From Pseudomonas sp. R-28-1W-6 (GTDB lineage: Bacteria > Pseudomonadota > Gammaproteobacteria > Pseudomonadales > Pseudomonadaceae), in NCBI RefSeq assembly GCF_009799925.1, contig NZ_WELK01000012.1, positions 1-64,000 on the forward strand: a stretch of 64,000 nt of DNA, read 5' to 3'. A program made the translations under genes and the position numbers. Under the pieces are notes generated by a model. The model was given only the letters and a program-made list of their open reading frames with translations. It made no database searches and was not told where the DNA came from. Shown here piece by piece: positions 1-64,000 of this stretch; position 1 is the first letter of the stretch, and each line of letters starts with the position of its first letter.

Positions 1-934
1 TGGTCGCCAGCGGGGTCTGGAAGGCGCGGTTGCCCGGGCCCTCGTCGCCGCCGAGCACTTCGTAGCCGGCCTTCAGCGCCACGCCCTTGAGGGTGTAACC
101 GAGTTCGGCCAGGTAGTAATCGCTGTCCAGTTGCAGCGGGTTGTCGGCGTAGTCCTGCTGCTGGGCGTATTCCAGGACATAGCTGAAGCCGGCGATGGCG
201 CCGTTCAGGCGCAGGCCGGTGGTCTCGCTGGACTGGCTGCCGGCGCTGAGGTTGTCGAGGCCGAGCAGGTAATCGTAGGCGGTGACGGTCAGCTCGGGCA
301 TGACGACGTACTGGGCGTTGATCAGGTGGCTGTGGCCCTCGATGTTGGCCGGGTTGCCGGCGCTGTCGTACTGGCCATTGCCGGGGCCGAAGATGGTGTT
401 GACCTGATCGATGTAGGCGTAGGTCAGGGTCAGCCCGGCGAGCGGCTTGAACTGGGCCAGGGCGCCATCGTAGGTCTGCTCGTTCTGGCGCCAGGCCACG
501 CCGCCGACGAAGCGCTGGTTGTCCAGGTTGATGCGCTGGCGGCCGAGCACGGCGCTGCCGTACTGGTGGTCGTAGCGCAGCAGGGCCTGGTTGATTTCGC
601 TGCCGTCCGGGTCGGGTACTGCCGAGTACTCGGTCTGGCCGTTGCGGGTGTCGTTGTAGGCGGCGTCGCCGATGCGGCTGACGTTGTCGGCCTCGACCAG
701 GGCGGAGAGGCCGTACCACTTGCCGCTCTGGAAGCCGAGGCGGGTGCGCAGGGTCTGGGCGTTGGCGTGCTTGAGGGCGTTGTCCTGGTCGACGTGTTCA
801 ACGCGGTAGCGGGCATCGAAGATCGGCTTGCCCTGGGTGAACAGGTTGCTGAAGTCTTCTGCGGCGAAGGCGGCGTGACTGAGGGTGCTGCTGGCAACGG
901 CCAGCGACAGCAGGGACAGTTTCATCATGCGCAT
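1..934 (-). CDS. Outer-membrane porin, alginate-export-type family (3' end beyond window)
   Basis: The first 311 codons of a secreted beta-barrel protein are present; the C-terminus lies outside the window. The start at 934 (codons ATG CGC ATG ATG AAA) sits 7 bases after a GGAAG ribosome site. Residues 1-24 form a signal peptide ending in an AFA-type cleavage site. The mature part has alternating amphipathic strands rich in Tyr/Arg/Asp and a GRQRINLDNQRFVGG stretch typical of Alginate_exp-domain porins, which usually run to about 400 residues. It is likely an outer-membrane channel for small solutes; the substrate cannot be read from the sequence. It is divergent from the PhzF-like gene across a 337-base gap. 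An OprD-like porin is the alternative family, judged less likely. Confidence 0.75.
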   Translation of the reverse strand, partial: MRMMKLSLLSLAVASSTLSHAAFAAEDFSNLFTQGKPIFDARYRVEHVDQDNALKHANAQTLRTRLGFQSGKWYGLSALVEADNVSRIGDAAYNDTRNGQTEYSAVPDPDGSEINQALLRYDHQYGSAVLGRQRINLDNQRFVGGVAWRQNEQTYDGALAQFKPLAGLTLTYAYIDQVNTIFGPGNGQYDSAGNPANIEGHSHLINAQYVVMPELTVTAYDYLLGLDNLSAGSQSSETTGLRLNGAIAGFSYVLEYAQQQDYADNPLQLDSDYYLAELGYTLKGVALKAGYEVLGGDEGPGNRAFQTPLAT

Positions 935-1271
935 AGCGGTCTTCCTGTAGGCCAAAAAACGCAAAAAAAAACGCCACAGCGTCCACGGCTCCACGAGGGA
1001 GGGGATGCTATGACGTCGTTGTCGGTTGAGTGGCAGACACGCCGTTGTGCTGACCGGGGTTGGCCATAGCAGGCGGCGTGCCAGATTTCATAAGTGGCTG
1101 ATTTGTTAAGGATTAATAAATTTTTAAGAACTTTTTGCGATTGATTGATGCACTGCGCTCGTTCGCCGCGCATTGATACAGTGCAGCTGTAGTGCCGTAA
1201 TAGGCCGCGACTGTAGTGGGCGCCGCCCGTGCGGACGCGGCATGCTGGCCATCACCCCAAGGAGCGCAACC
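935..1271. other. Divergent intergenic region
   Basis: This is a 337-base gap between the divergent porin and PhzF-like genes. It contains an A-tract (about 954-970) and an AT-rich stretch (about 1095-1140) that stand out from the GC-rich surroundings and probably hold promoters for one or both genes. I could not place a convincing sigma70 -35/-10 pair or operator, and I see no small gene. Confidence 0.4.
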
Positions 1272-2051
1272 ATGCACCTCGAGTTTCATCAGATCGACGC
1301 TTTCACCGACCGTCCCTTCAGCGGCAATCCGGCGGTGGTCTACCGCCTGGATGCCTGGCTGGCCGACAGCCTGATGCAGCAGATTGCCGCCGAGCACAAC
1401 CAGGCCGAGACGGCTTTCGTGGTGCGCGAGGGCGCCGGTTGGCATATCCGCTGGTTCACCCCGACGGTGGAAATGCCCTTGTGCGGCCATGCCACCCTGG
1501 CCAGCGCCTACGCCCTGTTCGAGCTGTATGACGAGCCCGGCGAGCGCCTGGATTTCAGCTGCATGTCCGGGGCGCTCAGCGTCAGCCGCGACAACGGCCG
1601 GCTGATCCTGGACTTCCCGCTGGCGCAGGCCAGCGAGACGGTGGTCAGCATCGAGCTGGAGCAGGCGCTGGGCCAGCCGGTGCTGGCGGCGCTGCAGGGC
1701 AACGAATTGCTCGCGGTGCTGGAGTCGGAGCAGGCGGTGCGCGCTTGCCAGCCGGACATGAAGGCCCTGGCCAAGCTGCCGGGGCTGGGGGTGATCGTCA
1801 CCGCGCCGGGGCTCAAGCATGACTTCGTCTCGCGCTACTTCGCCCCGAGCATCGGCATCGACGAAGACCCGGTGACCGGCGCCACCCATTGCCTGCTGAC
1901 GCCTTACTGGGCCGCGCGCCTGGGCAAGAACGAACTCAGCGCCTACCAGTGCTCGGCCCGCGGTGGCGAGCTGCACTGCAGCCTAGCCGGCGAGCGGGTG
2001 AAGATCGCCGGGCAGGCGGTGCTGGTGACCGGCGGCACGCTGTTTTTGTAG
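1272..2051 (+). CDS. PhzF family isomerase/epimerase
   Basis: This 259-residue protein has the full length of the PhzF/diaminopimelate-epimerase-like fold. The start at 1272 follows AAGGAG by 7 bases; an open frame extends upstream but lacks the family signature. N-terminal GNPAVV (residues 18-23), the NQAET motif with the catalytic-type Glu46, and the second-lobe signature DEDPVTGATHC near residue 200 are all present. Family members isomerise small carboxylated metabolites by acid-base chemistry. There are no phenazine genes nearby, so a role in phenazine synthesis is not implied; it is a generic PhzF paralogue of unknown substrate. It is transcribed alone and converges on the ABC ATPase gene. 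Confidence 0.88.
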   Translation: MHLEFHQIDAFTDRPFSGNPAVVYRLDAWLADSLMQQIAAEHNQAETAFVVREGAGWHIRWFTPTVEMPLCGHATLASAYALFELYDEPGERLDFSCMSGALSVSRDNGRLILDFPLAQASETVVSIELEQALGQPVLAALQGNELLAVLESEQAVRACQPDMKALAKLPGLGVIVTAPGLKHDFVSRYFAPSIGIDEDPVTGATHCLLTPYWAARLGKNELSAYQCSARGGELHCSLAGERVKIAGQAVLVTGGTLFL

Positions 2052-2140
2052 GCGGCGGTAGGGCTTTCGGGCAGCCCAACAGCTCCTGTGCTGGGCTGCG
2101 AGTGGGCCGTCGTGCGCGCCAAGGTCAGGCGCGGGCTGCT

Positions 2141-2163
2141 GGTGCGCATGGCGCACCCTACGG
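2141..2163. repeat. Dispersed palindromic repeat, one-arm copy
   Basis: GGTGCGCATGGCGCACCCTA is a single arm of the repeat family seen again at 25152, 33262, 42395, 56166 and 62481. It lies between the convergent PhzF-like and ABC ATPase genes. Confidence 0.65.
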
Positions 2164-2239
2164 GAAACCGAGGTGATTCAGGCGAGCGGGTTGCCCTGGA
2201 GCATGGCTCGGATGGGCAAGAGCGTCTGTGCGAGTGCTA

Positions 2240-3342
2240 TCAGTTGCTGCTGGCGCGGCGCACGCCGGATTCACCCAGGCTGACCTGGGCGGCGATGCTG
2301 CCCTGGGCGGGGAACACCACCAGGTGGTCGGCCGCCACGCGGATGCCCACCTGCTGGCCCGGCAGATGGTCGGCGTGGCTGGGGAAGATCGCCTCCAGCT
2401 GGGTGCCGGTGGCCAGTTGCAGGCGGTACAGGGTGGCCGCGCCGAGGAAGGTCTTGCCGACGATCTGCGCCTTCTGCTCGCTGTCCGGGTCGTAGACGAT
2501 GTCGTCCGGGCGCAGCAGCACGTCCACCGAGCTGCCCGGCGCCCAGGTGTAGGCGCGGTTGCCGCGGATCACGCCGAGTTCGGTCTGCACCGTGTCCGGG
2601 GTCAGCAGCTGGCCGCGGATGAAGTAGCCCTGGCCGACGAAGCTGGCGACGAAGGGCGTCAACGGCTCGTGGTAGAGGTTGAACGGGGTATCCCACTGCT
2701 CCAGCCGGCCTTCCTTGAACACGCCGACGTGGTCGCTGACGGCGAAGGCCTCTTCCTGGTCGTGGGTCACCAGGATGGCGCTGGTGCCGCGCGCCTTGAG
2801 GATGTCGCGCACCTCATGGCTGAGGCGCCGGCGCAGTTCGCCATCGAGGTTGGAAAACGGTTCGTCGAGTAGCAGCAGCTGCGGCTCCGGTGCCAGGGCG
2901 CGGGCCAGGGCCACGCGTTGCTGCTGGCCGCCGGACAGCTCGTGGGGGTAGCGCTTGCCCAGCTGGGCCAGCTTGACCAGTTCCAGCAGCTCCTCGGTGA
3001 TGCGCTCGCGCTCGGGGTGCTTGCGGATGCCGAAGGCGATGTTTTCCGCCACGCTCAGGTGCGGGAACAGGGCGTAATCCTGGAACACCATGCCGATGCG
3101 GCGCTTCTCCGGGGCCAGGGTGAAGCCGGCACGCGAGATCACGTGGCCGCCCAGGGAGATCTCGCCGGCCAGCACCGGTTCGAAGCCGGCAATCGCGCGC
3201 AGGGTGGTGGTCTTGCCGCAGCCGGAAGGGCCGAGCAGGCAGCCGATGTCGCCGGCATTGAGGTGCAGGTTGAGCTGCTGCACCACCGGATGCTCCTGGT
3301 AGCCGCAGGCCAGCTCGCGCAGGTTGAGGAGCAGGGGCTGGC

Positions 3343-3346
<4 letters not shown>
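2240..3346 (-). CDS. ABC transporter ATP-binding protein (Fe3+/polyamine importer type)
   Basis: The 368-residue ATPase has Walker [10 protein letters not shown] (residues 39-47), a Q-loop Gln at 89, the signature LSGGQQQR at 137-144, Walker B LLLLDEP at 157-163 and the switch His at 195. It is followed by a C-terminal TOBE-like regulatory domain of about 130 residues. This architecture (CysA/PotA/FbpC group) energises periplasmic-binding-protein importers for ferric iron, sulfate, polyamines or thiamine. The start is set by an ATGA overlap with the argF stop, so the two are probably cotranscribed. No permease or binding-protein gene is adjacent, so the substrate is open. An argF-linked orphan ATPase is also, from memory, the arrangement in P. 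aeruginosa. Confidence 0.9.
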
Positions 3347-4266
<920 letters not shown>

Positions 4267-4287
4267 TCACTACCTTAATTTCTACAA

Positions 4288-4962
4288 CTATCGCTGCGCG
4301 GTTTTTCCGGGGAAAAGCAGGCCGGGCAGCGGCTGGAGCCGCGTGGGGGCGACAAATGGGGGAGGCGCGATCTTATAAGCAAATGTCGCATGCTGCCAAC
4401 ATGAGCCTTGATCTGCGCGGCTTGCAGGAGGGTTACTGTTTTGCCTGTACCAATTCCGTACCAACTTCCTGCTTTCCAGCTTCTGGAACTCTGCCCAGTC
4501 GGAAGTGGAATTGAGCCACTTCGCATAGGTGGAAGACAGCATTTGTACACTGTGGCCCGGCTGGTTGGCAATGAAAGCGGGGTTCATTCCAGCCATCAGG
4601 CACATCGTTGTGTAGGTGTGACGAGTGCCGTACTGGCGCCGGGTGCGGATACCAAGAGCCTCCAGCGACAGGTTGAAGTACTTGCGCGGCGTGGTATCGG
4701 TCCTGATCCAGTCGCTGCGCTCATCCTGCGTCGTCGGGGCGAAAACAAAGCCGCTGCGAGCCATGGTCAAAGGCTTTGCCTCATGCAGCGCCCTGTCGTT
4801 CAGCAACACGTGCAGATTGTTCTTCGTCTTGACGCGGTCATGGATCACGCCATCGACCTGAAGTCGGCAAACGTGCGCGCTTTTTCCTTGAAAATCGATC
4901 TCCTCCCAGCGCAGTGCCATCATCTCGCCAGGGCGCATACCCGTGAAGGCGGGGGAGCCCAA
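4288..4962 (-). pseudogene. Truncated phage-type tyrosine recombinase (integrase remnant)
   Basis: The frame encodes only the catalytic half of a tyrosine integrase. It has the box I arginine in TGMRPGEMMALRW, the box II region YGTRHTYTT, and NQPGH followed by the nucleophile-type tyrosine in STYAKW. The N-terminal arm and core-binding domains (about 170-200 residues) are missing: upstream of 4962 the reading does not continue into integrase sequence. The last 30-35 codons read straight through the argF promoter/operator, so the native C-terminus was probably also lost or replaced. GC is below the surroundings. It is probably a decayed end of a mobile element that inserted next to argF. Residual recombinase function is unlikely. 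Confidence 0.8.
4363..4404 (-). promoter_or_regulatory. argF promoter overlapped by tandem ArgR half-sites
   Basis: On the minus strand TTGGCA (4399-4394) and TATAAG (4377-4372) are separated by 16 bases, a good sigma70 promoter pointing at argF. On the plus strand the same bases hold two direct-repeat half-sites 21 bases apart, AGGCGC-N8-AA-N5 (4363-4383) and TGTCGC-N8-AA-N5 (4384-4404). They match the Pseudomonas ArgR consensus TGTCGC-N8-AA-N5. ArgR bound here would occlude RNA polymerase. The match is by eye. Confidence 0.7.
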
Positions 4963-5067
4963 TGTGCGCGTTCTGAGCCGGTGGGTCGATGCATTGCCTT
5001 GTCGTCGCCCAGCGGTGCCGGTGGCACCGTGGGCCCGCTGGAAAGTTTGGCTGCTGATGAGACCCGA

Positions 5068-5391
5068 CTAGATCAACCGCCTGGAGAAGGCGCAGCTTTC
5101 ATCCGTTGCCGTGACGTAGGTTGCTTGCTCCTTAGCGAGGATAAAGCCGTGGTTGTAAGTGATCAGGCGTCGGCCATCGCCCTGGTCGGCGACATAGATG
5201 TTCCGAGCGATCCTCAAGCTGTCAACCTCGTTGAGGTCGAAAACCTCCAGAGTTACTTTGCCTCCCTTTTCGCAACGGATGGAAAAGTCATGCTTGTCAG
5301 AGCCCTGAACCAACGATGGTTTGTCCTGGGCTTGTATTGCTAGGCTTGCTAGGACGATGGGCATTACTGCAGCTGCTTTGAGTCCTTTCAT
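5068..5391 (-). CDS. Small exported protein of unknown function
   Basis: The 107-residue protein starts at MKGLKAAAVMPIVLASLAIQA, a signal peptide with cleavage near residue 21. An in-frame ATG 16 codons upstream adds only a polar extension. The mature part is about 85 residues, has two cysteines (in SIRCEKGG and DESCAFS) that could form a periplasmic disulfide, and no recognised domain. It lies behind the integrase remnant in the same orientation and has similarly reduced GC, so it may be cargo of the decayed element. I do not recognise a family. Confidence 0.6.
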   Translation of the reverse strand: MKGLKAAAVMPIVLASLAIQAQDKPSLVQGSDKHDFSIRCEKGGKVTLEVFDLNEVDSLRIARNIYVADQGDGRRLITYNHGFILAKEQATYVTATDESCAFSRRLI

Positions 5392-5777
5392 GTGTGGCTC
5401 TGTTTTGTGATGGGGCAGACATTCTAAGGGTGGTGGCATATTGATTCCATAGCCTGCGGCGGCACGCTGCTCCGGTTAAGCCTGGATCGCTCCCATAATC
5501 CGCGGCACGCCCACCGGCCGCGCCTCGGGCATGCCCTGCGAGCCCCTAAAAGCCCGTCAGCCATCATGAGCAAATGCCGCGCGGGGGCAAATGAGCGGCG
5601 TTGCCGGCCATTGCAACACCCTGAATCGGGAGATTTTTCTGCCTGCGGCCGGCGTCACAAAAGTGACATGTCGGGTTGCTGGTGGCTCAAGCCGGCTCCT
5701 ACCATGCGCCCCGCCTGACCAGGCAGACATGTCCAGCAACTGGGCATTCATGGATTTTCTATGCAAAGGAGTCTTGC
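5392..5777. other. Intergenic region between divergent genes
   Basis: The 386 bases separate the small exported protein from the lipoprotein. The only structure I can name is a GTCAC-AAAA-GTGAC dyad at 5654-5667, a possible operator. I see no convincing gene. Confidence 0.35.
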
Positions 5778-6209
5778 ATGAAACACGTAGCCTATGCCGC
5801 CGCTTTTTCCGCCCTCGCCCTGCTGACTGGCTGTGCCAGCCAGAACTACAGCCAGCCGAGTGCCCCGCTCAATGGTGAAGTGCAAACCAACCTGAAAGCG
5901 GACGTGAAAGTCGGCGAGTCCATCACGGGCGAGTCTTCGGTGAACATCCTGTTCGGCATGTTCAAGCTGGGTGGCGATACCCAGTTCGCCGACGGCGTAA
6001 CCTATGGTGGTGGCGAAGGTGGTTTCGCTCTGGGTCTGGACCCGGTAGCTGCCGCCAAATCCGCCGCTGCCTTCAAGGCCGTCAAATCCTCCGGTGCCGA
6101 CCTGATCGTCGCGCCGCGCTACGAAGTGAGCGTGCAGGATTACATGGTGTTCAAGGCCGTCAACGTCAAAGTGACCGGCAACAAAGGCACCATCAGCGCC
6201 ATTCGTTGA
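5778..6209 (+). CDS. Small lipoprotein of unknown function
   Basis: The 143-residue product starts at 5778 after AAAGGAG. Residues 1-18 are a lipoprotein signal with lipobox LLTGC, giving Cys19 as the lipidated residue. The mature part is Gly/Ala/Val-rich with short beta-prone blocks (GVTYGGGEGGF, GADLIVAPRYEVSVQDY). The pattern resembles small TRL-like lipoproteins, but I cannot confirm the family. It is transcribed alone and is followed by a GC-rich hairpin. The residue after Cys is Ala, not Asp, so outer-membrane sorting by Lol is expected. Confidence 0.72.
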   Translation: MKHVAYAAAFSALALLTGCASQNYSQPSAPLNGEVQTNLKADVKVGESITGESSVNILFGMFKLGGDTQFADGVTYGGGEGGFALGLDPVAAAKSAAAFKAVKSSGADLIVAPRYEVSVQDYMVFKAVNVKVTGNKGTISAIR

Positions 6210-6215
6210 TCTGTA

Positions 6216-6244
6216 GGGCTACTCGGCTGCCCGCAGCCGAGCCC
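6216..6244 (+). terminator. Hairpin after lipoprotein gene
   Basis: CTCGGCTGC (6222-6230) pairs with GCAGCCGAG (6233-6241) over a 2-base loop, with flanking GGGCT/GCCC extending the stem. There is no T-tract, so it may be a weak intrinsic terminator or an mRNA 3' stabiliser. Confidence 0.5.
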
Positions 6245-6393
6245 GGTCTGATCAATTGATGCGCTGTTGAATCGGCGGGCATGATGCCCGCCGATTCATG
6301 AAACTTAGGCCACTGGCCAAGCCTTCCCCTAGCCTCCATAGTCCTGTTTCCACGACCCGACCGGTCGTCTCGAACAAGAACACGAGGCCAGCC

Positions 6394-8502
6394 ATGAGCA
6401 AGACCCTCCACCACCGTGCCTGCCACCTGTGCGAGGCCATCTGCGGCCTGACCATCGAAACCGAGCGTCTGGCCGACGGTAGCCAGCAGATCCTGTCGAT
6501 CAAGGGCGATGCCCAGGACAGCTTCAGTCGCGGCCATATCTGCCCCAAGGCCGTGGCCCTGCAGGACATCCAGCACGACCCCGACCGCCTGCGCCAGCCC
6601 ATGCGCCGGATTGGCAGCGAGTGGCAGCCGATCGGCTGGGACGAGGCCTTTGCCCTGGTCGCCGAGCGCCTGGCGGCGATCCAGGAACGCCACGGCAAGA
6701 ACGCGGTGGCCGTGTACCAGGGCAATCCCAGCGTGCACAACTACGGGCTGATGACCCACAGTAACTACTTCCTCGGCCAGTTGAAGACGCGCAACCGCTA
6801 CTCCGCCACCTCGGTCGACCAGCTGCCCCATCACCTGACCAGCTACCTGATGTACGGCCACGGCTTCCTGCTGCCGATCCCGGACATCGACCACACCCAG
6901 TTCATGCTGATCCTCGGCGGCAACCCGCTGGCCTCCAACGGCAGCCTGATGACCGTGCCGGACGTGGAGAAGCGCCTGAAGGCGCTCAAGGCCCGCGGCG
7001 GCAAGCTGGTGGTGGTCGACCCGCGCCGCAGCGAGACGGCGGCCATGGCCGACCAGCATCTGTTCGTCCGCCCGGGCAACGATGCGGCCCTGCTGCTGGG
7101 CCTGCTCAATACCCTGTTCGACGAGGGCCTGACCCGCGCCAGCCACCTGCCGGTCAACGGCCTGGAACAGGTGCAGGCGGCGATTGCCGAGTTCACCGCC
7201 GAGGCCATGAGCGCCCGGTGCGGCGTGCCGGCGGCGACCATTCGCCAGCTGGCCCGTGACTTCGCCGCTGCCGAGTCGGCGGTGTGCTACGGGCGTATGG
7301 GCGTGTCCACCCAGGCCTTTGGCAGCCTGTGCCACTGGCTGATCCAGCTGATCAATCTGGTCACCGGCAACCTCGACCAGCCGGGCGGCGCGCTGTGCAC
7401 CACGCCGGCGCTGGACCTGGTGGCGAGCACCGCCGGTGGCCATTTCGATGTCTGGCAGAGCCGGGTTTCCGGCCTGCCCGAGTACGGCGGTGAGCTACCG
7501 GTGGCGGCCCTGGCTGAAGAGATGCTCACCCCTGGCGAAGGCCAGGTGCGCGCGCTGATCACTGTGGCCGGCAACCCGGTGCTGTCCACCCCCAACGGCC
7601 GCCAGCTGGAGCAGGCGCTGGAGGGGCTGGAGTTCATGCTCAGCATCGACCTGTATACCAATGAAACCACCCGCTACGCCGACCTGATCCTGCCGCCCAC
7701 CGCGCCGCTGGAGCACGATCACTACGACAGCACCTTCAATGCTTTCGCCGTGCGCAACGTCACCCGCTTCAACGAGGCGGTGCTGGACAAGCCGGCGGGG
7801 GCGCTGGACGACTGGGAAATCTTCGTCGGCCTGGCCCAGGCCTTCGCCGCCAAGGTCGGCAACGAGCTGAAACCGAGCAAGACGCCGCAGCAGATGATCG
7901 ACCTGGGCCTGCGCTTCGGCCCCTACGGCGATCAGTCGCCGCACAAACTCAGCCTGGCGGCCATCCGCGAGCAGCCCCACGGCATCGACCTGGGGCCGCT
8001 GCAGGCGAACCTGGGCGGGCGCCTGAAGACCGAGTCGAAGGCCGTCGAGGCCGCGCCGGCGTTGCTGGTCGCCGACCTGGCGCGCTTCGCCGCGCAACCG
8101 CAGGAGGGCGCGGACGAGCTGATGCTGATTGGCCGCCGCCATGTGCGCAGCAACAACTCCTGGATGCACAACTACCAGCGCCTGGTGAAAGGCAAGCCGC
8201 GCCACCAGCTGCTGATGCACCCGCAGGACATGGCCGGGCGCAGCCTCAGCGATGGCCAGCGCGTGCGCATCGAGTCGCGGGTGGGGGCCATCGAGGTCGA
8301 GGTGCTGGGCAGCGAGGAGATGATGCCCGGCGTGGTCAGCCTGCCGCACGGCTGGGGCCATGCCCGCCCGGGCGTGCAGATGGCGATCGCCAGCGCCCAG
8401 CCGGGCGCCAGCGCCAACGACCTGACCGACGAGCGGCAGCTCGATGCGGTCTCCGGTAACGCCGCGCTGAATGGCGTGCCGGTGCGGGTGGCGGCGGCCT
8501 GA
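6394..8502 (+). CDS. Molybdopterin-dependent oxidoreductase (formate dehydrogenase/nitrate reductase superfamily)
   Basis: The 702-residue protein has an N-terminal [4Fe-4S] motif C10-x2-C13-x3-C17-x32-C50, then the Mo-bisPGD domains. Typical pieces are GHICPKAVAL, TSVDQLPHH, LGGNPLASNG, VVVDPRRSETA and a C-terminal dinucleotide-binding domain with SNNSWMHNY and MHPQDMAG. There is no twin-arginine signal, so the enzyme should be cytoplasmic. At the position where formate dehydrogenases carry Sec/Cys I see only YQGNPSVHNYG, so the Mo ligand and substrate are uncertain. It stands alone, with no electron-transfer subunit or chaperone gene next to it. The start at 6394 is chosen because the ferredoxin-like domain begins right after it. 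Confidence 0.85.
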   Translation: MSKTLHHRACHLCEAICGLTIETERLADGSQQILSIKGDAQDSFSRGHICPKAVALQDIQHDPDRLRQPMRRIGSEWQPIGWDEAFALVAERLAAIQERHGKNAVAVYQGNPSVHNYGLMTHSNYFLGQLKTRNRYSATSVDQLPHHLTSYLMYGHGFLLPIPDIDHTQFMLILGGNPLASNGSLMTVPDVEKRLKALKARGGKLVVVDPRRSETAAMADQHLFVRPGNDAALLLGLLNTLFDEGLTRASHLPVNGLEQVQAAIAEFTAEAMSARCGVPAATIRQLARDFAAAESAVCYGRMGVSTQAFGSLCHWLIQLINLVTGNLDQPGGALCTTPALDLVASTAGGHFDVWQSRVSGLPEYGGELPVAALAEEMLTPGEGQVRALITVAGNPVLSTPNGRQLEQALEGLEFMLSIDLYTNETTRYADLILPPTAPLEHDHYDSTFNAFAVRNVTRFNEAVLDKPAGALDDWEIFVGLAQAFAAKVGNELKPSKTPQQMIDLGLRFGPYGDQSPHKLSLAAIREQPHGIDLGPLQANLGGRLKTESKAVEAAPALLVADLARFAAQPQEGADELMLIGRRHVRSNNSWMHNYQRLVKGKPRHQLLMHPQDMAGRSLSDGQRVRIESRVGAIEVEVLGSEEMMPGVVSLPHGWGHARPGVQMAIASAQPGASANDLTDERQLDAVSGNAALNGVPVRVAAA

Positions 8503-8642
8503 GCCGGCTGGCAGACGTGGCCGTGGCTGGTGGGCGAGGGTGCCGAGCGCGTTGGCTTAACCCGAGCCCGCAACTGGGATTTTCGGTTACAATCGCCCCA
8601 TCCAGTCCGGTGCAGTCCGGGAAAGTTCAGACGAGGTGAGTC

Positions 8643-8972
8643 GTGGATATTATCGATACCATCAAAGAGCAGATCGCCAACAACACCATCCTGCTGTACA
8701 TGAAAGGCTCGCCGAATGCGCCGCAGTGCGGCTTTTCGTCGAAGGCCGCGCAGGTGGTGATGGCCTGTGGCGAGAAGTTCGCCTATGTGGACATCCTGCA
8801 GAACCCGGAAATCCGCGCCAACCTGCCGAAGTACGCCAACTGGCCGACCTTCCCGCAGCTGTGGGTGGCCGGTGAGCTGGTCGGCGGCAGCGACATCATG
8901 ACCGAGATGTTCGAGAAGGGTGAGCTGCAGACCCTGATCAAGGAAGCCGCACAGAAAGCCAGCGCCGAGTAA
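8643..8972 (+). CDS. grxD: Monothiol glutaredoxin GrxD
   Basis: The 109-residue class II (CGFS) glutaredoxin carries CGFS at residues 29-32, the glutathione-binding WPTFPQLW and a GGSDIM motif. Such proteins bind a [2Fe-2S] cluster with glutathione as dimers or with BolA partners and pass it to apoproteins; they also signal iron status. The start is a GTG at 8643 with AGGTGA five bases before it; no in-frame ATG precedes the conserved N-terminus. The gene converges on bfrB, an iron-storage gene, across a shared terminator. That arrangement also occurs, from memory, in P. aeruginosa. Confidence 0.95.
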   Translation: MDIIDTIKEQIANNTILLYMKGSPNAPQCGFSSKAAQVVMACGEKFAYVDILQNPEIRANLPKYANWPTFPQLWVAGELVGGSDIMTEMFEKGELQTLIKEAAQKASAE

Positions 8973-8978
8973 TCTGGC

Positions 8979-9024
8979 GCTGCAATGAAAAAGCCCCGCA
9001 TTCGCGGGGCTTTTTCATTGCAGC
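8979..9024. terminator. Bidirectional terminator between grxD and bfrB
   Basis: The 46-base palindrome has perfect 21-base arms around the 4-base loop ATTC. The core is AAAAAGCCCCGC / GCGGGGCTTTTT. T-runs occur on both strands, so it can terminate both convergent transcripts. Confidence 0.93.
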
Positions 9025-9028
9025 TGGA

Positions 9029-9499
9029 TTATTCGTCCATCTGCGACTGCAGGTAGTTTTCCAGGCCCACCTTGTCGATCAGGCCGATCTGGGTCTCCAG
9101 CCAGTCGATGTGCTCTTCCTCGGATTCGAGGATGTCTTCCAGCAGCTCGCGGGTGCCGTAGTCGCCGACGCTCTCGCAGTAGGCGATGGCGGCTTTCAGG
9201 TCGGGAATGGCCTGGTGTTCCAGCTTGAGATCGCTGGCCAGCATTTCCTTGGTGTTCTCGCCGATCATCAGCTTGCCCAGGTCCTGCAGATTGGGCAGGC
9301 CTTCGAGGAAGAGGATGCGCTTGATCAGCTTGTCCGCATGCTTCATCTCGTCGATGGATTCGTGATACTCGTGCTCGCCGAGTTTTTTCAGGCCCCAGTC
9401 CTCGTACATGCGCGCATGCAGGAAGTATTGGTTGATGGCCACCAGCTCGTTGCCAAGGATCTTGTTCAGATGTTGGATGACTTTCTTGTCGCCTTTCAT
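9029..9499 (-). CDS. bfrB: Bacterioferritin (BfrB type)
   Basis: The 156-residue ferritin-like subunit assembles into a 24-mer that oxidises and stores iron. The di-iron ferroxidase ligands are all present: Glu18, Glu51, His54, Glu94, Glu127 and His130. The heme-ligating Met52 is also present, marking a heme-containing bacterioferritin. The N-terminus [19 protein letters not shown] is close to P. aeruginosa BfrB as I remember it. The Bfd ferredoxin that normally mobilises its iron is not in this window. An AT-rich stretch at 9578-9610 probably holds the promoter; I found no clear Fur box. Confidence 0.95.
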
Positions 9500-9824
9500 G
9501 GCTGGCCTCGCTGAGCGGGTTTGAATAACGTTCGAGTCTGCTCCGGGAGTCGCTTTCCGTCAAATCTAAGTGTCTGAAAAATATATGATATTTAATAAAA
9601 GTAAGAATGCTTAAGTTCTGCATCCGAACGCTAAGCCATTGAAACCAGTGGATAAGTGAAGGGTCTCAAGAACAGTGGCAGGCCTGTTGCCCATGCGGGC
9701 GCCGGCGATTGCTGGCAGGATCGACGAATGGGGCCAGGAGAACCGGGATGCAGGGCGCATGGTTTGGCAGCATCGCGTGGCGGCAGGTCGCCGCCGGCGG
9801 ATCGGTTAACGGAGGCTGGTGCCG
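9500..9824. other. Divergent intergenic region
   Basis: The 325 bases separate bfrB from the DUF2784 gene. The bfrB-proximal half is AT-rich (9578-9612) and probably contains its promoter. The distal half is GC-rich, and I see no supported gene or operator in it. Confidence 0.4.
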
Positions 9825-10193
9825 ATGATGGCGCGTCTGGCGGCCGATGCCGTGGTGCTGGTGCACCTGGGCTTCATCCTGTTCGTGCTGTTCGGCGCGC
9901 CGCTGCTGTTGCGCTGGCGCTGGCTCGCCCTGCTGCATGTGCCGGCGGTGGCCTGGGCGGCGACGGTGGAGCTGCTGCAACTGTACTGCCCGCTGACGCC
10001 GCTGGAGAACCAGTTGCGCCAGGCGGCGGGGCAGGTGGGCTACAGCGACGGTTTCATCGAGCACTACCTGATTCCGCTGATCTACCCGGCCGGCCTCACG
10101 GCGCAGAGCCAGTTGTGGCTGGGCGTGCTGGTGCTGCTGGTGAATCTGCCGATCTACCTGTGGTTGCTGTGGCGTGCGCTGCGCCGGCGCTGA
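9825..10193 (+). CDS. DUF2784 family inner-membrane protein
   Basis: The 122-residue protein has about four hydrophobic segments (roughly residues 7-25, 30-48, 75-92 and 95-115) and an Arg-rich C-terminus, consistent with a cytoplasmic tail. The motifs CPLTPLENQLR and SDGFIEHYLIPLIYP match DUF2784 as I know it; the function is unknown. ATG 9825 is preferred because GGAGG lies nine bases upstream; a GTG six bases earlier would be too close. It appears monocistronic. Confidence 0.8.
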   Translation: MMARLAADAVVLVHLGFILFVLFGAPLLLRWRWLALLHVPAVAWAATVELLQLYCPLTPLENQLRQAAGQVGYSDGFIEHYLIPLIYPAGLTAQSQLWLGVLVLLVNLPIYLWLLWRALRRR

Positions 10194-10327
10194 GAGGTGC
10201 AAGCGCAGGTCTGCCCCTAGCCGGGACCGCTTTCTTGCCCGTCATTCAGCGATTTGATGCAGCAAGGCCGCCGCGCCAGCCTTGGTTACACTCTGGGCAT
10301 CCTCACCAGACAACAAGGCTGTAGACA

Positions 10328-11137
10328 ATGCAAAAGCGCATGATGATTACCGGGGCCGGTTCCGGCCTGGGACGTGAAATAGCCCTGCGCTGGGCGCGCG
10401 AAGGCTGGCAACTGGCGCTGGCCGACGTCAACGAGAGCGGCCTGGCGGAAACCCTGCAGCTGGTGCGCGCGGCCGGCGGCGATGGCTTCACCCTGCGTTG
10501 CGACGTGCGCGACTACAGCCAGCTGACCGCCGTGGCCCAGGCCTGCGAGGAGCGTTTCGGCGGCCTCGATGTGCTGGTCAACAATGCCGGGGTCTCGGCC
10601 GGTGGCTTCTTCGGCGACCTCAGCCTGGAAGACTGGGACTGGCAGCTGGCGATCAACCTGATGGGCGTGATCAAGGGCTGCAAGGCCTTCCTGCCGCTGC
10701 TGCTGCAGAGCAAGGGGCGGATCATCAACATCGCCTCCATGGCGGCGCTGATGCAGGGCCCGGCGATGAGCAACTACAACGTGGCCAAGGCCGGCGTGGT
10801 GGCGCTGTCCGAGAGCCTGCTGCCCGAACTCAAGCCGCAAGGTGTCAGCGTGCACGTGGTCTGCCCGTCGTTCTTCCAGACCAACCTGCTCGACTCCTTC
10901 CGCGGCCCGACCCCGGCGATGAAGCAGCAGGTCGGCAAGCTGCTGGAGCAGAGCCCGATCAGCGCCACGGACATCGCCGACTACATCTACCAGGAAGTCG
11001 CCAAGGGCGAGTTCATGATCCTGCCGCACGAGCAGGGGCGCATGGCGTGGCAGATCAAGCGGCAGAACCCGCAGGCGATCTACGACGAGATGACCCTGAT
11101 GTGCGAGAAGATGCGCAGCAAGCTGGGCGCCGCCTGA
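10328..11137 (+). CDS. Short-chain dehydrogenase/reductase
   Basis: The 269-residue classical SDR has the cofactor-binding TGAGSGLG near residues 8-15, NNAG, the catalytic Ser in NIASMAAL and YNVAK with catalytic Tyr and Lys. An Asp at the end of beta-2 (LADVNESG) favours NAD(H). The C-terminal 60 residues contain a KRQNPQAIYDEM segment seen in lipid- and oxylipin-linked SDRs, but the substrate cannot be assigned. It is transcribed alone. The start at 10328 is the only ATG giving a complete Rossmann N-terminus; the ribosome site is weak. Confidence 0.86.
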   Translation: MQKRMMITGAGSGLGREIALRWAREGWQLALADVNESGLAETLQLVRAAGGDGFTLRCDVRDYSQLTAVAQACEERFGGLDVLVNNAGVSAGGFFGDLSLEDWDWQLAINLMGVIKGCKAFLPLLLQSKGRIINIASMAALMQGPAMSNYNVAKAGVVALSESLLPELKPQGVSVHVVCPSFFQTNLLDSFRGPTPAMKQQVGKLLEQSPISATDIADYIYQEVAKGEFMILPHEQGRMAWQIKRQNPQAIYDEMTLMCEKMRSKLGAA

Positions 11138-11278
11138 AAGCCTGTTCAAAGTCTGCTGCGCGTCGGCCATGCTGCGTTGAAATTGGGCTCGGACTGCTCA
11201 TTTACACCTCGTAAACTCCGCGTCCTCGCCCAATTTCGCCTTGCCTGGCTCTAGCTCGCGAAAATTTGAATAGGCTTT
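11137..11278. repeat. Long imperfect inverted repeat (MITE-like)
   Basis: The 142-base element has outer arms AAAGCCTGTTCAAA and TTTGAATAGGCTTT. Its inner arms are perfect: GAAATTGGGC (11179-11188) with GCCCAATTTC (11228-11237). The left end overlaps the SDR stop codon. It can fold into one long hairpin and resembles a repeat I have seen in other Pseudomonas intergenic regions. Confidence 0.75.
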
Positions 11279-11298
11279 GAGTTTAGCGGGCAGATGCA

Positions 11299-11324
11299 AC
11301 AAGGGCGGCCTAGGCCGCCCTTGT
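11299..11324. terminator. 26-bp perfect palindrome downstream of rapA
   Basis: ACAAGGGCGGCC is followed directly by its exact complement. It lies 17 bases beyond the rapA stop and probably ends the rapA transcript; the T-tract is short and interrupted. Confidence 0.65.
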
Positions 11325-11340
11325 GCTGTCTGCCTGGCTG

Positions 11341-14202
11341 TCAGCCGGCGACCAGTACGCGGATCGCCTCCAGGCGCATGGCGGCTTTCTCGAAGAAGCT
11401 CAGGCCGCTGCTGCGCTGCTTGCGCAGGGCTTCGATCTCGCTGTCGCGCACGCTCGGGTTGACCGCCTGCAGGGCGGTCAGGCGGGCGATTTCCTCGTCC
11501 AGGCCGGCGCTGAAGCGCTGGCGCGCTTCGTCCACGCGCTGGCTGTGGCGCGGCAGGATCTTTGCCTCGGCGGCGTTGATCTGCTTGCTCAGCACCTCGC
11601 GCTGGGCCTGCACGAACTTGTTGGCACTGGCCCGTGGCACGCTTTCCAGCTGGTCGTTGAGGGTCTCGAAGGCCACGCGCGCGGCCAGGTCGTTGCCGTT
11701 GCCGTCGAGCAGACAGCGCAGCGCCACCGGCGGCAGGTAGCGGCTCAGCTGCAGCGAGCGCGGGGCCACCACTTCGCTGACGTAGAGCAACTCGAGCAAC
11801 ACGGTGCCGGGTTTCAGCGCCTTGTTCTTGATCAGCGCCACCGCAGTGTTGCCCATCGAGCCGGACAGCACCAGGTCCATGCCGCCCTGGACCATGGGGT
11901 GTTCCCAGGTGAGGAACTGCATGTCTTCGCGGGCCAGGGCCTGGTTGCGGTCGTAGGTGACGGTGACCGCCTCGTCGTCGCCAAGCGGGAAGCTGGCGTC
12001 CAGCATCTTCTCGCTGGGGCGCAGCACCAGGGCGTTTTCCGAATGGTCTTCGCTGTCGATGCCGTAGGCGTCGAACAGCTCTTCCATGTAGATCGGCAGG
12101 GCGAACTGGTCGTCCTGTTCGAGGATGTCCTCGACCAGCTGCTGGCCTTCGCCGGAGCCGCCGGAGTTGAGTTCCAGCAGGCGGTCGCGGCCGCTGTGCA
12201 GCTCGCCTTCCAGGCGTTTGCGCTCGGCCGTGGCCTCGTCCAGCAGGCCCTGCCAGTCGCCGCCGTCGCTTTCTTCCAGCAGCGGCAGCAGGCGCGGGCC
12301 GAACTGGTGCTGCAGGGCGTTGCCGGTCGGGCAGGTGTTGAGGAAGGCGTTCAGCGCCTGGTGATACCACTGGAACAGGCGCTCCTGCGGGCTGTTCTCC
12401 AGGTACGGCACGTGCAGCTGGATCACGTGTTTCTGGCCGATGCGGTCGAGGCGGCCGATGCGCTGCTCGAGCAGGTCCGGGTGGGCCGGCAGGTCGAACA
12501 GCACCAGGTGGTGGCTGAACTGGAAGTTGCGGCCTTCGGAGCCGATCTCGGAGCAGATCAGCACCTGGGCGCCGAATTCCTCGTCGGCGAAGTAGGCGGC
12601 GGCGCGGTCGCGCTCGAGGATGTTCATGCCCTCGTGGAACACCGTGGCTGGGATGCCGGAGCGCACGCGCAGGCCGTCTGCCAGGTCCAGGGCGGTCTCG
12701 GCGTGGGCGCAGATCACCAGCACCTTGAACTTCTTGAGCATCTTCAGGGTGTCGATCAGCCAGTCGACGCGCGGGTCGAACTTCCACCAGCGCTCGTCCT
12801 CGGCGCCTTCCTGCTGGGCCTGGTAGCTGACTTCCGGGTACAGGTCGGCATGCTCGCCGAGCGGCAGCTCCATGTACTCCATCGGGTTGGCCAGCGGGTA
12901 GGCGTGCAGCTCGCGCTGGGGGAAACCCTGCACGGCGGCGCGGGTGTTGCGGAACAGCAGGCGGCCGGTGCCGTGGCGGTCGAGCAGCTCGCGGATCAGG
13001 CGCGCGGCGGCCTCCGTATCGCCATCGTTGACCGCGGCCAGCAGCGCTTCGCCCTCGGCGCCGAGGAAGCCGTGGATGGTGGCGTGGGCCTGCTCCGACA
13101 GGCGGCCTTCGTCGAGCAGCTCCTGCACCGCCTCGGCCACCGGCCGGTAGTTGGCGCTCTCGGCGCGGAAGGCGTCGAGGTCGTGGAAACGGTTGGGGTC
13201 GAGCAGACGCAGGCGCGCAAAGTGGCTTTCCAGGCCCAGCTGTTCCGGGGTGGCGGTGAGCAGCAGCACGCCGGGGATCAGCTCGGCCAGTTGTTCGACC
13301 AGGCGGTATTCGTCGCTGGCCTTTTCCGGGTGCCAGACCAGGTGGTGGGCCTCGTCGACCACCAGCAGGTCCCAGCCGGCGGCGAACGCGGCGTCCTGCG
13401 CCTTGTCGCTGCGCTTCAGCCATTCCAGCGAGACCAGCGCCAGCTGGGTGTCCTCGAAGGGGTTGTCGGCATCGCTTTCGACGAAGCGCTCGGCGTCGAA
13501 CAGCGCCACTTCCAGGTTGAAGCGCCGGCGCATTTCCACCAGCCACTGGTGCTGCAGGTTCTCCGGCACCAGGATCAGCACGCGGCTGGCGCGACCGCTG
13601 AGCAGCTGGCGGTGGATCACCAGGCCGGCCTCGATGGTCTTGCCCAGGCCCACTTCGTCGGCCAGCAGCACGCGCGGAGCGACCCGGTCGGCGACTTCGC
13701 GGGCGATATGCAGCTGGTGGGCGATCGGTTGGGCGCGGGCGCCGCCCAGGCCCCACAGGTTGGACTGCAGCAGGCGGCTCTGGTGTTCGAGGCTGTGGTA
13801 GCGCAGGGAGAACCAGCTCAGCGGGTCGATCTGCCCGGCGAACAGGCGGTCGCTGGCCAGGCGGAACTGGATGAAGTTGGACAGCTGGGTTTCCGGCAGG
13901 CTGTAGGGCGCGTGCTGGGCATCGAAACCGTGGTAGACCAGTAGGCCGTCGACGTCCTCGACTTCCTGCACGGTCATCTTCCAGCCTTCGAAGTGGGTGA
14001 TCTCGTCACCCGGGGCGAAGCGCACGCGGGTCAGCGGGGCATTGCGCAAGGAATACTGGCGGGTCTCCCCGGTGGCCGGATAGAGCACGGTGAGCAGGCG
14101 CCCGTCCGAGGTGAGGATGGTGCCCAGGCCCAGTTCGGCTTCGCTGTCGCTGATCCAGCGCTGCCCCGGTTGATACTGCTGCACAGTGCCACTACTTGCC
14201 AT
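11341..14202 (-). CDS. rapA: RNA polymerase-associated protein RapA (Swi2/Snf2 ATPase)
   Basis: RapA (HepA) binds core RNA polymerase and recycles it from post-termination complexes using ATP. The 953-residue product has the N-terminal tandem Tudor-like domain ([15 protein letters not shown] near residues 13-27), Walker A DEVGLGKT at 182-189 and DEAH at 283-286. The second RecA lobe has the motifs [15 protein letters not shown] and [10 protein letters not shown], and the family C-terminal domain follows. The start at 14202 ([16 protein letters not shown]) is the first ATG before the conserved region; a frame extending 43 codons further upstream lacks similarity. The small conserved gene and the AlkB-like gene lie divergently beyond it, as in P. 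aeruginosa. Confidence 0.95.
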
Positions 14203-14381
14203 GAATTGCCCCAGCTGCGAAAAAAGCCGCGTATGGTAACGGAACGCCGCGCGCAGAGCGACGCCACTTGTGCCTTTGCCCGGAATCAATCGGCCAGGCC
14301 CGAGTCCAAAGTGTAGCGAGCGTGCGCTCAAGTTGATCGCCGTCCAGCCGACAGCAGCTATAGAGCCTGGGAGGAAAAATC

Positions 14382-14687
14382 ATGCTGCCGCCCATTCCAC
14401 ACAGCCTGCAGCCGGTGACCGTGCAGCAGGACGTGCCCAAGCCGCGCCCGGAGATTCCCCCGGTCACCCCGGCCAGCGAGAGCCAGAAGGAAAGCGCGGT
14501 GGAGCTGGACAAGCGCCATCCCCAGGAAAGCGAGATGCTCCTGCGCGAGGAGCAGCGCCGGCGCCAGCGGCGTGGCTACCGCAGCCCGGCGGACCTGCTC
14601 GAAGCCGAGGCGCAGGCCGGCCCGGCCGAGCAGCAGGACCTCGAGGAGCTGCCGCGCCAGGGCCTGTGGGTGGACGTGGAGGTATGA
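14382..14687 (+). CDS. Conserved hypothetical protein, charged and Pro-rich
   Basis: The 101-residue protein starts at 14382 after GGGAGG. It is hydrophilic, with a Pro-rich N-terminus (KPRPEIPPVTPAS) and a central Arg/Glu-rich helical stretch (LLREEQRRRQRRGYRS). It has no signal peptide or membrane segment and looks largely disordered. It lies 33 bases before the AlkB-like gene in the same direction and is probably cotranscribed. A similar small gene beside rapA is known in pseudomonads; its function is unknown. Confidence 0.72.
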   Translation: MLPPIPHSLQPVTVQQDVPKPRPEIPPVTPASESQKESAVELDKRHPQESEMLLREEQRRRQRRGYRSPADLLEAEAQAGPAEQQDLEELPRQGLWVDVEV

Positions 14688-14720
14688 TGCGGCGCCTGCT
14701 CCCGACCGCTGGCTGAGCCC

Positions 14721-15323
14721 ATGGACCTGTTCGACGACCTGCCCCTGCACCTCCCCGATGCCGAGCTGGACCTGCGCCGGCACTGGCTGGCGCCCGCCTG
14801 TGCCGATCGCTGGCTGCAACAGTTGCTGGCGCAGACGCCCTGGACCCAGCCGCAGGTGTTCCTGCATGGCCGCCACTACCCGGTGCCGCGCCTGGTGGCC
14901 TGGTATGGCGATGCCGAGGCCAGCTACCGCTATTCCGGGCTGGTTCACCAGCCGCTGCCGTGGACGCCGCTGCTGGCGCAGATCCGCGCCCGGGTCGAGG
15001 CGGCGGCGGGGCAGCCGCTCAACGGCGTGCTGCTCAACTACTACCGCGACGGCCGGGACTCCATGGGCTGGCACAGCGACGACGAGCCCGAGCTGGGGCC
15101 CGATCCGCTGGTGGCCTCGCTCAACCTGGGTGGCAGCCGGCGCTTCGACCTGCGCCGCAAGGGCCATAGCCGCATCGAGCATTCGCTGCAACTCGAGCAT
15201 GGCACGCTGCTGGTCATGCGCGGCGCAACCCAGCATCATTGGCAGCATCAGGTGGCGAAAACCGCCCAGCCGGTGGCGCCACGTATCAACCTCACCTTTC
15301 GCCTGATCCGGACGCAGTCATGA
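14721..15323 (+). CDS. AlkB-like 2-oxoglutarate/Fe(II) dioxygenase
   Basis: The 200-residue protein has the AlkB-homologue iron triad His118-x-Asp120 (in GWHSDDE) and His176 (in HHWQHQV). The 2-oxoglutarate-binding arginines are in RINLTFR (188 and 194). The NYYRDGRDSMGWHSD block is characteristic of ALKBH2/3-like DNA/RNA demethylases, which remove N1-methyladenine and N3-methylcytosine oxidatively. No Ada regulator is nearby. The next small ORF begins in an ATGA overlap with its stop. Confidence 0.88.
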   Translation: MDLFDDLPLHLPDAELDLRRHWLAPACADRWLQQLLAQTPWTQPQVFLHGRHYPVPRLVAWYGDAEASYRYSGLVHQPLPWTPLLAQIRARVEAAAGQPLNGVLLNYYRDGRDSMGWHSDDEPELGPDPLVASLNLGGSRRFDLRRKGHSRIEHSLQLEHGTLLVMRGATQHHWQHQVAKTAQPVAPRINLTFRLIRTQS

Positions 15324-15481
15324 GCAACGACGACAAACTGATCGACTTCAGCGCCGAACGCGGCAAGCGCATCCACGACCTGCACGACAAGAAACTCGAC
15401 GAGATGCGCCAGGCTTTCGAGCAGGCGCTGCCGTTGCCCAAGGCCAAGAAGAAGGCCAAGGCCAAGCCGAAGAAACGCTGA
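15320..15481 (+). CDS. Small basic protein, Lys-rich tail
   Basis: The 53-residue frame starts within the AlkB-like stop (ATGA overlap), so translation is probably coupled. The N-terminal half is acidic/amphipathic (DDKLIDFSAERGKRIHDLHD) and the C-terminus is a Lys/Ala/Pro run that could bind nucleic acid. There are no Cys residues and no membrane segment. I do not recognise a family. The conserved-looking codon use and the tight coupling argue that it is real. Confidence 0.6.
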   Translation: MSNDDKLIDFSAERGKRIHDLHDKKLDEMRQAFEQALPLPKAKKKAKAKPKKR

Positions 15482-15517
15482 AAACCGGCCGGGCAGGGCG
15501 CCAGCCCCTCGGCAAAC

Positions 15518-15531
15518 TTGATCCAGATCAA
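15518..15531 (+). promoter_or_regulatory. ANR/FNR-type box (distal)
   Basis: TTGAT-CCAG-ATCAA is a perfect symmetric FNR/ANR-family site 117 bases before ccoM. With the proximal box it suggests oxygen-responsive control. Confidence 0.75.
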
Positions 15532-15569
15532 CGCCCACACCACCTCCCGCCTGCCGCCCCGCGCGGACA

Positions 15570-15583
15570 TTGACCCCGGTCAA
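15570..15583 (+). promoter_or_regulatory. ANR/FNR-type box (proximal) of ccoM
   Basis: TTGAC-CCCG-GTCAA is a symmetric ANR/DNR-type site. A possible -10 TACCTT (15605-15610) would put the box centre about 41 bases before the start of transcription, the class II activation position. Confidence 0.72.
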
Positions 15584-15647
15584 TTTCCATCCCCGTGCCT
15601 GCGTTACCTTGAAGCCATCCAACAGGGGATTGCACAAGGAGGCAGCC

Positions 15648-15767
15648 ATGTTCGTCGATACAGTGGTACTCGCCGGTATCGGTACGGTTTTGTTGATGGT
15701 CGCCTTCTTCGGCGGCGTCGGTTACTTCATCTGGAAGGATGCGCACAAGAAGACCAAGTCGAATTAA
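15648..15767 (+). CDS. ccoM: cbb3 cytochrome oxidase small subunit CcoM
   Basis: The 39-residue protein starts at 15648 after a strong AAGGAGG. One transmembrane helix (about residues 6-28, with GTVLLMVAFFGGVGYFIW) is followed by the basic tail KDAHKKTKSN. Length and the FFGGVGYFIWKD pattern match CcoM, the single-helix accessory subunit of Pseudomonas cbb3-type oxidase that helps assembly or stability. It lies away from the ccoNOQP operon, which is not in this window. Two ANR-type boxes upstream and a terminator downstream make it a monocistronic, low-oxygen-induced gene. Confidence 0.85.
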   Translation: MFVDTVVLAGIGTVLLMVAFFGGVGYFIWKDAHKKTKSN

Positions 15768-15800
15768 TCCTTCCGGTTACAGAGCACGCAAGGCAATTTA

Positions 15801-15826
15801 GGGCGACTTCGGTCGCCCATTTTTTT
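15801..15826 (+). terminator. Rho-independent terminator of ccoM
   Basis: GGGCGAC-TTCG-GTCGCCC is followed by A and seven T residues. The tetraloop hairpin plus T-tract is a textbook intrinsic terminator. Confidence 0.95.
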
Positions 15827-15944
15827 GCCCGTCGAAAAGATTGGCAGGGGATCCTTCCGGATTTATAGTTAGCAGGCTAATAATTAGCTGGCGTTTTAGA
15901 ATTTCGCCTAGGCTGATGATTACTCCGCTCATTCTGCTCGGGTC

Positions 15945-17939
15945 ATGCGCGTGCATCCAAACCTGCAGGCTTTCGTGGCGCCTGCGCCGCAGGCCATCCA
16001 GTTCGCCATCAAGACCCTCCTGGCCGGCGGCCTGGCGCTCTGGTGCGCGCTGCGTTTCGGTCTGGAGCAACCGCAGTGGGCGCTGATGACGGCCTTCATC
16101 GTCGCCCAGCCGCTGGCCGGCATGGTGGTGCAGAAGGGCCTGGCGCGCCTGCTCGGTACCCTGGTCGGCACCAGCATGGGCGTGCTGTTCATGGCCCTGT
16201 TCGCCCAGACACCCTGGCTGTTCCTGCTGGTCATGGCCTTGTGGCTGGGCCTGTGCACCCTGGCCTCGACCCTGCTGCGCACGGCCTGGGCCTATGCCTT
16301 CGTGCTGGCCGGCTACACCGTGGCGATCATCTGCCTGCCGATCACCGGCAAGCCGTTGCTGGTGTTCGACGAGGCCGTGGCGCGCTGCACCGAGATCTGC
16401 CTGGGCATCCTCTGCTCCATGGCGGTCAGCACGCTGCTCTGGCCGCAGCGGGTCGAGCGCCAGCTGGTGCCGCAGGCCCAGGCCACCTGGCAGGCCGGGG
16501 TGCAGGCGGCGGCTGCGGCCCTGCGCGGCCGTGGCGAGGGGCGCCAGGGCCTGCTGGACGTGCTCGGGCGCATCGTCGCGGTGGATGCCCAGCGTGAGCA
16601 TGCCTGGTTCGAAGGCGTGCGCGGTCGCCAGCGGGCCCGTGCCCTGCGCGTGCTGACCCGCGATCTGCTCGGCCTGCTGCGTCTGGCCCGCGGCGTGGCC
16701 CGCCAGTGGCGGCAGCTGAGCGGGGTCGAGGCCCTCGGTCTGGCACCCTGGCTGAGCGAAGTGCAGGCGGCCCTGCAGGATGCCGCGGCGGCGGACTGGC
16801 CGGCCCTGCAGCAGCGCCTCGACGAGGCGGCCCGCGATCTGCGCCAGCCCATGGCGCGGCAGCACTGCCTGGCGCGTCTGACCCTGATGGTGCGCCAGGT
16901 GCAGCGTGCCCACCTGGCACTGGCGGCGGTGGAGCAGGGGGTGGCCCCGGCGGACGCGCCGCCGGCGCTGTCCTGGCACCGCGATGTGCAGACCGCCGCG
17001 GTCTATGGCTTGCGCAGCTGCCTGACGCTGCTGGTGCTGTCGGCCTTCTGGATGTTCACCGCCTGGCAGGCCGCCAGTGGCGCGCTGCTGCTGGCCAGCG
17101 TGGTGTGCAGCCTGTTCGCCAGCCGCGAGAATGCCGACCTGATCGGCATGGCCTTCCTGCGCGGGATCTTCTATGCGCTGCCGCTGGCCTTTGCCGTCGG
17201 CCAGTTGCTGTTGCCGCAGTGGCAGGGCTTCGCGCTGCTCTGCCTGGGGCTCGGCGTGCCATTGTTCTTCGGCCTGCTGGGCATGGCCAAGCCGGCCCTG
17301 GCCGGCGCGGCGACGTCCTTCTGCCTGCACTTCATCGTGCTCTGCGCGCCGCGCAACGACATGCAGTACGACGTCGCCTTCTTTCTCAATGAGGCGCTGG
17401 CCATGCTGATCGGCGTCGGTTGTGCGGTGCTGGCGCTGCGCCTGATCGTGCTGCGCGACCCGGTGTGGCTGGGGCGCCGCCTGCTGCGCGCCAGCCTGGA
17501 GGACCTCTCGCGCCTGAGCCGCCAGGCCCTGGCGGGGGCCGAGAACTGGTTTGGCGGGCGCATGGCCGACCGCCTGCTGCAGCTGGCGCGCTATCACCCG
17601 GCGCTGCCGGATGCCAGCCGCAGCCGCTGGGACGATGGCGTCGCCTGCCTGGATATCGGCGACGAGCTGCTGCATCTGCGTGCCTGCCTGGCGGCGGCGC
17701 AGCAGGTGCCGCGCCAGGCCGAGCAGCAGTTCTTCGCCGAACTGGACCGGCTGCTGGCCCAGGGCCCGCAGCTGCGGCTGGCCGCGGCCCTGGAACGGCC
17801 GGTCGCCGAGCTGGTCGCGGCCCTGCACGAGCAGCCGGCCGAGGCGGCCCTGCGCCTGGCCCAGGCGGCGTTGCAGCAGTTGCAGCACAGCTGGCGGCAG
17901 TGGTGCGAACAAACGGGAGAGATTCATGGCACTGCGTGA
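15945..17939 (+). CDS. FUSC family efflux protein (aromatic-acid exporter, AaeB-like)
   Basis: The 664-residue membrane protein has two blocks of about five to six transmembrane helices (roughly residues 15-165 and 350-500), each followed by a cytoplasmic helical domain, the FUSC/AaeB layout. The motif LEQPQWALMTAFIVAQPLAG in the first block is typical. AaeB-type proteins export aromatic carboxylic acids together with a membrane-fusion protein. The next two genes supply exactly those partners (DUF1656 and HlyD). The ribosome site before 15945 is weak. The stop overlaps the DUF1656 gene by 14 bases. Confidence 0.9.
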   Translation: MRVHPNLQAFVAPAPQAIQFAIKTLLAGGLALWCALRFGLEQPQWALMTAFIVAQPLAGMVVQKGLARLLGTLVGTSMGVLFMALFAQTPWLFLLVMALWLGLCTLASTLLRTAWAYAFVLAGYTVAIICLPITGKPLLVFDEAVARCTEICLGILCSMAVSTLLWPQRVERQLVPQAQATWQAGVQAAAAALRGRGEGRQGLLDVLGRIVAVDAQREHAWFEGVRGRQRARALRVLTRDLLGLLRLARGVARQWRQLSGVEALGLAPWLSEVQAALQDAAAADWPALQQRLDEAARDLRQPMARQHCLARLTLMVRQVQRAHLALAAVEQGVAPADAPPALSWHRDVQTAAVYGLRSCLTLLVLSAFWMFTAWQAASGALLLASVVCSLFASRENADLIGMAFLRGIFYALPLAFAVGQLLLPQWQGFALLCLGLGVPLFFGLLGMAKPALAGAATSFCLHFIVLCAPRNDMQYDVAFFLNEALAMLIGVGCAVLALRLIVLRDPVWLGRRLLRASLEDLSRLSRQALAGAENWFGGRMADRLLQLARYHPALPDASRSRWDDGVACLDIGDELLHLRACLAAAQQVPRQAEQQFFAELDRLLAQGPQLRLAAALERPVAELVAALHEQPAEAALRLAQAALQQLQHSWRQWCEQTGEIHGTA

Positions 17940-18132
17940 GTGGGCGCTGGGCGGGGTTCTGCTCAGTCCGATGTTGCTGTACGCGCTGCTGGCGCTGCTG
18001 CTGACCGGGCTGCTGCGCCTGGGCCTGCAGCGCGTCGGCCTGGCGCGCTGGATCTGGCATGAGGCGCTGTTCGACTGCGCCTTGTATATCTGTGTACTGG
18101 CGGCGCTGGTGGCGGCGCTGAGCCGCGTGTGA
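17926..18132 (+). CDS. DUF1656 family small membrane protein (AaeX-like)
   Basis: The 68-residue protein has two transmembrane helices (about residues 10-30 and 48-65). It overlaps the end of the FUSC gene and precedes the membrane-fusion gene by ten bases. DUF1656/AaeX proteins almost always sit between FUSC exporters and HlyD partners. They are thought to be auxiliary inner-membrane components, but their role is not well defined. The start ATG at 17926 has GGGAGA seven bases upstream. Confidence 0.9.
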   Translation: MALREWALGGVLLSPMLLYALLALLLTGLLRLGLQRVGLARWIWHEALFDCALYICVLAALVAALSRV

Positions 18133-18142
18133 GGAGAGAGAC

Positions 18143-19021
18143 ATGCGTTCCCTACCGCGAATGCTGGTGACCCCGCTGGTGGTGGCGCTGGCCCTGCTGG
18201 CCGGCTACTGGCTGTGGCAGCACTACATGCTGTCGCCCTGGACCCGCGATGCGCGGGTGCGCGCCGATGTGGTGAGCATCGCCCCGGACGTGTCCGGCTG
18301 GGTGGTCGAGCTGAATGTGCGCGACAACCAGCAGGTCAAGGCCGGCGAACTGCTCATGAGCATCGACCGCGAGCGCTACCGGGCGGCGCTGGACAAGGCC
18401 CTGGCCGTGGCCGAAACCCGGCGCCAGCAGCTGCGCCTGCGCCAGCACGAGGCCTCGCGGCGCACGCGCCTGGGGCCGCAGGCGATCAGCGCGGAGCTGC
18501 GCGAAAACGCGCAGATCAATGCCGAAATCGCCCAGGCCGAGTACCGCGAGAGCGAGGCCGACGTGCAGCTGGCCCGGCTCAACCTGCAGCGCAGCGAAGT
18601 GCGCGCGCCGCGCGACGGGCAGATCACCAACCTGCACTTGGCCCAGGGCAACTATGTCCAGGCCGGCCAGCCGGTGATGGCGCTGGTCGCCGACGGCTCC
18701 TTCTACGTGCAGGCCTATTTCGAGGAAACCAAGCTGCCCGGCATCCGGCTCGGCGCCCCGGTGCGGGTGCATCTGATGAGCGCCGACGAGCCGTTGCCGG
18801 GACGGGTGCAGAGCATCAGCCGCGGCATCACCGACCGCAACGCGATCAGCGATAGCCAGTTGCTGGCCAATGTCGAGCCGACGTTCAACTGGGTGCGCCT
18901 GGCCCAGCGCATTCCGGTACGGATCGAGCTGGAACAGTTGCCGCAGAAGCTGACCCTGAGTGCGGGCATGACTGCCAGCGTCTGGGTGGAGGAGGTGGCC
19001 GCCGAGGCGCAGCACCCTTAG
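18143..19021 (+). CDS. HlyD-type membrane fusion protein (AaeA-like)
   Basis: The 292-residue periplasmic adaptor has an N-terminal anchor (residues 8-26). The first lipoyl half-motif follows (VSIAPDVSGWVVELNVRDNQ), then a helical hairpin (about 85-150) and the second half with RAPRDGQITNLH. A beta-barrel domain (YVQAYFEETKLPGI) ends the chain. It links the FUSC pump to an outer-membrane channel or to the periplasm. It is the last gene of the three-gene operon, with GAGGAGAG upstream of its start. No outer-membrane factor gene is adjacent. Confidence 0.92.
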   Translation: MRSLPRMLVTPLVVALALLAGYWLWQHYMLSPWTRDARVRADVVSIAPDVSGWVVELNVRDNQQVKAGELLMSIDRERYRAALDKALAVAETRRQQLRLRQHEASRRTRLGPQAISAELRENAQINAEIAQAEYRESEADVQLARLNLQRSEVRAPRDGQITNLHLAQGNYVQAGQPVMALVADGSFYVQAYFEETKLPGIRLGAPVRVHLMSADEPLPGRVQSISRGITDRNAISDSQLLANVEPTFNWVRLAQRIPVRIELEQLPQKLTLSAGMTASVWVEEVAAEAQHP

Positions 19022-19047
19022 GTGCTGTCGCCCGGCAGCCGGGCTGG

Positions 19048-19518
19048 TCAGCCGATGGTCACCTGCGGCATGGCCGGCATGGTCAGGGTCTGCGCGGCGC
19101 GCGGGGCGAGCACTTCGGCTTCGCCGTCGACCACCTGTTCCTCGTTCTGGTTGAACACCCGGGTGGCCAGCTTGACGCGGCCCTTGGGCAGTTTCTCCAG
19201 GACTTCCAGCTTGACCGTGAGGGTGTCGCCGAGCTTCACCGGGCGGGTGAACTTCAGGCTCTGGCCCAGGTAGATGGTGCCCGGGCCGGGCAGGCGGCAG
19301 GCAATCGCCGCGCTGATCAGTGCACCGCTGAACATGCCGTGGGCGATGCGCTCCTTGAACAGCGTCTCGGCGGCGAAGGCGGCGTCCAGGTGTACCGGGT
19401 TGTTGTCGCCGGAAACGGCGGCGAACAGCTGGATGTCGCGCTCTGAAACTGTCTTCTCGAAACTGGCCTGCTGGCCGACTTCGAGGGCGTCGTAGGGGAT
19501 GTTGCTGACCTGGGTCAT
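19048..19518 (-). CDS. phaJ1: (R)-specific enoyl-CoA hydratase, MaoC domain
   Basis: The 156-residue single hot-dog-fold hydratase has the catalytic Asp38 and His43 in SGDNNPVHLD. The hydratase-2 motif continues into ERIAHGMFSGALISAAI. PhaJ enzymes convert trans-2-enoyl-CoA from beta-oxidation to (R)-3-hydroxyacyl-CoA, the monomer for polyhydroxyalkanoate or rhamnolipid lipids. The N-terminus MTQVSNIPYDALEVGQ closely resembles P. aeruginosa PhaJ1 as remembered. The start overlaps the upstream lipase stop (ATGA). Its neighbours fadD2/fadD1 supply acyl-CoA. Confidence 0.9.
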   Translation of the reverse strand: MTQVSNIPYDALEVGQQASFEKTVSERDIQLFAAVSGDNNPVHLDAAFAAETLFKERIAHGMFSGALISAAIACRLPGPGTIYLGQSLKFTRPVKLGDTLTVKLEVLEKLPKGRVKLATRVFNQNEEQVVDGEAEVLAPRAAQTLTMPAMPQVTIG

Positions 19519-20474
19519 AGGGGCTCCTTGGTGGGGTCGGGGCACTCCCGGCGACGGCTCAGGGCCGCGTTCAGCCAGGTGCGCAGGTGGTCGGTGACGG
19601 CGTCGCGATTACTTTCGTTGAGGATCTCGTGACGGGCGTCGGGGTAGATCTGCAGCTGTACATCGCGGATGCCGGCGGTGCGCAGGGCGCCGGCCAGATC
19701 AGCAAGACGCTTGCCCTGACTGACCGGGTCACGCGAGCCGCCGACCACCAGCAGCGGCAGGTCGCTGTCGATCTGCGCCAGGTGCTTGATCGGGGTGATC
19801 TGCTGGAAGCCGCCGATCAGGTCGACCCACAGCTGGTTGCTGCAGAGAAAACCGCACAGCGGGTCGGCAATGTACTTGTCGACTTCGGCCGGGTCGCGGC
19901 TGAGCCAGTCGAAGGCGGTGCGGTTGGGCTTGAAGGCCTTGTTGAACGAGCCGAACGAGAGGAAGTCGATCAGCTTGCTGTGCCCCAGCGGGCCCTGGCG
20001 CCAGCGCTCGAAACGGGCGATCAGGCTGGCCACGCGGTACAGGGCCAGCGGCTGGTAGTTCGAGCCGGACAGGATGGCGCCCTGCAGGCTGCAGCTGTGC
20101 TGCATCAGGTAGGCCTGGGCGATGTAGCTGCCCATGCTGTGCGCCAGCAGGAAGATCGGCACCCGCGGATGCTGCTGGCGGATATGGTGATTGAGGCAGG
20201 CCAGGTCGCCAACCACCTTGTGCCAGCCGCCTTCGTCGGCGTAATGGCCGAGCACGCCCTGTTCGGCGGTGCGGCCGTGGCCGCGCTGGTCGTGGGCGTA
20301 CACGGCAAAGCCATCGGCGACCAGGGCGGCGGCCAGGCGGGCATAGCGGGTACTGTGTTCGGCCATGCCGTGGGCAATCATCACCACGGCCTTGGGCGGT
20401 CCGTCGGCATGCCAGTGGTTGACGAACAGCCGGCTGCCGTCGGGTGTGCTTAGCCAGAACTCTGCGTGCTGCAT
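19515..20474 (-). CDS. Alpha/beta hydrolase (monoacylglycerol lipase / lysophospholipase type)
   Basis: The 319-residue hydrolase has the nucleophile Ser113 in AHSMGS, an acid Asp249 in GGSRDPVS and His282 in DARHEIL, completing the triad. The oxyanion HG motif (AHGMAEH, about 34-40) and HDQRGHG match the lysophospholipase/MGL (PldB-like) branch. There is no signal peptide, so it should act in the cytoplasm on lysolipids or monoacylglycerols. It is cotranscribed with phaJ1 through a 4-base overlap. With the adjacent acyl-CoA synthetases, this suggests release and activation of fatty acids. Confidence 0.9.
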   Translation of the reverse strand: MQHAEFWLSTPDGSRLFVNHWHADGPPKAVVMIAHGMAEHSTRYARLAAALVADGFAVYAHDQRGHGRTAEQGVLGHYADEGGWHKVVGDLACLNHHIRQQHPRVPIFLLAHSMGSYIAQAYLMQHSCSLQGAILSGSNYQPLALYRVASLIARFERWRQGPLGHSKLIDFLSFGSFNKAFKPNRTAFDWLSRDPAEVDKYIADPLCGFLCSNQLWVDLIGGFQQITPIKHLAQIDSDLPLLVVGGSRDPVSQGKRLADLAGALRTAGIRDVQLQIYPDARHEILNESNRDAVTDHLRTWLNAALSRRRECPDPTKEPL

Positions 20475-20541
20475 GGCGGGTCCTTGTGCCCTGGGTATCA
20501 CGGCATTGTGCATGCCTTGGCGGGGCAGGCAAAGCGCTTGT

Positions 20542-21297
20542 TCAGGGCGCGGCGCCGGCGTGGCGCTGGAGAATCCGGGTGTACTCGCCGTTGTTGTGCA
20601 ACTCGGCCAGGCCTCGGGCGAAAATATGCGCCCAGTCCGGCTGCCCGGGGCGCGCCGGGGTGAAGCCGACGAACAGCGGAATGCGCTCCAGTGCCGGCTC
20701 CTGCCAGGTCAGGCGCCCGCGCAAGGCCGCATCGCCCGCGATCAGGTGCTGGCCGACGATGCGCTCCAGCAGCACCAGATCGAAGCGCCGCGCCGCCAGT
20801 TTGCGCAGGTTGCTGATGTCGTCCACAGCTTCCTCGGCAAGCAAGCCGGAGCTCAGCAGATTGGGAGGATATCCATAGCCACGGACGATGCCGACGCGTT
20901 GGCCGCGCAGCTCGCCCAGGGTGGCGAAATGTACCGGGCTGTCCTGGCGCACGAAGAAGCCCAGCTGGCTGTAGAACAGCGGCCGCGAGGCGACCAGGTT
21001 CTCCTCGATGATCTCCTGCGGCCAGAGCGCCAGGGCCCCCTGGTACAGGCCATTGCGCAACTCGGCCCGGACCCGTGCCCAGGGCAGGAAGTCTATCCGG
21101 GCCTTGTGGCCCTGGCTGGCGAAGGCGCGCTGGGTCAGCTCGACGATGCTGCCGCCGGCCGGCAGGTGCTGGGAGCTGTAGGGTGGATACTCGAGGGTGG
21201 CCAGGCGTATTTCGCCTGCCGCTGCCGCAAGGCACAGCCAGAAGGCGAGAAACGCGATGCTGCAGCGTAGGAGCATGGGAACGACGAGGCGGGACAT
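20542..21297 (-). CDS. Periplasmic solute-binding protein, family 3 (PBPb), orphan
   Basis: The 251-residue exported protein has a signal peptide (about residues 1-27, ending AAAAG). A PBPb bilobed domain follows, with an opening EIRLATLEYPPYSS pattern and a central hinge RVGIVRGYGYPP. Family 3 proteins bind amino acids or similar small molecules, but no permease or ATPase is adjacent, so it may feed an unlinked transporter or act as a sensor. Two related orphan proteins occur at 31182 and 53234. A second in-frame ATG at residue 8 is a possible start. Confidence 0.82.
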   Translation of the reverse strand: MSRLVVPMLLRCSIAFLAFWLCLAAAAGEIRLATLEYPPYSSQHLPAGGSIVELTQRAFASQGHKARIDFLPWARVRAELRNGLYQGALALWPQEIIEENLVASRPLFYSQLGFFVRQDSPVHFATLGELRGQRVGIVRGYGYPPNLLSSGLLAEEAVDDISNLRKLAARRFDLVLLERIVGQHLIAGDAALRGRLTWQEPALERIPLFVGFTPARPGQPDWAHIFARGLAELHNNGEYTRILQRHAGAAP

Positions 21298-21471
21298 GGG
21301 GGCTATAGCTTAACGAGATGATGATCGTTCTGCTGCACTGGGCAAGATTCATGAAGTCAATGAGTGGCCGGCCGCTATTTGCCGGCGTCGGCGGAGCTGC
21401 TAAGTTCCGCTGCAGTCCGGCCGCCTTGCAGGCAGCCGGTTGGAATTTTCAGGTCAAGGGGAATAACAACA

Positions 21472-23154
<1,683 letters not shown>

Positions 23155-23200
23155 AAGGCCCGGCCTGACTGAGCTCGCTGGATTTTTCCAGGTAGTCAAG

Positions 23201-23232
23201 AAAATGACCGTTAAATAATGAACGGTCATTTT
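23201..23232 (+). terminator. Hairpin between fadD2 and fadD1
   Basis: AAAATGACCGTT (23201-23212) and AACGGTCATTTT (23221-23232) form a perfect 12-bp stem with an 8-base loop, ending in T residues. It is likely an intrinsic terminator or attenuator. Confidence 0.8.
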
Positions 23233-23392
23233 TGTGACCGATCAGGGCAGGTTTGGTGCTAGTCGCTGTTTGGCAAAGCTGCTACTCTCGGCGCGGTTTT
23301 TTCGTCGATCCGGCTCTGGATCGGCTCGCCAAACACAATAATTAACCGCCTTCGCGTGGTGTAAATAAGCTGTTGCTCAGGAGTAGGCTTCC

Positions 23393-25084
23393 ATGACCGA
23401 GAACTTCTGGAAGGACAAGTACCCAGTCGGGATCGCTGCCGAGATCGATGCCGATCAGTACCCCAATATTCAGGCCGTACTGAAACAGTCCTGCCAACGC
23501 TTTGCCGACAAGCCTGCGTTCAGCAACCTGGGCAAGACACTCACCTACGGTGAGCTGTACGAGTTGTCCGGCGCGTTCGCCGCCTATCTGCAGAATCACA
23601 CCGACCTTCAGCCTGGCGACCGCATCGCCGTGCAGCTGCCCAACGTCCTGCAATACCCGGTCGTGGTATTCGGCGCCATGCGTGCTGGCCTCATCGTGGT
23701 CAACACCAACCCGCTGTACACCGCGCGGGAGATGGAGCACCAGTTCAACGACTCCGGCGCCAAGGCCCTGGTGTGCCTGGCCAACATGGCCCACCTGGCC
23801 GAGGAAGTGCTGCCCAAGACCGGCATCAAGCACGTGGTGGTCACCGAAGTCGCCGACCTGCTGCCGCTGCTCAAGCGCACCCTGGTCAACTTCGTGGTCA
23901 AGCACGTGAAGAAGATGGTGCCGGCCTACAACCTGCCGCAGGCGGTGAAGATCAACGAGGCCCTGGCCAAGGGCCGCGGCAAGCCGGTCAAGGAAGCCAA
24001 CCCGAGCAACGGCGACGTCGCCGTGCTGCAGTACACCGGTGGCACCACCGGCGTGGCCAAGGGCGCGATGCTGACCCACCGCAACCTGATCGCCAACATG
24101 CTGCAGTCCAAGGCGCTGATGGGCTCCAACCTCAACGAAGGTTGCGAGATCGTCATCTGCCCGCTGCCGCTGTACCACATCTACGCCTTCACCTTCCATT
24201 GCATGGCGATGATGCTCACCGGCAACCACAACATCCTGATCACCAACCCGCGCGACCTGCCGGGCACCGTGAAGGAACTGGGCAACTGGAAGTTCAGCGC
24301 CTTCGTCGGCCTCAACACCCTGTTCGTCGCCCTGTGCAACAGCGAAGACTTCCGCAAGCTGGACTTCTCCGGCCTGAAGCTGACCCTGTCCGGCGGCATG
24401 GCCCTGCAACTGGCCGCGGCCGAGCGCTGGAAGGAAGTCACCGGCTGCGCCATCTGCGAAGGTTACGGCATGACCGAAACCAGCCCGGTGGTATCGGTCA
24501 ACCCGTTCCAGAACATCCAGATCGGCACCATCGGCATCCCGGTGCCCTCGACCCTGTGCAAGGTCATCGACGACGCCGGCAACGACCTGCCGATGGGCGA
24601 GCGTGGCGAGCTGTGCGTCAAGGGCCCGCAGGTGATGAAGGGCTACTGGCAGCGCCAGGACGCCACGGACGAGATCCTCGACAAGGATGGCTGGCTGAAG
24701 ACCGGCGACATCGCGGTGATCCAGGCCGACGGCTTCATGCGCATCGTCGACCGCAAGAAGGACATGATTCTGGTATCCGGCTTCAACGTCTACCCGAACG
24801 AGCTGGAAGACGTGCTGGTGACCCTGCCGGGCGTGCTGCTGTGCGCCGCCATCGGCGTGCCGGACGAGAAGTCCGGCGAGGCGATCAAGGTCTTCGTGGT
24901 GGTCAAGCCGGGCGAAAGCCTGACCAAGGAGCAGGTGATGGAGCACATGCGCGCCAACCTCACCGGCTACAAGGTGCCGCGTTCCGTGGAATTCCGCGAC
25001 AGCCTGCCGACCACCAACGTCGGCAAGATCCTGCGTCGCGAGCTGCGTGACGAAGAGCTGAAGAAGATCGCCGCCAAGGCCTGA
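23393..25084 (+). CDS. fadD1: Long-chain fatty-acid--CoA ligase FadD1
   Basis: The 563-residue paralogue of the preceding gene has the same motif set: YTGGTTGVAKGAMLTH, EGYGMTETSPV, DRKKDMI, and TNVGKILRRELR with the acylation-type Lys. The N-terminus MTENFWKDKYPVGIAAEI is the FadD1 type. Both enzymes activate exogenous fatty acids, and in P. aeruginosa the pair differ in chain-length preference and induction. The start at 23393 has CAGGAG ten bases before it. A bidirectional terminator follows. Confidence 0.95.
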   Translation: MTENFWKDKYPVGIAAEIDADQYPNIQAVLKQSCQRFADKPAFSNLGKTLTYGELYELSGAFAAYLQNHTDLQPGDRIAVQLPNVLQYPVVVFGAMRAGLIVVNTNPLYTAREMEHQFNDSGAKALVCLANMAHLAEEVLPKTGIKHVVVTEVADLLPLLKRTLVNFVVKHVKKMVPAYNLPQAVKINEALAKGRGKPVKEANPSNGDVAVLQYTGGTTGVAKGAMLTHRNLIANMLQSKALMGSNLNEGCEIVICPLPLYHIYAFTFHCMAMMLTGNHNILITNPRDLPGTVKELGNWKFSAFVGLNTLFVALCNSEDFRKLDFSGLKLTLSGGMALQLAAAERWKEVTGCAICEGYGMTETSPVVSVNPFQNIQIGTIGIPVPSTLCKVIDDAGNDLPMGERGELCVKGPQVMKGYWQRQDATDEILDKDGWLKTGDIAVIQADGFMRIVDRKKDMILVSGFNVYPNELEDVLVTLPGVLLCAAIGVPDEKSGEAIKVFVVVKPGESLTKEQVMEHMRANLTGYKVPRSVEFRDSLPTTNVGKILRRELRDEELKKIAAKA

Positions 25085-25099
25085 TGCCTGCGCCGCAAT

Positions 25100-25129
25100 G
25101 ACAAAGCCCCGCTTCGGCGGGGCTTTGTC
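25100..25129. terminator. Bidirectional terminator after fadD1
   Basis: GACAAAGCCCCGC-TTCG-GCGGGGCTTTGTC is a perfect 13-bp stem with a UUCG-type loop. It sits between the convergent fadD1 and MCP genes. Confidence 0.9.
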
Positions 25130-25151
25130 GTTTCTGCGGAGTGCTTTACCG

Positions 25152-25173
25152 GTAGGGTGCGCCGTGCGCACCC
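25152..25173. repeat. Dispersed palindromic repeat, one-arm copy
   Basis: TAGGGTGCGCCGTGCGCACC, a single arm of the repeat family, located between the fadD1 terminator and the MCP stop codon. Confidence 0.75.
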
Positions 25174-25187
25174 CACATCATCCCCGC

Positions 25188-26669
25188 TCAGAGCTTGAGC
25201 TTGCCCACGGCCTTGCCCAGTTCGGCAGCCAGGCCGACCAGCTCGGCGCTGGTGCTGGCCGAGGCCAGGGTCTGCTGCACGGTCTGCTCGGTGACGTCGC
25301 GGATGCCGACCACCGAGCGGGTCATTTCCTCGGCCACCTGGCTCTGCTGCTCGGCGGCCACGGCGATCTGCGTGTTGCTCTGGCGCATCAGCGCCACGGC
25401 CTGGGCGATGTTGCCCAGGGCCTCGCCGGCCGCGCCGGCTTCCTGCACGCAGTGGTCGGCCTTCAGCGAGCTTTCGCGCATGAACTCCACGGCGTCGCGG
25501 CTGCCGGCCTGCAGGTTGCTGATCATGCGGGTGATCTCGTCGGTGGAGTCCTGCACGCGCTTGGCCAGGTTGCGCACCTCGTCGGCGACCACGGCGAAGC
25601 CGCGGCCCATCTCGCCGGCGCGGGCGGCCTCGATGGCGGCGTTGAGCGCCAGCAGGTTGGTCTGTTCGGCGATGCCGTGGATCACGTTGACCATGCCGCC
25701 GATGGTCTGGCTGTCCTCGGCCAGTTTCTGGATCATCTCGGCGGTCTGCTGCACGCCCTGGGACAGATTGGCGATGGCGCTGCTGGCGCGCTCGACCACC
25801 TGCAGGCCGATGCCGCTGAGGCGGTCCGCCTCGGTGGACTGGTCGCGGGTGTCGGCGGCGTGCTGGGCGATGTGGTGCACGGTGGCGGACATCTCGTTGA
25901 TCGCCGTGGCGGCCTGGTCGGTCTCGCTCTGCTGGCCGAGCATGCCGCTGCGCACCTGGGTCATGCTGGCTTCCAGGCGCTTGGCGCCGTCGTCCAGGCT
26001 GGCTGCGGCCTGGGCCACGGTGGCGACCACGCGCTGGTAGCCGCTCTGCATGGCGTTGAAGGCGTTGGCCATCTGGCCCACTTCGTCCTGGCTGTTGCTC
26101 TGCGCGCGGGCCGACAGGTCGCCGCTGCGCTCGACGTGCTGCATGGTGTCCTTGAGGGCGTGCAGGTGGCTGAGGATGAAGCGGATCAGCAGCTGCGAGG
26201 CGCCCAGCAGCAACAGCATCAGCACCGCCACGGCCAGGGCATAGGCCCCGGCCCGTTGCTGAAACACCTGCTGCAGGCTCGGGGCACGGGCCAGCACGGC
26301 CAGGCGCTGGCCGCTCGCGGCATCCTGCACCCAGGCGCCGACCACGGGGCTGTCGCCCCACAGGCCATCGTGCTCCAGTTCGACCCAGCCACGGCCGTTG
26401 GCCAGCGCGGCGCCATCCACCCCGGCCAGGTTCGGCTGGCTGCCGCTGGCGAAGCGCAGCGCCTGGGCGTCGCCCGGCAACTGCTGGTCCTGCGGCCAGG
26501 CGGCCAGCAGGTTGGCGCGCGCCTGGGCGGCGTCGCGGGCGGCGTCGGTGAGGCCCTGCTGTTCCTGCTGCATGGCGAACAGCACCAGCAGCAGGGTGGT
26601 GACGAAGGCCACCTGATTGACCGCCCAGAACTTGTATTTCAGCGAGAGATTACGAATCCATGTGCCCAT
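25188..26669 (-). CDS. Methyl-accepting chemotaxis protein
   Basis: The 493-residue transducer has TM1 (about residues 13-33), a short periplasmic domain of about 110 residues, TM2 (about 143-165), a HAMP domain (about 165-220) and the cytoplasmic signalling helices. The conserved hairpin tip contains [20 protein letters not shown] and [12 protein letters not shown], the CheA/CheW-binding region. It relays a periplasmic ligand signal to flagellar or pilus chemotaxis; the ligand is unknown because the sensor domain is small and unassigned. There is no CheR-binding pentapeptide at the C-terminus. The start at 26669 gives [15 protein letters not shown]. Confidence 0.92.
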
Positions 26670-26963
26670 ATTCGACTTCTTTGGGTAACTGACTGGCATT
26701 TGGCCATACTCTGCCGCAGTGCGGCACGCGTGCGGTTGATGCCAGTCAAGGTTGTGGCGAGGCTGCGCTACTCACTGTAGCGGATCGAGGCCGCCGATCT
26801 TTAGCCGCGCTCAGCGTTCATCCGCTTGCCGGGTGCGCGCCGAGAATGCTGCCGCACGCCGGGGTTTCCCGAGCGGTGCGGCAATCTGCGACAATCGCCG
26901 GCTTCCATTTCCGCTGCCGTCGCGCGCCGACGCAGCCCTGCCGTTCTCCGACAAGTCCCCGCC

Positions 26964-29900
26964 ATGACAGACGCAACGCCCGCCATCGACACCCTGCTGA
27001 ACAACCTCGACCAGGCCCTGCTGGCCGACCGTCATCGTCTGCGCCGCCAGCTGCACGAGCTGCGCAAGCAGCCGGACGAGGCCAAGCAGGCGCAGTGGCT
27101 GGAGCGTTTCCAGGCCTCCGTGGCCAAGGTCGAGGCGCGCAAGCGCAGCGTGCCGGTCATGCGCTACGACGACAGCCTGCCGATCGCCGCCAAGCGCGAC
27201 GAGATCAAGAAGGCGCTGCAGGAGCACCAGGTGCTGGTGATCGCCGGCGAGACCGGCTCGGGCAAGACCACCCAGCTGCCGAAGATCTGCCTGGAGATCG
27301 GCCGTGGCGTGCACGGCCTGATCGGCCACACCCAGCCGCGCCGCCTGGCCGCGCGCAGCGTGGCCACCCGGGTGGCCGAGGAAATCGGCACGCCGCTCGG
27401 CGAGCTGGTTGGCTACCAGGTGCGCTTCGAGGACCAGAGCAAGGACAGCAGCCTGATCAAGCTGATGACCGACGGCATCCTGCTGGCCGAGACCCAGCAC
27501 GACCGCTACCTGGAAAAGTACGACACCATCATCGTCGACGAGGCCCACGAGCGTTCGCTGAACATCGACTTCCTCCTCGGCTACCTGAAAACCCTGCTGC
27601 CGCGCCGCCCCGACCTCAAGGTGATCATCACCTCGGCGACCATCGACCTGGAGCGCTTTTCCAAGCACTTCGGCGGGGCCGGCCTTCCGGATGCGCCGAT
27701 CGTCGAGGTTTCCGGGCGCACCTACCCGGTGGACACCTGGTACCGCCCGCTGGCCGCCGAGGTGGACGAGGAGGGCGAGAGCCTGCTGGATGACCTCACC
27801 GTCGACCAGGGCATCCTCGCCGCGCTGGACGAGATCGCCGCCCATGAAAAGGCCGAGGGCAAGCGCCCCGGCGACGTGCTGATCTTCCTCCCCGGCGAGC
27901 GCGAGATTCGCGATGCCGCCGAGGCGCTGCGCAAGGCCAACCTGCGCTTCACCGAAGTGCTGCCGCTGTACGCGCGGCTGACCCCGGCCGAGCAGCAGAA
28001 GATCTTCGCGCCCATGAGCGGACGCAAGATAGTGCTGGCCACCAACGTCGCGGAGACCTCGCTGACCGTGCCGGGCATCCGCTACGTGATCGACAGCGGC
28101 ACCGCACGGATCAGCCGCTACAGCTACCGCGCCAAGGTCCAGCGCCTGCCCATCGAGGCCATCTCCCAGGCCAGCGCCAACCAGCGCAAGGGCCGTTGCG
28201 GGCGGGTCGAGCCGGGCATCTGCGTGCGCCTGTACAGCGAGGAGGATTTCCTCGGCCGGCCGGCCTTCACCGATCCGGAAATCCTGCGTACCAACCTGGC
28301 TGCGGTGATCCTGCAGATGCTCCATCTGCGCCTGGGCAGCATCGAGGCTTTCCCCTTTATCGAGCCGCCGGATGGCAAGGCCATCAGCGACGGCTTCAAC
28401 CTGTTGCAGGAGCTCTCGGCGGTCGACCGCGACAGCCAGCTCACGCCCATCGGCCGCCAGCTGGCGCGCCTGCCCATCGACCCGCGCCTGGGCCGCATGG
28501 TGCTGGAGGCGGCCAAGCTCGGCAGCCTGGACGAGATCCTCATCGTCACCGCCGCGCTGTCCGTGCAGGACCCGCGCGAGCGGCCGATGGACCGCCAGCA
28601 GGCCGCCGACCAGGCCCATGCGCAGTGGAAGGATGTGGACTCCGACTTCGCCGCGCTGATCAACCTGTGGCGCGGCTTCGAGGAGAAGCGCCAGGAGCTG
28701 GGCAGCAACCCGCTGCGCAACTGGTGCAAGAAGAACTTCCTCAACTACATGCGCCTGCGCGAATGGCGCGACGCCCATCGTCAGCTGGTGTTGATCGCCC
28801 GCGAGCTGCAGCTGCAAACGCCGGGTGGGAGCGGCTTCAGCCGCGATGCGGGCCCGCAAGCAGCTGGTCGCGGCCAAGGCCCCTCTCACAAGAGCGCGCC
28901 AAGCCCGACCACCGACACCAAGGTCAACGCCATCGCCCGCGAGCAGGCCGAGGCCAGCGAAGCGGCCCAGCGCGCCAAGGGCTACGCCGCCGTGCACAAG
29001 GCCATTCTCAGCGGCCTGCTCAGCCAGATCGGCCAGAAGACCGAGGATGGCGACTACCTTGGCGCGCGCCAGCGTCGTTTCTGGATTCATCCGTCCTCGG
29101 TGATCGGGCGCAAGAAGCCGACCTGGGTGATGGCCGCCGAGCTGGTGGAAACCACCAAGCTGTTCGCCCGCCAGGTGGCCAAGATCGAGCCGGACTGGAT
29201 CGAGCCGCTGGCCGGCCACCTGATCAAGAAGAACCACTTCGAGCCGCACTGGGAGAAGAAGCGCGGCCAGGTGGTGGCCTTCGAGCAGGTCACTCTGTAC
29301 GGCCTGATCGTCGTCGGCCGCCGCCCGGTGCATTACGGTCCGGTCGATCCGGTGGCTTCGCGCGAGCTGTTCATCCGCGAAGGCCTGGTGCGTGGCGAAA
29401 TCAACAGCCGCGCCAAGTGCCTGAACGCCAACCGCCTGCTGCTGGAGCGGCTCGACGAGCTGGAAGCCAAGGCCCGGCGCCGCGACATCCTCGCCGACGA
29501 GGAAACCCTGTTTGCCTACTACGAGGCGCGCATCCCGGCGGAGATCAACCAGGCTGCCACCTTCGAGCACTGGTACAAGAGCGAGAGCGCGAAGAACCCG
29601 CAGCTGCTGATCATGCGCGAGGAAGACGTGCTGGCGCGTGATGCCAAGGAAGTCACCGCGCAGCAGTACCCTGACATCCTGCATATCGGCGAGCTGCAAC
29701 TGCCGTTGACCTACCACTTCGAGCCGAATCACCCGCGCGACGGCGTGACCCTGCGCGTGCCGGCGCCGCTGCTGCCACAACTGCCTCCCGAGCGCCTGGA
29801 GTGGCTGGTGCCCGGCCTGCTGGAGGCCAAGGCCATCGCCCTGGTGCGCAACCTGCCCAAGGCCCTGCGCAAGAACTTCGTGCCGGTGCCGGACTTCGTC

Positions 29901-31034
29901 GGCGCCGCGCTGAGCAAGCTGACCTTCGCCCAGGGCAGCCTGGCGGACAGCCTCGGCCGCGAACTGCAGCGCATGACCGGGGCGCGGGTCTCCGAGGAAG
30001 CCTGGAGCGAAGCCGCCGCGCAGGTCGACAGCCACCTGAAGATGAACCTGGAGGTGGTCGACGCCCGCGGCAAGTTCCTCGGCGAGGGCCGCGACCTGGC
30101 TGAGCTGTGCGCGCGCTTTGCCGAAGCCAGCCAGGCCGCCCTGGCCATCCCGCAGAGCGACAAGGCGCAGCAGCCGGTGCAGGCCAAGGCGTTCGCCGAA
30201 GTCGCCGAGAAGACCCAGCAGAAGATCGCCGGGCTCTCCATGACCGTATTCCCGGCGCTGGTGGAGGAGGGCGGGGTGGTCAAGGAAGGCCGCTTCCCGA
30301 CCCAGGCCGAAGCCGACTACCAGCACCGCCGCGCCCTGCAACGCCTGTTGTTGCAGCAACTGGCCGAACCCGCCAAGTTCCTGCGTAACAAGTTGCCGGG
30401 GCTGACCGACCTGGGCCTGCTGTATCGCGACCTGGGCCGGGTCGAGGCGCTGGTCGAGGACATCCTCCTGGCCAGCCTCGACGGCTGCATCCTCGACGGC
30501 GAGACGAGCCTGCCGCGCGATGGCGCCGCCCTGGCCGCCCTGGCCGAGAAAAAGCGCGGCGCCTGGGCCGACCACGCCGAGCGCCTGGCCAAGCTGACCC
30601 TGGAAATCCTCAAGCTGTGGCACGGCCTGCAGAAGCGCTTCAAGGGCAAGATCGACCTGGCCCAGGCCATGGCGCTCAACGACATCAAGGCGCAGCTGGC
30701 CAACCTGGTGTATCCCGGTTTCGTCCGCGAAACCCCGGGCGAGTGGCTCAAGGAAGTGCCACGCTACCTCAAGGCCATCGAGCAGCGCCTGGACAAGATC
30801 GCCGGCCAGGTGCAGCGCGACCGCGTCTGGGCCGGCGAGCTGGCTGGCTACTGGGAGCAGTACCAGGCACGCCTGGCCAAGCACGGCCAGGAGGGCAAGC
30901 GCGACGCCAACCTGACGCTGTATCGCTGGATGCTGGAGGAATACCGCGTGTCGCTGTTCGCCCAGCAGCTGGGGACCAGGATGGCGGTGTCGGACAAGCG
31001 CTTGAGCAAGCAGTGGGCTGCGGTGGAGGCCTGA
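26964..31034 (+). CDS. hrpA: ATP-dependent RNA helicase HrpA
   Basis: The 1356-residue DEAH helicase has Walker A GETGSGKTT (95-103) and DEAH (192-195). Motif VI follows (QRKGRCGRVEPG), then the HA2/winged-helix, OB and large C-terminal HrpA domains. It unwinds RNA and helps rescue stalled ribosomes in the cytoplasm. It is slightly longer than the E. coli enzyme (1300). Part of the excess is a Gly/Ser/Arg/Pro-rich insert at about residues 620-645 (bases 28824-28894) encoded by a REP-like inverted repeat that keeps the frame. The start at 26964 was chosen because upstream codons have no helicase similarity. Confidence 0.94.
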   Translation: MTDATPAIDTLLNNLDQALLADRHRLRRQLHELRKQPDEAKQAQWLERFQASVAKVEARKRSVPVMRYDDSLPIAAKRDEIKKALQEHQVLVIAGETGSGKTTQLPKICLEIGRGVHGLIGHTQPRRLAARSVATRVAEEIGTPLGELVGYQVRFEDQSKDSSLIKLMTDGILLAETQHDRYLEKYDTIIVDEAHERSLNIDFLLGYLKTLLPRRPDLKVIITSATIDLERFSKHFGGAGLPDAPIVEVSGRTYPVDTWYRPLAAEVDEEGESLLDDLTVDQGILAALDEIAAHEKAEGKRPGDVLIFLPGEREIRDAAEALRKANLRFTEVLPLYARLTPAEQQKIFAPMSGRKIVLATNVAETSLTVPGIRYVIDSGTARISRYSYRAKVQRLPIEAISQASANQRKGRCGRVEPGICVRLYSEEDFLGRPAFTDPEILRTNLAAVILQMLHLRLGSIEAFPFIEPPDGKAISDGFNLLQELSAVDRDSQLTPIGRQLARLPIDPRLGRMVLEAAKLGSLDEILIVTAALSVQDPRERPMDRQQAADQAHAQWKDVDSDFAALINLWRGFEEKRQELGSNPLRNWCKKNFLNYMRLREWRDAHRQLVLIARELQLQTPGGSGFSRDAGPQAAGRGQGPSHKSAPSPTTDTKVNAIAREQAEASEAAQRAKGYAAVHKAILSGLLSQIGQKTEDGDYLGARQRRFWIHPSSVIGRKKPTWVMAAELVETTKLFARQVAKIEPDWIEPLAGHLIKKNHFEPHWEKKRGQVVAFEQVTLYGLIVVGRRPVHYGPVDPVASRELFIREGLVRGEINSRAKCLNANRLLLERLDELEAKARRRDILADEETLFAYYEARIPAEINQAATFEHWYKSESAKNPQLLIMREEDVLARDAKEVTAQQYPDILHIGELQLPLTYHFEPNHPRDGVTLRVPAPLLPQLPPERLEWLVPGLLEAKAIALVRNLPKALRKNFVPVPDFVGAALSKLTFAQGSLADSLGRELQRMTGARVSEEAWSEAAAQVDSHLKMNLEVVDARGKFLGEGRDLAELCARFAEASQAALAIPQSDKAQQPVQAKAFAEVAEKTQQKIAGLSMTVFPALVEEGGVVKEGRFPTQAEADYQHRRALQRLLLQQLAEPAKFLRNKLPGLTDLGLLYRDLGRVEALVEDILLASLDGCILDGETSLPRDGAALAALAEKKRGAWADHAERLAKLTLEILKLWHGLQKRFKGKIDLAQAMALNDIKAQLANLVYPGFVRETPGEWLKEVPRYLKAIEQRLDKIAGQVQRDRVWAGELAGYWEQYQARLAKHGQEGKRDANLTLYRWMLEEYRVSLFAQQLGTRMAVSDKRLSKQWAAVEA
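28824..28894 (+). repeat. REP-like element captured inside hrpA
   Basis: GTGGGAGCGGCTTCAGCCGC begins the left arm. Its partner, the reverse complement of the segment ending CCCCTCTCAC, matches at 17 of 22 positions. The form is that of the common Pseudomonas intergenic REP-type repeat, here translated in frame within hrpA. Confidence 0.75.
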
Positions 31035-31181
31035 TGCCGGCCATGCCTGCTCTTTTCCGGGGATGGCCGCTGTCGTTTGCCAGCTTTCCCACCCCGGTGG
31101 CGCAGCGTTTGCGGAAAATCTGCTCGGGCACCGGGCTCTTTCTCTAGACTCAGGCAAAGCCCGCCGAATCGGCCATGAGGG

Positions 31182-31988
31182 ATGATCTTGGATAAAGCCG
31201 TTGCAGGAGCCTTGTCCCAGCCGCACAGCAGCTATTCGAAAGTCTTTCTCCTCCTGCTGACGCTCCTGCCCGGCGCAGTGCTGGCCTGTGAGAAGACCCT
31301 GCGCTGGGACGACGACCCGCCATTCAGCATGCTACTGCCCAGTGGCGAGGTCGCCGGTATCTATGTCGACATCAACCGCGCGGCACTGGCGCGCCTGGGA
31401 TGCCAGACCCGCCTGGTCAAGCTGCCCTGGGCGCGGGCGCTCAAGGCGCTGGAGCAGGGGCGTCTGGATGTACTGTCCGGCGCCTTCCGCAAGCCCGAGC
31501 GCGAGGTCTACGCCCACTTTTCCGGCAAGGTGCTGCCGCCTTCGCGCAATATCCTGTTCATGCACCGGGACGCCCTGGCGCGCTGGCCGGTCAGCCATCT
31601 GCTCGAATTGCAGGACACCCCGTTTCGCCTCGGCGCGCAGATCAACGTGGCCTACGGTGATGACTATCAGCAGCTGATGAGCCGGGAGGCCTTCGCGTCG
31701 CGGGTGTCGTTCAACGCCAGCCGCCACAACCTCTGGCGGATGCTCGAGCGGCGCCGCATCGACGGCCTGATCGCCGATGAGCACACCGGTGGCTACGAGA
31801 TCCACCAGCTGGGCCTCGACCAGCGGATCAAGGCGACGGCCGTGGTGGTTTCCAGCGAGGCCGCCGAGGTGGCCTTCAGCAAGGCAACCACCAGCCCGGA
31901 GTTCGTCCGGCGCTACGGCGTCGCCCTGGAGCAGCTGGTGGCGGACGGCAGTTACGCACGGATCGTGCAGCACTATCTGGCCGAGTGA
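31182..31988 (+). CDS. Periplasmic solute-binding protein, family 3 (PBPb), orphan
   Basis: The 268-residue protein has a signal peptide (hydrophobic core FLLLLTLLPGAVLA, cleavage before CEKTL). A PBPb domain follows, with RWDDDPPFSM, the phrase GIYVDINRAALARLG and EQGRLDVLSGAFRKPEREVY. There is no transporter next to it. The ATG at 31182 has GAGG only one base away; a TTG at 31188 is spaced seven bases from GAGG and may be the true start, shortening the protein by two residues. Like the proteins at 20542 and 53234, it could serve an unlinked importer or a sensor. Confidence 0.8.
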   Translation: MILDKAVAGALSQPHSSYSKVFLLLLTLLPGAVLACEKTLRWDDDPPFSMLLPSGEVAGIYVDINRAALARLGCQTRLVKLPWARALKALEQGRLDVLSGAFRKPEREVYAHFSGKVLPPSRNILFMHRDALARWPVSHLLELQDTPFRLGAQINVAYGDDYQQLMSREAFASRVSFNASRHNLWRMLERRRIDGLIADEHTGGYEIHQLGLDQRIKATAVVVSSEAAEVAFSKATTSPEFVRRYGVALEQLVADGSYARIVQHYLAE

Positions 31989-32130
31989 ATCGGCGGTGCG
32001 CCACCTTGCCGCTCTTGGCAGCCAGCGGGCAGGGCCTTCCGGTCTCCGCTTGAAGTGGCTGGGCAAAGGCCCACTCCCTCGCGCAGCGCAGGAATGCGGC
32101 CGGGCAAGCAGGCTGGCGTCCTGATCGCGG

Positions 32131-32430
32131 CTATTTCACCGATGCCCGCCAGCTGCTGGTTTTGGCGTGAATCTGCATGGCTTGTTCGATCTCGAGGATG
32201 GGCACCGTGGTGAATTCGAAGAACGGCGTCCAGGCGCTGTGCACTTCCAGTGCGGCGGCAGCCGAGTCGATCTCGACCAGGGCCAGGCCGCCATTGCCAT
32301 CGGCGTTGGTGTAGTGGGCCTTGAACACGTAACCGGCAGGCGGCGTCCAGTTGGCGAACAACTTGAGCGAGCGGCCAGCGGTATCCTCGGTGATGGTGCC
32401 CCGGGTCTTGTAACTGACGGCGAACAACAT
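32131..32430 (-). CDS. DUF3303 family protein
   Basis: The 99-residue soluble protein starts after a strong AGGAGG; the frame continues upstream without similarity. It contains MLFAVSYKTRG, FANWTPPAGYVFKAHY and a GLALVEID segment typical of small ferredoxin-like-fold (dimeric alpha/beta barrel) DUF3303 proteins. The function is unknown. It is divergent from the DUF3087 gene and has no membrane segment. Confidence 0.8.
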   Translation of the reverse strand: MLFAVSYKTRGTITEDTAGRSLKLFANWTPPAGYVFKAHYTNADGNGGLALVEIDSAAAALEVHSAWTPFFEFTTVPILEIEQAMQIHAKTSSWRASVK

Positions 32431-32721
32431 ACGCACCTCCTGAAACGATGGTGGAAGGAACTCGATGTTCGGTTCGAATCGCAGGCGATCGGCCATGGGC
32501 AGAAGACGAGACAACCCACTCAAAAACTATAAGCCAGCCCTTGGCCGCCCTCGGGCGTGGGCTAGAAACGAGTGGCGATAGGCGCATAAAGCTTTGGTGA
32601 TATCGAGGCGGGCTCGCCAGCGTTGCCGGCCATTATCCGAAGCCTGAGCTGCATCTATGTGTCGCTTAGGGGTGATAATGCGCGGCCTGTCCCCCATTTG
32701 CCCCGGAGCCGCACCGCCCTC

Positions 32722-33249
32722 ATGTTCGAGATCAAACCGCACAACCCCGAAGACTACCGCCGGCAAACCCGGCGCATCACCCTGGTGATCGCCGCCACCT
32801 TCGTGGGCCTGGCCCTGCTGCTGTCCACCTTGCTGGTGCAGCTGTTCGGCACGGCCGGCGGCGACAATTTTCGCTGGAACCTGATCGGCGTGCTGGCCGG
32901 GCTGGGGCTGACCATCGCGCTGGTGCGCTTCAAGCTGTGGGCGCTGCCGTGGATGGCGCCGGCGGTGTATGGCTGGCAGCTCAAGCGCAACCTGATGCGC
33001 ATCACCAACGTCATGCACCATGTCGAAAGCGGGGTGGCGGCCGGCGACCCGACGGCGATGAAGCTGCTGCGCTTCTACCACCTGGGCGTGACGCAGATGC
33101 ACCAGCTGGACGGCAACACCGGCGAAATCAGCCAGATGCTGCGCGAGATCGATCAGCACCGCGCCAACATGGAGGCGCAGGGATTGGAGCTGGAGCAGAG
33201 CCGCCTCGATCCGGCCTGGTTGGTGGCGGTTAAGCGGGCGGGTGGGTAA
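32722..33249 (+). CDS. DUF3087 family membrane protein
   Basis: The 175-residue protein has two transmembrane helices (about residues 22-43 and 52-70) and a C-terminal cytoplasmic helical domain (GVTQMHQLDGNTGEISQML). The start at 32722 (MFEIKPHNPEDYRRQTRRI) is the conserved N-terminus of this gammaproteobacterial family. The function is unknown. It is monocistronic and is followed by a two-arm palindromic repeat. Confidence 0.8.
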   Translation: MFEIKPHNPEDYRRQTRRITLVIAATFVGLALLLSTLLVQLFGTAGGDNFRWNLIGVLAGLGLTIALVRFKLWALPWMAPAVYGWQLKRNLMRITNVMHHVESGVAAGDPTAMKLLRFYHLGVTQMHQLDGNTGEISQMLREIDQHRANMEAQGLELEQSRLDPAWLVAVKRAGG

Positions 33250-33261
33250 ACCACAATCTCG

Positions 33262-33324
33262 CAGGGTGCGCCGTGCGCACCACCGATTGCGTGCGGGCCT
33301 CTGGTGCGCACGGCGCACCCTACG
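33262..33324. repeat. Dispersed palindromic repeat, two-arm copy
   Basis: Left arm AGGGTGCGCCGTGCGCACC (33263-33281) and right arm GGTGCGCACGGCGCACCCTA (33303-33322) are inverted around a 21-base centre. The element lies between the DUF3087 gene and the lpdV stop and could fold as a hairpin in either transcript. Confidence 0.85.
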
Positions 33325-33335
33325 AGGTTCTCTGT

Positions 33336-34742
<1,407 letters not shown>

Positions 34743-34746
34743 AGGC

Positions 34747-36027
34747 TCACTCCAGGAACAGGCTGGCGGGGTGTTCGAGCAGGCCGCGCACGGTCTGGAT
34801 AAAAGCCGCCGCGTCCATGCCGTCGACCACCCGGTGATCGAAGGAAGAGGACAGGTTCATCATCTTGCGCACGACGATCTGGCCGTTGATCACCACCGGC
34901 CGTTCGACCATGCGGTTGACCCCGACTATGGCCACTTCCGGCGCGTTGATCACCGGCGTGCTGACGATGCCGCCCAGGGCGCCGAGGCTGCTCAGGGTGA
35001 TGGTCGAGCCGGACAGCTCGTCGCGCTGGGCCTTGCCGCTGCGCGCGGCCTCGGCCAGGCGGGCGATCTCCGCCGAATTGCCCCACAGGTCGCGGGACTC
35101 GGCGTGGCGCAGCACCGGCACCATCAGGCCATTGTCGCTCTGGGTGGCGACGCCCACGTGCACCGCGCCGTAGCGGGTGACCACTTCGGCCTCGTCGTCA
35201 TAGCGGGCGTTGAGCTGCGGATGCTCGCGCAGCGCCACCACCAGGGCGCGGATCAGCAGCGGCAGCAGGGTCAGCTTGCCGCGCTGCTGGCTGTGCTTGG
35301 CGTTCAGGTGCGCGCGCAGGGCTTCCAGGTCGGTCACGTCGATTTCCTCGACGTAGCTGAAGTGCGGAATGCGCCGCTTGGCCTCGGCCATCTTCTGCGC
35401 GATCTTGCGGCGCAGGCCGATCACCGGGATGGCCTGCTCGTCGTGGCGCGCGGCATAGCCACTGGCACGCGGCATGCCGCTCTGGCCACGGCTCAGGTAG
35501 GCATCGAGGTCTTCGTGGCGGATCTGCCCGATCGGCCCGCTGCCCGTGACGAACTGCAGTTCGATGCCCAGCTCGCGGGCGCGCTGGCGCACGGCCGGCG
35601 AGGCCAGCGGCTTCTCGCCTGGTTCACGGCGTACGCTCGGGGTGGGTGCCGGGCTGGCGACCGGGCGCGCCGGGGCAGCGGGGGCGGGCGGCGCAGCCAC
35701 GGCCTTGACCGGCTCGGCAGCAGCTGGCGGCTCGGTACGCTGCGCCACGCCGGGCGCGGGCTCGCTGGCCTTGGCATTGCCGGCGCCGGCCACTTCCAGG
35801 CGGATCAGTTCGCTGCCGACGGCCATCACCTGGCCCGGGGTGCCACCCAGGGCCAGCACCGTGCCGGCCACCGGCGAGGGGATTTCCACCATGGCCTTGT
35901 CGGTCATCACATCGGCCAGGGTCTGGTCCTCGCTGACGGTCTCGCCGACCTGCACATACCACTTCACCAGCTCGACTTCGGCGATGCCTTCACCGATGTC
36001 AGGCATCTTGATCACATGGGTACCCAT
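34747..36027 (-). CDS. bkdB: Branched-chain keto acid dehydrogenase E2 (acyltransferase)
   Basis: The 426-residue E2 core protein has one N-terminal lipoyl domain with lipoyl-Lys44 in MTDKAMVE, an Ala/Pro-rich linker (about 85-130), and a peripheral-subunit-binding domain with [12 protein letters not shown]. The C-terminal catalytic domain has HRVVDG (His398, Asp402). It transfers the branched acyl group to CoA. It begins immediately after the bkdA2 stop (no spacer), consistent with tight translational coupling. Confidence 0.95.
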
Positions 36028-38598
<2,571 letters not shown>

Positions 38599-39060
38599 AT
38601 GCCCGAACTTGACCGCATCGACCTGAAAATCCTCCGCGCCCTGGCCGAAGACGGCCGCATGAGCTGGCGCGACCTGGCCCTGAAAGTCGGCCTGTCGATG
38701 ACCCCGACCCTGCGCCGGGTGCGTCGCCTGGAGGACGAGCAGTACATCCAGGGCTATTTTGCGCGCCTCGACGAGGAACGCCTGTCCGGGGCGATGAGCG
38801 TGTTCGTCTCGGTCTCCTTAGAAAAGCAGACCGGCGACTACCTCGCCCGTTTCGAGGAGCGCATCGTCGAGGCGCCGCAGGTGATGAGCTGCTTCCAGAT
38901 GACCGGCGACGCCGACTACATGCTGCGCGTGGTGGTCAAGGACCTGGCCGCCTACCAGGCCTTCCTCACCCACACCCTGACCTGCATCCCTGGCGTCGCC
39001 GGAATCAAGTCGGCCTTCGCCCTGAAGTCGGTAATGCTGCGCTCGGCGCCGCCGATCTGA
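38599..39060 (+). CDS. bkdR: Lrp/AsnC-family regulator of the bkd operon
   Basis: The 153-residue regulator has an N-terminal winged HTH (about residues 4-60, DLKILRALAEDGRMSWRDLA and LSMTPTLRRVRRLE). The RAM effector-binding domain follows, with MSCFQMTGDADYMLRV, where Lrp-family proteins bind amino acids. Its divergent position next to bkdA1 matches the BkdR activator of pseudomonads, which responds to branched-chain amino acids. The start has AGCATGCCGCC context with no strong ribosome site. Confidence 0.88.
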   Translation: MPELDRIDLKILRALAEDGRMSWRDLALKVGLSMTPTLRRVRRLEDEQYIQGYFARLDEERLSGAMSVFVSVSLEKQTGDYLARFEERIVEAPQVMSCFQMTGDADYMLRVVVKDLAAYQAFLTHTLTCIPGVAGIKSAFALKSVMLRSAPPI

Positions 39061-39148
39061 GGATTGCCACGCTGACCGGCGCTGGAGATAGCCAGAGAGC
39101 AGATAGCGACCCAGCGCTGTCTGTCGAAAAGCTGGCGGACAAGTAAAG

Positions 39149-39215
39149 GTTGTTCACCCTACGGAGTTGCCGGGGCCGCGTAGGGTGGAAAACCACGAAG
39201 CGTTTTCCACCGTGC
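39149..39215. repeat. Palindromic intergenic repeat (GGTGGAAAAC type)
   Basis: GGTGGAAAAC (39184-39193) and GTTTTCCACC (39202-39211) are a perfect 10-bp inverted repeat, preceded by CACCCTACGG and GCGTAGGGTG, which also pair. This is a second class of Pseudomonas-type dispersed repeat, at the edge of a low-GC segment. Confidence 0.65.
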
Positions 39216-39303
39216 AGGTATCCAGGCTACTTGCTGCAACTCCTCCTAGGTCAGCAAGCGGGTTGTACCCACCCGACATTTCTTGGCTGAATACTGTCGA
39301 GCG

Positions 39304-40743
39304 TCATTCTTTGCCTTCCGTCTTTTTATCGAGCACCTTACCTACAGCTTTGCTTAAAACGTCATACAGCGGGTGCGATGCAGGCTCCACAGGCTGACCT
39401 TTTGCTGGGTTATTGCGGATCTCTAGGAAGACCTCAGCCGTAATTTCTTGCTCGAATCCGGGTGCCTGTCGTTTGAAACCATCAACAGACATTGCTAGGG
39501 CTGCCTTATGAGCATACTCACGTTCAAGGTGAAAAAGCTCGGCATAAGACTTAGTAAAAAATGCAGTTAGCCAAGTTGCCGGCAATAGCAGCATGAACTT
39601 GCCCAGCACCGCGTAAGGACTTCCTTCTGCCGAGGCGTCCATAGTCGGAATCCAACCTCCAAAAAGGCCGGGAAGAAGATGCGCAGCCAGCGGCAATGAG
39701 GACGCAATCAGCAACATGACGGCGATATAGAATCCGCGTCTAGCAGTATTCATTCGCGTTTCATAGCGTACTCGAGTGTCTTCCATGCTTTTCGCGAGCC
39801 CTGCTGTTGTGGCGCCAGATATCATGACGTCCGCTAATTGGGTCAGCCGTATAATTTCCTGTTCCCGCTCCCCTAAAGTCTGCTCGATCTTTTCTCGCTC
39901 TTGCTGAAACTTTTTGAATTCAGTATTTCGGTCTTCAAGCTGCTTCTGGAAGGCGCTGAACTTAACTTGATAGTCTGAGATTAGGCTCTCCAAAGCACCG
40001 GCATTGGCGCCAGTGGTCTTGATCTGCTCGATAAGGCTTGCAACAGCACCAACATCGGTACTGGCTTGGCTTTGTAATGCTCGAATTGCAGCTAGTGAAA
40101 CATTGATCTCTGTCTCGGCGTCTTTGGCTTCTTTCGCGCTACCAGCAGCATGCTCGGCACTAACTTCTGTGGCGGCGGCGGAAGCTTGAGCCTGCTTGCG
40201 AAGTGACTCTGTTTCTCGTATGACCTTTCCAAGAGCTTCCGCCCTCTTGGACAGATCATTGACACTCTTAGCTTTGGTGAGTGGTAGCGTGGATCCCACA
40301 ACTCCTAACAAGGCATCGGTAAAGGCGTTCAGTTGTGAGAAATTGTTAGTCAGATCAAGGTTGGCATAGTGCTGCTCGTCTTCAAAAAGCTGCCAAGAAA
40401 AGTGTTCGTTGCTATCCCGAATTGATGTCTTCTCGCGCCAGTTCTGCCTCATTTGAGAGAGAACAGAGTCAACCTGACTTATAAATCCTTGAATGTTAGG
40501 GCGCAGATCTCTGAGCCGGCCGCCAAGCACAGCCGCTTCGATGTCACCTTCCTTGCTTGGGAGCATCGCCAGCAAGCTTTCAAAGACCAAGCGGACTCGA
40601 TGAGTGAATATGGTAAAGGACTGCTGGTTAAAAATTGGACGAGTTTTCTCGAAGTCGTACCGGCTCTGGCTGAGTAAATCCATAACTGCTTCCCAAGCAG
40701 TCTGCGCCGTTTGCAGTTCAGTTTCGAAGTCCTTGAGGCTCAT
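39304..40743 (-). CDS. Orphan membrane-anchored coiled-coil protein, low GC
   Basis: I do not recognise this 479-residue protein. It has a soluble N-terminal region (1-150) and a long Ala/Glu/Lys/Gln-rich coiled coil (about 160-330, e.g. QQEREKIEQTLGEREQEIIR). Two hydrophobic segments follow (about 337-360 and 377-397), then a cytoplasmic-looking tail (400-479) with LEREYAHKAALAMSVDGF. There is no signal peptide; both ends are likely cytoplasmic. GC is near 50%, far below its neighbours, and codon use differs, pointing to horizontal acquisition. Lone genes of this build occur in defence or stress islands, but nothing here proves such a role. The start at 40743 lacks a strong ribosome site. 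Confidence 0.75.
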   Translation of the reverse strand: MSLKDFETELQTAQTAWEAVMDLLSQSRYDFEKTRPIFNQQSFTIFTHRVRLVFESLLAMLPSKEGDIEAAVLGGRLRDLRPNIQGFISQVDSVLSQMRQNWREKTSIRDSNEHFSWQLFEDEQHYANLDLTNNFSQLNAFTDALLGVVGSTLPLTKAKSVNDLSKRAEALGKVIRETESLRKQAQASAAATEVSAEHAAGSAKEAKDAETEINVSLAAIRALQSQASTDVGAVASLIEQIKTTGANAGALESLISDYQVKFSAFQKQLEDRNTEFKKFQQEREKIEQTLGEREQEIIRLTQLADVMISGATTAGLAKSMEDTRVRYETRMNTARRGFYIAVMLLIASSLPLAAHLLPGLFGGWIPTMDASAEGSPYAVLGKFMLLLPATWLTAFFTKSYAELFHLEREYAHKAALAMSVDGFKRQAPGFEQEITAEVFLEIRNNPAKGQPVEPASHPLYDVLSKAVGKVLDKKTEGKE

Positions 40744-41055
40744 GGTTTCCCTTTTTATGAGAGAGGTTGCTGAATAAAGACTCTTCGCCCGAAAGCCATT
40801 CGCTAGAGACTTTGATTGAGCACTTTACTCGATTTTCTGGTTAGGCCAATCGAGTAGCATTTCTGAATAAAAGTGTGCTGAGTCGCCTCAGCTGTGACGC
40901 TGTCCGTGCCCCTGGCGGTCTCAGTTCATGGGCTGTCGGTTTCGGCAATGTCCAGCCCCTGTCTTTTGCTTGACTGAACCATACTCCAGTCCATCCCCGA
41001 TAAGCCTGTGCGGCCTGTTTCCCAGGCTCTCCCTGATCGAACCATCGAGCAGTCC
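40744..41055. other. Divergent low-GC intergenic region
   Basis: The 312 bases upstream of the orphan membrane protein and the MFS gene are AT-rich to about 40870. They contain an inverted repeat TACTCGATT / AATCGAGTA (40826-40834, 40848-40856; 13-base loop) and two similar CTGAATAAA segments. These could be control sites or the scar of the acquired segment; no gene is apparent. Confidence 0.45.
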
Positions 41056-42345
41056 ATGACCAGTATTTGGAAGTCGTTTCGCTCACTGTATTTCGCCACC
41101 CTGCTGATGCTGATCGGCTCCGGCCTGTTGAGCACCTACCTGGGCCTGCGTCTGGCGGCGGACAAGGTCGATACCGCATGGATCGGCGCGCTGATGGCGG
41201 CCAACTACCTGGGCCTGGTGCTGGGCGGCAAGGTCGGCCATCGGCTGATCGCCCGGGTCGGCCATATGCGCGCCTTCGTTTCCAGCTCGGGCGTGGTCGG
41301 CGCCGCCGTGCTCGGCCACGGTTTGATCGACTGGCTGCCGGCCTGGCTGGTGCTGCGCGCGCTGGTGGGCCTGGGCATGATGTGCCAGTACATGGTGATC
41401 GAGAGCTGGCTGAACGAGCAGGCCCAGGCCAGCCAGCGCGGGCGGGTGTTTTCCGGCTACATGATCGCCTGCTACCTCGGCCTGATGCTCGGCCAGCTCA
41501 CGCTGGTGCTGCATCCGGCGCTGGGCCTGGAGCTGCTGATGCTGGTGGCGCTGTGCTTCACCCTGTGCCTGGTGCCGGTGGCCATGACTCGCCGCAGCCA
41601 CCCGGCGCCGATGCAGCCGGTGGCGCTGGAACCGCTGTTCTTCATCAGACGGGTGCCGCAGTCGCTGACCACCATCCTGGTCTCGGGCCTGGCCATCGGT
41701 TCCTTCTATGGCCTGGCGCCGCTGCATGCCTCGCGCATGGGCCTGAGCACCCTGCAGGTCGGCCTGTTCATGGCCAGCTGCATCCTCGCCGGCCTGCTGG
41801 TGCAGTGGCCGCTGGGCTGGCTGTCGGATCGCTACGATCGCGGCGCGCTGATCCGCAACTGCGCAGTATTGCTGACCCTGGCCAGTCTGCCCCTGGCGAT
41901 CCTGACCGAGCTGCCGCTGGAGCTGCTGTTTCCCCTGGGGTTTGTCTTCTGCCTGTTGCAGTTCAGCCTGTACCCGCTGGCCGTGGCGTTCTCCAACGAC
42001 TACATCGAGGCCGAGCACCGGGTTTCGCTGACGGCCATGCTGCTGGTGACCTTCGGCATCGGTGCCTGCCTGGGGCCGCTGACCGCGGGGCTGCTGATGC
42101 GCGAGCTGGGGCCGAACATGCTCTATGCCTTCGTCTGCTTCTGTGCATTTATCCTGATCTTTCGCGTGCGCCCGGACACCATCAAGCACATGCAGCCGGT
42201 GGAGAATGCCCCGCTGCAGCACGTGGCCGTGCCGGACAACATGACCAGCTCGCCGCTATCGGCCGCCCTCGACCCGCGTGTGGAGGAACGCACGGTGCAT
42301 GAGCAGATGCAGCGCGCCAATCCGGCGACCGAGAGCAGCGACTAG
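41056..42345 (+). CDS. MFS transporter (YcaD-like)
   Basis: The 429-residue transporter has about 12 hydrophobic helices and a hydrophilic C-terminal tail of about 45 residues. The motif SDRYDRGALIRNC between helices 8 and 9 is the second-half MFS A-motif. The N-terminal half has LGGKVGHRLIARVGH and YMVIESWLNEQ, the pattern of YcaD/Bacillus-YfkF-like permeases of unknown substrate. The start at 41056 (MTSIWKSFRSLYF) begins just before helix 1. It is monocistronic and is followed by a two-arm repeat. Confidence 0.87.
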   Translation: MTSIWKSFRSLYFATLLMLIGSGLLSTYLGLRLAADKVDTAWIGALMAANYLGLVLGGKVGHRLIARVGHMRAFVSSSGVVGAAVLGHGLIDWLPAWLVLRALVGLGMMCQYMVIESWLNEQAQASQRGRVFSGYMIACYLGLMLGQLTLVLHPALGLELLMLVALCFTLCLVPVAMTRRSHPAPMQPVALEPLFFIRRVPQSLTTILVSGLAIGSFYGLAPLHASRMGLSTLQVGLFMASCILAGLLVQWPLGWLSDRYDRGALIRNCAVLLTLASLPLAILTELPLELLFPLGFVFCLLQFSLYPLAVAFSNDYIEAEHRVSLTAMLLVTFGIGACLGPLTAGLLMRELGPNMLYAFVCFCAFILIFRVRPDTIKHMQPVENAPLQHVAVPDNMTSSPLSAALDPRVEERTVHEQMQRANPATESSD

Positions 42346-42394
42346 TCAGCTAGGTGATGGCGGGGAAGGGACATTAGCCTGTGGCGGATCTGCC

Positions 42395-42458
42395 GTAGGG
42401 TGCGCCGTGCGCACCAGAAAGCCCGCAGATATCCCCGGTGCGCGCAGCGCACCCTACG
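42395..42458. repeat. Dispersed palindromic repeat, two-arm copy
   Basis: TAGGGTGCGCCGTGCGCACC (left) and GGTGCGCGCAGCGCACCCTA (right) are inverted around a 21-base centre, between the MFS and SulP genes. Confidence 0.85.
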
Positions 42459-42628
42459 TGAGCAGGAGGGATGACGTTCCGCTTGGCCGCCACACTCATG
42501 CGCCGGTCTGGTTCACGCGCGGCCCGGCCAATCACTGGCCGGCCCGCACGCATTTCCGTAACATCCGCGGCCCTCGTTCCCCACACGCTCCGCGGCCCGG
42601 CCTTGCCGGTCCGCCCTTGGGTCATTGC

Positions 42629-44074
42629 ATGAAAGTGAAACGTCTGCGTGCCGACGTCCTGGCCGGGCTCACCACCTCCTTCGCGCTGGTGCCCGAGTGC
42701 ATCGCCTTCGCCCTGGTGGCGCACCTCAATCCGCTGATGGGGCTGTACGGCGCCTTCATCATCTGCACCCTGACCGCGCTGTTCGGCGGGCGGCCGGGCA
42801 TGGTCTCCGGTGCCGCCGGCTCGATGGCGGTGGTGATAGTCGCGCTGGTGGTCGAGCACGGCGTGCAGTACCTGCTGGCCACCGTGTTGCTGGGCGGGCT
42901 GCTGATGATCGCCTTCGGCGTGTTGCGCCTGGGCAAGCTGATCCGCATGGTGCCGCACTCGGTGATGATCGGCTTCGTCAACGGCCTGGCGATCATCATC
43001 GCCCTGGCCCAGCTGGAGCACTTCAAACAGGGCGAGGCCTGGCTCAGCGGCAACGCGCTGTACCTGATGCTCGGTCTGGTGGCGCTGACCATGGCCATCG
43101 TCTACCTGCTGCCGCGCCTGACTCGCAGCGTGCCGCCGGCGCTGGTGGCGATCCTCGGCGTGGGCCTGGCGGTGTACCTGCTCGGCCTGCCGACCCACAC
43201 CCTGGGCGACATGGCGCACATCGCCGGCGGCCTGCCGGAGTTTGCCCTGCCGCAGGTGCCCTGGACCCTGGAAACCCTGCGCATCGTCGCGCCCTACGCG
43301 CTATTGATGGGCCTGGTCGGCCTGCTGGAAACCCTGCTGACGCTGAACCTGACCGACGAGATCACCGAGAGCCGCGGCTTTCCGGATCGCGAGTGCGTGA
43401 CCCTGGGCGCGGCCAACATGGTTTCCGGGGTGTTCGGCGGCATGGGCGGCTGCGCGATGATCGGCCAGACCGTGATCAACCTCAGCTCCGGCGGCCGCGG
43501 CCGGCTCTCCGGCGTGGTGGCCGGGGTGATGATCCTGCTGTTCGTGCTGTTTCTCTCGCCCTTGATCGAGCGCATTCCGCTGGCCGCGCTGGTCGGGGTG
43601 ATGTTCGTGGTGGCGCAGCAGACCTTCGCCTGGGCCTCGCTGCGGGTGCTCAACCGGGTGCCGCTGAACGATGTGCTGGTGATCATTGCGGTAACCAGCA
43701 TCACCGTGTTCACCGACTTGGCCACCGCGGTGCTGTGCGGCATCGTCATCGCCGCGCTCAACTTCGCCTGGCAGCACGCCCGCGAACTGTATGCCGACAG
43801 CCATCTGCAAGCCGATGGCAGCAAGCTCTACAGCCTGCACGGCACGCTGTTCTTCGCCTCGACCACGCCCTTCCTCGACCAGTTCGACCCGGCCAACGAT
43901 CCGCAGCAGGTCGTCCTCGACTGTCGCCACCTGAGCTTCGTCGACTACTCGGCCATCGCCGCGCTGAAGACCCTGCGCGAGCGTTACGCCAGGGCCGGCA
44001 AGCAGCTGCGCGTGTTGCACCTGTCCGGGCGCTGCAAGCAACTGCTCAAGCGCTATGGCATGCCGCATGAGTGA
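42629..44074 (+). CDS. SulP family anion transporter with STAS domain
   Basis: The 481-residue permease has about 10-12 helices (about residues 10-385) with the SulP signatures GLTTSFALVPECIAFALVA and GFVNGLAIIIALAQLEHF. A short C-terminal STAS domain (about 390-481, VVLDCRHLSFVDYSAIAAL) completes it. SulP proteins carry sulfate, bicarbonate or dicarboxylates; the substrate cannot be read here. The start at 42629 (MKVKRLRADVLAGLTT) is the conserved N-terminus; the frame remains open upstream across the repeat. Confidence 0.9.
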   Translation: MKVKRLRADVLAGLTTSFALVPECIAFALVAHLNPLMGLYGAFIICTLTALFGGRPGMVSGAAGSMAVVIVALVVEHGVQYLLATVLLGGLLMIAFGVLRLGKLIRMVPHSVMIGFVNGLAIIIALAQLEHFKQGEAWLSGNALYLMLGLVALTMAIVYLLPRLTRSVPPALVAILGVGLAVYLLGLPTHTLGDMAHIAGGLPEFALPQVPWTLETLRIVAPYALLMGLVGLLETLLTLNLTDEITESRGFPDRECVTLGAANMVSGVFGGMGGCAMIGQTVINLSSGGRGRLSGVVAGVMILLFVLFLSPLIERIPLAALVGVMFVVAQQTFAWASLRVLNRVPLNDVLVIIAVTSITVFTDLATAVLCGIVIAALNFAWQHARELYADSHLQADGSKLYSLHGTLFFASTTPFLDQFDPANDPQQVVLDCRHLSFVDYSAIAALKTLRERYARAGKQLRVLHLSGRCKQLLKRYGMPHE

Positions 44075-44151
44075 GGTCGCTGCGCGCCGCCAGCGGCCTT
44101 TGTTGTCCTCCGACTAAAGCGTGCCCGGCAGGCCGGGGCAGTCCGCTCAAT

Positions 44152-44583
44152 TCACTTACGCAAGCCCTTGCGCTCGCCCTTGCGGTGCTTGCGCTCATGC
44201 GCGCTGGCCGCCGCCGCTTGCACCAGGCGCTGGAAGGTGGGGCACTCGGCGTGGCTCGGCGCCGGGCAGGCCGCCGCATGGCGTAAGCCATTGCTCATGG
44301 CCTGCAGGCGCTTGATGGTGGCATCGAGCTCATCGGCCTTGGCCGCGAGCATCTGCCGGTCGATAGCCGGCGCGCCGCCGGGGGCGAACATCGAGCGTAT
44401 TTCGTCTAGGGTGAAGCCGGCGGACTGGCCGAGGGAAATCAGTGCCAGCTGGTCCAGAATCTGCGGCGCAAAGCTGCGTCGCTCACCCTGGCGGCCGAGC
44501 GAAGCGATTAGCCCCTTTTCCTCGTAGAAACGCAGTGCCGATGCCGGTACGCCGGAGCGTCGGGCTACTTCAGCGATATCCAT
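44152..44583 (-). CDS. MerR-family transcriptional regulator
   Basis: The 143-residue regulator has a MerR HTH (MDIAEVARRSGVPASALRFYEEKGLI), a central dimerisation helix, and a C-terminal CPAPSHAEC pair. That pair could sense redox or electrophiles, but it is not the SoxR iron-sulfur four-cysteine motif. A Lys/Arg-rich tail ends the chain. It is divergent from a three-gene operon whose promoter has the 19-bp spacer and dyad MerR proteins act on, only 11 bases from its own start. The likely job is to untwist that promoter on sensing a signal and regulate itself. Confidence 0.88.
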   Translation of the reverse strand: MDIAEVARRSGVPASALRFYEEKGLIASLGRQGERRSFAPQILDQLALISLGQSAGFTLDEIRSMFAPGGAPAIDRQMLAAKADELDATIKRLQAMSNGLRHAAACPAPSHAECPTFQRLVQAAAASAHERKHRKGERKGLRK

Positions 44584-44593
44584 CAGATACCCC

Positions 44594-44624
44594 TTGACCT
44601 CAAGTTTACTTGAACTTGTAGATT
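44594..44624 (+). promoter_or_regulatory. MerR-type promoter with 19-bp spacer
   Basis: TTGACC (44594-44599) and TAGATT (44619-44624) are 19 bases apart, the overlong spacer typical of MerR-activated promoters. Within it lies the perfect dyad TCAAGTTTACTTGA (44600-44613), similar in core to SoxR-type operators. Confidence 0.8.
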
Positions 44625-44664
44625 CAGGCAGAACCCCTGGCGGGTCAACCTTGAGGAGGTCCTG

Positions 44665-45162
44665 ATGACGCACTTAATGCAATTCATAACCCTGGCTGCC
44701 GGCATCGGCATCGTGGCGACGGCGCTGATGGATGCCTGGCTGATGCTGTTGAAGTACAGCGGCGTGCCGACCCTGAACTTTGCCTTTATCGGCCGCTGGG
44801 TGGGGCACCTGCTGCGCGGCCAGGTGGCCCATGCGGCCATCGCCAAGGCGCCGCCGATCCGCGGCGAACTGGCCCTGGGCTGGCTGATGCACTACGCCAC
44901 CGGCATCGCCTTTGCCGCGCTGCTGCTGGCCCTCGTCGGCCTGGACTGGGCCAGCAGGCCGACCCTGCTTCCCGCGCTGCTGGTAGGGGTCGCCACGGTC
45001 AGCATCCCCTTGCTGGTGATCCAGCCGGCCATGGGCTCCGGTTTCGCCGCCAGCAAAACGCCAACCCCACTGCGCAACTGCATCAAGAGCGTGGCCAATC
45101 ACGGCGTGTTTGGCCTGGGCCTCTACCTGGCCGCTGTATTGATCGGCGCACTGTTGCGCTGA
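44665..45162 (+). CDS. DUF2938 family membrane protein
   Basis: The 165-residue protein has four predicted transmembrane helices (about 8-28, 73-92, 100-120 and 143-163). DUF2938 motifs seen are TALMDAWLMLLKYSGVPTLNFAFIGRW, split here over positions about 20-45, and the SGFAASKTPTPLRNC block. GAGGAGG lies before the start at 44665. It is the first gene behind the MerR-type promoter. The function is unknown; cotranscription with a flavodoxin suggests a redox or electrophile response. Confidence 0.83.
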   Translation: MTHLMQFITLAAGIGIVATALMDAWLMLLKYSGVPTLNFAFIGRWVGHLLRGQVAHAAIAKAPPIRGELALGWLMHYATGIAFAALLLALVGLDWASRPTLLPALLVGVATVSIPLLVIQPAMGSGFAASKTPTPLRNCIKSVANHGVFGLGLYLAAVLIGALLR

Positions 45163-45200
45163 GCGCAGAAACAGATCACTCATCACCTGGAGTACCAGTC

Positions 45201-45800
45201 ATGAAGAAAGTCGCGGTGATTTACCACAGTGCCCATGGGCATACCGAGCACATTGCCCGCATCGTTGCCGAGGGTGCGCGCAGCGTGCCCGGTATTGAAG
45301 TTGACCTGTTGCAGGCGCAAGACCTGGCCACGGCGCCAGAGGCCTTGCTCGGCTTCGACGCCTACCTCCTCGGTTCACCCACTTACCTCGGCGGGGTGTC
45401 GGCCCAGGTCAAGGCATTCATGGATGCTACCGGTGGGCTGTGGCGCACCCAGCAGCTGCGCGGGCGCTTGGCGGCAGGTTTCACGGTGTCGGCGTTGCCA
45501 GCCGGGGACAAACAATCGACGTTGCTGTCGATGTTCGTCTTCTGCATGCAGCACGGCATGCTGTGGGTCGGCAATCCGATTCTGCCGGAGCAGCACCTTG
45601 GGGTTGCGTACGATGAGGCGGCGAACCGTCTCGGTTCCTGGTCGGGCCTGATGGCCCAGGCGGAAAAGGCCTCATCCGCCGACTCGTTTGTGCCGGGCGA
45701 TATCAAGACCGCGCGGCTGTTCGGGCAGAACTTCGCCGCCACGCTGCAGCGCCTGCAGCACGGCAGCCCGCTCAAGCAGAGCCCGGAGACCGTTCGATGA
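45201..45800 (+). CDS. Flavodoxin-like NAD(P)H quinone reductase (WrbA-like)
   Basis: The 199-residue FMN-binding protein has the phosphate loop YHSAHGHTEHIA (residues 8-19) and GSPTYLGGVSAQVKAFMD (about 58-75). It belongs to the WrbA/NAD(P)H:quinone oxidoreductase branch of flavodoxins, which reduce quinones by two electrons. It is the second gene of the MerR-controlled operon, and its stop overlaps the DUF2798 start (ATGA). Its presence makes quinone or redox-cycling compounds plausible inducers. Confidence 0.87.
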   Translation: MKKVAVIYHSAHGHTEHIARIVAEGARSVPGIEVDLLQAQDLATAPEALLGFDAYLLGSPTYLGGVSAQVKAFMDATGGLWRTQQLRGRLAAGFTVSALPAGDKQSTLLSMFVFCMQHGMLWVGNPILPEQHLGVAYDEAANRLGSWSGLMAQAEKASSADSFVPGDIKTARLFGQNFAATLQRLQHGSPLKQSPETVR

Positions 45801-46024
45801 TCCCGAGAAAATACAGCCCGCTGCTGTTCGCCCTGATTCTCTCGGGGGTGATGTCTCTGCTGGTGTCGGGACTTTCCACCTTCCGTGCCACGGGCCTGAT
45901 TCCCAGCTTTGCCAGCCTGTGGCTCAGCGCATGGCTGACGGCCTGGCTGCTGGCGTTCCCGTTGGTGCTGCTGATCAGCCCGCTGACTCGCCGCGTGGTC
46001 GAGAGACTGGTGCGCAGCGATTAG
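45797..46024 (+). CDS. DUF2798 family small membrane protein
   Basis: The 75-residue protein has two transmembrane helices (about residues 9-29 and 40-62). It is translationally coupled to the flavodoxin gene by a 4-base overlap. It matches DUF2798, a family commonly found beside MerR/TetR regulators and quinone reductases. The function is unknown. It is the last gene of the operon. Confidence 0.82.
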   Translation: MIPRKYSPLLFALILSGVMSLLVSGLSTFRATGLIPSFASLWLSAWLTAWLLAFPLVLLISPLTRRVVERLVRSD

Positions 46025-46117
46025 AGGGCCAGCTTGAAGGTACTTGACCTGGGCGGCGGGATTGGCCTGCAGCTTCGCCTGCGAACACCGAGAGCATTGG
46101 GCGCAGGCGCCAACCGT

Positions 46118-46822
46118 TCAATCCCGCTGCGGAATCCCCAGCCCCCGCACTACCGCCGGGCGCGCGAGGAATCGTTCGAGAACCCGCTGCACCTGGGTAA
46201 AGCGCTCGAACTCCACCAGTTCGCCGGCCCCGTAGAAGCCGATCAGGTTGCGTACCCAGGGGAAGATGGCGATGTCGGCAATGCTGTAGGCGTCGCCCAT
46301 GACCCACTCGCGGCCTTGCAAGCGCTGGTCGAGCACGCCGAGCAGGCGCTTGGCTTCGTCGATGTAGCGATCGCGCGGGCGTTTGTCCGCGTAGTCCTTG
46401 CCGGCGAATTTATGGAAGAAGCCGACCTGGCCGAACATCGGGCCGACGCCGCCCATCTGCCACATCAGCCACTGGATGGTCTGGTAGCGCGCGGCGGCGT
46501 CCCGGGGCAGCAGTTGGCCGGTCTTCTCGGCGAGATAAAGCAGGATCGCGCCGGACTCGAACAGCGCCAGTGGCAGGCCGTCCGGGCCATTGGGGTCGAG
46601 GATGGCGGGGATCTTGTTGTTCGGGTTGAGCGAGAGGAATTCCGCGCTGAGCTGGTCGTTGCGCTCGAAGCTGACCAGGTGCGGCTCGTAGGGCAGGCCG
46701 GTCTCTTCCAGCATGATCGACACCTTGACCCCGTTGGGGGTGGGCAGCGAGTAGAGCTGCAGGCGCTCGGGCTGGGTGGCGGGCCATTTTTGCGTGATGG
46801 GGAAGGCGGACAGGTCTGGCAT
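46118..46822 (-). CDS. Glutathione S-transferase family protein (YfcG/YghU-like)
   Basis: The 234-residue GST has a thioredoxin-fold N-domain (LYSLPTPNGVKVSIMLEETGLPY), a LNPNNKIPAI cis-Pro motif and ESGAILLYLAEKTG. An all-helical C-domain follows, with YSIADIAIFPW. The Asn in TPNG is typical of Nu-class bacterial GSTs with disulfide-bond reductase activity. The start at 46822 gives MPDLSAFPITQKWP; an upstream open frame lacks similarity. It is divergent from the HIT gene and converges on the DUF2798 gene. Confidence 0.9.
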   Translation of the reverse strand: MPDLSAFPITQKWPATQPERLQLYSLPTPNGVKVSIMLEETGLPYEPHLVSFERNDQLSAEFLSLNPNNKIPAILDPNGPDGLPLALFESGAILLYLAEKTGQLLPRDAAARYQTIQWLMWQMGGVGPMFGQVGFFHKFAGKDYADKRPRDRYIDEAKRLLGVLDQRLQGREWVMGDAYSIADIAIFPWVRNLIGFYGAGELVEFERFTQVQRVLERFLARPAVVRGLGIPQRD

Positions 46823-46953
46823 GGGCGCTCCGGTCGGGGTGGCGGAAAAGGGCAGGATAACGGCGAATGTCCGCTCGGTCAGGTCTCGGGTTTTGCCCGG
46901 CGGGTCGAAACCGGTATGGTTCGCTCCTTCGCCCACCCTACTGGAGAACCCTG

Positions 46954-47388
46954 ATGAGCCTGCACGGCACTTACGATGAACAGAACATCTTTGCCAAGAT
47001 CATTCGCGGCGAGGCCCCCTGCTACAAGCTGTACGAGGATGACGAGGTGCTGGCCTTCCTCGATGTGTTCCCGCAGTCCTTCGGCCACACGCTGGTGATC
47101 CCGAAGCAGGCGCAGGCGCGCAATATCCTGGAAATCGACAGCGCCAGCCTGGCCAAGGTGATGGCCGTGGTGCAGCGCCTGACCCGCGTGCTGGTGGACG
47201 AGCTGCAGCCGGCCGGCGTGCAGGTGGCACAGTTCAACGGCGCGCCGGCCGGGCAGACGGTGTTCCACATCCACATGCATGTGATCCCGCGTTATGCCGG
47301 CGAAAGCCTGGGCATCCACGCCAGCGCCAAGGCCGACCCGGCCGAGCTGGAAAAACTGCAGGCACGCTTGCTGGCGCGCCTGGGCTGA
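46954..47388 (+). CDS. HIT family nucleotide hydrolase
   Basis: The 144-residue histidine-triad protein carries HIHMHV with the catalytic His and the N-terminal NIFAKIIRGEAP helix of the HINT/HIT branch. These enzymes hydrolyse nucleoside phosphoramidates or Ap4A-like dinucleotides. The start at 46954 (MSLHGTYDEQNIF) follows TGGAGA. It is monocistronic, with the Sel1 protein gene converging from the right. Confidence 0.93.
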   Translation: MSLHGTYDEQNIFAKIIRGEAPCYKLYEDDEVLAFLDVFPQSFGHTLVIPKQAQARNILEIDSASLAKVMAVVQRLTRVLVDELQPAGVQVAQFNGAPAGQTVFHIHMHVIPRYAGESLGIHASAKADPAELEKLQARLLARLG

Positions 47389-47441
47389 GTATGGCGTGTG
47401 GAGCGCCGCCCCGGCTGCGTACCGGGCCGTGCGCACCGGGC

Positions 47442-48296
47442 TTATTGCTCCAGGGCCAGGGCGACATCCGGGCAGCGGGCTTCCTCGCTGACGGTCTGGC
47501 GCTTGAGCCACTGTTCGGCCTGGGTGTACCAGGCGGTATCGCTGGTATCGAGTTCGGCGATGGCGTCCTTATGGCCACTGGCCGCGGCCTTTTCCAGCCA
47601 GAGACGGCGCTGGATCTGGTTGCTCGGCATGCCGCGGCCGATGCTGTAGGCATGGCTGAGGGCGTACTGGGCTTGCTCATGGCCGCCCAGGGCGGCCTTG
47701 CATAACCACTGCAGAGCCTTGTCGTCGTTGCTGACGTAACGCTCGGCGAGCCCGTCGTCGCTGCTGATGTCCTGAATGCCGTTGTCGTCGGTCCAGTATT
47801 CCTCGGCGAGGAGGTACTGGGCGTGGGTGTTGCCCTGCACGGCGGCCTTTTCGAACCACTGCATGGCGATGAACTGTTGCTGCAGGTCGTCGCCCTGGAG
47901 CAGGTAGTCGACGCCCAGCTCCACCTGGGCCAGGTCGAGGCCCTGGTTGGCGGCCTGCTCCAGCAGGGGAATGCGTTTGGCATCGCCACCGGGGAGCAGC
48001 TCGTCGCGGTAGAGGATGGCCAGCTCGAAGGCCGCGCGGGCGACCCCCTGGTCCGCGGCCTGGGCATACCACAGCTCGCTGACGGGGTAGGCCTGGCGCG
48101 TGTAGTACACATAGCCGAGGTTGAACTGGGCGCAGGCATCGCCCACTGCGGCCTTTGCCTTGAGCGCCTCGACGCCGGGCGCATCGGACGGATCGACGAC
48201 GATGGTGCAGGTGGTGGCCCAGGCGCTCCCGGCGCCGAGGCAGCCGAGCAGGGCCAGGCTGGCCAGGAAGTGTGGAAGAGGGCGGGGGGACTGCAT
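47442..48296 (-). CDS. Secreted Sel1-repeat protein
   Basis: The 284-residue exported protein has a signal peptide (residues 1-27, ending GSAWA) and about five to six Sel1/TPR-like repeats of 36-40 residues. Repeat signatures are GDACAQFNLGYVYY, GLDLAQVELGVDYLL, NTHAQYLLAEEYW and HEQAQYALSHAYSIGRG. Sel1 proteins act as periplasmic or envelope scaffolds; the partner is unknown. The start at 48296 follows AAGGAG. It is divergent from the lipoprotein at 48544. Confidence 0.86.
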   Translation of the reverse strand: MQSPRPLPHFLASLALLGCLGAGSAWATTCTIVVDPSDAPGVEALKAKAAVGDACAQFNLGYVYYTRQAYPVSELWYAQAADQGVARAAFELAILYRDELLPGGDAKRIPLLEQAANQGLDLAQVELGVDYLLQGDDLQQQFIAMQWFEKAAVQGNTHAQYLLAEEYWTDDNGIQDISSDDGLAERYVSNDDKALQWLCKAALGGHEQAQYALSHAYSIGRGMPSNQIQRRLWLEKAAASGHKDAIAELDTSDTAWYTQAEQWLKRQTVSEEARCPDVALALEQ

Positions 48297-48543
48297 GGCG
48301 GGGCTCCTTGCCGGTTCTGGCTCCGTGGCCGCCACCGCGCTCCATGCGCGGCTGGCCTGTCGGCGACATTAGCCATTCGCCGCAGGCCGCACAAGTTGCC
48401 CGTGGCGGGCTGTGGCACAGGCTGGGGTCCACCCCGGCTGGGACGGCGCACGGGGCGGCAAAGTCTGTACGCGCCCGGCTTGTGGCGAACGGCGCGAGCG
48501 CCAATACTGGGGCCACATCTTCGATCGCCCAAGGAGGGCTTCC

Positions 48544-48975
48544 ATGCGCTTGATCTCTGCGGTTCTGCCTCTGTTGTTGCTCGCCGGTTGCTCGTCTTTT
48601 CGTGCCGATTCCGAGGATGTGCGTCCGGTGCCGGCCGATCGACTGCTGGCCTTTCAGGAGGCGCGCGAGGGCGGCGGGCAGATCGTGGTCAACCGCGACC
48701 TGGGCATGATGGGCGGCGGCTGCTACGTGGCCATCGAGGTGGATCGCCAGGTGGCCGCGCGCATCGGCGTGGGCGAGGTGGCGAGCTTCCAGGTGCCGGC
48801 CGGCACCCGCGTGGTGGGCATCACCCTGGACAAGCAGGACGACACCCTGTGCAGCAAGGGCCGCCTGCTGCGCGAGCTGGCCGTGCCGGTCAAGGCCGGC
48901 GAGACCCATGCCTTTCGCATCGTCAGCCAGAACAAGGGCGGCTTCGACATTCTGCCGGATCAGCCGCAGCCCTGA
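48544..48975 (+). CDS. Small lipoprotein of unknown function
   Basis: The 143-residue protein starts at 48544 after AAGGAGG. The signal ends in lipobox LLAGC (lipidated Cys near residue 16). The mature domain has a GGGQIVVNRDLGMMGGGCYVAI segment, split here as beta strands, and two further cysteines. The layout resembles the small DUF2846-like lipoproteins, which I cannot confirm. It is transcribed alone. Confidence 0.75.
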   Translation: MRLISAVLPLLLLAGCSSFRADSEDVRPVPADRLLAFQEAREGGGQIVVNRDLGMMGGGCYVAIEVDRQVAARIGVGEVASFQVPAGTRVVGITLDKQDDTLCSKGRLLRELAVPVKAGETHAFRIVSQNKGGFDILPDQPQP

Positions 48976-49112
48976 CTCCCCCTGCAAGCCTGTATCGGCG
49001 GGCGTGCGCTGTTCGCTGTTAGGCGAGTGTTGGTGGTGCCTGAGCGGTCTTGGCGCTGGACGCCAGCGGCCATCCTGGGCAAGCATGCGGCTTTTGCCGG
49101 GAAGCCATTGTG

Positions 49113-50000
49113 ATGCGTCGCCTGCCGTCCCTCACCGCGTTGCGTACCTTCGAGTCGGCGGCGCGGCACGCGCATTTCGGTCGCGCCGCCGCCGAGCTGT
49201 GCGTCACCGACAGCGCAGTCAGCCACCAGATCCGCCAGCTCGAAGAGCAGCTCGGCACGCGGCTGTTCCAGCGCGATGGCCGCCAGGTACGCCCCACGCC
49301 ACAGGCCAAGCGCCTGCTGCGCAGCCTGCAGCAGGCCTTCGAGCTGATCGGCGAGGCTTGCGACGAGCTGCGCGACCCCGGTTCCCAGGCGCAACTGCGC
49401 ATCGCGGTGACCGCCGAGCTGGCGCAGAAGTGGCTGGTCGGGCGCCTGGCCGATTTCAGCGAGCGCTACCCGCAGATCACCCTGCACCTTTACGAACAGC
49501 CGCTGGAGGCGACCCAGCCTGGCGAGGAGATCGACCTGGCGATCACCTATGGCACCGGCCCGGCCGATGGCAGCGCCTACTTCGTGCGGCCGTTGCCGAT
49601 CCTGCTGTTCTTCCCGGTGTGCAGCCCCGGCCTGTTCAACCAGCTGCCGCTCAAGCACCCGCGCGACCTGGCGCGCCACTGCCTGCTGCACGACGATCAG
49701 GACGGCAAGACCTGGACCGCCTGGCTGACCACCCATGCCGGCGATATCCAGCCACAGCGCCATCTCTACCTCGGCCATGCCGGGCTGACCATGGAGGCCG
49801 CCGCGCGCGGCCAGGGCGTGGCCATCGGCGACAACCTGACCAGCGCCGAGGATCTGGCCAGCGGCCGTCTGGTGCGCCCGTTCGCCGCCAGCGTGGCCTC
49901 GCTCGGGCAATACGCGCTGGTCTGCGAGCGGCTGCGCCTGGATAAACCGGCGGTGGCGCAGTTCGTCGAATGGTTCACCGATCAGCTGGTCGACCTGTGA
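49113..50000 (+). CDS. LysR-family regulator (GcvA-like)
   Basis: The 295-residue regulator has an N-terminal HTH (residues 8-67, with LTALRTFESAARHAHFGRAA and TDSAVSHQIRQLEEQLG) and a C-terminal PBP2-type effector domain. The GcvA branch shows the same ARHLSF-type opening. It reads in the same direction as aguA, 97 bases upstream. LysR proteins usually regulate an adjacent gene, so it may control agmatine/polyamine genes. The start at 49113 has no strong ribosome site, but upstream codons have no similarity. Confidence 0.88.
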   Translation: MRRLPSLTALRTFESAARHAHFGRAAAELCVTDSAVSHQIRQLEEQLGTRLFQRDGRQVRPTPQAKRLLRSLQQAFELIGEACDELRDPGSQAQLRIAVTAELAQKWLVGRLADFSERYPQITLHLYEQPLEATQPGEEIDLAITYGTGPADGSAYFVRPLPILLFFPVCSPGLFNQLPLKHPRDLARHCLLHDDQDGKTWTAWLTTHAGDIQPQRHLYLGHAGLTMEAAARGQGVAIGDNLTSAEDLASGRLVRPFAASVASLGQYALVCERLRLDKPAVAQFVEWFTDQLVDL

Positions 50001-50097
50001 ATTAGATTCAGCTATCCCGCGATAATGGTCATTGGTCGCGGGCGCTCTGCCGCGGGTACTGTCGAGCTATCCAACAGCCACCGACGAGTACCCTGCA

Positions 50098-51210
50098 ATG
50101 GCCCGTTCCCTGACCTCTCTGCCCAAAACCGACGGCTTCCGCCTGCCCGGTGAATTCGAACCCAAGGCCCGTTGCTGGCTCGGCTGGCCGGAGCGTACCG
50201 ACGTGTGGCGCAACGGGGCCAAGCCGGCGCAGAAAGTCTGGGTCGATATCGTCAGCGCCATCGCCAGCAGTGAGCCGGTCACCGTGTGCGCCTCGGCCAG
50301 CCAGTACGCCAACGCCCGTCGCCAGCTGCCGGCCCATGTGCGGGTGGTGGAAATGACCTGCAACGACACCTGGTTTCGCGACAGCGGCCCGGCCTTCCTG
50401 GTCAATGACGACACCCTTGAGGTGCGCGGTGTGGACTTTGAGTTCAACGCCTACGGCGGCCTCGACGGCGGCTTGTACTACCCGTGGGACAAGGACGACC
50501 AGATCGCGCAGAAGATCCTCGAGATCGAAGGCTACGACCGCTACCGCGCGCCCTTTATCGCCGAGATGGGCGGCATCCAGACCGATGGCCAGCGCACCCT
50601 GCTGACCACCGAGCAGTGCCTGCTCAACCGCAACCGCAACGCCCACCTGGGCAAGGACGAGATGACCCGCCGGCTCGGCGATTACCTCGGTGCCGAGCAG
50701 GTAATCTGGTTGCCGCGCGGCTGCAAGTTCGACGAAACCGACGGCCATATCGACGACCTGGCCTGCTTCGTTCGCCCCGGCGTGGTGGTGATGCAGTGGA
50801 CCGACGACCGCAACGATCCGCAGTGGGAAATCTACCAGGAGGCCTACGACATCCTGCGCAGCAGCCGCGACGCCCGAGGGCGTGAGCTGCAGGTGCACAA
50901 GCTGCCGCAGCCGCGTGTGCTGCAGTGGACGGCGGAGGAGGCCGAGGGCCTGGACCAGGACGACGCGACCCACACGCGCCAGGCCGGCACGCAGATCTGC
51001 GCCTCCTACATCAACTACTACGCCGGCAACTCGGCCATCGTCGTGCCGCTGTTCAACGACCCCTGCGACCGCGTGGCCCAGGCCACCCTGGCCGAGCTGT
51101 TCCCGCAGCATCGCATCCTCGGTATCGACAACTCGCGGGAAATCCTCCTCGGCGGCGGCAACGTCGCCTGCATCACCATGCCGCAATACGCCGCGCCGCA
51201 GCGCGCCTAG
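50098..51210 (+). CDS. aguA: Agmatine deiminase
   Basis: The 370-residue enzyme hydrolyses agmatine to N-carbamoylputrescine, a step from arginine to putrescine. The catalytic Cys358 is in GGGNVACITMPQ (most relatives have GGGNIHCIT), with DTWFRDSGPAF (about 87-97) and DGHIDDLACF supplying the guanidinium-binding acids and His. N-carbamoylputrescine amidase (AguB) is absent here, so a second enzyme must be encoded elsewhere. The downstream polyamine-binding protein lies nine bases away and is probably cotranscribed. The LysR gene upstream is a candidate regulator. Confidence 0.94.
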   Translation: MARSLTSLPKTDGFRLPGEFEPKARCWLGWPERTDVWRNGAKPAQKVWVDIVSAIASSEPVTVCASASQYANARRQLPAHVRVVEMTCNDTWFRDSGPAFLVNDDTLEVRGVDFEFNAYGGLDGGLYYPWDKDDQIAQKILEIEGYDRYRAPFIAEMGGIQTDGQRTLLTTEQCLLNRNRNAHLGKDEMTRRLGDYLGAEQVIWLPRGCKFDETDGHIDDLACFVRPGVVVMQWTDDRNDPQWEIYQEAYDILRSSRDARGRELQVHKLPQPRVLQWTAEEAEGLDQDDATHTRQAGTQICASYINYYAGNSAIVVPLFNDPCDRVAQATLAELFPQHRILGIDNSREILLGGGNVACITMPQYAAPQRA

Positions 51211-51219
51211 GAGGCTCCG

Positions 51220-52311
51220 ATGAAACTGCATGCCACTCTGTTGGCCCTGGGCCTGGCCGTTAGCGCGCACGCACTGGCGGGCGAGGCGCCCAAGCAGGTC
51301 AACCTGTATATCTGGAACGAGTACCTGGCGCCGGACACCCTGTCGTCCTTCGAGGCGAAGACCGGGATCAAGGTGGTGGTCGACCACTTCGACTCGCTGG
51401 AGACGGTGGAGACCAAGCTGCTCACCGGGCGCAGCGGCTACGACCTGGTGCTGACCGCCGGCCAGCACCTGCAGCGGTCGATCCAGAGCGGTGCGCTGCA
51501 GCCGCTGGACAAGGCCGCGCTGCCGCACTTCGCCGGGCTGGATGGCGAGTTCACCGGGCATATGGCGGCCTTCGATCCGGGCAATCGCTATGCCGGGTTG
51601 TACGTGTGGGGCACCACAGGGTTCGGCTATCAGCAGCAGGCCATCGCCAAGCGCATGGCGGATGCGCCGACCGACAGCTGGAGCATGCTGCTCGACCCGG
51701 CGGTGGTGGCCAGGTTCGCCGACTGCGGGGTGAGTTTCCTCAACGATCCCAACGAGGTGTTCGCCGCGACCTTCCGCTACCTGGGCCTGGACATCAACCG
51801 GCAGAGCCTCGACGACCTCAAGCTGGCCGCGGCGCACCTGGCCAAGGTGCGGCCGTCGATCCGCTACTTCGACAACGACCGCAATATCGCCGACCTGGCC
51901 AATGGCGATACCTGCCTGGCGATGTCGTGGAACGGCAACGTGTCGATTGCCGCCGGCCAGGCGCAGCAGGCGGGCAAGCCGTACAGCCTGCACTACAGCA
52001 TCCCGCGCGAAGGCACGCTGATCTGGTTCGACGCCATGGTGATTCCCAAGGATGCGCCGCATCCGGAGGCAGCGCTGGCGTTGATGGATCACCTGATGAC
52101 CCCGGAGGTGATCGGTGCCATCAGCAACAGCATCTACTACGCCAATGCAGTGCCGGCCGCGCAGGCGACGGTCGACCCAGCCCTCCTCGCCGACCCCGGC
52201 ACCTACCCGCCGCAGGCGCTGCGCAATGGGCTGTACACCAAGAACGACAACAGCCCGGCGTTCAACCGGGCGCTGACCCGGGCGTTCAGCAAGTTGAAGT
52301 CGGGGTTGTGA
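51220..52311 (+). CDS. Polyamine-type periplasmic binding protein (PotF/SpuD family)
   Basis: The 363-residue exported protein has a signal peptide (about residues 1-20, ending AHALA). A spermidine/putrescine-binding domain follows, opening VNLYIWNEYLAPDTLSSFEA and containing WGTTGFGYQ. It is tightly linked (nine-base gap, strong TAGGAGG) to aguA, so agmatine or putrescine is the likely ligand. No permease or ATPase follows, so it must work with an unlinked importer or as a sensor. It differs from orphan family-3 proteins elsewhere in the window by belonging to the family-1 extracellular binding group. Confidence 0.9.
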   Translation: MKLHATLLALGLAVSAHALAGEAPKQVNLYIWNEYLAPDTLSSFEAKTGIKVVVDHFDSLETVETKLLTGRSGYDLVLTAGQHLQRSIQSGALQPLDKAALPHFAGLDGEFTGHMAAFDPGNRYAGLYVWGTTGFGYQQQAIAKRMADAPTDSWSMLLDPAVVARFADCGVSFLNDPNEVFAATFRYLGLDINRQSLDDLKLAAAHLAKVRPSIRYFDNDRNIADLANGDTCLAMSWNGNVSIAAGQAQQAGKPYSLHYSIPREGTLIWFDAMVIPKDAPHPEAALALMDHLMTPEVIGAISNSIYYANAVPAAQATVDPALLADPGTYPPQALRNGLYTKNDNSPAFNRALTRAFSKLKSGL

Positions 52312-52492
52312 ACAGCGCCAGGGCAGCTGCAGCCCGCCACCTGGGCTGCCCCTGCTGAAGTCCTCGGGTCTAGGCTCGGGCGATCAGCAGCGACAGGCAG
52401 CCCGGCACCCGCCCTGGCCTGTTGCCGAGCGGGCGGTTGTCGTTGACCGCAGCGGCTAGCAGGCCGTTGAAAAACGTACTGGGTTTACACAG

Positions 52493-53128
52493 CTAGCGCA
52501 CCACGCCGCGCCCGGTGAAGTGCAGGTGGGCGAAGTGGCCATGGCTGTGCTGCGCCTGGATGTGGATCGGTCCCTGAGTCTGGAAGCTGCCGCTGGCCAT
52601 TTCCGCTTCGTTGAACTCGAAGCCGTCGGGCAGCACCAGGCGCACGCGCTGGGCTTCGCCGCTGACCGGATTGCGGATCGGCTCGCCGCTGGCTTCCAGC
52701 ACCTCGGGAATGCGGACCCGGGCCTGGCGCCCGGCGACATCGACGCTCAGTTCGATGGCGACGAACTGGGGGTCGTGCATCTCGCTGATGGTCCCGGCGA
52801 ACACATTGAACACGGTGGCGCCGGGGTCGGTTTCGGCGCCGGAGAGAATGGTCAGCAGGGCGTTGCGCTGTTCGGCGCTGGCGCGCTGGTCGATGAACAC
52901 CTGGCAGCGGCCGTTGCCTTCGTGGATGGCGCCCGGCCAGGCGAACATGCCGACCCAGCACAGGCCGTCGAGAAGGGTTTCGTTGAAATGGCCCCGGTCG
53001 ATGCGCATCGACACCACGGCTTCGCACTTGCCGCGGCTGGGTCGGGCGCTGAATTGGCAGGGGCAGCCCCAGTCGCAGTTGCAGGTGACGAATTCGTCGC
53101 CCTGCATCCGCCAGTCGGCCATGGACAT
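52493..53128 (-). CDS. DUF1326 family protein
   Basis: The 211-residue protein has an N-terminal CNCDWGCPCQFSARP motif whose three cysteines suggest metal binding. The rest is mostly beta-sheet, with MHDPQFVAIEL and HSHGHFAHLHFTG rich in His. DUF1326 proteins are often next to a DUF2182 membrane protein, which is missing here. No signal peptide is seen, so it is probably cytoplasmic. The start at 53128 follows AAGGAGGA. The function is unknown. Confidence 0.85.
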   Translation of the reverse strand: MSMADWRMQGDEFVTCNCDWGCPCQFSARPSRGKCEAVVSMRIDRGHFNETLLDGLCWVGMFAWPGAIHEGNGRCQVFIDQRASAEQRNALLTILSGAETDPGATVFNVFAGTISEMHDPQFVAIELSVDVAGRQARVRIPEVLEASGEPIRNPVSGEAQRVRLVLPDGFEFNEAEMASGSFQTQGPIHIQAQHSHGHFAHLHFTGRGVVR

Positions 53129-53233
53129 GGCTTCCTCCTTCCCGCCGCAGCGGGGTTGGCAATCCCCCATTTGTCAGGCTAACCCCGCATCCGGGTGGGC
53201 GGGGCGCGAGCCGACTAAAGGCGGGCCGCCGGC

Positions 53234-53959
53234 TCAGCGGTACTTGGCCAGGATCGCCTCGAACTCGCCGTCCAGCTTCATTCGTACCAGGGCGCGCAGC
53301 AGGCGCATGGTCGGCACATCCGGCTCGTCGCGGACGATGCAGGCAACCGGGTCGGCGGTCACTTCGCCCACCGCTTGCAGCTTGCGTTCGGCGGGCTGCC
53401 GACGGTTGTACCAGTCGAGGGACAGCTCGTTGCTGACGGCGTAGCGGTAGCGCCGCGCCTCCAGCTTGTCCAGGGCCTGTTCCTGGGTGCGGGCGTCGTC
53501 GCGGCGCAGCTGGCCGCTGGCGAACAGCGCTTGCAGCTGCGGATAGCTGAAGCCCAGCACGGTGCCGATCGTTTCGCCCGGCAGTCGGCGCGGGTCGAGC
53601 GCGGCGCTGTCGCGGCGGCTCACCAGCAGGTCGCGCTGGACCATGAAGGGCACGCTCCAGATGTACTGGTGATGGGACTCCTGCAGCCAGTCCTGGGTGA
53701 CGTAGCAGCGCACGTCGATCTCGCCGCGCACCAGCATCTGCTGCACGCGCAGGCGCGGCATGACCAGCAGTTCGGCGCGCCGCCCGATCTTCTGCGCCAG
53801 GCGGGTCTGCAGGTCGTAGAGAATGCCACCGGTGGCGCGCCGGCCGTCGATCTGCATCATCGGCATGGCCCAGCTTTCGGTCACGGCAAAGCGCAGCGGC
53901 CGCTCCTCGGCGGCGAGGGCGGCGCTCAACAGCAGGAAAGCGAGCGGCAGTAGGTGCAT
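53234..53959 (-). CDS. Periplasmic solute-binding protein, family 3 (PBPb), orphan
   Basis: The 241-residue exported protein has a signal peptide (about residues 1-17, LAFLLLSAALA). The PBPb domain opens with PLRFAVTESWAMPMMQIDG and contains the hinge IGTVLGFSYPQLQALF. It is read from the same strand as the LysE gene but separated by 98 bases. It resembles the orphan proteins at 20542 and 31182 in size and build. No transporter is nearby. The start at 53959 (MHLLPLAFLL) is the only one giving a proper signal peptide. Confidence 0.8.
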   Translation of the reverse strand: MHLLPLAFLLLSAALAAEERPLRFAVTESWAMPMMQIDGRRATGGILYDLQTRLAQKIGRRAELLVMPRLRVQQMLVRGEIDVRCYVTQDWLQESHHQYIWSVPFMVQRDLLVSRRDSAALDPRRLPGETIGTVLGFSYPQLQALFASGQLRRDDARTQEQALDKLEARRYRYAVSNELSLDWYNRRQPAERKLQAVGEVTADPVACIVRDEPDVPTMRLLRALVRMKLDGEFEAILAKYR

Positions 53960-54057
53960 GGCGATGGCGGGTGGCGACCTTGGGCTGGGGCGCGGGCGCG
54001 CGCTACACAGCTTACCGAGAAACCGGCTCGCTCGGGAGGCGGATGCGTGTGCCGGTT

Positions 54058-54669
54058 TCAGCGGGTCAGCGGCAGGGCCAGGCCCATCGCGGTGAACAGG
54101 CCGCCGCAACCACGGTTGAAGACCTTGCCGCTGCGCTCCAGCCAGGGGCGGATGCGCTGGGCCATGCGCGCCAGGGCATATTCCACCAGGCCTTCGACCA
54201 GGGCGAAGGTCAGCGCCATGACGGCGAACTGCAGCCAGAGGTCCGCCGCCGGGTCGAGGAACTGCGGCAGGAAGGCGGCGTAGAACAGGATCACCTTGGG
54301 GTTGGAGACCGCCGCCAGCAGGCCCTGGCGCAACAGCAGCGGACCGGGCCTGGCGGCTGCCGGGACGAGCGCGGCCAGGTGCAACGGCGGGGCGCGCCAG
54401 AGCTGCACGCCGAGCCAGATCAGGTAGGCGCCGCCGAGCCACTTGAGCAGGATCAGCGCGTCGACCGAGGCCTGCAGCAGGGCGGCCAGGCCGAACATCG
54501 ACAGGGCCATCAGCAGGACGAAGCCGAGCACGCCGCCGCTCACCGTCCACAGGGCGCGCCGGTGGCCATACAGGGCGCCGTGGCTGAGGGCGAGCAGGCC
54601 GTTGGGGCCGGGCGTCAGCGCCAGGCCGATGACGGTGCCAAGGTAGATGAGCCAGGTGTGCAGGGCCAT
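54058..54669 (-). CDS. LysE/RhtB family amino-acid exporter
   Basis: The 203-residue membrane protein has six predicted helices and the RhtB signature GLALTPGPNGLLALSHGALYG, plus NPKVILFYAAFLPQFL in the second half. Such proteins export homoserine, threonine, lysine or analogous compounds driven by the proton gradient. The substrate is unknown. The start at 54669 (MALHTWLIYLGTV) is well defined. It is monocistronic. Confidence 0.92.
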   Translation of the reverse strand: MALHTWLIYLGTVIGLALTPGPNGLLALSHGALYGHRRALWTVSGGVLGFVLLMALSMFGLAALLQASVDALILLKWLGGAYLIWLGVQLWRAPPLHLAALVPAAARPGPLLLRQGLLAAVSNPKVILFYAAFLPQFLDPAADLWLQFAVMALTFALVEGLVEYALARMAQRIRPWLERSGKVFNRGCGGLFTAMGLALPLTR

Positions 54670-55030
54670 GGTCGATCCCCGGTAGGGCGGGAGCCGCCGG
54701 GAGGCCGCTCATCCAGCCTGCACGCTAGCCCATGGGCGCCGCGCCGCACAAGGCCGGGTGCTTGTTGCGGTGGCCGTTATGCCCTGTTCTATGGCGGGGA
54801 AGGCCTGTGTCCCGGGTGGGCTGGCAGGCATCTTCCCTAGCAGGGGCCGCGTCGCCGGCAGTCTGTCGGGGCAGCGCCGGGCGCCCGGCTGTGGCACACT
54901 CTGCCGCTTACGACAGGCGTGCCGCCACCGGCGTTGCCGCTTTGCCGGTCCAAGAATTTCTGCCTGCGGCTGGCCGCGGGCTTATCGCACACCTGGTCGC
55001 CAGCGCGACCCAGACGAAGAGGAACGCCCC
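54670..55030. other. Divergent GC-rich intergenic region
   Basis: The 361 bases lie between the divergent LysE and FabH-like genes. It is GC-rich with several short inverted repeats but no supported gene. A ribosome site GAGGAACGCCCC precedes the GTG start of the FabH-like gene. Confidence 0.35.
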
Positions 55031-56152
55031 GTGCACAAAGCCGTAATCAGTGGCACTGGCCTGTATACCCCGGCTAACAGCATCTCCAACGAGGAGCTGG
55101 TGGCTTCCTTCAACAGCTACGTTCAGCAGTTCAACAGCGACAACGCCGCCGCCATCGAGCGGGGCGAGGTCGAGGCGCTGAGCGAGTCCAGCGTGGCCTT
55201 CATCGAGAAGGCATCAGGCATCAAGAGCCGCTACGTGATGGACAAGGCCGGCATTCTCGACCCGCAGCGCATGACCCCGCGCATCCCCGAGCGTTCCAAC
55301 GACGAGTGGGGCATTCTCTGCGAGATGGCCGTCGGTGCCGCCAAGCAAGCCCTGCAGCGCGCCGGCAAGACCGTCGCCGATATCGACGGGGTGATCGTCG
55401 CCTGCTCCAACCTGCAGCGCGCCTACCCGGCGGTGGCCATCGAAGTGCAGGCGGCCCTCGGCATCCAGGGCTGGGGCTACGACATGAACGTGGCCTGTTC
55501 CTCGGCCACCTTCGGCCTACAGGCGGCCAACAACGCCGTGCAGACCGGCCAGGCCCGCGCCGTGCTGATGGTCAACCCGGAGATCTGCACCGGCCACCTG
55601 AACTTCCGCGACCGCGACAGCCACTTCATCTTCGGCGATGCCGCCACCGCGGTGATCGTCGAGCGCGCCGACCTGGCGACCTCGGCGCAGCAGTGGGACA
55701 TCGTCGGCACCAAGCTGCTGACCCAGTTCTCCAACAACATCCGCAACAACTTCGGCTTCCTCAACCGCGCCGCGGAGGAGGGCATCGGTGCCCCGGACAA
55801 GCTGTTCGTCCAGGAAGGCCGCAAGGTGTTCCGCGATGTCTGCCCGATGGTTGCCGAGCTGATCGCCGCGCACCTGGCCGAGAACCAGCTGAATGTCGGC
55901 GACGTGAAGCGCTTCTGGCTGCACCAGGCCAACCTCAACATGAACCTGCTGATCGCCCGCAAGCTGCTCGGCCGCGACGCCGAAGAGGGCGAGGCGCCGG
56001 TGATCCTCGATACCTACGCCAACACCAGTTCGGCCGGCTCGGTGATCGCCTTCCACAAGCATCAGGACGACCTGCCCAGTGGCGCGCTGGGCGTGCTCAG
56101 CTCCTTCGGTGCCGGGTACTCCATCGGTAGCGTGATCCTGCGCAAGCATTGA
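55031..56152 (+). CDS. Beta-ketoacyl-ACP synthase III (FabH-like, PA3286 type)
   Basis: The 373-residue condensing enzyme has the thiolase-fold triad Cys156 ([10 protein letters not shown]), His298 ([11 protein letters not shown]) and Asn331 ([10 protein letters not shown]). It is longer than housekeeping FabH (about 320). Its ancestry matches the P. aeruginosa PA3286 enzyme, which, as I recall, shunts octanoyl-CoA from beta-oxidation into fatty-acid synthesis. The start is GTG 55031 with GAGGAAC upstream. The ECF sigma gene begins 44 bases after its stop, but in a different functional group; cotranscription is possible. Confidence 0.9.
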
Positions 56153-56165
56153 GTGCTGCAACCTG

Positions 56166-56190
56166 AGGTGCGCTGAGCGCACCCTACGGG
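56166..56190. repeat. Dispersed palindromic repeat, one-arm copy, abutting ECF start
   Basis: GGTGCGCTGAGCGCACCCTA followed by CGGG forms the repeat arm. Its last bases join the GGGAGG ribosome site of the ECF sigma gene at 56197. Confidence 0.75.
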
Positions 56191-56196
56191 AGGCCC

Positions 56197-56799
56197 ATGA
56201 GCGATGACGATCTGCTGCCGCGCCTGCTGGCAGGCGAGCAGCAGGCCTTTCGCGAACTGGTGGCGACCTACCAGGGCGCGATGCGCGCGGTGGCCTATGC
56301 CATAGTCGGCAGCCGACATGCCGACGAGGTGGTGCAGGACGCCTGGCTCGCCGTGGTGCGCAATCTGGACGGCTTCCAGCGCCGCTCCAGCCTGAAGACC
56401 TGGCTGCTGACCATCACCGCCAATACCGCCAAGAGCCGCCTCAAGCAGCGGCGTCGCGAGGTGTTGCTGGATGACCTGCCGGCGCCCCATGGCACGCTCG
56501 GCGGCGAGCGTTTCGCCGCCGACGGCCACTGGCTGACCCCGCCGCACGCCTGGCACGAGGATTCGCCCGAGGCCCTGCTGGGCGAGGACGAGCTGCGCCA
56601 GTGCCTGGAAAAGACCCTGGCCAGCCTCTCCGAGATGCAGGCCAGCGTGCTGCTGCTGCGCGAGCGCCAGGGCCTGGAGCTGGAGGAGATCTGTAATCTT
56701 CTCGAGCTTTCGCTCTCCAATGTGCGGGTGCTGCTGCACCGCGCCCGGCTCAAGGTGTTCGCCACCCTGGAGCATTTCGAGGAGACCGGCCAATGCTGA
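56197..56799 (+). CDS. ECF-type RNA polymerase sigma factor
   Basis: The 200-residue sigma factor has region 2 (about 20-88, with ADEVVQDAWLAVVRNLDGF and RSSLKTWLLTITANTAKSRL) and region 4 (about 133-190, LLLRERQGLELEEICNLL with an HTH). The stop overlaps the anti-sigma start by seven bases. It lies directly before the bufferin operon, whose promoter region has a TGTAAC / GGTCTA pair (57131-57158) that could be its target. The strong GGGAGG ribosome site sits at the edge of a dispersed repeat arm. Confidence 0.93.
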   Translation: MSDDDLLPRLLAGEQQAFRELVATYQGAMRAVAYAIVGSRHADEVVQDAWLAVVRNLDGFQRRSSLKTWLLTITANTAKSRLKQRRREVLLDDLPAPHGTLGGERFAADGHWLTPPHAWHEDSPEALLGEDELRQCLEKTLASLSEMQASVLLLRERQGLELEEICNLLELSLSNVRVLLHRARLKVFATLEHFEETGQC

Positions 56800-57023
56800 G
56801 CTGCAAGGAACTGGTAGCCCACTCCAGTGATTTTCTCGACGGCCAGCTGAGCCTGCGCGAGCGCCTCAGCGTGCGCGCGCACCTGGCCATGTGTCGCCAC
56901 TGCCGGCGCTTCATCCGCCAGATGAAGGTGACCCAGGGCGTGCTGCGCGCCTTGCCGGATGCGGCCATCCCCGAGCTGGATGCCCTGGCCGAGCGCCTGG
57001 CGCAACAGCGTCGCCAGCCCTGA
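56793..57023 (+). CDS. Zinc-finger anti-sigma factor (ZAS/zf-HC2)
   Basis: The 76-residue protein carries the ZAS motif HLAMCRHC (H-x3-C-x2-C, residues 30-37), which binds zinc and often senses thiol oxidation or metal. It overlaps the sigma gene by seven bases (ATGC start), the usual arrangement for a sigma/anti-sigma pair. It should sequester the ECF factor until released. It has no membrane segment, so it is probably cytoplasmic. Confidence 0.88.
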   Translation: MLSCKELVAHSSDFLDGQLSLRERLSVRAHLAMCRHCRRFIRQMKVTQGVLRALPDAAIPELDALAERLAQQRRQP

Positions 57024-57130
57024 GCGATTGGCCCCGGCGCGTTCTGCGGCCTGGGTGATGCACATGGCAGCGGCTTCAGCCGCGTCCACCCCGCGCGCCG
57101 GCCCGGCGCAGAAAAAACTTTTCGCCTGGC

Positions 57131-57158
57131 TGTAACGCCCCGTAGTCTGCTGGGTCTA
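57131..57158 (+). promoter_or_regulatory. Candidate ECF promoter of the bufferin operon
   Basis: TGTAAC (57131-57136) and GGTCTA (57153-57158) are 16 bases apart, the AAC-type -35 and GTC-type -10 layout of many ECF promoters. It lies 54 bases upstream of bufA. The assignment is by eye. Confidence 0.55.
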
Positions 57159-57212
57159 GTGTTGCGAGGGGGCCATGCCGGCCTCCGCAATCACCCCCAC
57201 CGGAGAGACTCC

Positions 57213-57524
57213 ATGAAACAGCTGAATTCCGTTGTCGCCACCCTGGGCGCCGCCCTGCTGAGCACCGCCGCGTTCACCGCCCAGGCGGCCGGCAACCCGT
57301 TCGCCGCCGAGGAGCTGAGCAGCGGCTACAGCCTGGCGGCCCAGGAGAAGGCTAACGAAGGTTCCTGCGGCGAAGGCAAGTGTGGTGGCGAGATGAAGGC
57401 CGCCGACGGCAGCAAGGCCGGCGAAGGCAAATGCGGTGGCGAGAAAGCCGCCATGGAAGGCAGCTGTGGCGAGGAAGGCAAGATGGCCAAGGAAGGCAGC
57501 TGCGGCGCGACGAAGGCCGAGTAA
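57213..57524 (+). CDS. bufA: Bufferin-type RiPP precursor, Cys-rich (BufA/HvfA-like)
   Basis: The 103-residue precursor starts at 57213. It has a Sec signal (about residues 1-26, ending AQAAG) and a low-complexity mature part of Gly, Glu, Lys and Ala. The mature part holds five cysteines, each in EG[S/K]CG: Cys52, Cys57, Cys74, Cys85 and Cys97. In bufferins and HvfA, MNIO enzymes modify such cysteines (for example to thiooxazoles or oxazolone/thioamide) and the secreted peptide binds copper. The DUF692 gene follows 12 bases downstream, a canonical pair. The function is inferred from the family; the chemistry is not readable from the sequence. Confidence 0.9.
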   Translation: MKQLNSVVATLGAALLSTAAFTAQAAGNPFAAEELSSGYSLAAQEKANEGSCGEGKCGGEMKAADGSKAGEGKCGGEKAAMEGSCGEEGKMAKEGSCGATKAE

Positions 57525-57536
57525 GGAACGGCGCAC

Positions 57537-58382
57537 ATGACCTCGCAGCCTTTCGTCAGCGGCGCCGGCCTCGGCCTGCGCCGCGGCCTGCTCCCGGCGC
57601 TGCTCGACAGCGCCGAGGGGCAGGTGGATTTCCTCGAACTCGCCCCGGAAAACTGGATCGGCGTGGGCGGGCGCTTCGCCCGCCAGCTGCGCAGCCTGAG
57701 CGAGCGCCTGCCGCTGCTCTGCCATGGTCTGTCGCTCAACCTCGGTGGCTTCGCGCCGCTCGATTTCGAGCTGCTCGCGGCCATCAAGGCCTTTCTCGAC
57801 GAGCACGGCATCCGTGGTTACAGCGAGCACCTGTCGGCCTGTGCCGACGATGGCCAGCTGTACGACCTGATGCCGCTGCCGTTCAGCGACGAGTCGGTGC
57901 GCCGCGTCGCCGCGCGTATCCGCACGGTGCAGGAGGTGCTGCAGCGGCCGCTGATCATCGAGAACGTCTCGGCCTATGCGCGCCTGCCCGGCGAGCTGGA
58001 CGAGGCCACCTTCATTCGCGCGGTGCTGGCGGAGGCCGACTGCCGGCTGCTGCTGGACATCAACAACGTCTACGTCAACGCGAGCAATTTCAGTTTCGAC
58101 CCGCGCGCCTACATCGACGCCATGCCCGGCGAACGCATCGCCTACCTGCACCTGGCCGGGCATTCCGACGAGGCCGCCGGCCTGAAGATCGACACCCACG
58201 GCGCGCCGGTGTGCGACCCGGTGTGGGCTCTGCTGGAACATGCCTACGCCCGCCACGGCGTGCGTCCGACCCTGCTCGAGCGTGATTTCAACTTCCCGCC
58301 GCTGGCCGAGCTGTATGCCGAGGTGGCGCAGATCCGCGCCCTGCAGCAGCTGGCCGACAGGCGCCGGGAGTCGGCGGCATGA
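57537..58382 (+). CDS. bufB: DUF692 multinuclear non-heme iron oxidase (MNIO), bufferin-modifying enzyme
   Basis: The 281-residue TIM-barrel enzyme has the MNIO iron-ligand pattern intact: His63 (CHGLSLNLG), Glu97-His98 (SEHLS), Glu142-Asn143 (IENVSAY), Asp174-Asn177 (DINNVYVN), His205 and His209 (LHLAGH), His221-Asp227 (HGAPVCD) and Glu248 (LERDFNFP). It should modify cysteines of the BufA precursor in the cytoplasm before export. AAGGAA precedes the start at 57537. The stop overlaps bufC by four bases. Confidence 0.92.
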   Translation: MTSQPFVSGAGLGLRRGLLPALLDSAEGQVDFLELAPENWIGVGGRFARQLRSLSERLPLLCHGLSLNLGGFAPLDFELLAAIKAFLDEHGIRGYSEHLSACADDGQLYDLMPLPFSDESVRRVAARIRTVQEVLQRPLIIENVSAYARLPGELDEATFIRAVLAEADCRLLLDINNVYVNASNFSFDPRAYIDAMPGERIAYLHLAGHSDEAAGLKIDTHGAPVCDPVWALLEHAYARHGVRPTLLERDFNFPPLAELYAEVAQIRALQQLADRRRESAA

Positions 58383-59074
58383 ACGCCGTGCAGGCCCAGG
58401 CGGCCTTCGCCGCCCGCATCCGCCAGCCCACGGCGCAGGCGCTGCTGCCGGGCATCCCCGGCGAGCGCATGGCGGTGTACGAGGCGCTGTTCTTCAACAA
58501 CATCGAGAGCTTCCTGTGCAGCGGTTTCCCGGTGCTGCGCCGGCTGTTCGAGGATGCGCGCTGGCAGCGCCTGGTGCGCAGCTTCATCGCCGGGCACCGC
58601 TGCCGCACGCCATACTTTCTGCAGATCGGCGAGGAGTTCATCGGCTGGCTGCAGCAGGGCTTCGTCGCCGAGGCGGATGATCCACCGTTCCTCCTCGAAC
58701 TGGCGCACTACGAGCGGGTCGAGCTGGCCCTGGATGTGGCCTGCGCGGAGCTGCCCGCGCACGGCTGGTCGCCCCTGGCCTGGCCGCTGGCCTATGTCTG
58801 GCCGGTGCAGCGGCTGAGCGCCGAATACCGCCCGGCGCAGCCGCCGGCCGAGCCGACCTGCCTGCTGGCCTGGCGTGATCGCGCGGACAGGGTGCGTTTC
58901 CAGCAGCTGGCGCCGTTCGCCTACCGCCTGGCCCTGCGCCTGCAGGCCGGCGAGGACAGCGCCGCGGCGCTGGCGGCCCTGGCCGAGGAGAGCGGCCTGG
59001 TCGCCGACGCGAGCTATTTCAACCATGCCCGTGCGCTGCTGGAAGACTGGCGGCGCCAGGACATTCTCTGCTAG
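58379..59074 (+). CDS. bufC: DUF2063 bufferin partner protein
   Basis: The 231-residue protein has the DUF2063 N-terminal domain (RMAVYEALFFNNIESFLCSGFP). A C-terminal region with RLALRLQAGEDSAAALAALAEE could contact the precursor. In related systems it forms a complex with the MNIO and acts as the precursor-recognition subunit. It starts in an ATGA overlap with bufB. No membrane segment is visible. Confidence 0.9.
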   Translation: MNAVQAQAAFAARIRQPTAQALLPGIPGERMAVYEALFFNNIESFLCSGFPVLRRLFEDARWQRLVRSFIAGHRCRTPYFLQIGEEFIGWLQQGFVAEADDPPFLLELAHYERVELALDVACAELPAHGWSPLAWPLAYVWPVQRLSAEYRPAQPPAEPTCLLAWRDRADRVRFQQLAPFAYRLALRLQAGEDSAAALAALAEESGLVADASYFNHARALLEDWRRQDILC

Positions 59075-59085
59075 CGGAGCTGCCC

Positions 59086-59682
59086 ATGCTGACCCTGCTC
59101 AATCGCCTCCAGGATGCCCTGGACGCCACGCGTCGCCTCGATTTTCTCGGCCCGTTGCTGCTGCGCCTGTACCTGGTGCCGATCTTCTGGATGGCCGGCA
59201 CGCACAAGCTGGCCGACATGCCCGCGACCATCGCCTGGTTCGGCAACCCGGACTGGGGCCTGGGCCTGCCGTTCCCCGCGCTGCTGGCCTGGCTGGCGGC
59301 GCTGACCGAGACGGGTGGGGCGCTGCTGTTGCTGTTCGGCCTGGCCCTGCGCTGGATCAGCATCCCGCTGCTGGTGACCATGCTGGTGGCGATCGCCAGC
59401 GTGCACTGGCCGTTCGGCTGGCAGGCGATCGCCGATCCGTCCGCGCCCTTCGCCAACGAACGGGTGCTGGCCTCGGTGGAGAAGCTCGAACGGGCCCGCA
59501 CCCTGCTCAAGGCGCACGGCAATTACGACTGGCTGACCAGCAGCGGCAAGCTGGTGGTGCTGAACAACGGCATCGAGTTCGCCACCACCTACCTGGTGAT
59601 GCTGGTCGCGCTGTTCTTCACCGGGGCCGGACGCTGGGTCAGCCTGGACTACTGGTTGGCGCGGCGCTGGCGCCGCCCCTGA
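59086..59682 (+). CDS. DoxX family membrane protein of the bufferin operon
   Basis: The 198-residue protein has four to five predicted helices (about 22-40, 65-84, 88-110 and 155-178). Its DoxX-family N-terminus reads RLYLVPIFWMAGTHKLADM. In bufferin/Hvf operons a DoxX protein often closes the set (BufD/HvfD-like), but its role is unresolved; it may handle quinone or thiol redox in the inner membrane. It starts 11 bases after bufC. The Pho-controlled porin follows. Confidence 0.85.
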   Translation: MLTLLNRLQDALDATRRLDFLGPLLLRLYLVPIFWMAGTHKLADMPATIAWFGNPDWGLGLPFPALLAWLAALTETGGALLLLFGLALRWISIPLLVTMLVAIASVHWPFGWQAIADPSAPFANERVLASVEKLERARTLLKAHGNYDWLTSSGKLVVLNNGIEFATTYLVMLVALFFTGAGRWVSLDYWLARRWRRP

Positions 59683-59801
59683 GCCGAAATGACCCGGGTT
59701 TTTCCCGCCCGCGGCCGGCTCGCCGGCCCGGCGCACAGCGTCGGCCGGGCGCCGGGCAGGGCGCCGAGTTCACTTATTAGAAAAAGAAGTAAAAAGTTCC
59801 G

Positions 59802-59819
59802 CTGTCATCGAACTTTCAT
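59802..59819 (+). promoter_or_regulatory. Pho box upstream of the phosphate porin
   Basis: CTGTCAT-CGAA-CTTTCAT matches the PhoB repeat pair CTGTCAT-N4-CTGTCAT in 13 of 14 repeat positions. It lies 105 bases before the porin start, so the porin is expected to be induced on phosphate starvation. Confidence 0.85.
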
Positions 59820-59924
59820 ATATCAGAAACCGGTCTGAAATAACCCCCCGCCAAGATTCCCCTCCAGCACCAAGGGCAGTTGCCCGCGTGTTTTCAACGC
59901 AAAAGACCAATAGGGGAATTTTCG

Positions 59925-61241
59925 ATGATCCGTAAGCACTTCGCCGGTTTCGTAACCAGCGCCCTGGCTCTGGCCGTTTCCGCCCAGGCTTTCGCCGGCA
60001 CCGTGACCACTGACGGTACCGACATCGTCATCAAGACCAAGAGCGGTCTGGAAGTCGCCACCACCGACAAACAATACAGCTTCAAGCTGGGTGGCCGTCT
60101 GCAGGCCGACTTCGATCAGTTCGACGGTTTCTATACCAAGAACAACGACGCGGGCAACGAAGCCTATTTCCGTCGCGCTCAGCTGGAACTGGGCGGCAAC
60201 TACAAGGACTGGCGCTACCAGATCAACTACGACTTCGCCGACAAGTCGGGTTCGAGCCAGAAGTTCGACGAAGCGACCATCACCTACACCGGCTTCTCGC
60301 CGATCAACATCAAGATCGGTCGTTTCGATCCCGACTACAGCCTGGAAAAAGCCACCAGCTCCAAGTGGGTCACCGCCATCGAGCGCTCCTCGGTACTGGA
60401 CCTGGCCTCCTGGACCACCGACCACGAAGACGGCATGGGCGTGCAGGTCAACGGCACCTACGGCGGCATGTTCTACGGTTCGACCAGCGTCCAGCAGCAG
60501 GACAAGGGCGACTACCTGGAAGACAGCGACGGCAAGGACGTCAACAGCTTCTTCGCCCGTGGCGTGATCGCCCCGATCGTCAGCGAAACCCAGGTGCTGC
60601 ATTTCGGTCTGGACTACGCGACCCGTACCTACGGTGGCGCCAAGGCTTATGACGGCAAGATCGATACCCGTCTGGGCGTGCGTGGCGTCGACCAGGGCGG
60701 TTCGAGCAACACCGGCAAGGTGCTGCTGGCCGGTGCCGATGGCAACACCGCTGGCTTCGACGACGACAGCGTGGTCGGCCTGGAATTCGCCTACATGTAC
60801 GGCCCGTTCTCGGTGCAGAGCGAATACCTCAAGCGTGACCTGACCGGCGCCGATGACAATGGCGATCGCGAAGCCACCGGCTACAACGCCCAGCTCGCCT
60901 ACACCCTGACCGGCGAATCGCGCGTGTACAAACTCGACGGCGCCAAGTTCGACACCATCAAGCCGGCTGACAAGCAGTACGGTGCCTGGGAAGTGTTCTA
61001 CCGCTTCGACAACCTGACCGTCGAGGATGACGACCAGAACCTGGGCGTGGCTGGTATCGACGAAACCACCGCCGACGTCCACACCCTGGGTGTGAACTGG
61101 TACGCCAACGAAGCCGTCAAGCTGTCGCTGAACTACCTGATGACCAAGTCGGATGCCGAAACCGTTGCCGTGCAGAAGCGTGGCGAGCATGACGACGACG
61201 ATGGCCAGGCCATCTCCCTGCGTGCCCAGTACGTGTTCTAA
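59925..61241 (+). CDS. oprO: Phosphate/pyrophosphate-selective porin (OprO/OprP family)
   Basis: The 438-residue trimeric outer-membrane porin has a 24-25-residue signal peptide (ending AQAFAG) and the family N-terminus GTVTTDGTDIVIKTKSGLE. It ends in the beta-barrel C-terminal QYVF with terminal Phe. By alignment with remembered OprP (Tyr62, Tyr114) and OprO (Phe62, Asp114), the selectivity positions are Gln62 (in FRRAQLELGG) and Asp114 (in GRFDPDYSLEKA). Asp114 is OprO-like; Gln62 is unusual. The start at 59925 and the Pho box upstream agree with phosphate-starvation expression. Only one copy is present, unlike the P. aeruginosa tandem. Confidence 0.85.
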   Translation: MIRKHFAGFVTSALALAVSAQAFAGTVTTDGTDIVIKTKSGLEVATTDKQYSFKLGGRLQADFDQFDGFYTKNNDAGNEAYFRRAQLELGGNYKDWRYQINYDFADKSGSSQKFDEATITYTGFSPINIKIGRFDPDYSLEKATSSKWVTAIERSSVLDLASWTTDHEDGMGVQVNGTYGGMFYGSTSVQQQDKGDYLEDSDGKDVNSFFARGVIAPIVSETQVLHFGLDYATRTYGGAKAYDGKIDTRLGVRGVDQGGSSNTGKVLLAGADGNTAGFDDDSVVGLEFAYMYGPFSVQSEYLKRDLTGADDNGDREATGYNAQLAYTLTGESRVYKLDGAKFDTIKPADKQYGAWEVFYRFDNLTVEDDDQNLGVAGIDETTADVHTLGVNWYANEAVKLSLNYLMTKSDAETVAVQKRGEHDDDDGQAISLRAQYVF

Positions 61242-61271
61242 GTCAGACCCCATCATCTGACTGCTCCTCTG

Positions 61272-61299
61272 AGCCCCGCTATTGGCGGGGCTTTTTTTC
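61272..61299 (+). terminator. Rho-independent terminator of the porin gene
   Basis: AGCCCCGC-TATT-GGCGGGGCT is followed by a T-run (CTTTTTTT), a strong intrinsic terminator 31 bases after the porin stop. Confidence 0.95.
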
Positions 61300-61325
61300 G
61301 CCCCCAGGAAAAGGGACACTGCGGC

Positions 61326-62453
61326 ATGCCCGTACAGACCCTCGATTCGATCCGCCAGATCACCGCCGCCGACTGGGACGCGCTGCTGCCCGGCGCCGCC
61401 CAGCCCTTCCTGCGCCATGCCTTTCTCGCCTGCCTGGAGGACAGCGGCAGCGCCGTGGCCGCCACCGGCTGGCAGCCCAGCCATCGCCTCTGGCGTGACG
61501 CGCGGGGCGAGCTGCGCGCCATTCTGCCGGCCTGGATCAAGAGCCACTCGCGCGGCGAGTACGTGTTCGACTGGGGTTGGGCCGAGGCCTGCCAGCGTGC
61601 CGGCATCGCCTACTACCCCAAGTTGCTGACGGCAGTGCCGTTCTCGCCGGTGGTCGGTCCGCGCCTGCTCGGCGCCCCGGCGGCCTGTGCGCAACTGCTG
61701 GGCGAGGTGAGCGCCACGCTGGGGGAGCAGGGCCTGTCGAGCTGGCACCTGAACTTCAACGAGCCGGCCGAGGCGGCGCTGCTGGCCCGCCAGCCGGGCT
61801 GGCTGCAGCGCAGCGGTTGCCAGTTCCACTGGTTCAACCGCGGCTACCGCGACTTCCAGGATTTTCTCGACGGCTTCGCCTCGCGCAAGCGCAAGCAGGT
61901 GCGCAAGGAGCGCGAGCTGGTGGCCGGGCAGGGCCTGGAGTTCGTCTGGCTGGCGGGGCATGAGCTGAGCGAGGCGCAGTGGGACTTCGTCTATCGCTGC
62001 TACGCCAACACCTATCGGCTGCGCGGCCAGGCGCCGTATCTAACCCGCGAATTCTTCAGCCTGCTGGCCGAGCGCATGCCCGAGGCCATCCGCGTCAACC
62101 TGGTGCGCCAGGGTGCGCGGCCGGTGGCCATGGCCTTCCTGCTGAGCGCTGGCGACTCGCTGTACGGGCGCTACTGGGGCTGTTTGCAGGACTTCGCCAA
62201 CCTGCACTTCGAGACCTGTTTCTACCAGGGCATCGAGCAGGCGATTGCCGGCGGGCTGCAGCGCTTCGACGCCGGGGCGCAGGGGGAGCACAAGCTGGTG
62301 CGCGGCTTCGAGCCGGTGCTGACGCAGTCCTGGCATTACCTGGAGCATGCCGGCCTGCGCGCGGCGGTGGCGAGTTTCCTGCGCGAGGAACACGAGCAGG
62401 TGCTGCGCTACCGCGAGCAGGCGCTGGCGGCCTTGCCCTACCGGCGAGGCTGA
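61326..62453 (+). CDS. DUF482/FemAB-like acyltransferase family protein (GNAT superfamily)
   Basis: The 375-residue protein matches the peptidogalycan-biosynthesis-type DUF482 family. It has an N-terminal PFLRHAFLACLEDSGSA block, RKQVRKERELV with basic residues, and a GDSLYGRYWGCLQ segment. The C-terminal EHKLVRGFEPVLTQSWH is also conserved. The fold resembles tandem GNAT domains of FemA/FemB. The substrate is unknown. It is monocistronic between a terminator and a two-arm repeat. Confidence 0.87.
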   Translation: MPVQTLDSIRQITAADWDALLPGAAQPFLRHAFLACLEDSGSAVAATGWQPSHRLWRDARGELRAILPAWIKSHSRGEYVFDWGWAEACQRAGIAYYPKLLTAVPFSPVVGPRLLGAPAACAQLLGEVSATLGEQGLSSWHLNFNEPAEAALLARQPGWLQRSGCQFHWFNRGYRDFQDFLDGFASRKRKQVRKERELVAGQGLEFVWLAGHELSEAQWDFVYRCYANTYRLRGQAPYLTREFFSLLAERMPEAIRVNLVRQGARPVAMAFLLSAGDSLYGRYWGCLQDFANLHFETCFYQGIEQAIAGGLQRFDAGAQGEHKLVRGFEPVLTQSWHYLEHAGLRAAVASFLREEHEQVLRYREQALAALPYRRG

Positions 62454-62480
62454 TCTGCTAGCCTGGCGGGCGACTCTTGC

Positions 62481-62543
62481 GTAGGGTGCGCCGCGCGCAC
62501 CGGGGCCTTCTGCGGCTCGTCAGGTGCGCGCGGCGCACCCTAG
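62481..62543. repeat. Dispersed palindromic repeat, two-arm copy
   Basis: TAGGGTGCGCCGCGCGCACC (62482-62501) and GGTGCGCGCGGCGCACCCTA (62523-62542) are inverted around a 21-base centre. It lies between the acyltransferase-like gene and the lipoprotein. Confidence 0.85.
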
Positions 62544-62603
62544 GCGCAACGGCTGAAACCCGGCCAGGGATTGCCCCGGGCCGGGTCGGTGCCGCGCTGG
62601 CGA

Positions 62604-63167
62604 TCAGCCCTTGGCCGGGGTGATGCCGTTGTTGATCTGGAACTGCTTGATCAGTTTTTCCGGCTTCTTCTCTTCTTTCTGCAGCAGGTAGACCACGCGC
62701 TCGCCGTTCGGGCCGCTGGCGACTTCGGTGTGACGGAAGATCGGCTCGCCGAGGTTGTTCACGTCGACCATGTCGCCGTAGCGCTGGCCCACGAAAATGA
62801 TGCCTTCCTGGCGGATCTCGCCGTAGAAGCTGGAGGCCGGCGGCAGGCTCTGGGTGAGGAATTGGTAGGCGGCGATCTTGTTCAGATCCTTGCCCTGATC
62901 CTCGGCACGCAGGGCCAGCACGATGTTCTGGCCGTACTTGTCCTTCTGCTGCAGGTCTTTCAGGTAGGGCGCCTTGCCGCTGACGAGGAAGTCACGGTAG
63001 ACCGTGGCGTCGTCGAACAGGTAGAGGCTTTCCTCGGTACGCACCTGGTACCAGTCTTCGTTGTTCAGGCTTTCCGCCTTCGGTGCCGGAGCCTGGCTGC
63101 TGCAGGCGGCCATGGCCGCAGCCAGCAGAGCGATGGATACAGGTTTGAACATGGATTTCACGGACAT
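62604..63167 (-). CDS. Lipoprotein of unknown function
   Basis: The 187-residue lipoprotein has a signal ending in AAMAACSSQAP (lipidated Cys near residue 22). It carries a globular domain with EDWYQVRTEESLYLFDDATVY, split over adjacent strands, and a Lys-rich C-terminus. GGGGAGGTAATTTG precedes the start at 63167. No family is recognised with confidence. It is divergent from the DUF4349 lipoprotein gene. Confidence 0.75.
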   Translation of the reverse strand: MSVKSMFKPVSIALLAAAMAACSSQAPAPKAESLNNEDWYQVRTEESLYLFDDATVYRDFLVSGKAPYLKDLQQKDKYGQNIVLALRAEDQGKDLNKIAAYQFLTQSLPPASSFYGEIRQEGIIFVGQRYGDMVDVNNLGEPIFRHTEVASGPNGERVVYLLQKEEKKPEKLIKQFQINNGITPAKG

Positions 63168-63375
63168 CAAATTACCTCCCCAGGACGAATGGCAAGAGAG
63201 TCTCGCCGCGCCAGGTGACGAAATGATGACGTTTGCGTAACAGGCTCGATTATTGCGATGCCAGAGCGCCCGGAGCCGGGCCGGCACGGGGCGCGAATGC
63301 GGTCACGCCAGGCGGCGATCGATCCCCGTATGATCCGCGCCTGTTCAACAGGGATGAGCCGAGAGGGCGCAACGG

Positions 63376-64000
63376 ATGCAAAACTACCTGAAACAATGGG
63401 CCGCCCTGGCCCTGTTGTGTGTTCTGGCTGGGTGTTCCAGCCACGGCCGTGACCTCGGCGTCGCCGCCGAGTCGGCCACCGCGGCGCCGAGTGCGCCGGT
63501 GCAGGGCAAGGCCTCCGGGCGCCTGCTGGTGTGGACCGCCGATTTCTCCCTGCAGGTGCCGGACATGAGCAAGGCCCGCAACCAGCTCAGCGAGCGCATG
63601 CTGGCGCTGGGCGGCTATGTCGAGGAGAAGAGCGACTACGGCGAATACAGCCAGAGCTTCGTCTTCCGCGTGCCGGCGGATGCCTTCGAGGCGGCCCTGG
63701 GCAGCGTCGAGCAGAGCGGCAAGGTGCTCTCGCGCCACGTCAAGGGCGAGGATGTCACCGAGCAGTACGTCGACGTGGAAACCCGCCTGCAGAACAACAT
63801 CGCCCTGCGTGACCGCCTCAAGGAGCTGCTGGGCAAGGCCAGGGACATCAAGGACATCCTGCAGATCGAGAACGAGCTGAACCGCATCCAGTCGGAGATC
63901 GACTCCATGCAGGCGCGCATGCGCATCCTCAAGGACCAGATCCAGATGGCCACCGTGCGCGTCGAACTGCGCCAGCAGGAGGCCCAGAAACCGGCGACCA
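63376..64000 (+). CDS. DUF4349 domain lipoprotein (3' end beyond window)
   Basis: The first 208 codons are present. Residues 1-20 form a lipoprotein signal with VLAGC. The mature part has a DUF4349-like region with VPADAFEAALGSVEQSGKVL and a coiled coil (LKELLGKARDIKDILQIENELNRIQSEID, shown here only to position about 190). DUF4349 proteins are envelope lipoproteins of unknown function in many bacteria. The start at 63376 is ATGCAAAACTACC. The frame continues past the window end. Confidence 0.82.
   Translation, partial: MQNYLKQWAALALLCVLAGCSSHGRDLGVAAESATAAPSAPVQGKASGRLLVWTADFSLQVPDMSKARNQLSERMLALGGYVEEKSDYGEYSQSFVFRVPADAFEAALGSVEQSGKVLSRHVKGEDVTEQYVDVETRLQNNIALRDRLKELLGKARDIKDILQIENELNRIQSEIDSMQARMRILKDQIQMATVRVELRQQEAQKPAT

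Follow-up and report, generated by a model that had tools for sequence, protein, structure and literature searches.

A complete Hvf-type captophorin operon in Pseudomonas, very probably driven by an ECF sigma factor from a conserved promoter

The stretch of DNA that was analysed, here called the window, comprises 64,000 nucleotides of Pseudomonas sp. R-28-1W-6 (contig NZ_WELK01000012.1). Genes for an ECF sigma factor, a ZAS-type anti-sigma factor and the proteins HvfA, HvfB, HvfC and HvfX were found at the positions given in an earlier note on this DNA, together with the 7-base overlap of the ECF and ZAS genes (Table 1). The spacing of the hvf genes was also as described: 12 bases between hvfA and hvfB, an ATGA overlap of hvfB and hvfC and 11 bases between hvfC and hvfX. 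The picture of one compact run holds for the tightly packed hvfABCX genes, but left out a gap of 189 bases (57024-57212) between the ZAS gene and hvfA. Since this gap contains the probable operon promoter, the locus is better read as two transcription blocks than as one evenly packed run. Outside the system lie a FabH-like gene and an OprO/OprP-like porin gene; upstream of the latter is a direct repeat resembling the PhoB-box consensus.

Table 1. Genes and sequence features at the hvf locus (positions within the window).
Feature	Position	Strand	Basis
FabH-like beta-ketoacyl-ACP synthase III, syntenic neighbour outside the system	55031..56152	+	NF005703 676.8 bits vs cut-off 304
ECF sigma factor gene	56197..56799	+	PF04542 53.5 bits vs 24; PF08281 40.7 vs 25.7
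ZAS-type anti-sigma gene (zf-HC2, 76 aa)	56793..57023	+	PF13490 42.4 bits vs 22.2; NF052368 62.9 vs 50
A/T tract, possible UP element	57112..57122	+	Upstream of promoter; A/T-rich in aligned loci; function inferred
ECF-type promoter (predicted)	57131..57158	+	TGTAAC 57131-57136, N16, GGTCTA 57153-57158
Possible leader hairpin, mRNA 5' end (lead only)	57164..57188	+	Folding z
hvfA, precursor, 103 aa	57213..57524	+	NF050137.2 33.7 bits vs 19.5
hvfB, MNIO (DUF692) peptide maturase	57537..58382	+	PF05114 329.7 bits vs 25; NF003818 401.9 vs 360; PDB 3bww E 2.8e-74
hvfC, DUF2063 / PME1 partner protein	58379..59074	+	NF050145 266.7 bits vs 142; PF09836 and PF22106 above cut-off
hvfX, DoxX-family membrane protein	59086..59682	+	NF050144 227.7 bits vs 80; PF07681 73.9 vs 23.6
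PhoB-box-like direct repeat 5' of porin gene, outside the system	59802..59819	+	Single match in window; 0/100 shuffles
OprO/OprP-like porin, neighbour outside the system	59925..61241	+	PF07396 272.3 bits vs 20.9

The family search proposed in the earlier note placed five of the six proteins far above curated cut-offs. By these scores, the operon is a complete captophorin (oxazolin-like) RiPP system of the Hvf/EGKCG type, a kind already known. Its previous description as a bufferin-type MNIO RiPP operon is thus right at the level of the bufferin/Hvf superfamily, but it is not a bufferin in the strict sense, because DUF2282, the Buf1 precursor domain, was not found in the precursor (no Pfam family was identified in the HvfA peptide at E 0.01), and HvfB stays under the cut-off of the BufB-type maturase model NF050167.1 (259.1 bits vs 310). 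HvfA passes the domain model NF050137.2 and does not reach the full-length HvfA model NF050188.1 (33.9 bits vs 95). As read from the sequence, its five cysteines lie in two EGKCG and three EGSCG motifs, and a Sec-type signal could be recognized by eye. Both the DUF2063/PME1 partner and the DoxX protein are encoded in the operon. Bufferins 1 and 2 share the MNIO, DUF2063 and DoxX genes and an exported Cys peptide with this locus. According to PMC12452194, however, Bufferin 1 precursors are DUF2282 proteins, whereas EGKCG repeats are found here, and Buf2 precursors (Buf_6/12Cys) carry 6 or 12 cysteines; the same source describes sigma/NrsF regulation for Buf1 and not Buf2 clusters, while the regulator here is a ZAS protein. 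Conservation of the MNIO iron ligands, on which the earlier reading depended, was confirmed: H63, H98, E142, D174, N177, H205, D219, H221 and E248 were present in 84 of 84 aligned rows, in which one genome was entered twice (L092/L108). Except for H63, they correspond in the alignment to the VcMbnB ligands given in PMC8888699, as counted by hand. By analogy with relatives, the exported HvfA peptide is probably modified and copper-binding.

Upstream of hvfA, a predicted promoter of the form TGTAA[C/T]-N16-[C/G/A][G/C]TC[T/C/A]A was identified in all 29 Pseudomonas and Halopseudomonas loci compared. In the window it is placed 82 bases 5' of the hvfA start codon, and at -73 to -87 in the loci in which a start codon was found. 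Apart from the A/T tract, the sequence 5' of the promoter is little conserved among the aligned loci. The motif has no other match in the window and none in 100 shuffles; among 53 other hvf loci, one reached the same motif score. A promoter of this kind is absent from the second MNIO locus of the same genome, where the best score was 11.7 (vs 17.5 for the lowest true site). A simple scan of 56100-60000 yielded no sigma-70-like promoters or terminators, Rfam gave no match at 55000-61500, and the PvdS-type pattern did not occur anywhere in the window (0.14 matches expected). The conserved ECF-type promoter before hvfA appears to be new; no earlier report was found in the parts of the literature that the search covered.

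Downstream of the promoter, a possible leader hairpin can be regarded as a lead only. All 26 distinct leaders had a negative folding z (mean -2.47); RNAalifold predicted no pairs, covariation did not exceed that of shuffles, and the named pairs were formed in 69.9% vs 67.7% in shuffles, with 91 of 500 shuffles as high.

The hvf operon and the ECF gene are not always linked. In 11 of the 29 loci no ECF gene was present in the compared stretch, and in all 11 the promoter was kept; each of these genomes encodes the ECF factor elsewhere, with at least 84% identity. Among 149 genomes of the genus, 91 contain the ECF gene and 12 a close hvfC, and all 12 of the latter have the ECF gene (hypergeometric p 0.002, kinship among genomes ignored). 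From the promoter conserved in 29/29 loci and the ECF gene retained in the 11 unlinked and the 12 hvf genomes, it is concluded that the ECF factor very probably drives the hvf operon. The claim that the operon stands behind its own sigma/anti-sigma pair is thereby borne out as to control, but not as to exclusivity: 79 of the 91 ECF genomes have no close hvfC, which indicates that the ECF factor has other targets too. With the strict motif, 4 sites were found in 18 hvf-less ECF genomes vs 33 for the reversed-pattern control; since two known sites, CGTCCA and CGTCAA (in genomes G008 and G012), escape this pattern, the count is no proof of absence. A matrix built from the 29 hvfA sites detected no site before the ECF gene in the window or in any hvf-linked locus, and therefore self-activation as in Neisseria is not predicted. 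Such a site was present in 2 of 44 loci (L037 and L039), both from genomes without close hvfC.

The order FabH-ECF-ZAS was conserved in all 20 loci retrieved from the genus, and hvf lay within the retrieved stretch in only one of these; the 7-base ECF/ZAS overlap was found in 20 of 20 relatives. PA3285-PA3281 of P. aeruginosa are presumably the orthologues and form a probable orthologous region. The ZAS protein contains the Cys...His-x3-Cys-x2-Cys zinc motif of MseR, HrsE and RsrA-like anti-sigma factors, with ligand positions C4, H30, C34 and C37 in 42 of 42 aligned sequences; these positions are identical to those given for meningococcal MseR (PMC2893595). PA3285 is assigned to ECF293 and listed as lacking an anti-sigma factor in PMC8999054, whereas here, as in the 20 relatives, a ZAS gene overlaps the ECF gene.

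The closest described systems are those of Haemophilus and Neisseria. Haemophilus influenzae hvfABCX (oxazolin) with RpoE2/HrsE matches this locus in its four biosynthetic gene families, each of the four hvf genes is described as RpoE2-dependent under HOCl, and the cytoplasmic anti-sigma factor is likewise a ZAS protein, of 67 aa (PMC7907618). The Haemophilus pair is reported to adjoin msrAB, away from hvf, whereas it adjoins hvf here, and Haemophilus HvfA has six cysteines in AEGKCGEGKCG motifs (PMC13419390) compared with five here, three of them in EGSCG. In Neisseria (NMB2140-NMB2145, sigma-E/MseR; gonophorin in N. gonorrhoeae), sigma, ZAS and hvf-type genes are clustered as here, and the -10 element CGTCTAAH and an A/T-rich upstream element resemble the promoter described above (PMC2893595). 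The neisserial genes are, however, described as one self-activated operon with a spacer of 12-13, unlike the TGTAAC element and spacer of 16 between ZAS and hvfA and the lack of a detectable promoter before the ECF gene here.

Taken together, the likely explanation is an Hvf operon on one ECF promoter, controlled by a ZAS switch that responds to oxidation or zinc loss and yielding a copper-binding product. The ZAS peptide would keep the ECF factor inactive; oxidation of its Cys/His zinc site, or loss of the zinc, would free the ECF factor, and hvfABCX would be transcribed from the single promoter in the gap that follows the ZAS gene. HvfA would be presented by HvfC to HvfB and its cysteines oxidised to 5-thiooxazoles, the HvfBC chemistry being described in PMC13419390 and PMC13097082. 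After export via Sec to the periplasm, it would bind copper(I) and may limit copper damage during envelope oxidation. Sigma release, 5-thiooxazole chemistry and copper binding are inferred from relatives; the nature of the signal, like the function of HvfX, is inferred only. An oxidant or zinc-loss switch is favoured because the ZAS ligands are as in MseR and the Haemophilus pair drives hvf under hypochlorite, RpoE2 controlling the hvf (doxX) operon under HOCl (PMC7907618). In Neisseria, the genes for sigma-E and MseR share an operon with genes of the hvf type (PMC3240639, PMC2893595), and the RiPP/DUF692 set of P. aeruginosa is reported as expressed in NaOCl (PMC9023270). In a znuA mutant PA3282-PA3284 were up 4.1- to 5.0-fold and are listed without a Zur site (PMC4542158). 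Against an oxidant signal, meningococcal sigma-E expression is described as unchanged by oxidative stimuli (PMC2893595).

The ECF-ZAS pair might instead serve other genes, with hvf being adjacent by accident and under a different regulator. The 79 ECF genomes without close hvfC and the FabH-ECF-ZAS order with hvf in 1 of 20 fetched stretches would fit this, as would the decrease of PA3282 and PA3283 reported for a P. aeruginosa mexT mutant (PMC12607905). Nevertheless, the promoter occurs in 29/29 loci, including the 11 without a nearby ECF gene, the ECF gene is retained in 12/12 and 11/11 hvf genomes, the adjacency extends to Halopseudomonas, and the simple scan of 56100-60000 found no sigma-70-like site, which makes an accident improbable. 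Even less probable is that hvf is one member of a wider oxidative-repair regulon under ECF-ZAS that includes msrB (cf. Neisseria and Haemophilus). Within the 4.27 Mb of the genome the motif has just one further exact match, and this does lie 108 bases 5' of a putative msrB-like gene, named from its sequence; but the reversed-pattern control gave 6 matches in the same genome, and the msrB site was found in only 2 of 14 genomes with the ECF gene and 1 of 9 without it. As it is not conserved, the msrB branch was rejected.

Alternatively, copper stress itself could activate the ECF factor so that a copper buffer is made. Peptides of this class are copper-binding, and their pathways are often induced by copper or gold, as described in PMC13097082; copper could also oxidise the ZAS thiols and may therefore act indirectly. 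Nonetheless, the characterised sigma/ZAS relatives respond to hypochlorite (PMC7907618), and the ZAS protein is laid out like zinc/thiol regulators. A copper switch is thus considered unlikely, and copper as the inducing signal was not supported by anything found. By analogy with these relatives, it is more likely that the ECF switch responds to oxidation or zinc loss.

Building on the oxidation/zinc-loss switch, a broader proposal is put forward tentatively, as slightly short of an even chance. The ECF-ZAS pair may be a general zinc- and thiol-sensing system that mostly occurs without hvf in the genus, and hvf an optional, movable one-promoter module wired to it by the promoter alone; the anti-sigma factor of the founding ECF293 member would have been overlooked, and the pseudomonad captophorin would be part of a response to envelope oxidation or zinc loss, not to copper. 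Captophorins are described as one of the most numerous RiPP classes (PMC13097082). For their trigger in pseudomonads, the 28-base promoter and the ZAS protein would provide a direct handle on copper vs oxidant vs zinc, with the unlinked hvf loci as natural test cases.

The six genes that the earlier note had described were confirmed, coordinates included. Curated models name the first two as an ECF sigma factor and a zf-HC2 anti-sigma factor (ZAS, zinc-binding), and the enzyme and its partners exceeded the cut-offs for HvfB-type MNIO (NF003818, 401.9 bits; cut-off 360), HvfC (266.7; cut-off 142) and HvfX (227.7; cut-off 80). The peptide matched the EGKCG-repeat domain model (33.7 bits; cut-off 19.5) and did not reach the full-length HvfA model (33.9; cut-off 95). 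Because the MNIO stayed below the BufB cut-off (259.1 bits; cut-off 310) and a Pfam search of the peptide returned 0 families, hence no DUF2282, the system is, judged from these models, of the Hvf/EGKCG type rather than a bufferin proper. In its mature form the peptide has five Cys, in two EGKCG and three EGSCG motifs; the captophorin paper (PMC13097082) does not use the word EGSCG in its main text.

Features of the operon region (window positions)
Feature	Position	Strand	Remark
ECF	56197-56799	+	sigma factor
ZAS	56793-57023	+	anti-sigma factor
ECF-type promoter	57131-57158		TGTAAC, 16 bases, GGTCTA
Possible leader hairpin	57164-57188		predicted 5' end of hvfA message
hvfA	57213-57524	+	Cys-rich precursor peptide
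hvfB	57537-58382	+	MNIO (DUF692) maturase
hvfC	58379-59074	+	DUF2063 partner
hvfX	59086-59682	+	DoxX family
PhoB-box-like repeat	59802-59819		before OprO/OprP-like porin gene

The solved structure closest to the MNIO is 3bww (E 2.8e-74). H63, H98, E142, D174, N177, H205, D219, H221 and E248 were invariant in 84/84 aligned MNIO sequences, one genome being present twice, and the iron ligands, on which the earlier reading depended, are thus conserved. Counted along the 3bww alignment, H98, E142, D174, N177, H205, D219 and E248 coincide with VcMbnB iron ligands and H221 with its further Fe3 residue (ligand list in PMC8888699); H63 lies outside this alignment. 5-Thiooxazole chemistry and copper binding are known from work on HvfBC and FonBC (PMC13419390, PMC13097082), and by analogy both may apply to the product of the window.

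An ECF-type promoter precedes hvfA in all 29 loci compared (the window and L033, L094-L119 and L126 from other genomes), which were picked as close hvf relatives and from whose alignment the motif itself was derived. The first element is TGTAAC in 27 and TGTAAT in two (L099, L101), the spacer is always 16 bases, and the second element is CGTCTA (15), CGTCCA (8), GGTCTA (3), ACTCTA, AGTCTA or CGTCAA (one each). The distance to the hvfA start is 73 to 87 bases; in L099 the aligned position carries no start codon. As independent checks, the motif occurred in 0/100 shuffles of the window, and one of 53 other hvf loci attained the lowest score of the 29. This locus (L168, Zhongshania aliphaticivorans; matrix score 21.3, ∼0.24 kb upstream of an hvfA-like gene) is a strong match beyond the Pseudomonas group. 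Folding suggests a possible hairpin where the hvfA transcript is predicted to begin, in the window and 25 other distinct leaders; folding z was below 0 in 26/26, but covariation support was not found among them.

ECF-ZAS lies ∼0.6 kb or less from hvfA in 14/29 loci and 2.4-4.4 kb away in four (L033, L104, L105, L106). In L033 (genome G012), ∼2.4 kb with a 326-aa ORF, presumably transposase-like, separates ZAS from hvfA; the promoter (second element CGTCAA) is nonetheless retained. In the remaining 11 loci no ECF was found in the examined DNA (6 kb upstream; ∼2.9 kb for L107), and in 11/11 of these genomes it is present elsewhere at 84-92% identity, in P. guryensis apparently ∼30 kb from hvf. 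Among 149 same-genus genomes, hvfC (E 1e-60 or better) occurs in 12 and ECF in 91, and all 12 fall within the 91 (p 0.002, uncorrected for relatedness). Identities of the ECF correlate with those of HvfB across 28 genomes (r 0.86; 0/2000 permutations as high) and among the 11 unlinked genomes (0.89), which is expected from joint vertical descent and does not prove a functional link. In 1/53 loci outside the Pseudomonas group (L171), matches to ECF and ZAS occur together beside hvf.

The ECF and ZAS genes share 7 bases in the window and in 20/20 same-genus loci. ZAS residues C4, H30, C34 and C37, the exact positions given for meningococcal MseR (PMC2893595), are retained in 42/42 sequences. An OprO-like porin gene directly follows ZAS in 5/20 fetched same-genus loci; that of the window is preceded by its own PhoB-like box. 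Close hvfC is missing from 79 of the 91 ECF-bearing genomes, and a search for other ECF targets in 18 genomes with ECF and without hvf yielded no enriched motif. The candidate target msrB failed, its promoter site being unconserved. In L037 and L039, from genomes without close hvfC, the same motif lies 62-63 bases upstream of the ECF gene itself, and this placement suggests that the ECF may activate itself there.

As for the inducing signal, we take PA3281-PA3285 to be the probable P. aeruginosa counterpart of this operon. In Haemophilus, the four homologous genes are controlled under HOCl by RpoE2, which is paired with a small ZAS (PMC7907618). NaOCl treatment and growth on GlcNAc are conditions in which P. 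aeruginosa expresses its DUF692 RiPP set (PMC9023270); no statement on its copper response was found in the available text of that paper. Against an oxidant signal stands meningococcal sigma-E, the expression of which was unresponsive to oxidative stimuli (PMC2893595). In a znuA mutant, PA3282-PA3284, listed without a Zur site, rose 4.1- to 5.0-fold (PMC4542158), a rise that would fit zinc loss from a ZAS.

The same genome carries a second MNIO locus (C8, locus L062 2700-4800; also L001), with HvfB 60% and HvfC ∼40% identical to those of the window and a precursor having five EGKCG motifs followed, by eye, by two apparent EF-hands; a promoter-matrix scan found no ECF promoter there. According to Antoine et al. 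(PMC12452194), sigma/NrsF genes occur in Buf1 and not in Buf2 clusters, and EGKCG clusters consist mostly of core genes. Since Neisseria already provides an example of ECF-ZAS next to an EGKCG cluster (PMC3240639, PMC2893595), the operon of the window belongs to a known kind. What is added here is the promoter map, an hvf module that appears mobile yet wired, and, as a third fact, a ZAS next to this ECF, for whose probable relative in P. aeruginosa no anti-sigma factor is listed (PMC8999054).
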